NCBI GenBank assembly: GCA_001599915.1
Contig: BCIG01000017.1
Location: 1-64,000 of the forward strand
Direction of reading: 5' to 3'
DNA from: Symbiotaphrina buchneri
Taxonomy: Eukaryota > Ascomycota > Symbiotaphrinales > Symbiotaphrinaceae
DNA length: 64,000 bases
The position numbers and the translations under genes were made by a program. Positions 1 through 64,000 of the stretch are shown one piece after another. How positions within the stretch are numbered: the first letter of the stretch is position 1; each line of letters begins with the position of its first letter. The notes under the pieces are model-generated. The model was not told the origin of the DNA. It did not search any database and worked only from the letters and a program-made list of their open reading frames with translations.

Positions 1-85
1 GCAGGTGGGAGATTGTGGGAGAACAGAAGGAACAGGTAGGATCCGTTTTGATGGGGTCAGGGCCCCGGCGTGCTGACAGGGTACG

Positions 86-240
86 CTAGGCCCGAGAGGG
101 ATTTTTCGTCCCTTGTGCAGGAGCGCTATCGCCCGAAACGTATTTTTCGTCCCTCACACAGGAGCGCTATCGCCCGAAACGTATTTTTCGTCCCTCACAC
201 AGGAGAGCTATCGCCCGAAACGGATTTTTCGGCCCATCAG
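86..240. repeat. 41-bp minisatellite, about 3.7 units
   Basis: Tandem array with a 41-bp period. Units at 121-161 and 162-202 are identical; the unit at 203-240 is diverged and a partial unit lies at about 86-120. Each unit carries a GCGCTATCGCCCGAAACG core followed by a T-run and TCGTCCC. It lies about 270 bp upstream of the first regulator gene. No transposon ends are visible. The rest of 1-504 shows no gene. Confidence 0.85.
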
Positions 241-504
241 GTACCCCGGTACCGCCGCCCGACCGGCCACCGCCTTCGCGTCCGGCCCGCCCATTGGCTC
301 CCCGCCGGCGAGGCCGTCGATTCTGCCGCCAAACCCGGACCCCGTCATGCTCCTTCTATTGCCGGGGCTCCCATCTCTACAACGGATAACGACAAAACAA
401 TGGTGCTTCCCATGCTCAGGGATGCTAGCAAAACGTCGCAGGTCTCGTACCTAGCTGGACTGCGTGCATAAATCAGAGCTGTGGAGGCATCGCGATCCAA
501 CCCC

Positions 505-2286
505 ATGGAAGACGCCGCAATTGTTCGCGTTCGAGTAAGGGCGCGACAGGCCTGCGAAAGCTGTCGAGACCGGAAACGCAAATGTGATGGAGCGGAGCCG
601 TGCGGCGAATGTCGAGGCTACGGCTATGAGTGCAGCTATGCCCCCAGTGCGCGAGCGCGGAAGCGCTCGAGGCGTGCCGAGGATCAAGAGCCGGAGCAAC
701 CAGTAGCAGCAGCGAGACGGTCCCCTTCGAACGGGATTCAACAACATATACCGTCTACGCGCAAGCTTCAGGAACAGAGCCCGGCGACTGCGCTCCGCGA
801 GCAGCCCGCTTCCGACGCGACACCTGCAGGACCGGTAGAGCTCGTCGAAGCCAGCGAAAACCACGTCCTGGAGCCCTACAAGTCGCGCTTCGCGCGGGCA
901 TACAGCTCATGCGTCTTCCCGCGGCTAGTAGGCTTGGAGCTCGGCATGACCAAGCCGCCGCGCGTGCACTCCTACGCCTGGAACGCCGGGCTGCGAGCAG
1001 AGCATTTCGTCCACGTCCCGCCTCGGATCTGCTCGCTACTATCGCTCGAGACAGCGCGGGCATACATCGAGACATATTTCTCCGTCGTAGCCCCCGTCTA
1101 CGGGGTATTACAGCGGGAACCATTCCTGGCGCGGTGCCGCGCGCACTGGAGCTCGTCCGAGCAGCGGGCGATCGAGTTCGAAGCCGTCGTCAGCGGCGTG
1201 GTGGCGCTGGGGTCGTTCTTCTCGGCCACGCTGCCCTCGCCCTACGAAGACGAACTCGTCGAGCACGCGAAGAGTATTCTCGATAGCAATGGGAGCAAAC
1301 CGCCCGCCAAATCAACGCTCGATCTCGTCACAGCCTGGACGCTGCGCTCACTCTATCTGCGCTTAACAACGCGGCCGCAACTTTCGTGGATGGCGACGTG
1401 CACCACCATGCACCTCGCCGAAGCCATCGGGCTGCACCGCGAGATCGGCGGCATGAAGCTGAGCACGGACGGCCGGCCGTCGCCGTTCTCAGGCGAGGAT
1501 GCCGAGGCGCGCCGGAGAGTGTTCTGGGTCGCGTGGGCGCTCAACAAAGTCTTTGCTACTGACTACGGCCGGTCATGGGTCGAAATCGAGAACACGCAAT
1601 GTAACCTGCCTCAGAGAATGGGCGACGGGGACTTTGTGCCAGAGCTGATCCAGCTAGCCAAGCTCCTCCCAGCGAAGGAAAGCCGGGAGCCTGGTGCAGC
1701 AGTGACGGAACTACAGCGGGCTATCGCCAGCTTAGCCCAGCTCACCGACATACCGCAGCAGACGCTCCTCTGCAAAGCCGAAGTCGCCATGATCCTATAC
1801 CGCAAACTGCGACTACAGCACGTACACGTCGTAGGGCCCACCCTCGCTGCTCTTCTCAGCACCTGCCGCGCGGGGCTGGTCGCCGCCAGAGCGCTGTGCA
1901 CGCGTGGGCTGGCGTGGTGGAACGTCCTCACCGTACCCTTCCAATTCGTCTTCGTGCTCGTCTCGCTCAACGCGCCGGATGCGACGGCGCTGCTGCCCGA
2001 GGCGCTGGCGGCGCTGGCGGAGGTCGCGGGCATTGTGGATACCCCGCTGGCGAATGAGGCGGTGCAGGCGGCGAGGGGACTTGTAAGTCAGTTGTTGAGG
2101 CGCAGAAGGGAGGAGGTGGGTGTGTTGGAGGAGCTGGAGAGAATGTATTCACCCCCGACCGCGATGACGGGGGCGCCGCCGGCAGGGCAGGAGGAGAGTC
2201 CGGGGTTTGTGGATATGATTGAGGGCTGGATCGATGGCGAGTTTCAGTGGGATCAGCTCCTCGATATGTCGGCCTTTGCGTCCTAG
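505..2286 (+). CDS. Zn2Cys6 transcription factor, probable cluster regulator
   Basis: Single exon, 593 aa. A GTG lies in frame at 481, but the first ATG is at 505 and is the likely start. The zinc cluster is at the N-terminus: Cys17, 20, 27, 33, 36 and 43, with the spacing C-x2-C-x6-C-x5-C-x2-C-x6-C. A basic, Arg-rich stretch follows. The middle region, from about residue 180 on, looks like the fungal-specific transcription factor domain: a YIETYFSVVAPVYG-like helix and, further on, HLAEAIGLHRE. The C-terminus is acidic and aromatic, as an activation region would be. It faces the GMC oxidoreductase gene tail to tail. Being the outermost gene of the PKS neighbourhood, it is a natural candidate for its pathway-specific activator; that role is inferred from position only. 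Confidence 0.9.
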   Translation: MEDAAIVRVRVRARQACESCRDRKRKCDGAEPCGECRGYGYECSYAPSARARKRSRRAEDQEPEQPVAAARRSPSNGIQQHIPSTRKLQEQSPATALREQPASDATPAGPVELVEASENHVLEPYKSRFARAYSSCVFPRLVGLELGMTKPPRVHSYAWNAGLRAEHFVHVPPRICSLLSLETARAYIETYFSVVAPVYGVLQREPFLARCRAHWSSSEQRAIEFEAVVSGVVALGSFFSATLPSPYEDELVEHAKSILDSNGSKPPAKSTLDLVTAWTLRSLYLRLTTRPQLSWMATCTTMHLAEAIGLHREIGGMKLSTDGRPSPFSGEDAEARRRVFWVAWALNKVFATDYGRSWVEIENTQCNLPQRMGDGDFVPELIQLAKLLPAKESREPGAAVTELQRAIASLAQLTDIPQQTLLCKAEVAMILYRKLRLQHVHVVGPTLAALLSTCRAGLVAARALCTRGLAWWNVLTVPFQFVFVLVSLNAPDATALLPEALAALAEVAGIVDTPLANEAVQAARGLVSQLLRRRREEVGVLEELERMYSPPTAMTGAPPAGQEESPGFVDMIEGWIDGEFQWDQLLDMSAFAS

Positions 2287-3582
2287 TCCGGCCGGAAGCT
2301 TGGGACTTGGAGTGTGTTGTTGCTCTTGCTCTCCTCCCGGAGGATTTGGAGGGCGCGGAGACGGACGCTGCACATTCCGAAACGTCCGCGATGCCGACGC
2401 CGGTGAAAATCATGCCGTATACCTTCTTCAAACCGGGTCGACGGAACTCAGCAATCTGAGACATACTCTACTTGTGTCACCCGCGGTCCACAATGGACGA
2501 CGAGAGTGCATACGCGTCACCCCGACAATGGTAGATCTGCATCTGGAGCTGAAGCGAGACGCGCCGATCTTCACTGCAGATCCTCCACCACTTCTCCTCC
2601 CTCGGGAGCCCCTGCACCGTGCGTCCCAAGGAGAAACATCTCATCTCCATGCATACTCTATGGTCACTTTACTATTCCTCTATCGGCCATCACCAGCGTT
2701 TACCGCCAACGCCCTATCACGCCCCAGTGGTCCGTCTCAGCTCAGCTTATTCTGCTGCAACGTCACACAGAGCCAGCAACCCCGCGTCGTACCGCGTACC
2801 CGGTCTCAGAGCTGCAGCCATCCGAGACGCTGTCTTAGCTCTGTCACCTTCCGCATCTGCCGCATCTTCCGACTGTTGTCTTATCTTGTGTTTCGGCAAA
2901 GCGCCACACTCATGTTGTGCAAAAGCTGACAAACACAGCTGCGGAAACAGACGCTGTACGATGGCAGGGTGCGATCACGTTCGGCAATCTGCAGCCCCCC
3001 ACTCTTGCTATCCGGTTCAGCTGCGTTGAGGGAGCACGGATCTGCGTGTCTCACTCGCGGGGAGTATGCCGTTGTGGAATGGAGGCTCAATATCACATGC
3101 AAGAGGATCTCTGCTGCTGTGCATGGGTGCGCTTTGCTACAAGGGTTTCGGAGATGGACGGGATCGGTCTCGGTAGTGCACGGGGACGGAGGATTCGTGT
3201 TTGGCCTAGTCCGCGTCTCATCGTGTGGTCTGTGGGGAGATTCTCGAGGTTGAGGGGTAGCGGTCCCTGGTCCTTACCATTCACTCTACTGGATGGCACT
3301 CTGTGCTATTGTTCTTGCCCGTTTGGCTTCTTGTGAGTTCGTTCTTTCGAGCTTGTGGGCTCAATGTCTGCTTGGGACAAGCTGGACGACTACAAATTTG
3401 TCACGACATAATACCCCTTGCAATACAGATATTTTCCTCGAACGACTCTTCCAAGAATGCCTTCGATTTGTCCACATTGAATAAATGATAATAATGCACT
3501 CTACCTGAATCTTAAATCCCGTCTCCGTAGACCACATATAGCAGCCCCTTCATTACCCCTTCGTCCCATCCATTGGTCTTGT
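2287..3582. other. Intergenic, convergent 3' ends
   Basis: About 1.3 kb between the 3' ends of the regulator and the GMC oxidoreductase gene. Short open frames overlap on both strands but none has a recognisable domain, codon pattern or splice structure. I see no gene here. Confidence 0.6.
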
Positions 3583-6000
3583 CTAGTAACTCCGTGGTCC
3601 ACCTCCCTGCAGTATATCCGCTGCCAACTTCTCCGCCAGCATATCTGCCACGGGGATCATTCGCGTCAGTCAGGTCCAACTGATCATAGAATTCAGTGTT
3701 AACGAGGAGAGGGTACGTACAGACGGTGCTCATGGGTTGTCCTGGAGGTAGCAACGGGAATGCACTGGCATCAACGATGCGTAGACTCTGTATGCCGCCT
3801 AGAACGCGTCCATGGGAGTCCACGACGGCGGTTGGATCCGTGGTGACGCCCATTTTGCCTGACAGCTAGTCAACATCCAATGTAACAAACGGCCAGAACG
3901 ACAAAGGGGGAAGAACAAGGATCAGGGCAAAGAGACCAAAAGTACTCACACGTCGCAACAGCATGATGGCTCGGCCCAACCGTATCCTTAACAAACGCTA
4001 AAATATCCGCATCGCTCTGAACCGCCGCACCAGGCGCCACCTCCTCGAGCACAATGCCCGTAGCCTGCATCAGCACCCTCGCCCGCCGGACGCCCTGGAT
4101 GGCTACTTCCTGGTCCGTGGCGGTCGTCAGCCAGCCGACGTTGACGACGGGGTTATCGGTGGTATCGGTGCTGTTGATCGTGACGTTGCCCCGCGAAGTA
4201 GCTTTCATGAGCACGGCGCCGACGGCGACGAAGCTCGCGTCCGACGTGTTGGTGATTGCGCCGACGGTGTTGAGGATGTATTCCAGGTCGGGCCAGTCTG
4301 AGGGGAAGGCGTTGAGCGCGGCGCGGGTGGATGCGGTGAGGTTGGTGGTGTTGGGCAGTTTCTCCCAGGCTGGGGTGTTGAGGGGTTAGTGGGTGGATTA
4401 AGGGGTAGGATGGGATGGTGTGAGAGAGAGTTTTACCGATGTAGTTGCTTGCGAAGAGCGATAGGGAGCCGTTTTGGTTCGTCACGTAGTCTTCGTACGC
4501 TTCGGTCGCGTAGGTGGTGTTGCCGTTGAAGAGCTGGGTTTGCGTTGTGGTGTTCACGGCGAAGACGGCTCCGAAACCTGGCTGGTCCTAGTGAAGAAGT
4601 GTTCAGGGGTTTGTACATGTGGGGAGAGGGGGTGAAATACCCAAAAATTCTGACCGACACCTTCCAGTTCAGCGATGACGGGAATATTCAGATTTTGAAG
4701 GGTGGCCTGCGGTCCAACCCCTGATACCATCAGGAGCTGTGGCGTCCGGAACTAAAGCTTTATGTTAATGCGCCGGGAGAGGGATGGAAAGACTTTGTAG
4801 ACTACCGACCGGTCCAGCCGCCAGTATCACTTCCTTTCTAGCGCTCAAGGTATACTGCAGTTCAGCAGTATCCACCAGGACCCCAGTCGCCGTCTTCCCA
4901 CTGAAGAGAATTTTCTTCGCCAGGGTCTGCTGATATATCTGCAAATTACTCGCCGCATATATCGCCGCCTGTCCAAAACTCGTCTCGCTCGAATCTCGAA
5001 TCTGCGCATCTGGATTGATCGTTGAAGGATATTGTGCAAAGCCAATCAAACTTCCACTATTGATGCCGGGCTGTTCCTTGAAGCCCAGTTTCTGCAGTGC
5101 GGAACGGAAGAAGTCCGAAACGGGGATGTAGTAGTTGTAGAAGGCGACATTCAGAGGCCCGCCGCTGGGCGAGAAGGCTGACGGATCGTACGCCACGGGA
5201 GGCCCGCCGCGCTTGGCGTAGTTTGGTGGTGTGAATTTGCACGATTTGCGGAAATAGGGGAGAAGGTTGGGGAGGGTGTAGGATTGGTCGTTGACCATGT
5301 TGGCCCAGAGCTGGTAGGAGCCGGCCGTACCTCTGCGAATGACGTTTAGAGGACTGTATTTTTGGAAAACCTAGAGAAACCATTACCTCTGATATGCCAT
5401 GCCATTCCGACCAGACCTTATACACCGCATTAGTAGCCTTGCTATAGACACAGTTATGATACTCACGATCCACCGAAACATTTTCCCTGCGTATAATGGA
5501 TTTCTTGGCCGAGCAATTGCTTGAACCCATTAGTCAGGTTATCCCCTTCTCGTGTAGGAACACCCAGGGAGAACATACGCTTTGCGGTGTGATATAAATG
5601 CCCCAATCAATAGTCGGCGGGGCATTCAGATACAGCGTCTCCAACGCCGGTATCTGCGTGAAATTCCCTGCAGCCAGCTCATAGAAGCCCCCCGCCTCAA
5701 TCACCGCGATCGACAGGGACGGGTCTTCAGCCAGACGTTTCGCGACCGTGAGGCCCGACGTGCCTCCTCCCACAATCTACACTTCGCGTCAGCTCTTGCT
5801 CCGCCCTCGCCCACGAAGAGCACAGGAAGGGAGAGGGAGGCACAACGCACCACATAGTCGAAAGTAAGATCCGTCCCCGGGAAGCCAAATGAGCTGCCCA
5901 GAAGCTTCTCATCCACGTTTTGCGTCCAGTATCCGAATTCAGGCTGAGCTAACGCGGCGCGGACATAGAGCGCAGCCACACCCGCGGCAAGCATCCGCAT
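3583..6000 (-). CDS. GMC-family FAD oxidoreductase (secreted type)
   Basis: Ten exons: complement of 3583-3644, 3721-3858, 3950-4369, 4437-4587, 4641-4751, 4810-5332, 5387-5416, 5467-5486, 5579-5776 and 5851-6000, giving exactly 600 aa. A signal peptide ([18 protein letters not shown]) is followed by the FAD Rossmann motif VGGGTSG near residue 52. The GMC signature GKCFGGSSGRNGM is split over exons of 20 and 30 nt. The second signature [15 protein letters not shown] spans a splice. The C-terminus has the [11 protein letters not shown] active-site block and the closing [14 protein letters not shown] helix; reading without the last intron would give an unrelated tail, so the stop at 3583 is preferred. 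Relatives include aryl-alcohol oxidases, versicolorin B synthase and PatE of patulin synthesis. It probably oxidises or cyclises a cluster intermediate outside the cytosol. The substrate is unknown. Confidence 0.93.
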
Positions 6001-6649
6001 CTTGCTGGTGGGTGTGTAATTCTAACGGGTTAATATTCAATATATGAGACTTGAACCCTTCGGAACATGGGAAGCTCGCAATAGAGAGCGTTATAAAGAG
6101 CCGGTGGCGCCTTCTCCTGGACTGGCAAACTTGCTGTGCCATTTCGGGTGCGTGGGCTGAAAAAGAGCATCGCGCGGCGCAGCAGTCTCCGCGCGGGCGG
6201 ACTCACACGCACATCTAGCTGGAAATGTGATCGCGTGGCGCGGGCGTTGTTTGATATTGCGTGCGAGTTTAATTGGGCTGACGCGTGTTCCGAGTTTGGC
6301 AAACCAGTCGCAAGGGCCAGCGAGACGGGATGGTCGGAAAGGAATGACGCTGTAATCTCCTGATCCGGCGATTGATGACTCCAGATACGGGTACGCGAGG
6401 TGAGACAGGGGTAGTACCGGAGAGAACATTGGACTCTAAGCTTTCTTACGGGGCAGGGGTGTCCGGTTCCTGTCTGGTCCCCTTGCCTAAACCGGGCTTT
6501 TGTTTTTTTACTCGGGTTCTGTGGCGTTTCTCTCGTTGGATCAATCATCATGAAACGACTTCAATTAATCCAGACTTGCCGTGATCCAAATCTTGTTATC
6601 CTCATGTCGAATGGCTAATAGTGTCTATAGCATCCAAAGCACATCCACA
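6001..6649. other. Intergenic, GMC promoter / P450 3' end
   Basis: Upstream region of the GMC oxidoreductase gene and downstream region of the P450 gene, both on the minus strand. No gene or clear element was recognised. A few CGG/CCG triplets occur but no convincing palindrome. Confidence 0.5.
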
Positions 6650-8345
6650 TCAAATGTCTACAACCCCTCCCCGGCTCACAGCTCTAATATCACTCAGTCT
6701 ACACATCAGCGGCGTCTTCTCCCACAGTGTAAAGGTCCTCTGATCCTTCCAGTTCTTGCTCTCTTCACACAGCTCCAAATCGAAGTTCCACAACAGCCTC
6801 GCGAGGATAACGCGCATCTCATTGTAGGCCAAGCTCTTACCAAGGCAATCCCTCCGACCCAGACTGAAAGGCTGAGACGCCCCACGGTGATCGTTGTAGA
6901 ATGGAGATGTGGGGTCTGAGGTGCTGCTTGGAAGCCAGCGTTCTGGAATGAACGAGTCCGGCAGTGTGAAGTTCGCTGGGCTATGTGTTGCTGTCAAGGC
7001 GTGGACGCCGACCATGGTCTTTGATGGCAAAATGCGTCAGTGTCTAAAACGCAACATAAATGGGTTGCAGGGGGAAACACTACCCATGGTGGAACGTTAT
7101 ACCCGTCGATTACTGTAATCATGCCTTTTGGCGTGCGTCGAGGCGCAACTGTTGGACCTGGTGGGTATACCCTCAAACCCTCATGGAAGCAAGCGGTGGT
7201 GTACGGAAGTCGCGCAGCGGCATTGACAAACGTGATCTCGTCCTCTGAAGCAAATGCATTTCGAATCTCTTCAGTAACTGTACGCATAGCATCCGGATTC
7301 TGTAAAAGGTAGTACGTCGTGCCAGACAGTGCCGTGGCTGTAGTCTCGCTCCCAGCCAGGATCAGAAACCCGCAATTGGCCGTGATCTCGGCATCACTGA
7401 GCGCCCCTTTGTCGTTTCGGCCTTTCAGAATGTACGAGAGGAAATCTTTCCGCTCTTCCATTACACCCTGGTCCAGCCTTTCTCTAGCATTTGTCTTGAC
7501 ATATCGCTCATGAGCCTCTCTAGCTTGCTTGACGCTCTTCGGCACCAATAATCGCCATAAGCGCTGGAGATCAGTGTATGTAGCCATGGTGCGAACGAAC
7601 GGGCCCATTTTGATGCTTTGGAAGATATTCGCCACCCAGGTGTGGTATTGGCTATTTTTCAAGCAACCAAAGCTCTTCCCGATCGCCAGGTCGCCGATGA
7701 GGTCAAACGTGGTGAAGTTGTACCATTGCACCATATCCGCCTTCTGACCAGCTGCCGCAATGCCTCTCAGCTTCTCCACGAAGAGCTGCACGTATTGCTT
7801 GACCGCATCTTCCTGGTCCCGCAATGCCTTTTCACTGAACGCATACGCCAGTTGCTTGCGGGTCCGAAGATGATTCGTCGCGTCCGCGTTGAAGATGCTC
7901 GTCGCCCCGTCTGAGCCGAGTTTCACAATGGAGTAAAACGTAGGATCTTTGATCAGGGGCGGATCCCGGTAGGAGTAGATGTCCTGCCATGCCTGCTCTG
8001 TGCGAAAGCTGAGCTCTTCGGGCGAGAACCGGACGACATCACCGTACTTGTCGTGAAACGATTTCAATGTCCAGTCGAAGTTCCCTCGCATGCTGCTGAT
8101 GTGGCGGAAGAGGAATGTTGTGTGCCATAGTTTTGGGCCTGGAAATTTTCGAAGCGGATGGAGATAGGCGTTGTAGAATCCGTAACAGAGAGTATAGAAA
8201 GATAACTGTGTTCAAAATCAGAGACACTCCCTCGAGCGAATGGGTGGCTTACGGTGAAGACTAGAGCAAGAAGGATACTGGGACTGTTCAAGTTGTTTAG
8301 CAGAGGAGAGTCATGCCTCGATTCAGAAAGAAGATCCTCTGCCAT
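6650..8345 (-). CDS. Cytochrome P450 monooxygenase
   Basis: Three exons (complement of 6650-7018, 7084-8205, 8253-8345) give 527 aa, a usual length for microsomal fungal P450s. The N-terminus has a hydrophobic anchor (SPSILLALVFT...) followed by the proline hinge KFPGPK. The I-helix motif is AGSETTATAL. The K-helix ExxR motif is in HEGLRVYPP. The PERW motif follows the last intron, and the heme loop is FSLGRRDCLGKSLA with the iron-ligating Cys463. The sequence resembles isotrichodermin C-15 hydroxylase-like enzymes (CYP65-type), a family common in terpenoid and polyketide clusters; this subfamily call is from memory of motif style. It lies head to tail with the GMC gene and probably hydroxylates or epoxidises the PKS product at the ER membrane. 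Confidence 0.93.
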
Positions 8346-9686
8346 TGTATGCTTGGTGGGCGGCTTCGACTGCCACAGTTAGCCCCTCAATCTATCAGAG
8401 TGCCATGATCTGAAGCCGTTAAGACTTGCTGAGAAGTAACCTACTGCCCAGGCAACGGCCAAAGACGGCTTCACGGCTCCCACCTCGGCCGGTGAGATGC
8501 TCCGCTCCCGACATCCAACGCCCCGTTTCAGCAACCCTCAAAATCCGGGTTTTACGGACCCCAACACTTAGCGGGTCCCAATATCTGGGGTATACGTGTT
8601 TCGGCAACTTCGGCTGCAGGCTTACACCACTAGTACGTTACGACTCCGGGTGCCTTGTGCAGGTCACATCGCTGCTTATGCAGGTTAATCGCCCAATTAT
8701 TGAGGTGGGCGTATCGGGACCGTGCTGGGACCGCACCAGGACCGGACTTTCACATGACTGCCCAGGATCATAATGAACTTGGGACATCCTGTCCTTCGAG
8801 ATACGAAACATCAGCTGCCTTGGAGGCGGCTCGCATAACGGTCCCCCTGTGTTGTCTGCCCTATAGCAAGGCACTACGGGGTAGATCAAGGGGTACCCTG
8901 CAGGAAGGCCCATCATGCAAGCTCGGTCCTCGCCAAAAGGATAACGCCCGGCTTGGGCAGATACAGGAGGAGGCACAGCCCCGGCTGTGGACCTGTACTT
9001 GCAGTCAGCTATGGATATGGGAATATATGCGCCGTCACTTAAGATAGTTCCTACAATTCAGGAGGCCCCCAACGTCACAAGCTGTTGCGTGTGAGCCTTC
9101 CAGTATTCTTTCCGCAGCAAGCCATTTCAGCTAGCCATGCAACCCTGCAAACCCTGGTAATGATGCCCTCCTGCAGATCAGCCCGGCTCGCCGCCCTGCT
9201 TTTTCCTATTCGTATCACTCACGATTCGGCCCAGTAACGATAGCTTCCCAGCTGTGTGTGACATCCCCAATTTCTCCGATTCGATAACATCCAACCAGGC
9301 TAGTCCAATGCCAGCAAAGGTTGAGGGACACTACATTCATCATCTGCAACCATCTACATCGATGCAATTTGTAGGAGGATCCTAGATCAGGGCAGCAGCT
9401 GACGGTGGTACCGCGTATTGCTACACCGAGGAGCTGAAACCCCTCTAGATCAGGCACCGAGTAAATCAGTGAAAATGCTTGGCAGACGCAGCAGAGGGGA
9501 CGGGATTGAAGTCGCTGATACTGTAAATTGTGGATCGTGATCTAATAAACGATAACAATTTACACCTTGAGCAACTGTATTCGATAAGATCAGACGGTCA
9601 ATCTGTGTAATTTTTCAGTGCGAAAGTCAACCCTCTAGTACTAGATTAGGCTGATATGATGCCGACTACGCAGCCTCTGCTGCACA
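8346..9686. other. Intergenic, divergent P450 / Myb promoter
   Basis: About 1.3 kb between the divergent P450 and Myb genes. It contains a CTCGGCCGG site near 8487 that could suit a Zn2Cys6 regulator, and short GGGACC repeats near 8720. Open frames here have no recognisable domains. No gene is supported. Confidence 0.5.
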
Positions 9687-10641
9687 ATGAGAACCCGCCG
9701 ACCATGGACCGACAAAGAGGATGATCTCCTACGCGAAGCCGTCTGCAAGTACGGTACGGATTCCAACTATGCCTGCCTCAGTAAATCATCCCAGCTGATA
9801 GCAATCCGCAGCAGGAGAGGCACCAATCAGTTGGCACGACGTAGCATCGCGCATAGAAGGCCGCAGCAACAAAGACTGCAGGAAACGCTGGGTATACGGC
9901 CTGTCTCCATTCAAGAGCAAAGGGGCCTGGGATGAAGAAGAGGACGAGCTTCTGCGGCAGGGGACCATGCTATTCGGCACGAAGTATGCACCTCCTCTTA
10001 TATGCCTCCAGGTTGGCTGGGCGAGCATGGTCCTTGAACGTGTTTGCATCGGTTACTGTGATACCTATCCATGGATGGCCGTTTTCGGTGTGACAGGGGA
10101 TATCGGAGAATATGCTAATGGCTGCTGGAACACACAGGTGGCCTGCAGTCTCTAACCATGTCGGCACGAGGCATGCTGATCGTGAGTCCTCATTATGTTG
10201 TTGTGGTATATGTACATGTTGACTAATGTGGAGTAGAGTGCTCCAGAAGATGGCATGAGGTACTGAAACCGAATATCAACCGGGACCGTTGGTCACTTTT
10301 CGAAGTACGTGCGAAAAGGTTTTCAGATGGATGTCAATTGCTGAGATTGTTCCAGGATGAGATGCTAAGGCATGCTGTGCGTGCTCACGGAAGACGGTGG
10401 ATTGAGATCGTGGAACGATACTTTCCTGATAGAACACCTGTTACCACAAAGAATAGGTAGGCGGACCTGACCTGCCGAATGCATGATTCTTTACCAATAT
10501 CTAACTCGATCCACCAGATATCAGCAATTACTGAGAGCTGATCGACAACGGTCGGAAGGTTCTGGAGATATGGATCGAGATGGCCCGGTTGACTCAGTCG
10601 AACCGTCGGAAATTGAATTCTCCGAAGTCATGTCACTTTAG
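9687..10641 (+). CDS. Small three-repeat Myb/SANT DNA-binding protein
   Basis: Six exons (9687-9753, 9815-9983, 10138-10181, 10237-10304, 10356-10456, 10518-10641) join in frame to 190 aa. The product is almost entirely three Myb repeats. Repeat 1 runs from RRPWTDKEDDLL to NKDCRKRW. Repeat 2 runs from GAWDEEEDELL through KWPAVSNHV to ADQCSRRW. Repeat 3 runs from DRWSLFEDEML through RRWIEIV to TTKNRYQQL. The regularly spaced tryptophans and the C-x2-RW third helices are retained. It ends in a short acidic tail. It is a nuclear DNA-binding protein by family. It sits between the P450 and the dioxygenase of the PKS region, so it may be a second local regulator, but no target site is known. The splice model is supported because the repeats only appear complete when all five introns are removed. 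Confidence 0.88.
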
Positions 10642-10930
10642 ACGGAATTTTGAAGTTCCTCGCATTTCTAGAAGAAAAAAATATACAATATACTGGCTAT
10701 CGCTTTCTGAGTCCAATTGACTCTCTTTCTAATAAATGTGCAATTCGTAACCAGGGCTTGACAGCTCAGGTCAGATAATTAGCCCTAGCTGATTAGAACT
10801 CTATGAGATTATTTGTTGGGGCCTTTATCTGAGGAAATAGACATGTCTTCGTATTTGAGCTATGGCTGCTATGCTGACTATAGTGCGCTGAAGAGACAGA
10901 ACGCGATTTGTGAGATTGGCAGTAGGGCCT

Positions 10931-12110
10931 TCAGGCACCAGTCTTGATAACATTGACCTCAACATATTTCCGGAAGGCTGCATCGCCCCAAGCCTCCGCC
11001 GTTTGAACTTTCTGCGTAGCTTTTTCCGGTGTATCTGCAGGAATCTGGGGTGCTTCGATGGTCTTCATCGGAATAGGATGGTTTGGCCTAACGGAGACCA
11101 GCACCGTAGTTCTATCCATATAGGCCTGTTCGCCATAGGGAGTCATAACCCTGTGCCTGCCGGACTTCAATTTATCATTCGTCCAGATAGACATGGCATC
11201 TCCAAGATTGACAACCGCACATCCAGGCAGAGGCTCGACCCATCTCCAACTCTCTTCAGTCTCGATGCCAGGGCTGACGTAGTCGGGATTCTCTTTAGGG
11301 ATTTGCAGCCCCGTCACCCAAGTGAAGAGAATGGCGATGCTCACGAGGTCGCGATGGGCGAAGAAGCGGGGTTTGTCCATTGTCGTTCCCTTGGGAAGAC
11401 GTGGATAGCGAAGCACTCGCATGAAACTGTGGGATGGCTCCTCCAATTGGTGCCATGAGGTGAAGGTACCAGAGGGAAGCTGCAATTCCCGCTCCAAGAT
11501 GCCGAAGATGATGTTGGAAATGTTGTTGCCCTCGCGCATGACGGCTTTGAATTTTTCTTCGTATGGCTGAAGCCAGTAAGGCAACTTCCACTCTGTTGGG
11601 GTTGGTGAGAAGAGCTCATCTCGAGGAATCTACAACCATGATTAAAATTGCAATTTCCGGCGAAGATAAGGGTCCAGGATAAATCTCACGTTGATGGACT
11701 CCACATATTTCGGCTGCCCGTTGTCATCTCGAACCCGACAATTGTATCTAACCAAAACGTCTCAGTTCGATAGTATATGGAGGCTCATTGGACGATACGA
11801 ACCCTCTATCGAGTATACCAAGGTCAGGCCTCAAAGCAAATTTGTCCTTCTCCTCCATCGGAAGGGCTTCCATGGCCTTTGTGCCGACCTTGCGTGCCAA
11901 GCAAGCTGCTTCCCAGAGCTTCTTCCCCTTCTCATGATCCATCAAGTCAAGAGAGAAGAAGCCCGTCCGGGTGCAGGTGTCGAACAGCGACTTGGCCTCG
12001 GCTTCATCTCCATTGAGGAGCTTGGCCAGCGAAATCTTCGGTATCTCTACGGTTGGAATGCCCTTGGGGTACGGCGGGACGGTATAATCTTCAGCTGTGA
12101 GAGTCTCCAT
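10931..12110 (-). CDS. 2-oxoglutarate/Fe(II)-dependent oxygenase (IPNS-like)
   Basis: Three exons (complement of 10931-11629, 11690-11747, 11803-12110), 354 aa. The N-terminal DIOX_N region has IPTVEIPKISLAKLL and RTGFFSLDLMDH. The double-stranded beta-helix core carries the iron ligands His214 and Asp216 (AHRDLVSIAILF) and His281 (SGRHRVM); the 2OG-binding Arg is probably in the DRTTVLVSVRP stretch. Such soluble enzymes hydroxylate, desaturate, epoxidise or ring-expand fungal metabolites. The gene is divergent from the HR-PKS gene and shares a 1.07-kb promoter region with it, the best positional evidence for co-regulation. The substrate is inferred to be a polyketide intermediate. Confidence 0.92.
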
Positions 12111-12860
12111 TTTGATTGAATATTGAGTTATATCTGGATGTCACAGATGCAAAAAGTGGGTTTTACTGATATAGAAGCGTGAACATTAAATATTCCTCAC
12201 GCCCAAGTCTGGAAACACCAATGGTAGCCTGTATTCCTTGGCGGAACACCGCTAATGATAGCTATTCATCGGAGAACGGAACTTGAACGCCCCGCATGTC
12301 TACATCACTTGCACGGAGATGTACGATTACATACCAGCCGTTGAGATAACATATGAGTTTAAGGCAACCCGCTGCGCCTGTGGAGACTGCTGCATGGGTA
12401 GAGTCTGGTCCCAGGCCGGTCCATATGCGCTGCGAAGGAGGCCGAGTCCGCGTCTCGGAGTCTGGCTCCAAAAGCAGCCAGTGGGGGAACGATTTACAGC
12501 TGTGTGTCGATGTCATTGGCTCAGCCGCTAGATATCAGAATGGTTTCATCGAACCCGTCTTTTGCAACCCTTATTGGGAAATGTTCCCGCGGCGGGGTTA
12601 AGCTTGTGATATGCGGTGACCTGCATATCCTATCTGCTGTTACTCCTGGTCCTCCACACCGAACGCCTGGACTACAAGGCGGTCTGTGTCTGAAACCACT
12701 CTTTCTCGAGGCTTATGGTGTTAGTTGCATGAGCTGAGCTTCAGGTGGCCCCCACATCAAAGGTGGTGGGCATCGTGTGGGTGTTGAGGACTACAGCTCC
12801 ATCAGATTGTAGGCAGTCGACGTGTTTTCTGGCTCTGTCGAGTCTGGTCCCTGTACGCCC

Positions 12861-12918
12861 TACCGGGGCAACCGATGCATGTAAGCAGGCTGCTCTTATC
12901 GCTAGACCACACCTCACC
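12861..12918 (-). other. tRNA-like 5' half (possible relic)
   Basis: Read on the minus strand this begins GGTGAGGTGTGGTCTAGCGA, which fits a tRNA acceptor start followed by an A box and D arm. The following anticodon and T-arm segments do not pair properly and no good B box (GGTTCGANTCC) is present. It is at most a decayed tRNA, possibly Val-like. Low confidence. Confidence 0.2.
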
Positions 12919-12987
12919 GGAAACAGCCTGACCTCGGTGGCCAAGATAGGCAACCATTAAATCTTGCTGATACCTTAGTTAGCACCT

Positions 12988-13002
12988 TCGGACATGCTCC
13001 GA
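12988..13002. promoter_or_regulatory. 15-bp palindrome, candidate Zn2Cys6 site
   Basis: The sequence is TCGGA-N5-TCCGA, a perfect inverted repeat that is itself a CGG-N7-CCG arrangement, about 175 bp upstream of the PKS start. Inverted CGG triplets with fixed spacing are the usual target of dimeric Zn2Cys6 proteins. The link to the regulator at 505-2286 is a guess. Confidence 0.4.
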
Positions 13003-13177
13003 GGAGCCTGACTGTAGACGAGATGGAGACGAGCTTGGCTTATCACAAGCCGAGAGTGGCGTAGCTAGAGTACGTAAAGATAAATACGTGAAGAATCCAG
13101 AGGTCTTCATCCTATCAATTCCCCTAAATTAGGATCAGTTTTCGACGATTCAACACACAAGTTGTTCCTCATTCACC

Positions 13178-16100
13178 ATGAACAACACTAACGGTACTCC
13201 AGTGCCTGGAGTGGGGGGCAATGGCGGTGTCTCGCCGCTTGGTTCTCAATACGGCAGCAATGGTCATGCCAATGGGCATGCTAACGGGTATTCCAATGGC
13301 CCTGAAAATGGTATAGCTCACCGGTCTAAACCCAAGGCCGGCTTTGAACCGATTGCAATTTGCGGCATCGCCATAAGGCTGCCCGGTGGCGTCAAAGATC
13401 CAGCAGGCTTCTGGGACATCCTCTACAACGACAAAGACACACGCGGGCCTATTCCAGCCAACCGGTACAATGCATACGGCTTCAGCGACAAGCTCGGAAA
13501 GAAAGGCGCAATCAAGACACAATACGGCTACTTTCTTGATGATGATATCGCAGCACTGGATCCGTCCTTCTTCACCATGAGCAAGCGGGAGCTGGAGAAG
13601 ACGGATCCCCAGCAGCGCCAGATTCTCGAGGTCACGAGGGAGTGCCTAGATAGTGCTGGTGAGACTGACTATCGTGGGAAGAATATCGGGTGCTATGTTG
13701 GGACCTTCGGTGAGGACTGGCTTTATTCCATGTCGAAGGAGAGTCAACATGAAGGTGGATATAATCTTTCTGGCGATTTGATGATTGCCAACCGAGTCTC
13801 CTTTGAGTATGACTTCAGAGGTCCAAGGTCAGGAAGTTACACGGCAAGGATTATTGTACCACTTTGCTGACCTGATTCTTTAGTATGGTCATAAAGACCG
13901 GCTGTTCCGCATCTTTGGTTGGCCTACACGAAGCATGCCGAGCCCTACAGATCGGAGATTGTTCTGCTGCTATCGTCGCCGGAACCAATCTGATCATGGG
14001 TCCTACCACAACCGCTGCAATGACACAGGAGGGTATTCTCTCGCCCGAGGGGTCATGCAAAACATTCGACGCTACCGCAGACGGGTTCGCCAGAGGTGAA
14101 GCTATCAACGCCGTGTATATCAAGCGCTTGGATGATGCAATAAGAGATGGGAATCCCATCCGCGCTGTGATACGGAATACAGCAACCAACAGCGATGGGA
14201 GGGGCCCGGGCCTAATGGCTCCCAATGGCAAGGCCCATGAAGCCATGATGCATGCTATTTACGAGGACACAGGCTTGAATCCTCGAGACACTGGTTTTGT
14301 AGAGGTGAGTACAGTATTCGAAGATGGCGTGGAGCGGTGAACTGATGTTGTCTCAGTGCCATGGGACGGGAACGTCCACTGTAAGCTTTTCTTTCTACTC
14401 AGCTGGCATGTAGGCTAAACTTAACAGGGTGATCCGATAGAAACAACGGCCGTTGGCAACGTCTTTGGTGAAGCTGGAGTATATATTGGCTCGGTAATTT
14501 AGGCCCTTTTTGCTTGCAGTGCCACACTGATAATGTAACACAGGTGAAACCGAACGTAGGACATGCGGAAGGAGCGTCTGGTATTACGAGCCTGATCAAA
14601 TGTGTGCTGGCGTTGGAGCATCAGACAATCCCTCCTAACATCAAGTTCAACAAGCCTAATCCCAAAAGTACGCGTCCCGTGACATGATTCTCCTGCTCAC
14701 CTTTCTGACTTACTCCAAAGTTGCTTTCGACGAAAAGAAGCTGGTAGTCCCGGTTCGGCCTACAGCGTGGCCCAAAGACCGCGCTCAGCGCATCAGCATA
14801 AATTCTTTTGGCATCGGAGGAAGTAATGCTCATGTACGTACCAGGCTCTGTCTGCTTGAAGCTTGTACTTAATAATATCTGCAGGTCATTCTGGACTCCC
14901 CCATCGAGGCGGGCCTCAAGTCTCCGACCGCCAATGGTACCAATGGCACCACCAGCCACCCACCTCAGTTACTTATCTTCTCCGCCAACTCTCAAGACTC
15001 TTTGCAACGGCAAGTGGATGCGAGCAAGCAGTATCTTGAGCAAAATCCCGAGTGTCTATCCGACATGGCGTACACTCTCGGTCTACGCAGGGAAGCTCTA
15101 CCACATAGGACGTATGCCGTCACAACCGGTGCATCTATCGGTGGGGTGGCTGCAGCTTCAAGGGTCACGATGGGTAGCACTCCGCCCATAGCAATGATCT
15201 TCAGCGGTCAAGGAGCACAATGGGCCGAGATGGGGAAAGATTTAATAGAGACGGATCAACACTTCAAGAAGGATATACTGGCTATAGACGAGATATTAAA
15301 GGGCTTGAGACACCCTCCGAGCTGGACTATTGAAGGTACGATAGGGCTTCAATGGTATGAATAGTTTTATAAGTGACACGTTGCAGGTGAACTGAACAAG
15401 CCTGCCAAGATCAGCCAATTATCACGGGCGGAAATAGCACAACCCCTCTGCACCGCTATACAGATTGCTCTATTTAACGCGGTCTCGAGAAGCGGGGTCA
15501 AGCCACAGGCAGTGATCGGTCATTCCAGCGGTGAGATAGCCGCCGCCTATGCCAGTGGCTCGCTGTCTGTGGCGGAAGCTATGATCGTGGCATATTACCG
15601 CGGCTATGTCACCAAAGAGCAACGTTTAGAAGGAGGCATGGCAGCTATTGGTCTGGACGCTAATACAACAGCCCTATTTTGCCGCACCGGTGTCGTGATT
15701 GCGTGTGAAAATAGTCCCAACAGCACTACTATATCTGGAGACCTAGACGAGTTAGACAAGACGATAGAACGCATCAAAGAGCAACATCCTGACGTGCTGG
15801 CACGCCAGTTGAAGGTTGATATGGCATATCATTCACGTCAGTCTCCTCCGTTATACTGGGGCTATTGCATGCTAATTAATTCACAGATCATATGAAGACT
15901 TTGTCGGCGAAATATCATCAATTAGTGCAGTCTGAACTTGAAGCAAAGGGCATTACCCGCAGCCACCCGCAAATCCCAATATTTTCTAGCGTTATAGATG
16001 AAGTGATCGACAGCTCTTCGCAGCTTGCCCCGGATTACTGGGTATCCAATCTCACTTCGCCCGTCAAATTCCACGGCGCAGTGACAAATCTGCTTCGTCA

Positions 16101-19100
16101 ACAACCAAACAATCTCTTCATCGAGATCGGCCCACACTCTACCTTAGCGGGACCATTGCGTCAGATATGCGCCGAGGTGCGCACCCAGTGCAATTACATA
16201 CCGACCATGGTCCGCTCGGCGCCCTGCGTCGACAGCCTGTTCTCTGCATTCGGGCAGATGTGGCAACAAGGCGTGGCGGTGAAGCTTAATCACCTCTTCC
16301 CAAAGGGCAGGGTGTTGCCTGATCTGCCAACATATCCATGGGACCACTCGGCTTCATTCTGGTACGAGAGCCGAGTCTCGAAGGAATGGCGGTTCCGGCA
16401 GTTCCCACACCACGCTATCCTTGGTCAGCGGGTCCTCGAGAGCACCAGCCTGGATCCAGCCTGGAAGGTGGTTTTGGACCTCGAGGATGAACCGTGGTTG
16501 TACGATCACAAAGTGCGCGACGATGTGGTCTTTCCGCTTGCAGGGTACATTGCCATGGCTGGGGAAGCAATACGCCAGATCACAGGTATCGAGAGTGGGT
16601 ATAGTGTACGCCATGTTGTGGCGCATACTGCGTTGGTGCTCCAAGAATCAAAGTCTTCCGAAGTCGTTACTACGCTTCGACGTCACAAGCTGACGGACTC
16701 TACCGACTCGGATGCATATGACTTCGTCATCTCGTCCTTTGCAGGCAGCACTTGGATTAAGAACTGCGAGGGTATCGTCAAGCCATTGCAGAAAGGCATC
16801 ATCCCAGCGATATCTCCGCCAGACTTTGTGAGAGGCCTACCGCGCAAAGTCCCCACAGAGAGATGGTACGATGTCATGGCCCGCGTAGGTCTCAACTACG
16901 GCCCTGAATTCCAGGGGATGAAACAGATATCCACGTCACCCACAACAAACCGCTCGGTATGCGAGATCAAGGTTCCCGAGAGCCAGCAAGACAGCCCCTT
17001 CGTCTTCCACCCTGCATCCATCGACGCCTGCTTCCAACTCGCAATTGTCGCCATGGCGAAGGGTGCAGGTCGAGACTTCACACAGCTATGCGTGGCAACA
17101 ATGATTGAAGAGCTCGATATTTCACGCAGTGCAATGAGCATGCAAGCCGAGGCCTGGATGACACCTGAAGCCAAAGATGTGGGCATCGAATGTTTCGCTG
17201 ATGGAAAAGTCGCTCTGCGCCTACGAGATATACGTATGAACCCGTTAGAAGATGACAAGAGCTTGACAACGGATGTCCATGCGGCTGCGCATCTGGAATG
17301 GTGTCCGGACTTTGATTTTATGGATATCCCGCCGCTGTTTACCTCGCCTAAGGCTACTCAGGAGACGAAGCTACTCGTGGAAGAATTGACGCTCCTCTGC
17401 ATCATTGACTCCGCTGAACGCCTCAAGGACCTGGAGCCATGTGAACCACATTTCCTGAAACTCCGCGAATGGCTGCACCGGGAAATTGGACGTGCTGAAG
17501 AAGGAACGTACCCTCTAATGCCAAATGCGAAGGACTATCTCAAGTATTCGCCCCAGGAAAGGAAAGAGATGATGCAGAGCACATATGAAAAGCTCGCCGA
17601 AACACCGACCACCGGTCTCGTGGCCATGGGTATATTACGAATCTGCGAGAACGCAGAAGCCTTGTTCACCGGCAAAGCAGACACGCTCGACCTGCTTATG
17701 ACCGACAATGTCCTGATGGAAATCTACAACTCCGTCAGCTTCGGGCACAGCGACTACGTGCGGATGATGTCCAACACGAAACCAAATCTGCGGATCCTGG
17801 AGGTCGGCGCAGGAACCGGTGGCACCACCGAGCTGATCCTCCGCGACCTTGTTAGCTCCGGAGGTAATCCAGCATACTCGCTGTATACCTTCACCGACAT
17901 CTCCGCCGGCTTCTTCCCGCAGGCAAAGGAACGATTCGCATACGCGCCGAATATGGAGTACAAGGTATTCGACATCTCGCAAGACTTTACCGAGCAGGGT
18001 TTCGAAGCGGGATCTTATGATCTAATTCTCGCACCGAACGTCATCCACGCCACTCCCAGTCTGCAGGAGACCCTCCGCAACCTTCGACCCTTGCTGCGAC
18101 CCAACGGTCATCTGGTGCTCTCTGAAGTCTCAACCGAGTTCAGAGCACCCGGTTATGTTTTTGGGCACTTCTCCGGCTGGTGGCTGGGCGAAGCAGATGA
18201 CCGCAAATACGAGCCATATGTGAGTGTCGACCGATGGGACCGGGAGTTGAAGCAGGCAGGGTATACCGGAGCCGATATATCAGTGTACGACGCGCCTCCG
18301 CCGTACGCATATTGCGCGGCGATTGTCGCTCGCTCCGTACCAAAAGAGCCTCCAGCGAACCACAAATCCATTACGGTCCTCTGTGACAAGCCCGAGCACG
18401 GCATTACAGCCCGACTAATCCAGGAGCTCGAAAAGGAAGGTTTCAGTGTGCAGGCAGTGAAATTCGGCGACCCGCTTCCCGTGCGCAAAGACGTCATCGC
18501 CACGCTGGACTTGGAGGGCTACTTCTTCGAGAATATCACCGAGGACCGCTTCAACGCATTCCAGGATCTGCTGCGCGACCATGAGAAGCAGAACGTTCTC
18601 TGGCTCATGCCACCGGTGCAGATCCGCTGTACCGATGCCCGCCCCGCACAAACCCTGGGCGCCATCCGCATCGTGCGCGCCGAGCTCGCCATACCCATCT
18701 CGACGCTCGAGATCTCTCCTGAAGAACCCGAGTTTGCAGAGTTGATCATGAAGGTCTTTGAGAAAGTGCGCACCAGGGAAGATGTGGAGAACTTGTTGCC
18801 CGATAGAGAATTTGCAGTCGACGAAGGTGTCATTAAGCTTGGCCGATATCAGCCATATTCACTGACGGAAGCGGTGCGTGAGAAGAGTAAGAGCGAAGCT
18901 GGACATGTCAAGACGCTGGAGATCATGAAGCCGGGGTTGCTGGAATCCCTGAGCTGGGTGGACGGGACTCTTCCCGCTGACCTGCCGGATGGGTATGTCG
19001 AGGTGGAAACGAGAGCTGTGGGGATGAACTTCCGAGTAAGCCTCCAGCCCCATTTATTGGACTGCACGCTGACGAAATAGGACATCGTCGTCTCCATGGG

Positions 19101-21372
19101 TGTCTTAACATTCGGATCAAAGCGGCCACCTCTTGGAGTTGAACTATCCGGTGTTGTCAAACGGGTGGGTTGGCATGTTGACAACGTTGTAGCAGGGGAT
19201 CGAGTCGTAGCCGTGGCCTACAATGGCTGCTTCACAACGAATGCTATTATGCTTGCGCCGCTGGTGGTCAAGATCCCCGACGATCTTAGCTTCGAGGAAG
19301 CCGCTACCATGCCTGGCTGCTTTGCGACCTCCGTCGAGGCGCTGTTCGATGTCGGTGGGCTTGAAAGGGGACAGGTGCGTGGAGTATTGATGCGGAAAAA
19401 TTTATCTTATTTGGGATGAATTTTGACTAACATTAATTATAGAGTGTCTTGATCCACTCAGCCGGCGGTGGTGTTGGGCACGCCGCTATCCAACTCTGCA
19501 GAATGGCCGGCGCCAAGGTACTACGAGCTCAACACCTGAACCCCTTTCCCACGCCCTCTAACCAGCTCGCCAGATCTACGCAACCGTCGGCAACGAAGAA
19601 AAAGCACAATACCTGGTCACGAAACTCGGCATCCCACGGACGCACATTTTCAATTCGCGCGACGACTCTTTCCTGCGCGGCCTCATGCAAGCCACCGACG
19701 GGCGGGGCGTCGATCTCGTGCTCAACTCGCTATGCGGGGAACTGCTGCATGCGTCCTGGAAGTGCGTTGCGCCGTTTGGGAAATTGGTCGAGCTGGGTAA
19801 GAGAGACCTTGCCGGGTTTGGGAAGTTGGATCTGGCGACGTTCCATCGGTCGTATTGCTGTGTGGACATCGCGCATTCGATGCAGGAGAGGCCCGTGAAG
19901 GTTGGACGGTCAGTTGTGCAGCTATCCCTTTTCAAGAGGTCCCAATGGCTGATAATCTGTTAGGTTGCTCCAGCGATGCATCGACCTGTACAAAGACGGG
20001 CATATCCAGCCTATCCGTCCAATGGCCGTCTTCGACGCCGCGGATATCGAGCAGAGTTTCCGGTACTTGCAGAAAGGCGACCACATCGGCAAAGCCGCCG
20101 TCAGGATCCCCGAGGACGCTTCTAGCATCCCCAGTATACCGCGCGGTGAGGGAATTCACTTAGACCCTGAGGCTTCGTATTTGCTTACGGGTGGGTTGGG
20201 CGGGTTGGGCAAGGAGCTGGCGACGTGGATGGTCGAGCATGGGGCGAGGGATATCATATTCCTGTCCCGAAGCGCGGGACTGAATGAGCAGGATAAGGTC
20301 TTCTTTAAGGAGTTGGAGGGCATGGGATGTGCGGCGCACCCCGTGCCCGGGAAAGAACAGGATATGGATGCCGTTCAACGTGCGATTGATGCGGCGACGA
20401 AACCAATCAAGGGTATCGTTCACCTGGCTATGGTCCTCAGGGTAAGACATCATACTACTCACTGTATTCCCCTGAACAGTCACTAACTATATCCAGGACA
20501 ACCCCATCCTGGACATGAGCTACAGCGAATGGACCGCAGCCATCGAGCCCAAAGTCACGGGCGCCTGGAACCTTCACAACGCGCTATCCTCCCACACGCT
20601 AGACTTCTTCATCATGACGAGCTCACTCGTAACCATTGTCGACGAGCCCGGGCAGGCCAACTACTGCGCCGCAAACACCTTCTTAGAGTCCTTCTGCCAA
20701 TACCGGCACAACCTAGGCCTTCCGGCATCGGTGCTCAGCATCTGCCCTGTCGACGGCGTGGGCTTCGTCGCCGACAACCCCACCGTGCGCAAGAAGCTCA
20801 AGTCCCAGGGCCTGTACTTCTTATCTGAGGGTGCCCTGCTGGACTTTGTCGAACTGGCTATCCTGGCCTCGCACCCGCCACAGCAGATATCATCTTCCGC
20901 CGGCTGGAAGAGCTCTGGCCACTTAATCATGGGCCTGCGCTCGGAGGTGCACCTCGACGACCCCAAGTGCCTGACCAGCTGGCGGCGCGACCGGCGGATG
21001 GGAATGTACCACAACGTCGCGGACATCACGGCCGGGGACTCTTCTGCAAACTCCAACGCCCTCAAGGTATTCCTCGCGCAAGCCGCCGACGACCCGGAGC
21101 TGCTAGCGGACAAGGCCAGTGCGGACTACCTGGCGCAGGAGATCGGGGTCAAGATTTTTAATTTCTTGCTCAAGCCTGAAGAGGATGTCAATATTGGCCT
21201 GAGTTTGTCGCAGATTGGTCTGGACTCGTTGATGGCGATTGAGTTGAGACGCTGGTGGAAGCAGGCGTTTGGGTTGGATATTAGTGTGCTAGAGATTATG
21301 GCCTCTGGCACACTGGAGGAACTGGGAAGGGTGGCGGCGGAGGGGCTGAGGAAGAGGTTGATGGAGGAGTAG
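13178..21372 (+). CDS. Highly reducing polyketide synthase (KS-AT-DH-MT-ER-KR-ACP)
   Basis: Fourteen exons (13178-13827, 13884-14304, 14357-14380, 14428-14493, 14544-14667, 14721-14833, 14885-15335, 15387-15836, 15887-19035, 19081-19374, 19443-19517, 19574-19908, 19964-20441, 20497-21372) join in one frame to 2501 aa. KS starts near residue 55: Cys224 in GCSASLVG, His359 in CHGTGT, His394 in NVGHAEG. AT has the GHSSGE serine near 663. DH has His974 in [10 protein letters not shown] and Asp1146 in [10 protein letters not shown]. The methyltransferase has LEVGAGTGG near 1404. ER has [13 protein letters not shown] near 1919. KR has TGGLGGLG near 2126 and Tyr2266. The ACP serine is near 2454 (GLDSL). 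All domains look active; there is no thioesterase, so release needs another factor. The N-terminus has an Asn-Gly-rich stretch. The product is expected to be a reduced, methylated polyketide. Confidence 0.96.
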
Positions 21373-22069
21373 CTATGAAGGGGGGTTTTGGGGGAATGAG
21401 ATGCAAATTGAGCTGCTTGTTGTTTTTTGGGCGAAAACACAGTCCTTTTCATTTTTACATCTAACGCAGCATCAATCAGAATGGCAAATCTTACTTGTTC
21501 TCTGCTTAGTCCGGTGAAAAGCTCTCAGTAGATGCATTAGACTAAGCTCGTGACGTCTGATATCAGTTCTTTATATGCGCAATTATCAAAGAAAAGCAAG
21601 CCATAGAAGACAACAGCCACAGAAACAACAGGCCAGATCCATGCACCACCGTCTAACAAAGAAACCCCACCAACCCACCACTCTCGCAGCAAACGCTCTC
21701 CGCTAGGTAAACGTGCTATAATTAAGACATCTCGGGCACAACACAGCCCTAACACTCGGATCTGGGGCGGAATGATTCGGTCTGCGCGGCCAGAGCTTTC
21801 TCGCGCGCTTATGACAACCAGGACACCGACCCTTAAGGGTGTGGCCCCTCGGCGCGCCCTCGAGCATCACGAAGTTGGGCTGGTAGCCTTCCTGCTCTTG
21901 TGTAATATCCACATGGCATGAGTAAATAGCCTAGCATCAAATGGGAATGGCCTCCCGTCTGCGCACATCTAGACATCTCATTCTCTTTGTCCATAGATCA
22001 CAAGTGTGGATATGTTGGGTAGAATGCCACCCTCCCACTTCCGCCCCCCAACCAACGGCGATCCATCTC
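21373..22069. other. Intergenic; possible small CxxC ORF on minus strand
   Basis: Between the convergent PKS and SMP-30 genes. On the minus strand at about 21703-21930 an open stretch of some 70 codons contains CPGC and CPRC, spaced like a small zinc ribbon. It has no good in-frame ATG at its start, and would need an upstream exon joined at a TAG acceptor. I could not build a convincing gene, so it is not called as CDS. Confidence 0.25.
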
Positions 22070-23239
22070 TCAAATCCTAACCACGCCCCTCTCCGGCGCC
22101 TTAACCCCCAAGCCACCTAGATCAATCCTCCATAACGCCCCATCCCTTGTTCCCTCCGGGGCACCCAGACTCGCTGTGGTAAAATGCATCGCACCATCCA
22201 CAAAGAGGACATCCGTCGGACTCTTCGCCTCAGTCGGGAAGGTCTGTAAGACGGCGCCCGTACGCCCGTCGAGCTTGACGATTTCCCCGCCGAGGAAGAC
22301 GGCGATGTAGATGTTGTCTTCTTCGCTGTAAGTTCGGTCAGCAAAGGCCTTCTTTCGACAGGACGAACTCCTGGGTTTGAATAGGGTCAAATAGCGTGCG
22401 GCGGCGGGTCAGGGGTAGAAGGACTCGTCGGGTGACTCGGGTCCGGGGGAGAGGACAGCCCGCAGGCAGGAACAAAGCAGAGACAGAAGGGCAAAACAAA
22501 ACCACACAAAGCAGAACACCACTTACTCAACCCCCAACCCATCCGGCCCATTAATCCCCTCTCCCATCGCAGGCCACTCCCTCAAACACCTCCTCCCTCC
22601 CACCCTTCCACTCTCCCCCTCAACATCATAAACCCACGTCTTCTTCCCCACCGTATCATTAACCCACAACCTTTTTCCATCCTTCGAAAACCCCATCCCG
22701 TTCCCCAAACACAGCCCCGCCTCCTTATCCACTAGCGTCAGTTTTCCCTCGGAGAAGCAATATAGTCCCCTTCGAGGAGTATGCCCCGGCGGACAAGACC
22801 CGGAGAAAGTCGCTGTGTCGCAGGCGCCGAGCCAGAGTCGCCCGTGGCGGTCTGCTTCGGCGTCGTTGAAGACGCAGCCGGCGAATTTTAAACCCGAGGC
22901 GGTGGCGGTGTCGAGCAGGATCTCGACGGCCCCCGTAGCTTCGTCCAGCAGGCCGAGCGCGGTGCGCATGACGGCGAGGTATTTTCTCGGCGTGGAGGTG
23001 AATCGGATAGCGCAGATCTCGGGCTCGTAAGAAAGGATGCGGGAGGAGGTAACAGAGGAAGAGGACGAGGACGCGGATGAGGCAGGCAGTGTGATGACGT
23101 GCAGCTTCTTGCCGAAGATGTCGATGAAGTGCAGTGTCCGGTCCGCGGCGCGGTATAATGGTGACTCGCCGAGGAGGATTCGTGGGGAGGGAGCGTAGAT
23201 GGCTGTTGCCGTTGCCGGTGCTGATGATGGGGAAGCCAT
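22070..23239 (-). CDS. SMP-30/gluconolactonase-family hydrolase
   Basis: Two exons (complement of 22070-22325 and 22527-23239), 322 aa. An open frame extends upstream to 23386, but the family fold starts at AIYAPSPRILLGESPLY, just after the ATG at 23239, so that start is chosen. Beta-propeller landmarks are LGESPLY, ADRTLHFIDI, DAEADRHGRLWLGACD, LCLGNGMGFSKDGKRLWVNDT and GINGPDG, with the expected metal-binding Glu, Asn and Asp residues. The exon 2 strands (GGEIVKLDGRTG, SPTDVLFVDG) close the propeller. The family hydrolyses lactones using a divalent metal. It lies immediately beyond the PKS gene, convergent with it. It could open a lactone formed from the polyketide, or be an unrelated sugar lactonase. 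Confidence 0.9.
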
Positions 23240-24079
23240 TATGGAGGGCGCGGGAAGGGTGTGGATGGTTGACTGAGTAAGAATTGCTCCCAGAGAGATA
23301 GAGAGGGAGGATATAGTCCGTGATAGCGAGCAAGGAGTGAAAAGGCCGCGATGCGACCCAATTCCGTCACCGATGGACATCGGCATTTTTTGCGGGGTGC
23401 ACCCGTGGGCTTTTGCCCCGCAATGTGGGCACGCTGCTAGCCTTATTAATTCTCAACGGGGCGCCTTACAGACAACAACCTGTGTATTCGTTCGTGTCCA
23501 AAGCGTGTTGTCGTCATTGGCATCTCGTAGTTCAGAAACTTGAGACGAAGCTTGGGTAGGTTGAAGTTGTTTTCCATTGTTGAGAATGCATGTTCAATGA
23601 TGATGACCGCCCATACAATTCATCACTTCCCACTTGTTTGCAAGTCCCATTCCACACTGGTTGATTTCGAGCATCCACATACATCTTGGAGCCTTCAAAA
23701 GACGCACGAACGAACAGAGGAGGAACTACTCTGAATATAAATAAGAAGAAGTTCTGCCCCTGCGGAGACAAAAGCCCCCTCAGTGAATCTCCAACCTGAC
23801 CATAATTCAACGACAGCAAGTGAATCCACGACACGCTTGACACGTAATTATACCCACCAGATCCTACGGCAATTGGTACGTGCCGGTGCCAGAATAAACA
23901 AACATAGGGTGAGGCATATGTACCAATTGCCGTAGAAAGGACTCCCAGGAGACTGCATGGTATCCATACTGAGCTTCTGATTTGAGAAGCCGCAAGGATG
24001 CTGATTTAGATTCTATTTTTATTCTGTCAAATCAGCCCTAGCAGCGACTACTGCTATATTTTCGGATCTATAAACGCTG
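23240..24079. other. Intergenic with a 16-bp inverted repeat
   Basis: Upstream of the SMP-30 gene and downstream of the GH10 gene. It contains the inverted repeat listed separately (23864-23935). No gene was found. Confidence 0.5.
23864..23935. repeat. Perfect 16-bp inverted repeat, 40-nt loop
   Basis: CTACGGCAATTGGTAC at 23864-23879 and its exact reverse complement at 23920-23935. It could be a hairpin in the GH10 3' region or the ends of a very small non-autonomous DNA transposon; no clear target-site duplication was identified. Confidence 0.7.
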
Positions 24080-25460
24080 TTACACCGTAACAGTCACGTA
24101 CGCCATTGAACAAGCCGTCGTCGTCGCCGCGTCCAACACCGCAGCAGCCGTAGTGGTGCTCTCCGCCTGCGCCTGTGCCGCCACACTCAGGCTACTCGTT
24201 GCAACCACCGTACTCGCCGCGCCCACACCCGTACTCTCCGCCGCCGCACCGCCCAATGCGCTCAAAATCCCATCATACGCCGGTTTCTTCACCAGATTCT
24301 CATCCCACGGCAGCGCCTGCCCAAACCCCGGAAACGTGGCTGGCACCCAAGAATACTTATCCGTCCAATCCCAGACCGTCACGCCCACACATTTCTGGAC
24401 CTGCAAGCACGCGCTGACCGTACTCGCATAATCTTCTGCCTGCTGCTGTAACGCCTCCTCGCTCGCGGGCGTCGTCGTTCTAATATCCAGCTCTGTGACC
24501 GCGACCTCGACGCCCAGCGCGACAAAGGCGTTCATATTCGCGGCCTGTGCGGCGGCGCTGGGCGTGCTTCCGACGACGAAGTGTGATTGTAGACCCACGC
24601 CGTCGATGCGTGCGCCGGATGATTGGATGAGTTTGATCAGCGACTGCGCGGCGAGGGATTTGGCGCCGGAGGTCTCGATGTTGTAGTCGTTGTAGTACAG
24701 TTTGGCGGAGGGGTCGGCGGCGGCGGCGAAGGAGAATGCGAGGGGGATGTACGCGGGTCCGATGGTCGTGTAGAAGATGTTGGAGCGGTAGGTGCCGTCG
24801 TCGTTGAGGGCTGATGGGGGGGTGGGGGGTTAGCGGTTGGGAGTAAATAAATGGGGTTTGACTTGATTTGAAGGGGCGGATGCAGGTGGGATGCAGGTAT
24901 GCGAACGAACCTTCATTAACAACATCCCAACTATAGCACCTCCCCTTATAATGCAGCACCTCGGCCGTAATATGCTCCTGCAGAATCCCCACCAGCGTCG
25001 CGTTATCAAACCCGCCGCTGGTCACCCATGCGGGCAGCTGGTTATACCACACCAAATTATGGCATCGCAGCAACTGCCCATTCGCGGCCGCCACATTCGC
25101 AATGGCGTCTCCAGCAGCAAACGTAAACGTGCCCCGCGAGGGTTCGATCGCGTCCCATTTCATCGAGTTGCCTGGCGTCAGTTGCCCGAAATCGCCTGTG
25201 TTGTTCAGTTGCGCCATGTAAGCGGCGTCGGTGAGCTCGGGGTTGTCGGTCGCGCTGCCGAAGTAGAGTTTTCCGGCGGCGAGGGCGGAGGCGTGTAGAC
25301 CTGTGGAATTGGAGGAGGTTGAGCGTGAGAAGAGCGGTGCGGCGGCGTTGGTTTTCGGTGCGGAGAAGAGCGGCTCGACGCGCCCGAATTGAGGCCGCGA
25401 GGGGCGGGCGAGGGAGAGGGAGGAGAAAGAGAGAAGGACGACCAGCGTGGGGAAGTACAT
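24080..25460 (-). CDS. Secreted GH10 endo-1,4-beta-xylanase
   Basis: Two exons (complement of 24080-24810 and 24911-25460), 426 aa. The signal peptide [18 protein letters not shown] is followed by a pro-like, Ser-rich stretch. The TIM-barrel catalytic domain starts near residue 55 ([18 protein letters not shown]). Hallmarks are [30 protein letters not shown] with acid/base Glu183 next to the splice site, and VTELDIR with nucleophile Glu290, then [14 protein letters not shown] Ser/Thr/Ala-rich tail of about 60 residues follows without a cellulose-binding module; it ends [11 protein letters not shown]. The enzyme cuts xylan backbones outside the cell. It is probably a bystander inside the metabolite gene neighbourhood. 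Confidence 0.95.
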
Positions 25461-26045
25461 TTTTGTCTATGCAGAAAGTTGGAATTGAGTGAGAAATGGA
25501 ATAAACGAACGGATCAAAACGCTCTATGTGAAGAACGAAAGTCGGCACCTGGCCGGTGTTGAAAAGTGAAAAAGAATGTGATGATGAATGGACAGTGTGT
25601 GTGCGACGTTGGAAGATGATGTGTTGGCAAAAGGTCGCACAAATAAAAGAAATGAGAGGAGTCGTGGTTCAGGGGTTCGATATCGTGAGGCTAGACAACG
25701 GGGCGAGCAGCCAATCGGGAAGCGAGGAAAAGGATATGGCGATGTTTCACGCGAGACATGAAACAACCAGATCTATGCTTGTTATTATGCTTGGCGGGCA
25801 GTCCGCGTCACCGAAGCAGAGACGCGTGGTCTCCAGATGATACAACTATCTGGACTCTGGAATCGTGGGTTGACTGGCTTATTGTCATAATCAAGATTGG
25901 CCACTGCTTTGAAGGGACTGTCAGGGACATACAACAACGGCAAATAAATACAGTACAGTATATCAAAACCACCTTTCTCCTTGCTCAAAAAAACCGAAAA
26001 GAATAGAAAAAAAAAAAAAAAAATCACCCCAATCACAACCTAGAT
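25461..26045. other. Intergenic, GH10 promoter
   Basis: Upstream of the GH10 gene and downstream of the second P450. A 17-base A-run lies at 26007-26023. No gene was found. Confidence 0.5.
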
Positions 26046-27955
26046 TCACTTCGCAACATCCGCCATCGTCAACTTCGTCTCGCCATCCCACTTGCTGAGG
26101 AACTTCGTCGCTTCCTCCGCCTCACGTCGGATGATCTGCTCAATCTTCTCCGACCGCGGCGTGAACCGCGCTTTGAAGGGCTGCGGGCGCATGTTCTCAC
26201 TATCGGTATACGCGAAGATATCAGGGATGATTTCGTTTCCCTGGGTCACGAGTCAGTAAAAGACCGAATAATCCTGAAGGGAGCTTAGGAAATCCATCAA
26301 GGACGGGCAGCGACGTACATTCGCGTCCAGACCTCCTTGGATGTGAAATGCCCAGATCAGGCGGGCGAGGGACATGAAAAGCCCTTGCTCGGCGAGGGGC
26401 TGGCCGCTGCATTGTCGACGACCCCAGCCGAAGGCATTGTGTCCTTTGGAAAATCAATCAGCCACCAATGACAAGATACCAGCATCGGAAAGACATACCT
26501 CTAGTGTTGGGATACGGCTTTTCGGTACCATCGAGGTACCTCTCCGGCTTGAATCTGTCGGGCTCAGGAAATTCCCTTGGGTTTCTATGGATCGCCCAGA
26601 CGTTGCCCGTGATGTTCGTCCCTGCAGGGATATGGTATCCGCGGTAAACGTCGTCCTTAGTCGGCGCATGCGGGATGCCGCCTAGGATCGTGACGGTGCG
26701 CCACCGCAACGTCTCTTTGACGATGGCGGTCATGTACGGCAGGCTGGCTTCGTCGTCCCAGTTGGGTGATCGATCGTGGCCGACGACGGAATCGATCTCG
26801 GCCTGGGCTTTCTTCTGCACATCGGGGAACGCGATCATGGCGAGGATGCAGGAGATCATGGTGGAGCTCGTGGTATCCACGCCGCCGCCGATGAGATCTA
26901 GGGGGTTGCAACGCATCAGCATCACTCCATCCGTCACTGCAACTCCGCAAGGCCACATACTAGACGTCAACCCCGCGACCTCCTCATCCGTCAAACCATA
27001 CTCCTTCTGGGCCGCCATCAAGCGCTTCGAGAAATTATCCTCCCTCGCCTGTGCGCCCTCCTGGCTGAGCTTATAAAAATAGCGCTGGCCCATCCTGCCA
27101 CCCTCGTTCAACGCACTCGGCAACTTATAGATCCAGCCGGGCAGCTTCGCCAGCTCGGGGATCGACTCCATCCAGAACGCGCCGGGGATGATGACGTCGC
27201 AGGCGATCTCCATCAGCGCGAGCGCCTGCTGCGCCACGTAGTCGTTCTTGCGCGCGATGCGCCGCCCCCAGCCGATGATGCTGACCACCGACACCGAGTA
27301 CCGCTCGATCGACATCACGTAGTCGTCGGCGTCGGTGAGGAGGTCGAGGGTGAGGATCTTGGACTCGGAGGATTGCAGCTCACGGTGTTCGCGCACGGCT
27401 TGCGAGCCGACGACGGAGTGCTGGATGCGTGGGCGGTTAGTCGAGAGGTGGTGATGTTAAGGAGAAGGATCAGGAAAGGGGATGACAAACCGTGATACGC
27501 CGGTGCAGGCGCCATTGGTCGTTATATTTCAAATTGACCTGATTAGTATGCGTCTGATTGAGCACATCGCCCATGACAACGATATCCGGTCGCGAGGAAT
27601 AGATATTCGCTCGCTTCTCCATCAGATCCGACGCCGACCACGCATCATTGCAAATAATGATCGGCGTCCGGCCGAGCCAGACGGTCGTCAGCGGGTCTTT
27701 GTAGTACTCGGCCCATTTCTCAAACGTGATCCAGGGCTTGCTTTTCGGGATGATCAGGTGGTTGCCTACGATTGGCAGTGGGAATGGTCCGGGTGGGAGC
27801 TTTTGCCGCAGCCGGAGGACGCGGGCGTAGTCGATGAGGATGATGGCGATGAGACCACCTAGTAGGAGGCTGGAGACGCGGATGATGTCTGTCCATTTGA
27901 TGTGCGGGGTTGTAAAGCTGGCTAGTGCCGCCGGCGATGGGAGAAACGTTTCCAT
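26046..27955 (-). CDS. Cytochrome P450 monooxygenase
   Basis: Five exons (complement of 26046-26240, 26319-26443, 26499-26897, 26961-27420, 27491-27955), 547 aa. The N-terminal anchor SSLLLGGLIAIILIDY is followed by the hinge KLPPGPFPLPIVGN. The I-helix region reads GGGVDTTSSTM. The K-helix motif is KETLRWR, then FKPERYLDG and the heme loop FGWGRRQCSGQPLAE with Cys453. The style resembles the O-methylsterigmatocystin oxidoreductase/CYP64-like group, also seen in other polyketide clusters; this is a family-level impression. It lies between the xylanase and the damaged exporter and is probably the outer tailoring oxygenase of the PKS region. It is separated from the PKS by two genes. Confidence 0.93.
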
Positions 27956-28767
27956 GGCTTCTCAGATGTTTTGCAGCAATTTCGTCGAAGGGGGGGTTGC
28001 TGGAACCCACACTTTCCCCGGGGCCTCTCTTTATGTTATCTCCTGGAGTGGGCCTGTGGGCTTTTCGCGGCCTGACCAGCGAGAGTGAGGGGAGGCAGGC
28101 TGAACAAGCCTCGCGGACTAAACCGTTTGTCGTTCATTCGATGTGGAGAGAGGTGGAGTTCACGGCCCGGATCTGCTACCCACTCATTCCCTATATGGAC
28201 CACTAAGAGCAGGAGGCCAATCGGAGGCGCAGAAAAGAGGATGATGGTCCGGCTACTGCGGGGTATGTGGCCCATTTCCGTGAGCTAGTGGACGGAGAGG
28301 ATGTCATTCGGGAAATGCCCACATGCTTCCCTGGGGTACCTTCGAGATTGCTGGGTTAGTCGAGGAAGCCCACGCTGAATTCTGTACCAGCAAAGGATAT
28401 CGAGAATTCTTTCGTGTGCATCACGGCCGGTGAGTGTGCAATAGGCCCTGTGTAACCATGCCGTATCCGTACAAGAATGCTCCATATTATCATAGCGTGA
28501 GCGTAGAATTATCTCGAGCCAAATAGGACATCTGCATGTTATAAGAAAGGGGCTTGGAAAACGAGAAGTCATGATTCCCATCTGATAGATAGATAACTGC
28601 AAATATCTGCGGTGAACATAGTCTTACAGATCTATCTGTGTTCTATATCCCTCTGGTTTCGAAGGCCTTGCGAGTCCTCCACCAAACAGATAGTGTTCTA
28701 TCACGGGAGAAACAGGAACCCAGCACGTCACACATAAATCCAAGCCAAAGAGCACAGCGATGTCCTT
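27956..28767. other. Intergenic, P450 promoter
   Basis: About 0.8 kb upstream of the P450 start and downstream of the MFS gene. Open frames here are short and have no recognisable domain. Nothing specific seen. Confidence 0.5.
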
Positions 28768-31263
28768 CTAATGTGCTTCCGCATTCTCCACATGTTTGAC
28801 ACCGCCATCCTTTCCTTCCTCATGATGTCCGGGCACAATTTCCTTTTCCATATGCACCGCAACATGGTTCGTCAAGTACTTGCTCGGATCCAAAATGAAA
28901 AGCGCCGCGATGATTGCAAGCACGCCGAACGGAATACTACTCCAAAAGACGCGCTTGAAGCCATACGCATACGCATTCTTAAACGCCTGCGCGACCGCCT
29001 TCTCAACACTAGGAGTGACGCCCGGGACATCAGCGTACGCATCAGGGACGCCTATAGCAGCATTGGAGACGGCCGGGATGAGCAGCGACAAGTCATCGGC
29101 GCTGTACCCGTTGGCGAGGGCAGCAGCAGAGATCTGTTTCGTCAGCTGCGCATTGACGGTGCCGGTCAAGACGGCATTGAAGATAGCGTTCCCGACACTA
29201 CCGCCTGCAGCTCTGAAAGTGCCGATGAGGCCCGATGCCACGCCCAGCTGGCTCTGCGGGACGTGTAGCCCGGCGATGATATAGCACAGAAGAGTAATCA
29301 GAGCGAAGGGACCTTGGCCGAAGACCTGGAAGACCATCCAGGCCGCTTTGTTCTGCGGGATGATGACCGAGTACAGCGCGACGAAGAGCGTCTGCAGGAC
29401 CAGCGCAATGACGATCTGCGCGCGGAGGTGCTTGAGATTATGTACGAGCGATGGCAGGATCGCGCCGCTGACGAGTTGGGCCGCGCCGTTGGGGAGCGCC
29501 ACGAGACCGATTTGGATGGGGTCGCTGGTGAACATATACAGCGTGCCTTGCGGGAGGAAGGCCGACATGGAGTAGTAGACCATGCCGGCGACGAACACGA
29601 CAACGAGCAGCACGGTGAATTCGCGTACTCGGCGGAAGAGTGAGAAGGGGAAGAACGGCTGTTTGGCGACGTAGAAGTCGTAGATGAAGGCGGCGACGAA
29701 GAGCGGGAAGCCGATGCAGATCGGTGCGATGACGGATGCGCTTTTCCAGGCATGGCCCGCTGAACCACTCCATGTTAGGCCAATGAGGAAAACCGTAAGA
29801 CCGCCCCTGTATAGTATTATCCCAATGTAGTCGATCTCTTTGACCTCCTGCCATCGAGTCTTGTCGTAGTCGTGTCGTGGACGGGTCGGTGGGTAGTAGA
29901 AGACAAATGTGCCGATGAGGCAGAGACCGCTATAGATCAGGGCGATCCAGTAGCACCACCTCCAGCTAGCATGGGACTCTAACAGGTTGCCAATCAAGGC
30001 GGCAAGACCGCTGAAAGGCAGCACCATGCAGAGCTCCGTGAAGCCGAGCCCGATCCCACTATGTTGGTCAGCTTGCATCCGCTTTCAAGAGGCACCAGCC
30101 AGCAAGACATACCGGTACTTGTTCGGCAGAAGCTCTGGAATACCGGCGTAGCCTACAAACACTAGCCCGCATCCAAAGCCGATCAAGACAGAGCCTGCAA
30201 CGACCGTTGTTGTAGCATGTACAGTTGCAGTAACGATCTGTGTAAGAATCAGTGAGCTTGGGGGACTTGTATGATCATCAGATAGGAGACCTACAACTCT
30301 GACCATGTTTGATAGATTTCCTATAATAATAAACCATCTATAGCCAAAGATATCGTTCAAGTTTCCTGTAATAGAGAAAGAAACAGAGGATACAATCAAC
30401 TATCTTTCTGTTATCTATATAACATTCATTATATCTTTAAAAGCTTCTCTGATTTATATCTTGATAAATGTAACAATGATAAACCTGATCATAACAGATC
30501 TAACAAAGGATAACCCAAGGAACTGATGATAAATCAGGTCAGAGTTAGATCAGCTAACAATAGATATATCTTCTTATGATAACAACAAAGAACATCAACC
30601 AGGTCAGCTTCTCTGTATGCTCTGGGTTATCCTTTAGCATCACACGATATGGATCATCATAGTCAAACAGACCCCTGTCCTGTCCTGTCATCTAGCCTAC
30701 ATCTAAAACCAATCAAGACAAAGTCTGTAACAACTGTTGTTATAGTATGTACAGTTGTAGTAATAATCTATATAAGAACCAGTAAGCTTAGAGAACTTGT
30801 ATGATCACCAGATAAGAGACCTACAGCTCTGATTATGTTTAATAGATTTCCTATAATAATAAACTATTTACAGCTAAAGATATCATTCAGGTTTCCTATA
30901 ATAGAGAAAGAAACAAAGGATACAATTAACTACCTTCCTATTATCTATATAACATTTGCTATATCTTTAAAAGCTTCTTTGATTTATGTTTTAATAGATA
31001 TAATGATGATAAACCTGATCGCAACAGACCTGACAAAGGATAACCTAAGGAACTGGTAACAAATCAGGTCAGAGTTGGATCAGCTAACAGTGGATGCATC
31101 TTCTTACGATAACAGCAAAGAACGTCGACCAGGTCAGCTTCTCTACATGCTCTGGGTTATCCTCCAGCGCCGCACGATGCGGATCGTTGTAGTCAAGCGG
31201 ACCCCTGTCCTGTCCTGCTGTCTCAGCAAAATCGATCTTGTTCTTCTCTTCAGCGTGCGCCAT
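28768..31263 (-). pseudogene. TRI12-like MFS exporter, 5' part duplicated and RIP-mutated
   Basis: The 3' two-thirds is intact: exons complement of 28768-30058 and 30113-30237, joined to an exon ending at 30295, encode typical TRI12/DHA-type membrane helices (GFGCGLVFVGYAGIPELLPNKYR, SHASWRWCYWIALIYSG, GTFRAAGGSVGNAIFNAV). The original start is the ATG at 31263: MAHAEEKNKIDFAET... and NPEHVEKLTWSTFFAVI, then an intron. Between, a 530-bp unit is present twice, and in both copies the first membrane helices and the WxxGGW region contain stop codons (Trp or Gln codons turned to stops) from C-to-T/G-to-A changes. As it stands no full-length product of about 590 aa can be made; a short N-truncated protein is possible. 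By family and position it was the cluster's efflux pump. Confidence 0.85.
30162..31221. repeat. 530-bp tandem duplication with RIP signature
   Basis: Copy A is about 30162-30691 and copy B about 30692-31221, with a constant 530-bp offset and no indels seen. Every difference I compared by eye is a transition (C/T or G/A); I found no transversion. The centre (about 30240-31160) is strongly AT-rich, while the outer ends, which hold an intact exon at the left and the start codon at the right, stay near original. This is what RIP of a linked duplication leaves behind. Confidence 0.9.
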
Positions 31264-32003
31264 CTTGCATGAACCAAACGGAATTCGTAGGTTTGCGGAT
31301 ATGTGCGATGGTTTACAGGACCCCAGGGGGCCCCGCAGGCTTTATCTTATCGCTCATCCCCGATGCTGCAGATCATTAATTTGCAAGCAGCTTCCCCGTT
31401 TCGGACGCTGTGCAGCATACTTGTTGGATGCGCTAGGTGGGCCCCACATCTTCCTCCACCCCAATGACTCCGCATCGAGGGGTTTAGTCGCTACTAGAGT
31501 CGCTTAGGCTACTCCGTACGTGGAGTTTGAGATACTCAACCGCAAATGCCGGATCAAGCGGCATGCGTAGCCAATCACAGATTGCGGATATGTTGGGAGC
31601 GTTGTGGACAAGAGATGGACGCGAAGCCACGTTGTGGAGCTATTCCGATCGCAGAATATCCGGTTTATCCTTGGCTGGAAATAAGGAAACATTGGTTATC
31701 ATTCTTGAATGAAGCTAGCATTTATAAATTCTCTCATAGAGTACGCAACTCCAGGCTCAGCAGACTGAGCTACAAGCTGAATGTCATCAAGCCTTACAGG
31801 CTACAGAATGAAAACCCCACATGCTTTCTATTCATCCTCTCTGACTTGACAAAGCAGCCCAATCGACTGTGGTAGCCTTATTGTTTGACTATGATAATGT
31901 GCTCTACGTTCGAACCTGTCGATGTTTACGCATCTAGCTCTCATACAATCACTTCACTATCGAGCCAAAGCAGTTCAATTTGTATCATGTACAGTACCAT
32001 ATC
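31264..32003. other. Intergenic, old MFS promoter
   Basis: Upstream of the MFS start. On the minus strand near 31750-31790 a TGTAGCTCAGT word resembles a tRNA D arm, but no T arm follows. No gene was found. Confidence 0.45.
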
Positions 32004-34552
32004 CTAAGCCAGACCTTCACTGAGCGGATGGAAATCCGGTTGGGAATCCGGTAAAATACATTCGTAGTTCGGTATAACCCCATGGGTTGACACCACCGCA
32101 GGACTGTCGATCCGTCGGCACACTAGCATTTCACTTGGGCCAAGGACCATCTCTGGGCTGATGATCACTGGAGGGGCAGTGCACGCCACATCAGAACTCT
32201 CCTGGAAAGCATCGAGAACACAAGAGAGACCTTGCATAAGGCACGATGTGTGGGCATTCTAGACCCTCCGCTTTGGATATTGTGCCTATGTTTTACTGTC
32301 CACAAGCAGACACGTCAGATCCAATATCAAGCCACCCGGTCACAGGCGCCAACTCACATTTCGGCAATGTTATCTTTTTCTCCCTTCCTTCGCAGCGTCT
32401 TCGTATAGAGCTTCTCCTCGTCGTCGGATGTATCATCTGCATCTGGTTCATCGAGAATAACTACTGTCTCTGTCATGGTCCTCCGACGCTTTTTCGCCGG
32501 TGCCTTCCCTTTGCCTTTCGTACGTTTACGTTTCTTGCTGGACAGTGAGCTTAAAGTATCGTCGTCGACGTCAGACGTTTTGTCCATCGATTATGTCCCG
32601 GATCCTTCCCACCTATGTACCGAGTCGTCAGTTATCACAGATATACATACTGATGTTCTGACCGAATCCTACACCATTAAAAGTCGGACAAACGTCACAA
32701 CTGAACCTTACATTGTTACAGGTTGGATAGACATCTCAACTGAACCTTGTACCGCTATGGTTTGTATAGATGTGTTCATGGTTGTCGTTCTGGAACTGTT
32801 ATCAAGGAAGCTGTCCAATGTAAACTTAATAATTCATCGTCCTGGTATGTCCTCATTCAAAGATCCAACCACACAGTTGTTACAGTAGAGACCAAAGGCT
32901 TGTTCGCCTATGGCCCTAAACAGCTATTGAACATGTATAAATCAAACGTACCTTAAGAATAGAGGAACAGATAGGACTGGATAGCATAGGTCGACATACC
33001 CGAGCTTGCACAAACATGAACCGTATCACCGTGGATATAGTATCTACGTTTTCCCGGTCTAACACCTTGTCCACGGCGGGGGGCTCTGTATTGGAACGTT
33101 TCTCGTTTGTCTTGTACAAAAAGATTTGGAGGAGGTTGTTGAACTACGTCGGCCAAAAGCTTGTTAACATCTCCACTTGTACTAGGGGTCGGCAGCGTCA
33201 AATACCTCCTGTGTTACAACCCTCTCCTTCGTAGCAGACTCAACAATGACGTGTTCGGCCTAGATAGGATGAGTGACCTTGTGTTACAGCGGGAAAGGCG
33301 GTAAACACGTCATGGCTGAACAGACCCGGAGTTTCAGAGGAGGCATCCTGGGCACAATTAGCCACGACCTTAGTGTACGACGATCCATAACATACAGTCT
33401 CGTCGGAGTCGTTGTCAGCGTCCAACTTTGGCTTATGTTCGGCTTCGTATCTCCAATATTCTTCACCGATCTTTTCAGCAGTCGTCTGGGGGTTCGTAGC
33501 AGTCGACCGGCCATGTGTGGAACTTTCAATGCGATTCAATATCGTATGATTGACACGCGTTCACGCGACCCTGTCGCCGTATTCAAGGTACTCCTCGAGA
33601 AGGCGCATGTAAGCGGACCTCGCCGCTTCGTTGGCGTTCAGCCATGAGCAACGCTCTATGTGGAGCTTGTAAAGCATCCACATGGTAGCCGCGAGGAGTA
33701 CCCCGAACACGACGACTTCCAGGGCACCGTCTATGACACCTTATGCATCGTACCCAGCCACCATGAGGGAACCGGTGATTCAGAAACTCATTTAGCAACC
33801 AGTTGGCATCTTGTCGCTTGGGAGGCCCGTTCTGAGCGGGTGCATCTTTCTGTATGCGGAAACGTGTTGCGAGAGACTAACGAGTCTGTGTCGAATTCCA
33901 GCTTTCTCAGTGGTATTCTTCGCTGGCGTGGCCCAGTTGCGACTGTCTTCGTGCTTATTGGCATAACCTGGCATCTCCTTCCACTCGGACTCGAATTGGA
34001 CATCCACCTCCGTGATGAATCTACAGTAACGACGATGTCCTGGCTCCCCAGCCTCAATAATCTGCAATATTTCTCTCCGAAAAGCGGCAGCCTTCCTGTG
34101 TTGTTTTCATAAGCCGTCTCTTTGCACATAGTTCCAAAAGGTTTCCACATCCTTTAGTTTCAAACCGAGGGCTTGCATCGATAGCTGCCGCCTATGCGAC
34201 TTCTCCCTAGAAATCCTCAGTTTGATTCATGTGCGAGGCGCTGCTTCCTAAATGCTTACCTGTTCGACTCGACAGGAGCCATTAGACGGCGCGCGTTCGC
34301 GTATGCCTCCTTTAACGTCACTATAAGGGGCTCGATCATTTCGTCTGCCACATCCTGAGGATTCTTGTTTGTATAGATGCAGGCTTCCAGCAGTTGATTT
34401 AGCTGGATATCAACGAATCGAGGTGCTCCGAGGTATCGTGTATAAAGCTCCCACTGAATGGAGGTAGGAACGTATGGAGGAGAAGGTGGAAGGAACGCTG
34501 AGAGGTCGAGGGGCCAATAGGTCGAGATGGAGGGGTCGTGATGTTGAGGCAC
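32004..34552 (-). pseudogene. Unidentified spliced gene, decayed
   Basis: A run of minus-strand coding-like segments with good splice junctions. The first begins MPQHHDPSISTYWPLDL at 34552, ends at a GTAAGC donor (34259) and continues in frame from 34206 after a TAG acceptor, giving SHRRQLSMQALGLKLKDVE. Further on come a hydrophobic stretch (VVVFGVLLAATMWMLY, near 33710), a charged helical region (33539-33300), a basic stretch near 33080 (RRGQGVRPGKRRYYIHG), and a segment with KKRKRTKGKGKAPAKKRRR and an acidic tail near 32500. The frame is interrupted by several stops, all explainable as C-to-T changes. I recognise no family and assign no function. It may be one gene or two. Confidence 0.4.
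32619..32777. repeat. 39-bp minisatellite, three diverged units plus one of 42 bp
   Basis: Units start at 32661, 32700 and 32739 (39 bp each), preceded by a related 42-bp unit at 32619. On the plus strand each encodes a 13-14-residue repeat beginning Thr-Glu-Pro/Ser. The period is a multiple of 3, so the array keeps frame on either strand. It lies in the decayed gene. Confidence 0.7.
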
Positions 34553-35203
34553 AGTAGTTGTTTCGCCGACGCATCGTACCAGGGCAGTCGCGCACTGTCA
34601 CCAGTATCCACGGCGAAAAGGAAAAGGATATAGTATCATTACTGATATCAGCACATAGAGGCAGATAGATAGAGACAGGTATACAGAGAAGCAAAAACCG
34701 TAGGGGTAGGGAAAGGGGGCCGCCTTTTATATCCTCCTCCTCCAGCCGGCAAACACGCCCAAATTGAGGGGATACGTGAATGGAGAGTGAGTCATGCTGA
34801 ATACCATTCCATGCAAGCAGATGTGTCATTTGTCATTTATGCACTGAGGTGAAGTCTACAGGAATCAAACAAACGCCTGCTTATGCACCACTTCCTGAAA
34901 GGACACAATGGGCTGCATTCACAGGCAGAGAGCAAACACCGCAACGGGCGGCGTGGAAGACATATCTCCCGTGATCTTCAGACACAATGTTCTAGACATT
35001 GATAGAAATGTACATGCTCTTAGTAAAAATTAGAGAAAGCCACAAGTGCAGGCCAACCCACAAAGCCAACTCATGCATCGCTCATGATCAATCCTGAATA
35101 TGCACGCACCTATCCCAGACCGCATCAGAAGCCAAACAACGCCGCGCGCCTTCTAACCCATCCCTCTTGCCCATACTTCTCTCGCCGGCGAGCAGCATGC
35201 AAG
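34553..35203. other. Intergenic
   Basis: Between the decayed gene and the 3' end of the GH76 gene. A polypurine/polypyrimidine stretch lies near 34680-34750. No gene recognised. Confidence 0.45.
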
Positions 35204-36880
35204 CTACACCAGCATCCACCAGATCGTCACAAACGATGTGACAAGCACCAGCGCCGTCAAGAACCACGCGCCCCCCTTATCCCTGCTACTAACCGTATGC
35301 GTCACCGGTATCCCCGACCCCCCATCCACGCCGGCACCCGGATCACTTTGACTCGTCGCGCCCGACGTCAGGGTATACGGGGGTTTACTCTGGCCGACCA
35401 GATTCGCCTGGATAACCGCGAGGGCGCTCATCTGCTCGCCCACGCCGTAGAAGCCGTCCCACTTGAGCGGGATCCAGCTGAGGCCGCAGGTGACGCCGTC
35501 GGAGCCGCCGGAGCAGGACTTGGCGGCCGCGGAGGCGGACGCGCGGAGGAGCGGCGTGATGGTTGGGATGGTGAAGGGCGCCAGTTGCATCGTCATGGCG
35601 AGCCAGCGCGCCATGTACGATCGGAAGGTCACTTGGTCCGTGTTGCAGCCTACTTGCGTGTTCTCGCATGGGTCCGTGAGGACGTTGAGGGTCTCGTTGG
35701 CGGTGCTGAAGTATGGCCAGGTTTGTTTGAGGAGGGAGGAGGTGCGGTTTTCCCAGGCGCTGCTGCCGTTGGTCTGTGAGGAGAGTCAGCTTACAGCTTC
35801 GGTCTCACCTTGGCAGCCTTGGAAAGAAGAACCAAAGAAATGAGAAACATACGAAATTATACATAGTCGCAGCAGCACCAAGGAACACTCCCTGATTGTA
35901 CGACCACATGGTATGATCCGCATCCGAGCAATTATTATCCGTGCTCGTGCCGTCATAGATCAGCATATCGTGGGACATTATGGGACTTTCCGCCACCCAA
36001 TCCCATATCTTCTCCGCCCAGTCGCCATAAGTTTGGTTTCCAGTATAGCGTGCTAATCTCGCGGCCAACATAAGGAATCCGCCGTTGGCGACAGCCTGCT
36101 TATACGTCCATCCGCTCATGAAGCTATAGATCTGCCATCGAAGTCCGCCGCCGCAGGATTGAGTGTCCCATCTAGTCACTTGCTCGTTGAAAGTAGCCTG
36201 CGCCAGAGAGATCCAGGAAGGTTCGTCTTCCGAGGTGGGGTTGGGGAAGTCGGTTTCTGCAGCTGCAAGGGCGGCAAATGCCCAAAAGTCTTGGTCGTCG
36301 TTTCCTTCGACCTGCTGACGTCAACCAGGTCCACTGTAGCAAAAGTCGGAAACTTTGGCTTACTTTGCTCTGATTAGTTGTAATAAAGTCATTATTAGGG
36401 CCTCTTTGCCATAAGATTGCTTGGCTGATGAGGTCATTGTACTGAGAATCGCCTGTGTAGTGCCAGTAGTCGATAAGGTGCCACATGAATGATCCAGCCT
36501 CCCACTATAACAGCAGATTAGAATACTGCTTCCCTGACAGATGGTGATTTGGTTATACCCAGTAATAACCATCAGGAAGATACCCAGGTGTTCCGCCGGT
36601 CTCGTTGCCGGTATAGTACTTGACCATGCCATATGCGACGGTGGACGCAGCTTGCTTGATGGAATCTAGTGACAGATTAGGAAACATCGCACTATGTGAT
36701 AGAAAAGACCATGAGGTAGCGAGCACGTTCATGCTACGTATCATGGGTCAATGATCAAGGTGACGAACCGACGCTGTCCAGATCCAAATCGAGAGCCGTT
36801 GATAGCGGGGCCTGCCACAACAGCAAGGCGCACAGCAGGCCCCAAGGACCTCCGCCTTGCTGAAGCACCTGAAGCTTCAT
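35204..36880 (-). CDS. GPI-anchored GH76 alpha-1,6-mannanase-type protein (Dfg5/Dcw1-like)
   Basis: Five exons (complement of 35204-35773, 35853-36314, 36364-36504, 36559-36665, 36769-36880), 463 aa. The signal peptide [22 protein letters not shown] is encoded in exon 1. Family blocks are [48 protein letters not shown], then [14 protein letters not shown] with the catalytic pair Asp126/Asp127, [26 protein letters not shown] and [18 protein letters not shown]. The C-terminus has a Ser/Gly-rich spacer and a hydrophobic tail ([19 protein letters not shown]) typical of GPI attachment. By family it acts at the plasma membrane/cell wall, cross-linking GPI proteins to wall glucan. It has no obvious tie to its neighbours. 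Confidence 0.95.
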
Positions 36881-38004
36881 CTCGGGCGATAGTAGAAAGT
36901 CGCTGTCACCGCATGGGGGTGGTTGCCGGAGTCATCCGTTGCGGAAAAGTCGGGTCTGAGCGGGATGAGATCGATGGCGTCACTCAACCGAGCTGCGCAG
37001 GCTTTGCGCCCAGGAGCTAAGAATGGTGGATTAGGAAGTATAAGTAACCAATAGCATTAGCATGACACCCATGTCGGCATGGTGAGGATGTCGTAGGTAG
37101 GGTTCGTGATCAAACAAAGAACGCTTTGGTGTGAGACGGAAGATTTCTAGAGGTTCCGCCTGCCAAGATAGCGCAGATAACAAAGACCCTGATGTCCCGC
37201 GCAGTCCCGTCCCGACAATATTGCTGATGACTTACTGAAACTCGGCGAATGGCAGATCGTTTGGCGGGACGCTTGCGCTAGAAGACTGCTTTAATTGTGG
37301 GGCTGGGTCTCACTCGGAGCAATCTTATTAGCTAAACGAGCGCTGGGCGCCTCAGCGGGAAGTAGACAGTCCGAAAGTATGTTTGCTCTTCTGGGAGTGT
37401 GGTCTTGTGAGCTGCTGATTAAATATAGCAGTATTGACAACAACGCGAAAACAAGGCCAGAGCATGAAGAATCAGCAAGCCTGGAAGCCATGTAAGGGAA
37501 TAATTCATGATTTCAGTTATTGGGAGAGGTTTGATAGCGTTGTAACTTCAGGGTGGGCCTTGGACTAGTCGGGCCGATAAAGAAGGTTAATTTCAACACT
37601 GTTTTTACTGCTCCACTTTGTACCACTTGTGTGACATTTGCAGGATATATCCAGTGAATGCAGTATAACATATCCGTATCTTTTCAGGTTGAGGAGATCT
37701 TTTAAGATCTTTTAATCGCCAAGTTAATGAGTAAAACGCTGTTCGTTTGTCCCTAAGCTTGAACTTCACCATGTCTTCGCCAGGGTCCCATTCAAATTCA
37801 TCCTGAATAAGGTAGAATGGTTGACATTGAGTTATGCTGGAAACTTGGCCAAGATATCAAAGGTTGTTAAAACCATTCACCAACTTCGTGGCCTTCAAAG
37901 ACTGCACGCTGACCTTCACGCACCAGAATAGCACAACTGTTTCAAAACAAATTCCACGCATCTTAATCATCTCCGCCACCCTCATATCCACAACGAAGAG
38001 CCAT
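36881..38004. other. Intergenic
   Basis: About 1.1 kb between the GH76 promoter and the 3' end of the next oxygenase gene. It includes a direct duplication of AGATCTTTTA near 37695-37715. No gene or transposon was recognised. Confidence 0.5.
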
Positions 38005-39364
38005 CTACGTCAACAACATATCATAGCGCCACTCCTCCTGCGGCGTGTCCCTATATCTCACACTGGTAGGATGTTTCGGTCTCGCGGGGAGCACTCTCCT
38101 TATATACAGATCGCCCACCGCAATCGGCTCAAACTTCTTCTTCTCCCCTTCCTGCAGGCAGCAATCCAGCACCTCCAGCCGCACATCCGGGTCCATAGTC
38201 AGGAAGAACGGCAGCGAGTAGCGGCGCTCGCCCGTCTGGTTGCGCACGCGGTGCACCGTAGCTTGGAATTTGCCATTCGTCTGCCGCTCCAGGTACTGCC
38301 CGACGTTGCAGACGAGCGTGTTCGGCTGTGGGGGCGCCGGGATCCAAAGACCTTCCCGGTTGAGCACTTCCAGCGCCGGCACGCTGTCTTGCAGGACGAG
38401 AGTGAGGTCTGCCCGATTGGTTGTTAGCTTTCTGCGCTGCTGCGAAAAAGCATATCCAGGTGATGTGGACAGGGTGGGACGCTTACAATCAAAGTCAGAA
38501 TGCGCGCCCAGACCGACCGAGTACTTGTCGCCCGTCGGGGGCATGGGAGGGTAATGCAACGGACGCATGCCGGTGATGGGAAACTTGAAATACTCATCGA
38601 AGTCCGTTTCGGGCAACCCCAGTGCGAGGGCGAAGATGCGCACTAACTTCATCGACAGCGGGAACACGGCGGCGTAATACTTATACAGGCTCTCACGGAA
38701 CCACGGCGCCTGAGAGGGCCAGATGTTCTGCGGCCGTGTAATGTGCGCTGGAGGCTGCTTGCCCGTCTTGAGAGTATACTGCTGCTCTGGTTCGAGGTAG
38801 CAATCGCCCATGGTGAAGGCTTCTTTGATATCTGGCATATCGGTTAGCGGGATGCTCTTCTCTGTAATCAGCATTAAGATGGAACGTACCACCCTGTGTG
38901 CGCGGATCTAGTCTCGTCTCAAACATCGGCTCATACCCTCTGATGGCGGGATTCTTCTGCACGTGCGCCTCCATCTTGATCTCGTCGTCCAGAGCAAAGA
39001 ACCTCTTCAGCACCTCAAATGTCTCGTTCAACAGTTCCTCCGGAATGCCATGGTTTTTGACATAGAAGAAGCCGCATGTGGTGCACGCATCGTAGATCTC
39101 CTTGGCGATCTTCTTCCGGGTCTCGAGCGATGGGCTGTCGATCTCCCCAATGTCGATGGTGGGGATCGAGGTGAAGGATGTGCTCGTGGTGGTGTTGATC
39201 GGCCTGTAGCTGGCCTCGGAGCCGGAGTGGAAGAAGACGTACTTGTCCTGTTTTACTGGTCAGTTTCTTCTTCTATGCTGATAGGGTGAGAAATTTCCTG
39301 TTCATGGGCTGACCTCGTCTTTTAATGCTGGCTGAGCGGCTACGCTTGCGACAGCAGCAGCCAT
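38005..39364 (-). CDS. 2-oxoglutarate/Fe(II)-dependent oxygenase
   Basis: Four exons (complement of 38005-38408, 38487-38831, 38890-39247, 39314-39364), 385 aa; the first exon encodes only 17 residues. The N-terminal half has SIPTIDIGEID, CTTCGFFYVKNHGIP and the RGYEPMFETRLD region. The catalytic core has His247 and Asp249 in GAHSDFDYLTLVLQD and His304 in ATVHRV, with Arg314 before YSLPFF for 2-oxoglutarate. The product belongs to the isopenicillin N synthase-like superfamily common in fungal secondary metabolism. It is divergent from the third oxygenase gene, sharing a 0.7-kb promoter region. The substrate cannot be read from sequence. Confidence 0.92.
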
Positions 39365-40057
39365 ATTCAAATGTGTACGCCACAAACTGGCCTTTACAGG
39401 CAGGTTGTGAAAAGAGGATAAGGTCCAGTCCTTGGAGCAATCTCCGGTCCTCGTTGCCATCACCATACGGAATGACATACAATTACGAGGATACATTACA
39501 GATACAGTTCCATAGGAGCGGGGTCGTTACCCATACCGGTGCACGGTTTGGCAAACTCGGCCGACGCCAGACAACACTAAGACGGAGAAGCGCGCAGCTG
39601 GCTGGCATGCCGTCCTGCATCCCTTGACGCGATAGGGATCGGATTGGAGATAGGCAGAGCCGGATGTGTGCGAACAGGTTCACTGCCTGGAGCACTACCC
39701 GACTTGGCAGTATCCGACGCTATCGGGGGAAGACCGACAGCCGGATTGGAACTTCAATGATAACCGATCTGCAAGGGATCGCGGATCTCCTCTCGGTCCC
39801 GGTATCTTGCTCAATATCTGCGGTCTGATACCGGCTCCTTGCCGGTTGGAGCGGGTCGAGTGAGAAAGATATTCAATCTAATCTATCTTCTTGCAGTCGA
39901 TATACCGATAATACCGGCGGAAAGAGGATCGTGGACTGGGGACAGACTCACGTGTTCTCATATGTCACCGAAGGCTTGCTGGTTCGATGCAAACATAGAG
40001 ATCCTACACTGGACTGCTTAAGAGAGGCCCAAGGCGCCGGCCGGCCCCAAATTCAAA
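39365..40057. promoter_or_regulatory. Shared divergent promoter of two oxygenases
   Basis: The 693 bp between two divergent start codons. It is rich in CCGG and ATACCG words, including CCGGCTCCTTGCCGG near 39832-39846, an inverted CCGG pair. That would suit a Zn2Cys6 regulator but no regulator gene is adjacent. No gene lies inside. Confidence 0.45.
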
Positions 40058-41173
40058 ATGGCGACGACGACAATCGAACGGCCTCCATCCACAGAGTACA
40101 GCCAGCTGCGGCTGGCATCCGCCAACGGCCCCGTCTACCGTTCTGTAAAGCGGACTGCACTGCGCGACGCACAGCCCGAGGAGATCCCCCTGATCGAGGT
40201 GTCCGGGATGTTCAGCTCCAAGCCCAGCGAGCGGCAGGCCGTGGCGGAGCAGATCCACCACGCCGCGACGACCATCGGATTCTTCTACATCCAGAACCAC
40301 GGCGTGGCGGCTTCCACAATCGAGGCCGCACGGAAGGCCACGCTAGATTTCTTCGCGCAGCCCGAGGAGGTGAAGCAGCGGGTGCACGAAAAGCAATCGC
40401 AGTGCGGGAACGGCTGGCAGCCGCCCAAGTCGAAACAGCTGAATGACACCGAGTCGATCGACGTGCGCGAGACGTTCAGCACCAAGTATAACCCAGCGTT
40501 TGACCCGAATGTCAAGGACTTGGCTGCGATCCCGGATGAGATCCGCCAGTTTCTTCGCGCCGAGGACTTCTGCTGGGAGCAAACGGCCAACCTACCACAT
40601 TTCAAACGCGACATCGTCGCCTACTGGCAGGCATGTCTAGATCTCGCACGGCACCTACTGCATGTCATGGCCTTGGGCTTGTCTCTGCCTGAGGACTATT
40701 TCGACCCCAAAACCACCTACCCGGACGCCACGCTGGCCATGAACTACTACCCCTCTCTGCCCGTTCGTCCAGTGAGCCGGAGCCCATCCGAAACACAAGT
40801 CTCAATCGGATCGCACACGGACTTCCAATTCTTCACCATCCTATGGCAAGACGAGGTGGGCGGACTACAGGTACTGAACAACGATGGGGAGTGGATCAAC
40901 GCGGTGCCGATCCCCGGCACTTTCGTGGTGAACATCGGCGACTACCTGCAGCGCATCACGAACGATCGCTATGTGAGCACGGTGCACAGGGCGCAGAACC
41001 AGAGTGGCCACGAGCGGTTGAGCATGCCGTTTTTCTTCGGCTTTAATTTGAATGAGACCTGTGGCGTGCTGCCCAGCTGTGTGGATGAGGAGCACCCCCC
41101 GCGATACCCGCCCATTAGGTGCGATGAGTGGGTGCAGAAGAGGTTCAAGGCTATGATGGTGGATAAAGAGTAA
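40058..41173 (+). CDS. 2-oxoglutarate/Fe(II)-dependent oxygenase
   Basis: Single exon, 371 aa. DIOX_N region: EEIPLIEVSGMF and TTIGFFYIQNHGV. Core: His253 and Asp255 in IGSHTDFQFFTILWQD, GLQVLNNDGEWI, VVNIGDYLQRITNDRY, His310 in VSTVHRAQN, and Arg320 in ERLSMPFF. All three iron ligands and the 2-oxoglutarate arginine are present, so it should be active. It lacks introns, unlike the other three oxygenases of this window, so it is not a recent copy of them. It is divergent from the oxygenase at 38005-39364 and lies tail to tail with the Dal5-type permease. Probably cytosolic; substrate unknown. Confidence 0.93.
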   Translation: MATTTIERPPSTEYSQLRLASANGPVYRSVKRTALRDAQPEEIPLIEVSGMFSSKPSERQAVAEQIHHAATTIGFFYIQNHGVAASTIEAARKATLDFFAQPEEVKQRVHEKQSQCGNGWQPPKSKQLNDTESIDVRETFSTKYNPAFDPNVKDLAAIPDEIRQFLRAEDFCWEQTANLPHFKRDIVAYWQACLDLARHLLHVMALGLSLPEDYFDPKTTYPDATLAMNYYPSLPVRPVSRSPSETQVSIGSHTDFQFFTILWQDEVGGLQVLNNDGEWINAVPIPGTFVVNIGDYLQRITNDRYVSTVHRAQNQSGHERLSMPFFFGFNLNETCGVLPSCVDEEHPPRYPPIRCDEWVQKRFKAMMVDKE

Positions 41174-41414
41174 AGGCTGTGCATAGCTGATGTCGTGATG
41201 ATATTTCGATATATTCCAGGTTCGTATATAGCCTGTGTGCTAGCATTTAAATCAATCGAAGCTGCACCACATACACTGTTACTAAAGGACGAAAGCCACA
41301 CGCGTAAGGAAAATGATCATTGTGACAAGAACCATGAACATCACATCCATCCATCTCGTTTCACTCGTACTTCGCGCTACTCCCATGAGCTACTATCAAG
41401 GGCGACACCCATGT

Positions 41415-43007
41415 CTAGATCTTTGAAGGCACTTCGGTAGCACTCTCCACTTTGCCTCTCGGGTCCGTGATCTCATCCACCTCCAGGCCCTGAATCTCCG
41501 CATTCTGCGCCTTCGTCTTCGTGACTCTAATCTCAATACACCTCACAACTGCAACCCATATACACATGCCAATAATGAAGCCCAAGCTAGCGGGGAAGCC
41601 CTTGTGATACTTAGGCGCGTCCGTGACGGGATACAGGAACTGCTGGATGATCATCGTGAGGGCGTTGCCCCAGGAATTCATAAACGCGATCGTCAGCGCG
41701 CGGACCTGCTTATCGTTGCTGATCAGGATGTTGGCCCAGGACATGTAGATGGGCGACAGTGGGCCGTCGGTGCCGGCGAACATGTACGACAGCACGCGCA
41801 GGCCGAGCGGGATGTTCCAGACGACGAGGCAGATGGTGCCGAAGAGCAGGACGGCGAGGTTGATGGCCACCACGGTCATGCGCCGCCCCGTGGCGTCGAC
41901 GTACATATTGGCGAGTAGGATGGCGATGATGTTCCATCCGTTGATGCACGTCGGGATGTTGTTGACTTGGTACGTCGACCAGTGGTGCTGTTTGTCGTAT
42001 TTCAGGTATAACTGGAAGACGGTGTTGGCGACCTTGCCGACGGTGGTGTTCCAGACCCTGGGCGACATAAATATGAAGGTAAGGGCGATACATGGGGCAT
42101 GTCAATACTTACATCCAGAGGATCGTGAGCACGTATACTTGCCACGAGCGCATCATCCTGGAAAAGATGTTCCAGGAGAACTCGCCCCGCGGCTCACGGT
42201 CGTCCTCGACCATCCGCTCCAAGGCCCGCCTTTTATCTTCCTCGTTGAAATAGAAAGCCTTCGTCTGTTCAGGTGTGTCTGGGAAGAAGAAGAACCCATA
42301 GATTCCCACCACGATGGTCATGACACCATCAATGATGAAGACCCAGCGCCATGCGGCAATCCCATTGGTGCCGTTCAAGCCTTTCAGCACCGCACTCTGG
42401 AGATAGCCGCTGATCATGGTGCCGACGTAGGCGCTGCATGAGAAGATGGCGGTACGCTTGCCTAACTCGGTGCGTTTGTACCACGAGCCGAGGACATACT
42501 GAATGCCGACGAAGGAAGAACCTTCAAGGAAGCCGATGAAGAAGCGGAGAGGGTACAGCTAGGAGGGTATTGTCAACAACTGAATATGCTCGATTGTGAG
42601 AAAGCAATCACCTGCTGGTAGCTGTGAACTTTATACGTTGCAATCGTCAGGATGCCCCAAATCATTTCAATGCCCGGCAGCAGGAAGCGCGGCGGAACCC
42701 AAGTCAACAAGAGATTGGCCGGGATGCCGCCCAAGATGACACCGACTTGAAAACACGTTGTCGCCAGGTTGAACTGCGTGCCGTACATCTTCAAGTCTTC
42801 CTGCATGCCGCTCACATAGGCATTGGAGAGATTTGCCTGGTCCAGCCATTTCACAAAGTACGCGAGGCAGCCGTAGGTCAAGATGAAGAAGTCGATCTTG
42901 AAAAGCAGCTTCTTTTCCGATGCAGGAGTACCAGAGGGGTACCAGATGAAGAATTTGGGCTTAGCAGGCCCGTAAGACGATGCAAAGAAGGTCTTGAGAG
43001 AGATCAT
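41415..43007 (-). CDS. MFS permease, Dal5/allantoate (anion:cation symporter) type
   Basis: Three exons (complement of 41415-42057, 42113-42558, 42612-43007), 494 aa with about 12 membrane helices. Family marks are the N-terminal block EKKLLFKIDFFILTYGCLAYFVKWLDQANLSNAYVSGM, PANLLLTWVPPRFLLPGIE, FFIGFLEGSSFVGIQYVLGSWYK, FFPDTPEQTKAFYF and, in the second half, NGWNIIAILLANMYVDATGRR and SWANILISNDKQVRALTIAFMN. Members carry allantoate, nicotinate, pantothenate, biotin precursors and other organic acids across the plasma membrane. It sits between a 2OG oxygenase and a cupin, suggesting uptake of a substrate for those enzymes; that is inference. Confidence 0.93.
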
Positions 43008-43866
43008 TTTGTCTTACTCAAGATCTCAGCCTGCCTGAGAGCTTGTGCTGCAGCCCCGATGGACAAGATAATCGATACTAAGACTTCAGGCGATCTTGAT
43101 AGGACTTTATCATGCCCAATCGCTCCACTGCCCGGCATCCCTGCCGTTTCTGATAGTCCTTCAAATGATAAGAACCCGCTGGTCCGATACATTATTAACT
43201 GGGCCGTTATCATGTCAGTTGAGCCAGGGGCTCTATCCATTCCCGTCGGATAACTCTTATCTGCTACCATGTCTGCAACGGATGGTGTGAACCTTAACCG
43301 TCGCCTTGACCTTCCCCCACCTCTCGGTCCGAGCTCCTCCCGCAACGTTTCGAGACCAATTTGGCAATCGAGAGAGAGCGTGTCTGTAGACATCTCTGAG
43401 CACTGCCGAGTTGCTCCCGACCTGAGACCTGTGATTGGATACAGCTCCGAAATCGTCAGAAGAGATCCGCTTCAAATTCCTGAGGATGGCTGGCTCTGAT
43501 CATTGGTGTCCTTGGCGGTGGAAGCGGGGAAGGTCGATCCTTGTTCGGAAAACGATAGCTGTTGAGCTTATCGGCGGCCACCGCCGGCATGGGCGGACCG
43601 GCAAACCATGTCCATACTTACCCTGTATAGCAAAGGTATCTCGTATCGTCTTGGTATCGTAATAATATGAACTTGTCTGTACTCGTAAATGCTTCGTGTC
43701 GACTGCGGAAGGCGAACAAAAGGGGTTGCCTATCTCGGTCGAAGTCTTCGGCCCATCGTCCCGAATCTCCGAGCTAGCGTGCCGCGAGGGCTACACCTCA
43801 CCCGTCTCTCCGTGCCTTGTCGAACAATGCCGAGCACACTGACTTAGCCCCCATAGGCAAGGTACC
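43008..43866. other. Intergenic, divergent permease / cupin promoter
   Basis: About 0.86 kb between the divergent permease and cupin genes. No gene or clear operator was recognised. Confidence 0.5.
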
Positions 43867-44644
43867 ATGTCCCAGCCTTTGAGGAGGACAGTTACAGCCC
43901 ATCTTGATGTCTTGACGCAACAAGGTGCCCGGACTACCCGGTGGGAGGTGCCACCTGGCGGCAAAAGCGTGTGCGAGATTCAACGCACGGCCAACCCAGA
44001 ACAGTTCAAAGATCTTCCAGACAGTCAGAATCCTTTGATTCCGCCATTACATTGGCACTGGTATGCAGCCCTAGATATTTTGTATTCTGTCAGTGAAGTG
44101 TGCCTGCTAATCCGTGTTGATTGTTTGACATCCAGGTATCAAGATGAATTCTTCGAGGTCAAAAGAGGGTAAATTCCCAATTTGTAGATATTGGTCTTAC
44201 TTTCCCATAACTCACATAGTCTCTAGCCGCTATATCTTCATTCTGGAAGACCAAATCATAACGGCGACTCCATCCAGCAGCCCAGTGACCATTCCCGCCA
44301 CTGCGCGACATACCTTCAAAGTCGACCCGGCCTGCACGGAAGACTGTGAGATCATCATCACTGCCTCACCTCCAGACTGCGGCATCACCGAAAAGTACTT
44401 CCGAAACATCTACAGCTACCGCGATGACTGCTTGAAGCAAGACGTCAAGCCGAGTTTGCCACAGCTCTTGCTATTCCAGCATGCGGCGCAGATAAGCTTG
44501 GCGTGGAAGGGCCCTCCGGCGTTGATGAGGTGGGCGAGTTGGATGTATGGCTGGTTCATGGGCCGAGTCGTCGGGCAGTGTATCCTCGGGTATAAGGACA
44601 GTTATGAAGAGTATTATGATGAGAAGAAAGCAAAGAGAATTTGA
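43867..44644 (+). CDS. Single-domain cupin protein
   Basis: Three exons (43867-44060, 44136-44168, 44227-44644), 214 aa. The splice model restores a textbook cupin motif 1: PPLHWHWYQDEFFEVKRG, fitting H-x-H-x4-E-x6-G with metal ligands His62, His64 and Glu69. Motif 2 is weaker: IPATARHTF supplies the fourth ligand His but Thr replaces the usual Gly. The C-terminal third, after residue 130, is helical and hydrophobic (LLLFQHAAQISLAWKGPPALMRWASWMYGW) and is not part of the barrel. Such fungal cupins act as dioxygenases, isomerases or cyclases in metabolite pathways. Its neighbours are a Dal5-type permease and two oxygenases. The reaction is unknown. Confidence 0.85.
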
Positions 44645-45091
44645 GCGGAGTTCTGCATATTTCCGTCATTTGCGCGCCCTTCGCACATATAGGTTTTCGC
44701 GGGCCATTCGCTGTATCAATACGTAGGTAATTGGCAACGATAGTGCTCGGGTAAGAGAACATTCCAGGGTGCTATATGAGCTCTTGCAATTTTTGGCGCA
44801 ATGCCATTGCGTTTTGTAGGTTTGAAGATGGCTTTGGTCTTGCAAACCTGACAGGCAGAGGACCTCAGATATAAGAAGGGTGTGCCTGGAAATTTCCACT
44901 TTGAGTGTGTGACGCCGGAGATTGCCGGATCCCCTGACGCTAAGCATAGCTAAACGTCAACACACAAACATCATCACTTCAGCTCCATCATCTCAAGGTT
45001 CTCAACGCGCTGCACTTCATCCACTAGACGGCCTCGACCTCATCCCAACATCCCAGGTAGAAGCTACAGGTGTTCACTCTAGTCTAACCTT
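44645..45091. other. Intergenic
   Basis: Between the cupin 3' end and the first 2EXR-like gene. Nothing recognised. Confidence 0.5.
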
Positions 45092-46858
45092 ATGTCAACC
45101 TCGGATGAGTACGACTACCTCGACGACGATGAGCTTGGTGACATCCTTCTCAATCTCGAGCCAACTGTCGGTGACGATGTGGACGAGTTCGGTGATGAGG
45201 CCCTCGATAGCGAGCTCCTCAAGCTTCCCCTGGAGTTCCCTGCAGAGAAACATGCAAGCGACGAGCTACCGCCTGCCAGACCTACAAAGCGCCAGCGCCT
45301 CCCAAAAGCCGACAAAATAAAACGACCTCGAACCAACAGCTACGCACCCTCATCTGCCACACAATCACCACCACCTTCACAATCTCGATTTCTATCGCTC
45401 CCTGTAGAGCTGCGATTAGAGATCTACCGATATCTTTGCACCATCGATCGCACGGGAACTAATGATCATAACCGTACAGCCCGACCATGGGAGAGGTCTG
45501 TATGGGATTTAGATGTGGCAATATTTCGAGTCAATCGTCAAATATACCATGAGGCCCATGCTCTCTTTCACAGAGAGAACAACTTTGTCATCATCGACGT
45601 CCAGACAAAGCAGTTTGTGATGCCACAGCTAGATGCCTATGTCTGGTCCGGTTCAAAACCACTCATAACGCCCTGGGATCCATTCAACCTTCCTGATCCT
45701 GTTCTGCGGGTTTCATTGCACATTGAGCAAAAGCGTGGCACCGAGAAAAAGCGATACTATCAGACCTACGTGCTTCTTGCGGACGACCTGCAACGATTCT
45801 GCATTGCTGGTGCGCCACATCTGCCCGAAAATGTCAACGCTGGGGATCCATCCGACAAGAAGATTGAGGCTATATTCACTTTGCCACCGTCTAAACGTAC
45901 CGACCTCCTTCTCCGGAAGCGGTGGCTTACAAATCCGTTTTACCTACTTGAACCGTTCACGAATTGGGTTGGGTTTTCAAACATCGAGATCGTCGGTGTC
46001 GTTTCCGCGCCTTACTGGGCGCACATTACAAAGAGCATGACCAGGACTGAGCGGACATCCAAAGATGACTACAAAGAGTTTGCGGCACTTCTGCGATCCG
46101 CCGATACCGCCTTGCATCAGAGACAGTTCTTGACTGCGTTCAAGGACTACGACAGCGCATTCAACTTTCTGAAAGTCTGGTTCATACGTGTGTCCGAGCG
46201 TCCGGACTTTGATGCTACTCTGATCTTTGACCTATGTTCCAACGCGTGCCGGGGTCGACTCGAGAGCCGGGAGAAGCCAATGGACCTGCAAGCCGTGCAT
46301 AGGTACGCCGATCGCGCCATCGCGATGTACAAGGAGCGCTATGACATCCGGGACTCGTACAACCAGGTCGATCTCGCCGGAAATGTTACAGTATTACCTA
46401 TTCCCGCCGACAACGGCATCTTCTGGCCTGAACCCCAGGTATGGAGATATGCGCAGACCCATATCGCGGGGGTGCGGATCGAGCGTAAGACAGTTGCAAA
46501 GATCTGCTGGTATGCCGCAGTGGCGCAGAGCGTGTTGGCGACTCACGCACTACATCTTGGTGGTCGGCAGGATTACTACAAGCAGCAAGCGGCTGCGTTG
46601 CTTGCTCCTCTTCCTGGTACGGATGAGACCATGGCGGAACTGCGTGCACTCGAGGGCAGGGTGTGGACCTGGTACCAGCGGTATCTTGTTGAGACGAAGA
46701 CGAGGATGGAGTTGAGGGAGAAATTGCGGATGGAAAGGGTAAAGGCATCGAGAGGAAACAAGCCTGGCGGAAAGAAGCCAAGAAAAGCAAAATCGGGAAA
46801 GAAGCGGTCAACGGGGCGCAGAGGCCGACCACCTCGAGACGTGATTGTCATTGATTGA
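45092..46858 (+). CDS. 2EXR/F-box-like protein with AT-hook-type tail
   Basis: Single exon, 588 aa. The first 75 residues are very acidic (DEYDYLDDDELGD...). A basic, nuclear-signal-like stretch follows (TKRQRLPKADKIKRPR). Then comes an LPVELRLEIYRYL motif of the 2EXR/F-box-like type near residue 105, and IFRVNRQIYHEAHALFHRENNFVIID. The region around 330-430 has TPR-like helices (HQRQFLTAFKDYDSAFNFL). The C-terminus is Lys/Arg-rich and ends GRRGRPPRDVIVID, with the RGRP core of an AT hook. The next gene on the right encodes a relative of the same length and layout. Function unknown; nuclear and possibly DNA- or ubiquitin-linked by inference only. Confidence 0.85.
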   Translation: MSTSDEYDYLDDDELGDILLNLEPTVGDDVDEFGDEALDSELLKLPLEFPAEKHASDELPPARPTKRQRLPKADKIKRPRTNSYAPSSATQSPPPSQSRFLSLPVELRLEIYRYLCTIDRTGTNDHNRTARPWERSVWDLDVAIFRVNRQIYHEAHALFHRENNFVIIDVQTKQFVMPQLDAYVWSGSKPLITPWDPFNLPDPVLRVSLHIEQKRGTEKKRYYQTYVLLADDLQRFCIAGAPHLPENVNAGDPSDKKIEAIFTLPPSKRTDLLLRKRWLTNPFYLLEPFTNWVGFSNIEIVGVVSAPYWAHITKSMTRTERTSKDDYKEFAALLRSADTALHQRQFLTAFKDYDSAFNFLKVWFIRVSERPDFDATLIFDLCSNACRGRLESREKPMDLQAVHRYADRAIAMYKERYDIRDSYNQVDLAGNVTVLPIPADNGIFWPEPQVWRYAQTHIAGVRIERKTVAKICWYAAVAQSVLATHALHLGGRQDYYKQQAAALLAPLPGTDETMAELRALEGRVWTWYQRYLVETKTRMELREKLRMERVKASRGNKPGGKKPRKAKSGKKRSTGRRGRPPRDVIVID

Positions 46859-47882
46859 AAATAGTGTAGTAGGATTGTGCTGTACTTTTGACTGGGCTCA
46901 ATTGTGGGACCTGTGGCTGAGACTGGAGTTCAAGACTTTAAGTGCATTCTGTGTTGGATGTTTGTTTGGATATTCAAAGTAGATACCCAACGGCGAGGAG
47001 ATTTTGCCTTCAATTCATTTTGTTACTTCTCAGTGGGCTATGATGTCTGGTCTATGAGAATATCTACACCTCTTTGTATTAAATGTTGGCAACGAACCCT
47101 CGCTGGTGCAAGGGCCTTGTATGTGGCATGCAGGTAGGCATTCTCCTTCAAAAACAGAACCGCAGAGGCATCAAGGCAGGAGTAGATCCCCCCGATCCTC
47201 TTATGAGGCTTCATGCAAAGCAAAAACAAAAAGTTCGGATCACTGGGAATTAACCCAAGTGATCTTATGAAAATCCGAAGATTTTTCCGGGATTCGAACT
47301 CTCGCCCCTTAGGGGTCGATGCTCTACATGTGACTTCATATATGAACTTCTCAGATACACTCTAAGACGAAATTAATCATCTGCAGTTACTCTTCGCCAT
47401 ATGCCATATGCCCCGTTGTTGGAGAGAGAAAGCTTACTGTAATATATATAGATTACTCGAGCGCATTAGCTGTCACTGAGTGCGAAGGGCGGCATACAAT
47501 CATAAGATATCTTTATACAATTTTGAGATAGTGAATAAGGTATTCTGGGTCAGAGAGTTGACAATACGCTGATAAGGTAACTTACATTCCCTCTTATTGC
47601 CACGTGATTTCACTGATTGCCCTTGCACCTGTTGAAAAGTTGATTTCCGCTTTTGGAGTTTGGAGTTCTACACAGCTAAATTCAGGGTATCGAGGGGAAA
47701 CACCCAGGCAAACCTTCGCTCTGAAGATAGGGGTCCAGCGTCGTGTTCGGTAAATTGGCGTTTCCGACACGCTAGCGAAATGTAAACATTCCGCGCCTTC
47801 CCCAGCTTTCGACTGCACCACGCCTTGCCTCGCTGGCTGCTGTACCCAATCTCCACCGGGCCTTCAAACAAACGAACGAACC
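46859..47882. other. Intergenic between tandem paralogs, with tRNA relic
   Basis: About 1 kb between the two related genes. It holds the tRNA-like fragment at 47288-47331 and, next to it at 47234-47279, an imperfect hairpin (GGATCACTGGG / CCCAAGTGATC with outer TTCGGA / TCCGAA). No protein gene was found. Confidence 0.5.
47288..47331 (-). other. tRNA relic (T arm and anticodon region)
   Basis: Read on the minus strand: GTAGAGC, then ATCGACCCCTAAGGGGCGAG, then AGTTCGAATCCCGGA. This contains a good RNA polymerase III B box (AGTTCGAATCC), a D-arm 3' half and a CCCTAA anticodon-loop-like segment that could have been an Arg-CCT tRNA. The T stem does not pair and there is no acceptor stem, so it is most likely a remnant. 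Confidence 0.35.
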
Positions 47883-49643
47883 ATGGCCTCCTCATCGCGA
47901 TCCACCTCTCAGATCGTCGACGGAGCCGGGACACTCGACAACATACGGCTTGGAGCCTCCGAGAACGTCCGTCTCACGCGCAAGCGGGTGCGCGACGCGC
48001 GTCTCCACGACCCTCCTCGACCAGCTCAACGCCCGCGAATGGCCTTGAAGGAAACCGACGTCAATTCGAGCACATATAGCAGCATAATCGCCAAACTCAG
48101 CGCCAAACCCATCAAAAAGGCAAATAAGAAACCTGCCTGCAGGCTCCTTGCTCTACCAATCGAGGTCCGTCGGCAAATATTCCGCTATCTCTTCGCGATC
48201 GAGCATACAGGAACATACACGACCGATCGGTCGCCGACACGCTGTTGGCAAGCGTTGCGATGGAACTTTAACCTGGAGATCTTCCGGACGAACATGCGGC
48301 TCTATCGCGAAGCATCCGAATACTTCCACTGGCTCAACAACTTTGTCGTCATCGAGGTTGAGCTGAATCATCCCTTTCTATCCAAGGTCCCTGGGCTTTG
48401 GCCCCGAAAATGGACCCGGACACCAGAAAATGCGTTCCATGTCCCGAACCCGGTCTTGAAAGTCTCGATAAGGCAGATACACGACTCAGAAACGCACAAA
48501 CAGGTGTCTTATCAAACTCAGGTTATACTTGCAGAGGATCTCAGACGATTTTGCACCGGCGTCGCTATGCGTCTCGATTTTAGAGGTCATCCTCGCCCTC
48601 CCAAAGTTGACTCCAAGGTGCTTTTTACTATTCCCAATATGAGAGAGTCAGATCGCCTCGAACGAAAGAACCTTCTCAAACACCCGTACCTCCTGCTCGA
48701 ATCATTGAACTGTTGGACCGGCTTTTCCAATGTTCAAATAATAGGGCCCATCTCTGACTCCTACCGCGGACGTATTACAACCCATCTGACTCAGGCGGAA
48801 CCGACGTGGAAGGATGTCCGGCGCGCATATCTGAGCCTGGCGAAGGCAGGCGACGATGAGCTGGAACAGCGACGTTTTGCACATGCATCCAGGGACTATG
48901 AGATGGCTCTGAGGTACCTCGACGCCGAACTTACTTATTACGATACCCAGGGCAACGGAGAAACTCACGAGATTGATCCTGCCCTGATCCTGCATATCCT
49001 TTCGCGCGCCGCACAGGCTAGGTTAGAAAGCTTAAACTGCAAAAGCGACCTAGAAAAGGTGAAAGAGCATGCCCAACGTGCGATCTGCATCCACAAGAAG
49101 CGCAACAATATCTTCGACGCCAGGGTGACGATGGATATTATTGGCAACACCACCTCGGAGCCAATTCCCAACGGTTTTGAGGAGGAGTGGGAGGAGTACA
49201 TATGCATCTGGGAAAGCATGGCACTGCGCCTTCCCGAGGCCACGATCCCGCGGGAAGTCATTGCGCGAATGTGCTACTACATCCACATCGCGCTCATTGT
49301 GCGCGATTGGTCACACCAATCGGTCTCGTCGGATTATTATCTGCAGCAGGCAGAGGGGCTGCTCGCGGCGTCCCCACAGCGGGATGAGATCCGCAAGGAG
49401 CTAGCGGAGTTGAAGGAGAGGGCCAAGACCGGGCACTTGGAGATGATGCGCCAGGGTGTCGCGAATTATCAGGCACAGCCCTTGCATTCAATATTGGATT
49501 CGACCGATGAAGAAGGTTTAGCCTGGGCGGATGATACGGATTTCGATGAGGAGGATTACATGTCAGATGAGGATTACATATCGGATGAGGATTACATCAT
49601 ACATGACTACGGCTACGCCCCCTACACCTACTCCTATCACTGA
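47883..49643 (+). CDS. 2EXR/F-box-like protein, paralog of the preceding gene
   Basis: Single exon, 586 aa. It shares with the gene at 45092-46858 the core LLALPIEVRRQIFRYLFAIEHTG (positions aligned to FLSLPVELRLEIYRYL), IFRTNMRLYREASEYFH..NNFVVIEV, a KHPYLLLESLNCWTGFSNVQIIG block (LTNPFYLLEPFTNWVGFSNIEIVG in the first) and the TPR-like EQRRFAHASRDYEMALRYL. The ends differ: here the N-terminus is Ser/Arg-rich and the C-terminus is acidic with a short repeat (YMSDED, YISDED) and a Tyr-rich end. The two genes are clearly an old tandem duplication. Function unknown. Confidence 0.85.
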   Translation: MASSSRSTSQIVDGAGTLDNIRLGASENVRLTRKRVRDARLHDPPRPAQRPRMALKETDVNSSTYSSIIAKLSAKPIKKANKKPACRLLALPIEVRRQIFRYLFAIEHTGTYTTDRSPTRCWQALRWNFNLEIFRTNMRLYREASEYFHWLNNFVVIEVELNHPFLSKVPGLWPRKWTRTPENAFHVPNPVLKVSIRQIHDSETHKQVSYQTQVILAEDLRRFCTGVAMRLDFRGHPRPPKVDSKVLFTIPNMRESDRLERKNLLKHPYLLLESLNCWTGFSNVQIIGPISDSYRGRITTHLTQAEPTWKDVRRAYLSLAKAGDDELEQRRFAHASRDYEMALRYLDAELTYYDTQGNGETHEIDPALILHILSRAAQARLESLNCKSDLEKVKEHAQRAICIHKKRNNIFDARVTMDIIGNTTSEPIPNGFEEEWEEYICIWESMALRLPEATIPREVIARMCYYIHIALIVRDWSHQSVSSDYYLQQAEGLLAASPQRDEIRKELAELKERAKTGHLEMMRQGVANYQAQPLHSILDSTDEEGLAWADDTDFDEEDYMSDEDYISDEDYIIHDYGYAPYTYSYH

Positions 49644-49955
49644 GCATATGGCGCTCGGTTGCGGGCCTCGCTTGCTTCCTCGACGGGTTCATTGTTTCTT
49701 CATGTGGCTCTTGATTGTTAAGAATTTGTGGTGGCTACTATTTCTTTCGGGATGTCATTAATAGAGGTGGAAAGCTTTGCGATGTTCACTTGATTTCTCC
49801 TATCCTGTACTGGAATATCTTTCCTCTACTTTAGATTATCCTTCCTTAATGATACCCCTCTGACTAGCTACTGTATCAACAATGTATTTCAGATCACTGA
49901 GCATGATCATGCGCTTGCTTTTCCACGAAGAAATACGCGCGTCCATGCGTCAACT
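49644..49955. other. Short intergenic, convergent 3' ends
   Basis: 312 bp between the paralog and the SDR gene. Nothing recognised. Confidence 0.5.
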
Positions 49956-50930
49956 TCAAGCTTTCTTCTTTTGAGTAGCTTTCCCCATCTCCTTGGAGAT
50001 AGGGACAATACCTTCCACCATCATGTCCTGTAAGATCGATTAGCCTCCTGTCGGCTGCTCAAGAAGATAGTATGGCTCACAAGGATTGGCTGCGGCGACA
50101 GCCACAACCCCAAACGGTTGATGGTAGCATTGGTCCCCACCCAGACTGTGCCAACTGTGCCCTTCTCCACCGCGTGGACAACATTGTTTGCGTACTGCTT
50201 TGAGGTCATGGCGCCGTTCTGAAGGCGGCCATCGGTGATGCTATTGATGAAGTCCCTGGTCTCATAGTAATGGGAAGTCTTCGGCAACTCAGCCGCATGA
50301 TTATTGTCAAAGAAGTTGGACTTGACCGCGCATGTGATGAGAGTGATGGTCCTGACCCCGAGCGGTTTCAGCTCATGCCGCCACGTCTCGCTGGCAATAG
50401 CGAGGGACGCCTTCGAGGCGTTATAGAGACCTGCACACCTGTCAGCGGACTGCCCGGCGAGACGCCTCTCCATAGAGGAACATACTATTCAACGGCATAG
50501 GCGCATACGCGCTCACCGACGAGTTGTTCACCACACAGCCCTTCGCTTTAATCAGCAGCGGGGCAAACGCCTGCATCATGGCCAGCGGGGCCCAGAAGTT
50601 AACATCAAACAACTTCTTCCCCCCCTCAATGTCCGCATCCAGAGCCGGGACGATGGCGCCGGCGCCGGCATTGTTGACGAGGACATCGAGCCTGCCGCCG
50701 GTCTCGCGGCTGACGCGCTCGACGGCCGCGGCGATGGACTCGGCGGACAGCACGTCGAGGGACAGCGCGGTGACGTTTGCGGCGCGCGCGAGCGTCGTGG
50801 AGATCTTGGAGGGATTCCGAGCTGTTGCGAAGACGTGGTAGCCCCGCTCGTGGAAGGCTTCAGCTAAGGCGGCGCCGATGCCGCCGGCGGAGCAGCCGGT
50901 GATCAGGGCGGATTTGAGGGGGCAGGCCAT
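49956..50930 (-). CDS. Short-chain dehydrogenase/reductase (Ayr1-like)
   Basis: Three exons (complement of 49956-50027, 50081-50430, 50486-50930), 288 aa. Rossmann motif TGCSAGGIG near residue 11, ATARNPSK (NADPH-type Arg), LDVLVNNAG, NNSSVSAYAPMPLNS and the catalytic YNASK, which is completed only after the first splice. The C-terminal part (RLGLWLSPQPIL and a Lys-rich end) fits the 1-acyldihydroxyacetone-phosphate reductase group, which acts on lipid droplets and ER; other SDR substrates are possible. It is divergent from the regulator-like gene at 51294. Confidence 0.92.
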
Positions 50931-51293
50931 GGGGAGAGGTGGTGTTGCGAGCGAGCAGGGAGGTGAGTGGAATATGCGGTTGCTGCCATGTTGGCAGAGG
51001 GATCCGCGGTGTCTTTATAGACAGGTCTGCTGGACTGTTTAATGCACATGGAGCAGCTGGAAGCACGTCTGACTTTCCTGCCAAATTCTGTATGTCTACG
51101 GAGCCCCAGGGGGCACGTCGGAGCTAGGGCTCAAACACCCTCCGGAGGTTGTGTGGCTATACCCGAAACGGCAAACAAACAAAGTCTTGGCCATGCGACA
51201 TGACTGCGCGGGCTCCTCCCTCTTCCGAAGACGCAAGCATGCAGTGTCGCAGCCCATCGTCTGCATCTGCAAAACTCTGGCTCGATCAGGGAA
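50931..51293. other. Divergent promoter region
   Basis: 363 bp between the SDR and the regulator-like gene. No further feature recognised. Confidence 0.45.
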
Positions 51294-52878
51294 ATGGTCG
51301 AAAAGGCCAAGACCGCCCAGATGTCGGGACCGGATGAATCCAACGGCCCGCCTGGCTCTTCCTCAAGGTTGATGCCTTTCATCGTCTCATCGAACGCTGG
51401 GAAGGTCGATCCGGCGACAAGGAGGTTGATCAGGAGCCATGTGATGCGTGGCAAGAAGGAGAAGAGGGTCCGTCCTGATTCCGGCCGGTTACTGACGGGC
51501 TCTGGGGCGAGAGCGTTGGATGTGACTCAGCCGCCTCGTGTCAAGCTGGAGGAGGTGCTCGATGTGTATACGCCACCCGCCCCCATCCGCGTGGGATCGG
51601 ATCTGTCCTTCGTTGAGTGTGCCGATGAGGTCGAGCCGGCGATACTCCTGAATGTGGTGAAACGTACGTTCCTTCTTTTGTGAGCTTGTCCGTGGCTAAA
51701 TCAATAGCAAAATTCCAGTCTCCCCGATCGCAATGCGGGTCATCTTCCCGCTCATGATGGCCATCGGCTTCCAAGCCGACAATCAAGAATGGGTGTACCT
51801 TCTCGGCCTCGACGCCGCCGCGTTCCACATCTCGGCCTTCGCCATGGAGAGCTTCGTCGACCGGGTGCTACGTCAGCGAGCGGACAAGAGCAATCCAGTG
51901 GCGATCGTGCATCTGCAGAAAGGCCTCCGGCTGCTCCGGGAGAGGCTGCTGGGGGCAGACGACGAGACAAAGGTCTCGGACTCCACCATGGCGGTGGTCT
52001 TGAAACTTGCGAGTGCGGCGCATTTCGATGGGGAGTATCAGGTCGCGAGGCAGCATATGGAGGGTCTACGGCGGATGGTGGACCTAAGAGGAGGGCTTGA
52101 CGTGTTCGAAGGCAAATATATTTTGGTGGAGATCTTGAGGTAGATGATTGCCAAGGTATCCCGTGTGTTGACAGAGAGATACTGATGACTGAAACCTGCC
52201 AGGGCCGACCTGGGAATTGCGCTCCTCAACGGCTCGGAGCCCATGTTTTTCCGTCGTCCTTCAGAGCCGGTGCCTGCGTATCCCGCCAAGCTGTTGCCCA
52301 CTTCCAACGACAAGCCGATCTCCCAGGTCGATACTGAGCTACTTCAAGTCCTGGACAGCAATCTCGCGGCGGCGTGGCGCGTCATGAGCAAGTTCTGCCT
52401 GCTTATCAATCTCGCCACGCAAACCCAGCGCTCCATCCGAGTCGACATGATCCACGAGACCATGGCTGCAGTCTTGTATCGCTTGCTTCATATGAGCTTC
52501 CCCGACAGCTCAGTTGATGAGATGGTCCGATATGGGTTGTTGGCTTTTTGCCACCATGTGTTTTTACAGTGGCAGGATATTAGGCTGCCTTACCAACACT
52601 TTCCTGCCGCTTATCGAAACTGCATGAAGGGTTTCAAGCCTGTCGATGGCGTCTTCGAGCAGCTGATGCTCTGGCTGTTGATTACGGGTGCTATTTCGGT
52701 CTTTGATATATCGGATGAAGCGTGGCTGAGAGAATTGCTGGTGGATCACGCCCGAAAGTGCGAGGTGAGGACGTGGAAAGACATGCAGGGTATCTTGAAG
52801 TCGTTTCTCTGGATTGGGTTATTGGATGATCAGCCAGGGAAGCATATTTATGATTTGCTTAAACTGGGGAACGGGTGA
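51294..52878 (+). CDS. Fungal transcription factor-like protein without zinc cluster
   Basis: Three exons (51294-51663, 51719-52139, 52203-52878), up to 488 aa; the second in-frame ATG ten codons in is an alternative start. The N-terminal block RLMPFIVSSNAGKVDPATRRLIRSHVMRGKKEKR is typical of a large fungal family in which a short basic region precedes a transcription-factor-like helical domain. The rest is helical (LASAAHFDGEYQVARQHMEGLRRMVDLRGGL, WRVMSKFCLLINLA, GLLAFCHHVFLQWQDI), like the Fungal_trans_2 type. There is no Cys cluster, so DNA binding is uncertain. It is divergent from the SDR gene. Function unknown beyond this resemblance. Confidence 0.8.
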
Positions 52879-53191
52879 AGTGGAGATGGTCGATTTCATT
52901 CTAACGTTATGTTGACGGTAATGCTGCTCTATGCATTGCCTTCCTCCATTTCCCTATCCACACCTCTCGAGCACATGAAATCTCTGGGCATGAAATGGAC
53001 GTGGAATGGATTCAGATCACATAAAGTCAATGTCATCAAAAGATCGAATGAGCCACATGCAAATCTGAGAAAGAGGAACAGCCATCTTGAAAATTCAATT
53101 GTTTTCATCTAGGAAGCAACGTGGACTTTTCCATGTCCGTCTCTCGGACGCGTGGTATCAAGAAGCAGCGCTATGCAAGAACCGAAAGCAT
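52879..53191. other. Short intergenic, convergent 3' ends
   Basis: 313 bp between the regulator-like gene and the BIM1-like gene. Nothing recognised. Confidence 0.5.
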
Positions 53192-53938
53192 CTAAAGACA
53201 GAAGACACCGACTACAACTGCCGCCGCCAGGGTGAGCATACCAACGGCATTGCTGCTTCCCAGAACGGCCGCCGCGCCGGTCTTTGTTGACGTGGCCGAA
53301 GCGGACGACCCGGTCGCAGTGCTCGAAGCAGTCCCACTGGAAGCTGACGCACTCGAGCTGGAGTCAGTGGCATTGTCGAAGGTCGTGTTCCCGGTTATAG
53401 TCGCGGTGATGCCTGTGGCATTGGTGCAGCCAGAGCCAACAGTCATGTTCGAACCAGCGACGAAATTGACAGCAGCACACTGGATCCCGTCATCAGCTCC
53501 ATCATCCTTGATAATTTGATTAGTGGCTCGGCTCACCTGATACAGCACTCCATCGACAGCATCCTGCATAACCTGGATCACGCCCTGCTGGCCCGCCCAG
53601 TCATCTGGTAGCGACAGGTCCGGCAAGCAGAACGTGCCGAGGCCAATCTCGTTCACCACGGGGAGGATGTTGGTCCAGTTTCCAGAAGCAGTCTTGTCGG
53701 TGGTTGCGCGGAAGAGCCAATCGGCCTCGGGATGCGTGCTACGCAGCGCAATGGCGAATTGACCGACCGTGATGTTGGTGGTGTCGGTGTCGTTGAACGT
53801 GACATCGTAGCCGCCGCAGGGAGCAGTGCCTTCTATTGAGTCGTCGAAGCCCACGCTTGGTGGATAGTTGAGCAGAAAGTGGGCGGAGGTGAGGGAGGTG
53901 AAGCCTAAACTGGCGAGGATGAGGCTGGGCGCATACAT
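53192..53938 (-). CDS. BIM1-like copper-acquisition factor (LPMO-like X325), GPI-anchored
   Basis: Single exon, 248 aa. The signal peptide MYAPSLILASLGFTSLTSA would be cut before His20, leaving the mature N-terminal HFLLNYPPSVGFDDS. A free N-terminal His followed by LNYPP is the mark of BIM1-like/X325 proteins, which bind copper(II) through the His brace. Other family points are the APCGGY block, an FCLPDLSLPDDWAG..GVIQV segment and paired Cys residues. The C-terminus is Ser/Thr/Ala-rich and ends in a hydrophobic GPI signal (VGMLTLAAAVVVGVFCL). In Cryptococcus, Bim1 works with Ctr1 in copper uptake under copper limitation. Here it is divergent from a ferric reductase gene, which fits a copper/iron uptake module. 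Confidence 0.9.
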   Translation of the reverse strand: MYAPSLILASLGFTSLTSAHFLLNYPPSVGFDDSIEGTAPCGGYDVTFNDTDTTNITVGQFAIALRSTHPEADWLFRATTDKTASGNWTNILPVVNEIGLGTFCLPDLSLPDDWAGQQGVIQVMQDAVDGVLYQVSRATNQIIKDDGADDGIQCAAVNFVAGSNMTVGSGCTNATGITATITGNTTFDNATDSSSSASASSGTASSTATGSSASATSTKTGAAAVLGSSNAVGMLTLAAAVVVGVFCL

Positions 53939-54156
53939 CGTGGTGTGGGTTATTGATGGACGAGCAGACTTTCTGGTGTCTTTGATGTAAGAGGTAGGTT
54001 GATCTGGAGATCTGATTGCGAATTAAGTGGACTCAGTATGGGAGAAGCTTCTTTTTAGAGTCTGACAGGAGGAGGTTCGTCTGATCGGGCACTGCCAGGG
54101 GTCAACAACACGAGATGCACATTTACAACCATGTGGCTTGGAATAATCAGCTCGAA

Positions 54157-54164
54157 TGTGCTCT
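54157..54164 (+). promoter_or_regulatory. Mac1-type site, one mismatch (TGTGCTCT)
   Basis: Eight-base word in the shared promoter, one base from TGTGCTCA. It is the site nearest to the BIM1-like gene of the three. Confidence 0.35.
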
Positions 54165-54301
54165 CTCTCACTCATCACTTGCAGCACGCCCTCTACCTGC
54201 AGGCCCATCACGGCGCTTTGGTGGGGAGAGTCACGGTTGCCCTTTCCAATACGGGCATGAGATGGAATCGGCAGGCGACTATTCCGTAAACGACAAAACA
54301 A

Positions 54302-54309
54302 TGTGCTCA
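54302..54309 (+). promoter_or_regulatory. Mac1-type copper-response site (TGTGCTCA)
   Basis: Exact match to the motif recalled for Aspergillus Mac1, centred roughly midway between the two divergent genes. Function here is inferred from the motif and from the gene products on both sides. Confidence 0.5.
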
Positions 54310-54471
54310 AATCTTCTCAGTCCAGTCTACAACAGGCTTAGCTCGCCAAGGTGGGAACAAGGTCAGCATATACGAGCATTTTATCATCATCGTTATTCCC
54401 GACGACAAAAATGGAAGCCTGACAGGAATCTGACAGGGTCAGCAAAGAGGGAGAGCATATTACTAATAAAA

Positions 54472-54479
54472 GGTGCTCA
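54472..54479 (+). promoter_or_regulatory. Mac1-type site, one mismatch (GGTGCTCA)
   Basis: Third copy of the word, about 235 bp upstream of the ferric reductase start. Confidence 0.35.
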
Positions 54480-54712
54480 ATCCGAGGCGCGGCAACGGTC
54501 ATCCAACTTTCGCGCTTCGGGTATGACGGCTTGAGTTCCACGTTGTGCAGAATCTACCCAACCTCTTCCTACACAAAAGTGCAAGGACATCTGCGTTATC
54601 ATCAACTGAGGTTGGGACTCTTTGCTTGGTCTCTTCCAATGTGCAGTATTTCTTTTCCAGCATTCTTCCCTTCCTGAAGATTCAGCCGACTCGGCCAGCC
54701 AGCAAGCACAGC

Positions 54713-56656
54713 ATGGATATGGATATGGGCGGCGGCATGGACATGTCCGATGAGGGCATGTTCACCGTCACCAACAAACGGGTTGCACATACCTATTGGT
54801 ACATCATAGCTGCTTGCACCTTTTTCCTTGGTTTCATACGACTCATTGACTATGGCCTGGCCCGCTACGAGTAAGGAACCCTCGACATCCTGAGGCTCAA
54901 CCGTCCGGACTGACCAATTTGTAGGAAGCGTCTCATCCAGCGAAACCCCTCGATACACCCATGCCGACCGCGGAACCTTATCACACAGATCTATGCAACC
55001 ATCACAGCGATGATGCGCGAACTAGCCGCTCCACAGCCCTTCGTCTTCACCGGCCGGATCAGCAAGTACTTCAATCCACCGCCTCTTGGCCGGCTCCTCC
55101 TTCTTCTCGCATACTGGACCATGCTCTTGATCATGCTCTGGAGCGATGTCATCATCCCCAAGACATCCATGATGTACGCGTACAAATGGGAGAAGGTCGC
55201 TTTTAGAGCCGCGTGGGTCTCAGTCACACAGCTTCCATTCATCTACTTGCTCTCCTGCAAGTTCAATCCCATCAGCATCATCACCGGCATATCCTACGAA
55301 CGCTTGAACTGGTTACATCGCTGGGCGGCACGCACCATGTTTCTGACCGTCATCGTGCACTGGAGTTTCTTCTTTCGCGAATGGTGGCTGGCGGACTTTG
55401 TCAAGTTGGAGATCAGCATGATGCCCATGGTCAAATACGGCTTCGGGGCTTTCGCGGTCATCGGATGGATGATCTTGTCGGGCTTTGGCTTCTTCCGGCA
55501 AAGCTGCTATGAGGTCTTTGTGCTGCAACATATCGCCGCTGCGGCGGTGCTGCTATGGTTGGTGCACGTGCACGTACCATCCTATGCTACATACAACGTG
55601 TGGATGGCGGTAGGCTTCCTCGCGTTTGACTGGGGTGCGCGGATATTATGGGGCGTATATGTCAACGTCCGCAAGACGCCCGGCATACCATTGGGCTATC
55701 CCGCGCAACTCGATGCACTTCCAGGCAAGATGACGCGCATCACAATCAGTGATGTCAAGTTCCGCTGGAAGCCCGGTCAGCATGTCTTCATTTCTATACC
55801 TAGCATGGGCTTCATCGAGTCCCACCCTTTCACCATCTCCAACGCCATGCAGCGTGACTCGGCGACCGGTTCCCGGTCTGCTATGCTCCACATCAAAGCC
55901 CATGGTGGCTTCACAGGACGTCTTTTCAAGCGAGCTGAGCGGCATCAGACCGCCCGCGTCCTTCTATCAGGACCCTGGGGAACCCCGCCGTGCTTGAAAG
56001 CATACGAGACAGCGGTCCTCATCGCCGGCTCGACGGGCATAACATTCATCTTCCCTCTCCTCCAAAGCATCATCTCCAACCCGCATCTCGTGCGCCGGCT
56101 GGTCTTCCACTGGATCATCAAAGACCACGAGCAGCTCAGCTGGTTCGAGCGAGACCTCATTGCGCTCCGAGAAAGAGCCAGCGCGTCCTCTTTGGAACTC
56201 AGCATCGGCGTATCCATCACCTCCGCCTCATCCGCCGCTGTCGAGAAGGTCACAGCCTCTGAAGCCAGCTCGCTCGCATCCTCCGCCTCCTCGCTGCAGA
56301 TCTCCCCGCACGGCATCCCGCAAGAAATCAGCGAGCAGTCCTCGCCTCTCATCAACGGCGCTTCGAGTTCTAAGACGCTGGAGAAATCCTCCTCGCCCGA
56401 CGAGCAGGCTTCGTCATCCGCCCCAGCGCGACTCCAGCCTGTCTGGCGCATCAGTCTTGGCCGGCCGGATCTCGACGATATTATTCGCCCTGCGGTCGAG
56501 AAGGCATGGGGTGAGACAGCCGTTGTGGGCTGTGGTGGGCGGCCGCTGATGGCGGGGGTGAGGAATTATGTTGCGGCATTGTCGGATGAGAGGGCGGTGC
56601 ATAAGGGCACGGGCGCACAGGGCATCATGCTGTTTACGGAGATGTTTGAGATGTGA
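54713..56656 (+). CDS. Ferric/cupric-chelate reductase (FRE family) with Met-rich N-terminus
   Basis: Two exons (54713-54870, 54925-56656), 629 aa. The start MDMDMGGGMDMSDEGM is preferred because it begins a Met-rich segment of the kind that binds copper in Ctr transporters; an open frame continues upstream without a better ATG. Several membrane helices follow, with bis-heme His pairs in WLHRWAARTMFLTVIVHW and CYEVFVLQHIAAAAVLLWLVHVH. The cytosolic part has the FAD block RWKPGQHVFISIP and HPFTIS, the NADPH block LIAGSTGITFIFPLL, a long Ser-rich insert (about residues 470-545) and the closing VGCGGRPLMAGVRNYV. It reduces Fe(III)/Cu(II) at the plasma membrane before uptake. It is divergent from the BIM1-like gene. 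Confidence 0.93.
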
Positions 56657-57291
56657 TGGATGGTTTGCTATGAATTGACGGGAGTGCTGCATTGTGGATT
56701 GGCGTTGATTTTGGGTGCTAGATAAAGGCCAGATAACTGGCCCATCATGACGACTTATGAGTGGGGATCGATATGAGCATTTTTGTGGCGAGTTACAATC
56801 CGTTTCCCCGATTACCATGAGCTGGGCTTTTTCCTTTCCGGTTATTCCGTCGTCTGTGATAACTTCCCTTATCTTTGATCCCACTCACGGGTCGTGTTGT
56901 ATCAGTGGAGACCACTTTCAGCGCGCCCACTCTCAATAATTCGGACAGTTTTACAATGCTCGAATGATAATGGATCGCCATGCAACGGGAGCTGCCGTTT
57001 CCTAGCTTGGCGTGGATCAAACAGGGAAAGAGATCCCGGGCTGGGCTCTGTACTTGGAGGACGGCCTAGAACGTGGTCCCCACTCCTATCTAAACCCCCA
57101 CTCCTCCTGCAGGCGATACGTTCATCCGTCGGAGTTCAACCCACCTTTACCACATCCATAAACTGCGTAATTGCCATCAAGAACATATGCCTAGCACCGA
57201 TTCAATTGGATTCCGATATCGTCTTTCCTGAAGAAGACCTATCTCGCTCACAGAACATTCGAACCCAAACCCCAGCCCACCACCCCTCGCC
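56657..57291. other. Intergenic
   Basis: Between the ferric reductase 3' end and the fourth oxygenase. No gene recognised. Confidence 0.5.
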
Positions 57292-58802
57292 ATGGCATCC
57301 GTCCACACCGGCAACGGCTACCGGCACGTCGTCAACCCGAACGTCAAAGTCGGGGCCTTCTCCGAGCTGCCGATCATCGACCTCACAAAATCCTACAGCG
57401 ACAGACTCGAGGACCGGCTAGAGGTGGCCGAGGCCCTGCGCGACGCCTGCACGCGCATTGGGTTCTTCTACATCAAGAACAGGACGATGCCCGAGGCGGT
57501 GCGCAAGGCTGCGTTTGATGCGGTAAGTAGCTCTCCTCCAAAACCGAAGGGCTGATGTGGAGGTGGAATTTGTGGGCTGTGGGCTGACTTGTTGGGGATG
57601 GACAGGCGGCGAAGTACTTTGCGCTCCCGCTCGAGAAGAAGTTGGCGAACCATATCAATAGCAATTCGGGCTTCTTCGGGTACACGGGCATGCTGGACGA
57701 GAACACGGATCCGACCAAGAAAGGTAAGTACCTTAAGCCCCGCTCCCCCATCCCGCGCCCATAACACAGACCATCTCTAACCTCCTTACGAACTGCAGGG
57801 GACTTGCACGAGAGCTTCGACATCAACTACCTCGCCTCAGTCGACTACCTGAACCACGCACCCGAGAAGGTGCAAGAAATGCTCGCATCGGGCGAGATCT
57901 GGCCGTCCGTGTGGCCCGACGCGCTCCCCGCCGAGGAATTCCAAAAACCCCTCGAGGCATACCAGAGAGAAGTCCTCCGTATCGGACGGAATCTTGTTAG
58001 GTTGTTCGCGCTGGCGCTGAATATGCCTGAGGATTTCTTCGATGAGAAGCTCGCCGTGCCGTCGATCATGGAGCGCATCTTGCATTACCCGCCCCAGGGC
58101 GAGAAGTCGGAGGACGATCATTTGGGCATTGGCGCGCATACGGATTATGAAGGTATGGCTGAGCTGGAGATTTGGTAAGGAGTAGAGTGGTTTTTGCTGA
58201 TATGGGATTGTGAGGGTATAGTTTTGACGATCCTGGCGCAGGATGATCATAATGCCCTGCAGGTGCTGAACCGCGATGGCGAGTGGGTCCAGGCGCCTCC
58301 TATTCCGGGGACTTTTGTCGTCAACAGTAAGACTCTCTCACCTACTGAGGTCGTGGAACGCTTTGTGGGCATGCACTGATAGAACACAAATAGTCAGCGA
58401 TCTTCTAGCCCGCTGGACCAACGGCGTCTTCGTCTCCACGGTGCACCGCGTCATCAACACCAACAAGACAGACCGCTACTCCATCCCTTGCTTTTTCGGC
58501 GTCAACCACAACACAATGGTTGAGGTATGTTGCCCTTAAAACAACTTGCTATGGCGGCAGGCGCACTGACATTACATGATACTCAGGCGCTGCCTACATG
58601 TGTCTCAGACGAAAATCCCGCAAAGTACCCCGCTGTGCAAGCCGGCGAGGTGAGTCTCCCTCTCTCCTCTCTGTCCCTCTCTACAGGAGACGTATCGGTT
58701 GCTTACAAGTCTCTCTAGTACATCAAACAGCGCCTGCAGGAAACATACCCCAACAGGGAAGACAGCTTGCCCACCGCGAACACGGAGATAATGGCTGTTT
58801 AG
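57292..58802 (+). CDS. 2-oxoglutarate/Fe(II)-dependent oxygenase
   Basis: Seven exons (57292-57522, 57606-57723, 57799-58152, 58222-58326, 58394-58524, 58587-58649, 58719-58802), 361 aa. [16 protein letters not shown] and [11 protein letters not shown]. Core: His230 and Asp232 in GIGAHTDYE, then [23 protein letters not shown], His287 in [11 protein letters not shown] and Arg297 before YSIPCFF. All ligands are kept. The final exons encode [26 protein letters not shown], a usual family end. The intron pattern differs from the other oxygenases of this window. Its right-hand neighbours are a GFA-family protein, a DHA2 transporter and a Zn2Cys6 regulator, which may form a group with it. Substrate unknown. 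Confidence 0.93.
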
Positions 58803-59143
58803 GGAAATGTTATTGTACGGCAAGAGAGCTGGAGCGCATCAATTGGAGCAATTGGAGTCGTGGTATATGTCGTTTGTTAATCGTTATACTAGCCTGCTTT
58901 GTAATGAAATACGCACTCTGTACGAACGCCATCGCCCCGGGGAATGATCGAAAGGCCTGGTGTTGGGGAAATAACGTAGCCTGTCGGATCCTGTCGAAAC
59001 ACATCCTGCATCCCTCCACTGTGCCTGCGCCTCTAGAAATCCCGTTGTCCTTGCCCTCTGTACTCAGCCTACTCCCCCCACCCCCTTTCCCCTTGCACCT
59101 CATCCTGCAGCAACTCCTTCCTCTCCCCCTACCCCTCCCCCCC
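58803..59143. other. Short intergenic, pyrimidine-rich
   Basis: Between the convergent oxygenase and GFA genes. The plus strand at about 59030-59145 is strongly C/T-rich, so the minus strand has many G-runs. No gene recognised. Confidence 0.5.
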
Positions 59144-59746
59144 TCACCGCATCGCTTCAAACCGGCCAATCCCCTCCATCTCCCGCAAGCATCGATTCCT
59201 ACTCCTACAAAAAAACTCATTCTGCGGTGTCCAGTCCAGGACACTATCCATACTCCCCGCCGTCACGCTAACCACATCACTAAACTCCGGCCGCCCGCTG
59301 ACGTGAAATAAATAACTCCCGCACTGCGCGCAGAAGGAGCGGTGCACCGTCTGCCCCGAGTCTGAGGTGTGGTCGATCCAGGTTTTGAGGTGCGATTCGC
59401 CTTGGATGATGGAGAATTGCTGTACGGTATGGGAGTTAGGGTGGAGCTCGGTCCCGAGGAGAGTGGAGGAAGAGGGAGGAGAAAGGGGGCGGCGGGGAAG
59501 GGGGGAAGCGGGGAAGGGGGGAAGGGAAGAAGGGATAGAGGGGAGGGATTAAATTACCGTCTTCTGGTACCAGCTATTAGCAAGAAACAGCGACCCAGTC
59601 GCTTTCTTGCAGTTCCGGCAGTGGCAGATCATGCGCGCGCCCGGCTCGCCCGTGACTTCGTACTGCACTGCGCCGCAGAGGCAGCCTCCCTTGCGCCCCA
59701 CTGCCTGCTCGGACTTGTTCTCGGGTGGTGCTGCCGTCGTGGCCAT
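59144..59746 (-). CDS. GFA/CENP-V family zinc protein (Mss4-like fold)
   Basis: Two exons (complement of 59144-59419 and 59558-59746), 154 aa. Zinc-binding motifs are in the expected order: [26 protein letters not shown] and, after the splice, [13 protein letters not shown]. The family includes glutathione-dependent formaldehyde-activating enzyme but most fungal members have unknown substrates and often act as small S-adduct lyases or binding proteins. The C-terminus continues past the usual end with a Cys/Arg-rich tail ([15 protein letters not shown]). The intron is unusual: it is G/A-rich on the plus strand. Neighbours are the oxygenase and a DHA2 transporter. Confidence 0.88.
59440..59549. 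repeat. Purine-rich low-complexity tract in GFA intron
   Basis: On the plus strand nearly all purines with repeated runs of four to six G (GGGGAAGGGGGGAAG and similar). It could form a G-quadruplex or triplex. It lies within the only intron of the GFA gene. Confidence 0.7.
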
Positions 59747-60064
59747 TGCTGCGAAAGCTGTTCCCGTGTAGGGTTTTCAGAAGAGTTGGGGATGTAGTAA
59801 GAGATTGATGAGTAAACACATGCAGCCCTGGTTGGGTAAACCGTGATTTGGAGATGCTCAGATGCCGATGTTTGGGGATGGAAGGCGGGAATCCCCATGG
59901 GCTGCCTGCCGTGCATGTGGGGCTCACCCCGCTACGTCCGACTGCCGAGTCCTGGAGGCCTGGTAAGTTTTACATCTATTCCAACGTCCTCCTCTTACTG
60001 TATATATGTATATTTGACGAGTCCTCGATCTGAAAAACAGATATATAGATTTTTCTGTCATTGC
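59747..60064. other. Short intergenic, GFA promoter
   Basis: 318 bp upstream of the GFA gene and downstream of the DHA2 transporter. Nothing recognised. Confidence 0.5.
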
Positions 60065-61712
60065 CTAATGCATATTATCATCACCGCTACTCTGCCGCTC
60101 CAGCCCCAGTTGCTCCTCCAACTCTCTCTTCTCATCCTCCGTCAAGCCAGCTTTAGCTTTATCCAACCTCACAAACAACAACATGACCACAAATCCCACG
60201 CCGCTCCCCGCCGTCGCGAACCACATTGCCGACTTATAACTCTTCTCCAGCCCCTGTGCTGCAGTCTGACTTGCCGTCAAATCCGCAAAACCCAGAAAGA
60301 ACGCAATGCCTAGAAACAATATGCTATTAATGAGTGCCCCAGCCAGCCCTTGCCACTTCGAGGGCATGTTATTCGTGATGAAGATATTAGTGATGTTGTA
60401 GGTCAGATCTATGCCCAGAGTCATGCAGCACATCGCCGGGAAAATATACGGCCAATACCCGGCGCCCACCGGCGAGAGAGCCACGAGTAATGGTGCGAGC
60501 ACGAATGCCGCGCCGGAGATGAGCATTAAAAGCGTGCCGGGGATGATATGCAGAACCAGGCCGCCCAGAGTCGAGAGCAGGATCCCGCCGATGCCGGAGG
60601 GGACATACCACGCGACGGTCTGCAACGGCGACGCGCCCATGATATCTTGGATGTAGAAGGTGGCGTAGTAGAAGTAGATGCCCAGCGTGCTGTAGTAGCA
60701 GAACAGACTGATCGTCAGCGGCTTGATTTGCGCGACCGAGAAGAGCTCGAAGGGGAGAAGAGGCTGCTCGGCAACCCAGCCTTCGATATATACGGCCCCG
60801 CAGAGAAGCAGCACGCCGATGATCAGCGTTACGTATATATACGGTGTCGCCCACCCGCGCGGCGCATGCGCGCTATCCGTTACTGCGAAGACGACGAGGA
60901 GTAGACCGGGGACTATCAATGCCGTGCCCAGCCAGTCCATCCTTACGCCTTTTGCGCGCTGCTCCGCAGCATCGTTCCGCACCGTGGCTGCCGCAGCGAG
61001 AACGGCCAGAGATGACAGGATCGCTCCGATCCAGAAGAACCACGCCCAGCGAATATACTGCGCGACCAGCCCCGCGACGAAAATGCCCAGGAAGAATCCC
61101 AGCACGGGGCCCAGGCCATAAATACTGTACACGATATTCTTCCGCGGGCCAGGCCTATAAACGCCCAGCAGCATGATCCCGCTCGGGAGAAAGGCCGCGG
61201 GTCCAAGGCCCTGCAGCGCGCGGCAGAAGTCCAGCATGAGTTCGTTGACGGCGAAACTCGCGATGAGCGTCCAGGCGCAGAACCAGAGTAGCCCGCACAT
61301 GAAGACCCGGTAGCCGCCGTACATATCCGCGAGCCGGCCGAAGGGGAGCAGGAAGGAAGCGATGACTAGCGAGAAGGCGCTTGCGGGCCAGACGGATGAC
61401 TCGGACGGGATGCAGAGTTCTTGGCTGATTTTGGGGAGCACGACGTTGAAGCCGGAGACGAAGAACTCCTGGAAATGGGGGTTAGGATGCGTTGTGAGGC
61501 ATTGGGGAGAGGGGGTGGCGTACCGACATGAGCTGAGATAGGAAGATGGAGAAGACGAAGCCGATCTCAGCCCAGATCGTTTTGAAGGTCTCGGGCCGTT
61601 GCCATCCTAGTCGGTAGACACGAGCTTCGAGGCTTTCAGTCTCTGTTGTTTCTGCATTTCCCTGACCGTCACTCGGGCTGGCAGTGTCTGCCGGTTGAGT
61701 TAATGAGCCCAT
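60065..61712 (-). CDS. MFS multidrug transporter, DHA2 type (14 helices)
   Basis: Two exons (complement of 60065-61468 and 61524-61712), 530 aa. The N-terminal 45 residues are polar; then come LSQLMSEFFVSGFNVVLPKI, ASFLLPFGRLADMYGGYRVFMCGLLWF (MFS motif A region), RALQGLGPAAFLPSGIMLLG, GLGPVLGFFLGIFVAGLVAQ (motif C-like) and YVPSGIGGILLSTLGGLVLHIIPG. The style matches DHA2 drug:proton antiporters of the aminotriazole-resistance type at the plasma membrane. It is divergent from the Zn2Cys6 regulator gene at 62509 and lies head to tail with the GFA gene. Export of a toxic compound under control of that regulator is a reasonable but untested idea. Confidence 0.93.
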
Positions 61713-62508
61713 GAATCTAGGCGCAGTGTGTTTTATCTCGAATCACACCCGTCCTTCGCCACCCCAAGCTTCCTCTTTCAATAATCCGATCCCTACCAGG
61801 TTTCCTCATCGATGTCCACACGAGCGGAAGTAAGTGATGAACAATAACTTTCAATCTGTGAAAACCAACATGACGACCCCTGAGGCTATGCTTAGAAATG
61901 TAGCAGTCTTCACACGCAGTAATCCAGCCTCCTCCTGAAAAATGATATTTCAAAGTCGACATTTTCGCTGTCAAGAAACTCCCGCCAGCGGAGCCCGGAT
62001 GCTCCAGTTGCTTCCTTAAGTGGTTAGAAAATTGGGTCTTGCTGTTTTCGTCATGTCACTAGCGTGCAAACGTGCTTGGGTGACACATTTAATGATCGTC
62101 CATGTTGGAAGCAACTAGGGCAGTCACGATCGGAGGTCAACATGAGTGTCAGCAAACACGTATTCGGGAGACATTTGAAGGGGATGTTGAATTACCATGA
62201 TATATGTTAACAGAAAGATGGAAGACACCTTCTTGCATAGTTCAAGGTCCAGGGACGGTTGCAGCGTCCTTGACGAAGGTGACTGGCCATTTATTCCATC
62301 CCATATATCCTGTCCAGGTCGTGCTTTCAACTTCTCCATCGCGTTAGCCCGCCAAGATGCCACTTCCCGTCCGCTCCAGACCGCCTGACCCCTCCATTCA
62401 GTATTACTCCCACTTTTCCCTTCCGGCAGTTCATTACGTCCCACTACTCCTCTTCCTTCCCCTTCTGTCTTCTCGAGCAGAACATCGGTCGTCGTATGCC
62501 ATAGGTAC
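61713..62508. promoter_or_regulatory. Shared divergent promoter, DHA2 transporter / regulator
   Basis: The 796 bp between two divergent starts. No clear repeated operator was picked out by eye; no gene lies inside. Confidence 0.4.
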
Positions 62509-64000
62509 ATGGATTCAACGTTAACCGGCCAGGGGCGCCCAGCTGCGTCCGCGGCGCGATCTCGATCCGGCTGTGCCGAGTGCAGAAGACGCCGCAGGAA
62601 GTGCGACGAGACCAAACCTACGTGTGGGAGATGCAAGGCAGATAATAGGCAGTGCGCCTATACGAGGGCCCTGGTATGGGGCGGCAAGCCTTTCAAGAAG
62701 TCCAGGTTTGGGGAGTGTTTGGCAGATGGAGTTGGTGTCGTCCGTATGTTCAACTTCTCCCGTTTGCTTTTCATGCTTTTCATGAGGGTCTGCTTCCTGT
62801 CAGCAACGAACGTCAGCTGATATACCATGTAGGTGATCCCTCTACAGGAGGGTTTGCATATGGGTTTCGGCAGCCACTCAAAGTCGCGGCTGAAAAGTCA
62901 CCAGCAACGAGCCATGTCGAGCATGTAGAGCTACCTACTCCAACAGAAGAGAAAGATGACAAGGACGATAAGGACGTTGAAGAATTACCCATCACGCCTA
63001 CTGAAGCCCTCCCATCTCCTCAGGAGTCTGTTCTCATGCTCTCACCTACATCCACAGCCACCATCCTCTACTCCACGCCGAGCTCTTTCCCTCAACTCTC
63101 CCCCAAGTCTCAACTCCTACTATCGCACTTCCTCAGCTGCGCTACCCTCGTCGCGTCCTGTTATTCTGGAACACACCAAGACTATATCTCAGTCTTGCTG
63201 CCAATGGCACTACACACACCACATCTGCTCAATGCCGCTCTGAGCTTATCAGCCATCCAACGGCGGTATCTCGCGCTGGACCAGAGCAGTGACGTCGACA
63301 TTTACCGTCTAAGAGCATCGAGCATGAAGCAATATCGGCAAGCTCTAAGCCAACCAGAGAACTTGCACGGAGATAAATCCGACGTCGCGCTTGCAACCGC
63401 ACTGACGCTCTGTCTATCAGATGTCTTTGCAGGCGGCGAACAGCCCGAGACATGGCGAGTGCATCTACGGGCTGCAGGCGCGCTGCTCCAGAATCAGCTC
63501 AACAAGCCGACCTCCTCGAACGGCAGCAACGAGAGTTTCAACCGCTCTTTTCTCCGCCGGTGGTATCTCTCACTAGTAAGCACCGCACTGCTGTCTCGAC
63601 GCGCCACATCCGCAGATATCGCGACCATGCTCGCCGTAGCAGGGAAGGTAGAAGAGGGCGAAATCGACACCATCTCCGGCTTCTCAACGCACCTCTTCCC
63701 CATCTTCGCCGAGATCGCAGAGCTAGCGCGAGAAAGGGACGACCTATTCTCTCCATCCCCCGACGGCTCCAAGCCCGGAAAAGCCAACATCGTCGCCGCC
63801 TGCGCCGGGATCCGCTCGCGCGCCGAAGCCGCCATCGAGCGACTGCACGACCTGCTAGCCAACAAACCCCGCAAAGTCGTCTCCCCGCACCCTTCCTACG
63901 GCACCCTTCCACCCTCCGTCGAAAGCCAATTCCTGCTCCTCGACACAGCCTTCCACCACGTCGCCTTACTCCAACTGCAGCGACGGATCCTGCTCAAGCC
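62509..64000 (+). CDS. Zn2Cys6 transcription factor (cut by the window edge)
   Basis: Exon 1 is 62509-62734 and exon 2 starts at 62833 and runs off the right edge, so only about 464 residues are visible. The zinc cluster has Cys22, 25, 32, 39, 42 and 49 (GCAECRRRRRKCDETKPTCGRC). The donor of the intron is weak (GTGTCG) but the joined frame gives LADGVGDPSTGGFAYGF, as expected for this family. An acidic Glu/Asp/Lys stretch (EEKDDKDDKDVEE) precedes the Fungal_trans_2-like helical domain (QLLLSHFLSCATLVASCY, DYISVLLPMALHTPHLLNAALSLSAIQRR). Likely a local regulator of the divergent DHA2 transporter. Partial at the 3' end. Confidence 0.9.

Follow-up and report, generated by a model that had tools for sequence, protein, structure and literature searches.

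A transition-only tandem duplication in a transporter gene of Symbiotaphrina buchneri, probably a scar of RIP with a CpG preference at least as strong as that for CpA

A 530-bp tandem duplication within the 5' coding part of a gene for an MFS transporter of Symbiotaphrina buchneri has diverged by transitions alone, and the best explanation, which we consider very probably correct, is RIP of this local tandem with a preference for CpG at least equal to that for CpA. The duplication lies in a window of 64,000 nucleotides, the whole stretch of DNA that was analysed (contig BCIG01000017.1, positions 1 to 64,000, assembly GCA_001599915.1). RIP is the best reading because the changes are transitions only, are confined to the duplicated unit and affect both copies, because the unit exceeds 400 bp and its copies are still 84% identical, and because the genome holds a RID-type gene and retroelements with a matching mutational spectrum. 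A preliminary description, made from the letters alone, had proposed that the organism has or had RIP and that RIP killed a gene through a small duplication, and in substance this proposal is supported.

The two copies abut, with copy 1, the downstream one in the direction of the gene, at 30162-30691 and copy 2 at 30692-31221. An ungapped alignment at offset 530 gave 85 transitions, no transversions and no indels, with 445 of 530 columns identical (84.0%). The tandem duplication and its transition-only divergence are therefore real, and the original observation of two 530-bp copies in exact register that differ only by C/T or G/A is confirmed. No other offset between 100 and 1499 in the region matched in this way (best 200-bp match 175, next 86). 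The breakpoints have about 2 bp (CT) in common, and the coordinates are good to within about 2 bp. Among the best candidates scored in a DNA search of the organism's own genome (23.4 Mb, 82 contigs) no third copy of the unit was found, so there is no sign of an outside trigger, a result that we counted in favour of RIP on a local tandem. Telomere repeats had no match in the 64-kb window. The duplication falls within the size and identity limits described for RIP (530 bp and 84.0%, against more than about 400 bp and more than about 80%): repeats are reported to need more than about 400 bp in the parts of PMC2621366 and PMC4522978 that deal with length, and RIP to fade near 80% identity in the corresponding part of PMC8016269. 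Ordinary pseudogene decay of an old tandem duplication, to which both copies would be exposed as broken sequences free to drift, has next to no probability; the chance of seeing no transversion among 85 changes is 1e-15 at a Ts:Tv of 2:1, 2e-7 at 5:1 and 0.016 at 20:1, the changes are confined to the unit, and conserved codons have changed towards A/T, as described below.

The distribution of the changes within the copies bears on what came first, the tandem or the mutations. Of the 85 differing sites, 41 have the T/A state in copy 1 and 44 have it in copy 2, and the median unit position of the changes is 400 in copy 1 and 132 in copy 2 (Mann-Whitney p = 8e-9). At these sites the mutations of each copy lie mainly in the inner part and spare the outer edge, the left edge of copy 1 and the right edge of copy 2 being near-original and T/A rising from each towards the junction. 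This gradient indicates that the tandem existed before these mutations, since mutation before the duplication, or on two separate alleles, could not distinguish an outer edge, and the process must have acted on the tandem. The same observations bear on an assembly artefact in which two differently mutated alleles or haplotypes were joined as a false tandem. The genome is a draft of 82 contigs, in which the tandem is seen as assembled sequence. However, the gradients run in opposite directions from the two outer edges of the array, which, like the damage centred on each unit, fits a real tandem and not two joined alleles, and the flanks are unique and normal, so that we regard such an artefact as very unlikely.

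Base composition adds a second feature to this pattern. Between 30262 and 31161 the GC content is 0.26-0.46, as against 0.52-0.59 in the flanks (100-bp steps), and the only 300-bp windows below 0.38 GC in the 64 kb are those starting at 30201-30801 (step 100). The changes are restricted to the duplicated stretch, both copies are mutated, and the GC content of the flanks is normal. We had expected the GC content to dip once, at the junction, but the data show one trough per copy: in 53-bp bins the GC content is lowest midway through each copy, at 0.23 and 0.21, and recovers partially at the junction. Of the earlier statement that the outer edges are near-original and the centre AT-rich, the first part is borne out by the gradient and the second has to be amended, the AT-richest parts being the middles of the two copies. 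One trough per copy is in keeping with the pattern reported for Neurospora RIP, whose mutations, in the portion of PMC4858203 concerned, sit around the centre of each repeat.

The duplication falls on the 5' coding part of a minus-strand gene for an MFS transporter of the TRI12 type. Its open remainder (28768-30084, 438 codons between stops) matches the profiles TRI12 (PF06609, E 4.6e-46) and MFS_1 (PF07690), on which the assignment to this type rests. The tblastn alignments of relatives, all on the minus strand, cover 31108-31212, portions of 30876-31127, and a stretch that begins at 30519-30549 and runs down to about 28800. Coding exon 1 of the 5' part (31108-31263, minus strand, in the frame 31084-31341) takes in the spared outer edge of copy 2; its stretch 31108-31212 is free of stops and matches the relatives, and the start codon is probably the ATG at 31261-31263. 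The nine relatives used here were picked from a protein search, among 120 listed of 224 homologues. The best-scoring homologue is 63% identical, and of the 120 listed (224 in all) the one with the highest identity reaches 66% across 75% of the query, so that among the matches listed there is no close unduplicated ortholog for comparison.

Three in-frame stops on the minus strand interrupt copy 1 (30400-30402, 30415-30417 and 30454-30456), at codons aligned to residues in 9/9 relatives. The same codons, shifted by 530, are stops in copy 2 (30930-30932, 30945-30947 and 30984-30986), where 9, 8 and 3 of 9 relatives align. A fourth in-frame stop, at 30085-30087, is probably intronic and not damage: it falls within a probable 54-bp intron (30059-30112, minus strand) that adjoins the duplication outside the unit, with splice sites read by eye, and lies opposite a gap in 9/9 relatives. 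Judged from the sequence, the gene is broken in its 5' part, and transporter function has presumably been lost. The break is probably recent because the downstream frame has not decayed. These findings uphold the description of stops on the coding strand in a duplication over the 5' exons of an exporter gene. The same description spoke of the death of a cluster gene; the breakage stands, with stops in both copies, while membership in a cluster is only suggested by the neighbours. Those are a P450 gene (26458-27396), another P450 gene and dioxygenase genes, with a polyketide synthase nearby (15880-19080) that has dehydratase and methyltransferase domains, and they make a biosynthetic setting for the transporter plausible. 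In the region 13133-21372 and its surroundings, the polyketide synthase stands amid P450, GMC oxidoreductase and 2OG-Fe(II) oxygenase genes.

The relatives also allowed us to examine the direction of change, taking as conserved those codons whose residue is common to at least 7 of the 9 relatives. Changes explained by C>T or G>A alone affected 14 of 44 conserved codons in copy 1, compared with 6 of 230 elsewhere in the gene (p = 2e-8), which indicates that the direction of change was towards A/T. Conserved codons changed towards G/C numbered 1/44 in copy 1 and 5/230 in the rest of the gene; the resulting contrast between the two directions (14:1 in the scar, 6:5 elsewhere) is borderline when taken alone (p = 0.054) and to that extent counts against RIP. 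Within the unit's core, changes towards A/T affected both copies at 13 conserved codons, copy 1 alone at 1, copy 2 alone at 5 and neither copy at 19; only 3 of these last 19 still have a site in a preferred context at which a change would alter the residue. At the right edge, in exon 1, copy 1 alone was changed at 8 codons, both copies at 2, copy 2 alone at 1 and neither at 12, and in the left 129 bp 2 of 6 conserved codons had a change confined to copy 2, with no codon changed in both. Thus the copies share the damage of the core, and that of the edges is private.

That 13 of the 19 altered core codons were altered in both copies also counts against RIP, as so many double hits require either saturation of the preferred sites or an extra homogenising step. 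When only codons with a preferred site are considered (both copies changed at 13, copy 1 alone at 1, copy 2 alone at 5, neither at 3), the association between the copies is not significant (one-sided Fisher test by hand, 0.12), and near-saturation of the preferred sites suffices. About 10 shared hits are predicted from the nucleotide counts in separate bins if the hits were independent. Homogenisation or exchange between the copies between rounds, or an earlier round, may lie behind the shared damage.

The dinucleotide context of the changes departs from a simple CpA rule. Among sites at which one or both copies have C or G, 33 of 74 CpA, 25 of 40 CpG, 13 of 48 CpC and 14 of 77 CpT sites were changed. 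With the outer copy as the reference over the outer 180 bp at each end, the corresponding figures were 22/54 for CpA, 15/28 for CpG, 7/35 for CpC and 8/53 for CpT, and at these edges CpR exceeded CpY (p = 1e-4) and CpA exceeded CpY (p = 0.003), with CpG and CpA not distinguishable (p = 0.35). The contrast of CpA plus CpG with CpC plus CpT holds over edge widths of 100-265 bp (p 4e-4 to 2e-6). The context order in the scar is CpG at least equal to CpA, and CpA above CpC and CpT. In the outer 130 bp at each end, changes in the inner and outer copy stand at 17:2 for CpG and 15:1 for CpA, and this common footprint argues for a single process in the scar. Runs tests for same-strand clusters of changes gave no sign of any in the scar (p values of 0.71 and 0.33).

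CpA dominance was not found in the scar (CpA against the rest, p = 0.058; CpG 25/40 against CpA 33/74), which counts against RIP. Taken literally, the check for a CpA-to-TpA bias proposed in the preliminary description therefore failed, CpG being at least as strong. The absence of a CpA bias, named there as grounds for rejecting RIP, was thus partly observed, yet the genome's own repeats have mutated likewise and the RIP reading stands. According to the relevant part of PMC2621366 the CpA-to-TpA hallmark is species-dependent, so that failing it bars the Neurospora type of RIP and not RIP itself. The RIP indices of the scar (TpA/ApT 0.95, (CpA+TpG)/(ApC+GpT) 1.18, composite -0.24) are not RIP-positive by the thresholds of PMC7882544 (product > 1.15, substrate <= 0.75, composite > 0), and this too counts against RIP. 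In the comparison of indices with the flanks, which the preliminary description proposed as a check, the composite is higher than in the rest of the window (-0.63), though not to the level of a positive call. None of the 127 1-kb windows in the 64 kb is index-positive.

The genome's own retroelements were used as a yardstick for this spectrum. We fetched 20 stretches around reverse transcriptase, integrase and transposase matches and compared 10 pairs, taken from 40 listed of 607 BLAST pairs. Stops interrupt 9 of 13 reverse transcriptase matches, and 13 of the 20 stretches have a GC content of at most 0.37, with CpG observed/expected as low as 0.08. From L037 to the lightly mutated L038 there are 377 transitions and 9 transversions over 7628 bp, and the changes fall on 230 of 1020 CpG, 86 of 957 CpA, 30 of 986 CpT and 23 of 1128 CpC sites (CpG against CpA, p = 8e-17). 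From L045 to L044 the changes fall on 150/298 CpG, 195/596 CpA, 106/529 CpT and 79/464 CpC sites, and no context differs from the scar (p 0.23-0.84). The scar has higher rates than L038 in all four contexts and a higher CpA rate than the change from L041 to L043 (p = 0.01). Same-strand clustering is weak in L038 against L037 (runs test, p = 0.0095) and not seen in L044 against L045 (p = 0.91). In the old saturated pairs L029/L031 and L031/L033 only 8-15 CpG sites remain, and CpA is above CpT and CpC. Three pairs count against RIP with Ts:Tv near 2:1 (L041/L045 145:74, L040/L041 125:52 and L040/L045 157:82), which suggests that these copies have gone uncaught since they parted and that the mutator is leaky, episodic or relaxed. 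L040, L041 and L045 (contigs C25, C19 and C9) have a GC content of about 0.39 and show ordinary substitution, unlike the other pairs compared.

Candidate enzymes were sought with the profile PF00145, which has four matches in three genes of the genome. One of these (L003, contig C6) carries PCQ and ENV motifs, matches Sclerotinia SS1G_05055 at only 26% and is presumably DIM-2-like. A predicted RID/Masc1-type methyltransferase is present on contig C24 (L004): it carries PCQ together with the EQT triad, and over 175 aa it shares 51% identity with SS1G_05055. The EQT triad marks the Masc1/RID group in the part of PMC6709928 that treats these motifs, and SS1G_05055 is listed as a putative RID homologue in PMC2432034. 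The third DNA methyltransferase-like gene (L005, C27:394989-398387) combines the ENV triad with an unusual SCV in place of PCQ. Contig C5 has a partial TP6A_N (Spo11-type) match; a search for the MAT alpha box gave no match, and its control also matched nowhere.

A slower route to the same transitions was also weighed. MIP, in which duplicated DNA is methylated without obligatory mutation, was set aside, the duplication being mutated. In a MIP-like alternative, CpG-first cytosine methylation of the duplicate would be followed by slow decay of 5-methylcytosine to T over many generations, with no dedicated mutational step. CpG is indeed the most mutable context in the scar and the retroelements, a second, ENV-type methyltransferase gene is available, and fungal CpG signatures have been ascribed to methylation plus deamination in the section of PMC4352252 that discusses them. 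However, 85 transitions unaccompanied by any transversion or indel across 530 aligned neutral columns imply a rate far above background, the CpA changes have the footprint of the CpG changes (15:1 and 17:2), and the downstream frame has not decayed, which together leave slow deamination, the main alternative to fast premeiotic mutation by RIP, improbable.

We hypothesize, in support of RIP of the local tandem, that a 530-bp tandem arose in the 5' coding part of the transporter gene through breakpoint microhomology of about 2 bp, and that a RIP machinery, most likely built on the RID/Masc1-type methyltransferase, recognised the abutting copies as homologous. C would then have turned to T on both strands of both copies, most densely mid-copy and towards the junction and sparsely at the two outer edges, by a process for which CpG would be at least as good a target as CpA, with CpC and CpT mutated less than either. 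The outcome would be the copies seen here, 84% identical, in a gene with stops in both. We infer the premeiotic (sexual-cycle) timing, the part of RID as the agent and the number of rounds. A wider proposal, that a RID-based RIP preferring CpG over CpA senses linked homology of about half a kilobase in a single-copy gene and that the scar is a natural record of homology pairing, perhaps with exchange between the copies between rounds, in abutting repeats outside Neurospora, is in our view slightly favoured.

Both features, a small natural tandem with RIP and a preference for CpG at least equal to that for CpA, have precedents. Grayburn and Selker reportedly described in 1989 a natural Neurospora tandem duplication degraded by RIP, zeta-eta, of about 0.8 kb, in which RIP is said to be of the CpA type and to lie outside any protein-coding gene. 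Both that case and ours are natural RIP-degraded tandems; here, in contrast, a 530-bp unit lies inside a transporter gene and CpG is at least level with CpA. The MATE transposons of Aspergillus nidulans show CpG>TpG and then CpA>TpA in descending magnitude, according to the pertinent part of PMC2621366, an order that recurs from L037 to L038 and, by point estimate, in the scar; MATE are dispersed transposons, whereas ours is a local gene duplication. In Uncinocarpus reesii, a CG-type RIP with CG over CA was predicted alongside RID/Masc1 and DIM-2 homologues (PMC4165359). It shares with the present genome a RID/Masc1 homologue and the CG preference, and as presented in the portion of that report concerned it is a genome-wide prediction without a single dated scar.

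A host gene was killed by RIP after duplication in the case of Zymoseptoria tritici dim2, as related in part of PMC8016269; the trigger there was amplified subtelomeric copies, with transversions, whereas here it is a local partial tandem with none. Neurospora constructs of the repeat-linker-repeat type undergo RIP of closely spaced repeats of hundreds of bp (PMC4858203, in part), with 802-bp repeats in the corresponding part of PMC11969663. Those constructs are engineered and have a linker, while the present tandem is natural and abutting; mutations lie mid-repeat in both. A 2025 survey concluded, in the part bearing on sequence context, that RIP-like defences share a CpA preference (PMC12543289), to which the present genome would be an exception.

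The scar offers a clean natural case in which a small local duplication led to a dead gene through apparent RIP, with the organism's own retroelements as an internal yardstick for the spectrum. Coding duplicates in Neurospora crosses are short and seldom mutated, as the relevant part of PMC7296669 has it, which makes a well-preserved natural case inside a gene useful. Scans by CpA-to-TpA indices overlook it, together with 123 of the 168 AT-rich 1-kb windows (GC < 0.35) of the fetched retroelement loci; the index-positive windows there, 45 of 371, all fall among those 168. An alignment of the copies reveals the scar immediately. An earlier warning that simple RIP indices are unreliable appears in a part of PMC2621366.

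Among the retroelement loci, L037 (C1:315001-325000) has a GC content of about 0.54, and its reverse transcriptase match is spanned by an open frame of 1360 codons. It is 95% identical to L038, and nearly all changes are in L038, so L037 has escaped mutation so far. Long AT-rich mid-contig stretches were seen at L029, L030, L031, L033 and L035 (contigs C12, C16, C27, C23 and C1), with a GC content of 0.22-0.28, CpG observed/expected of 0.08-0.23 and packed degenerate retroelements at pairwise identities of about 80-82%; these stretches could be centromeric. The AT-rich locus L039 (C23:240001-250000) contains close direct repeats at offsets 895, 1629, 3266 and 3812 (200-bp windows at least 70% identical).
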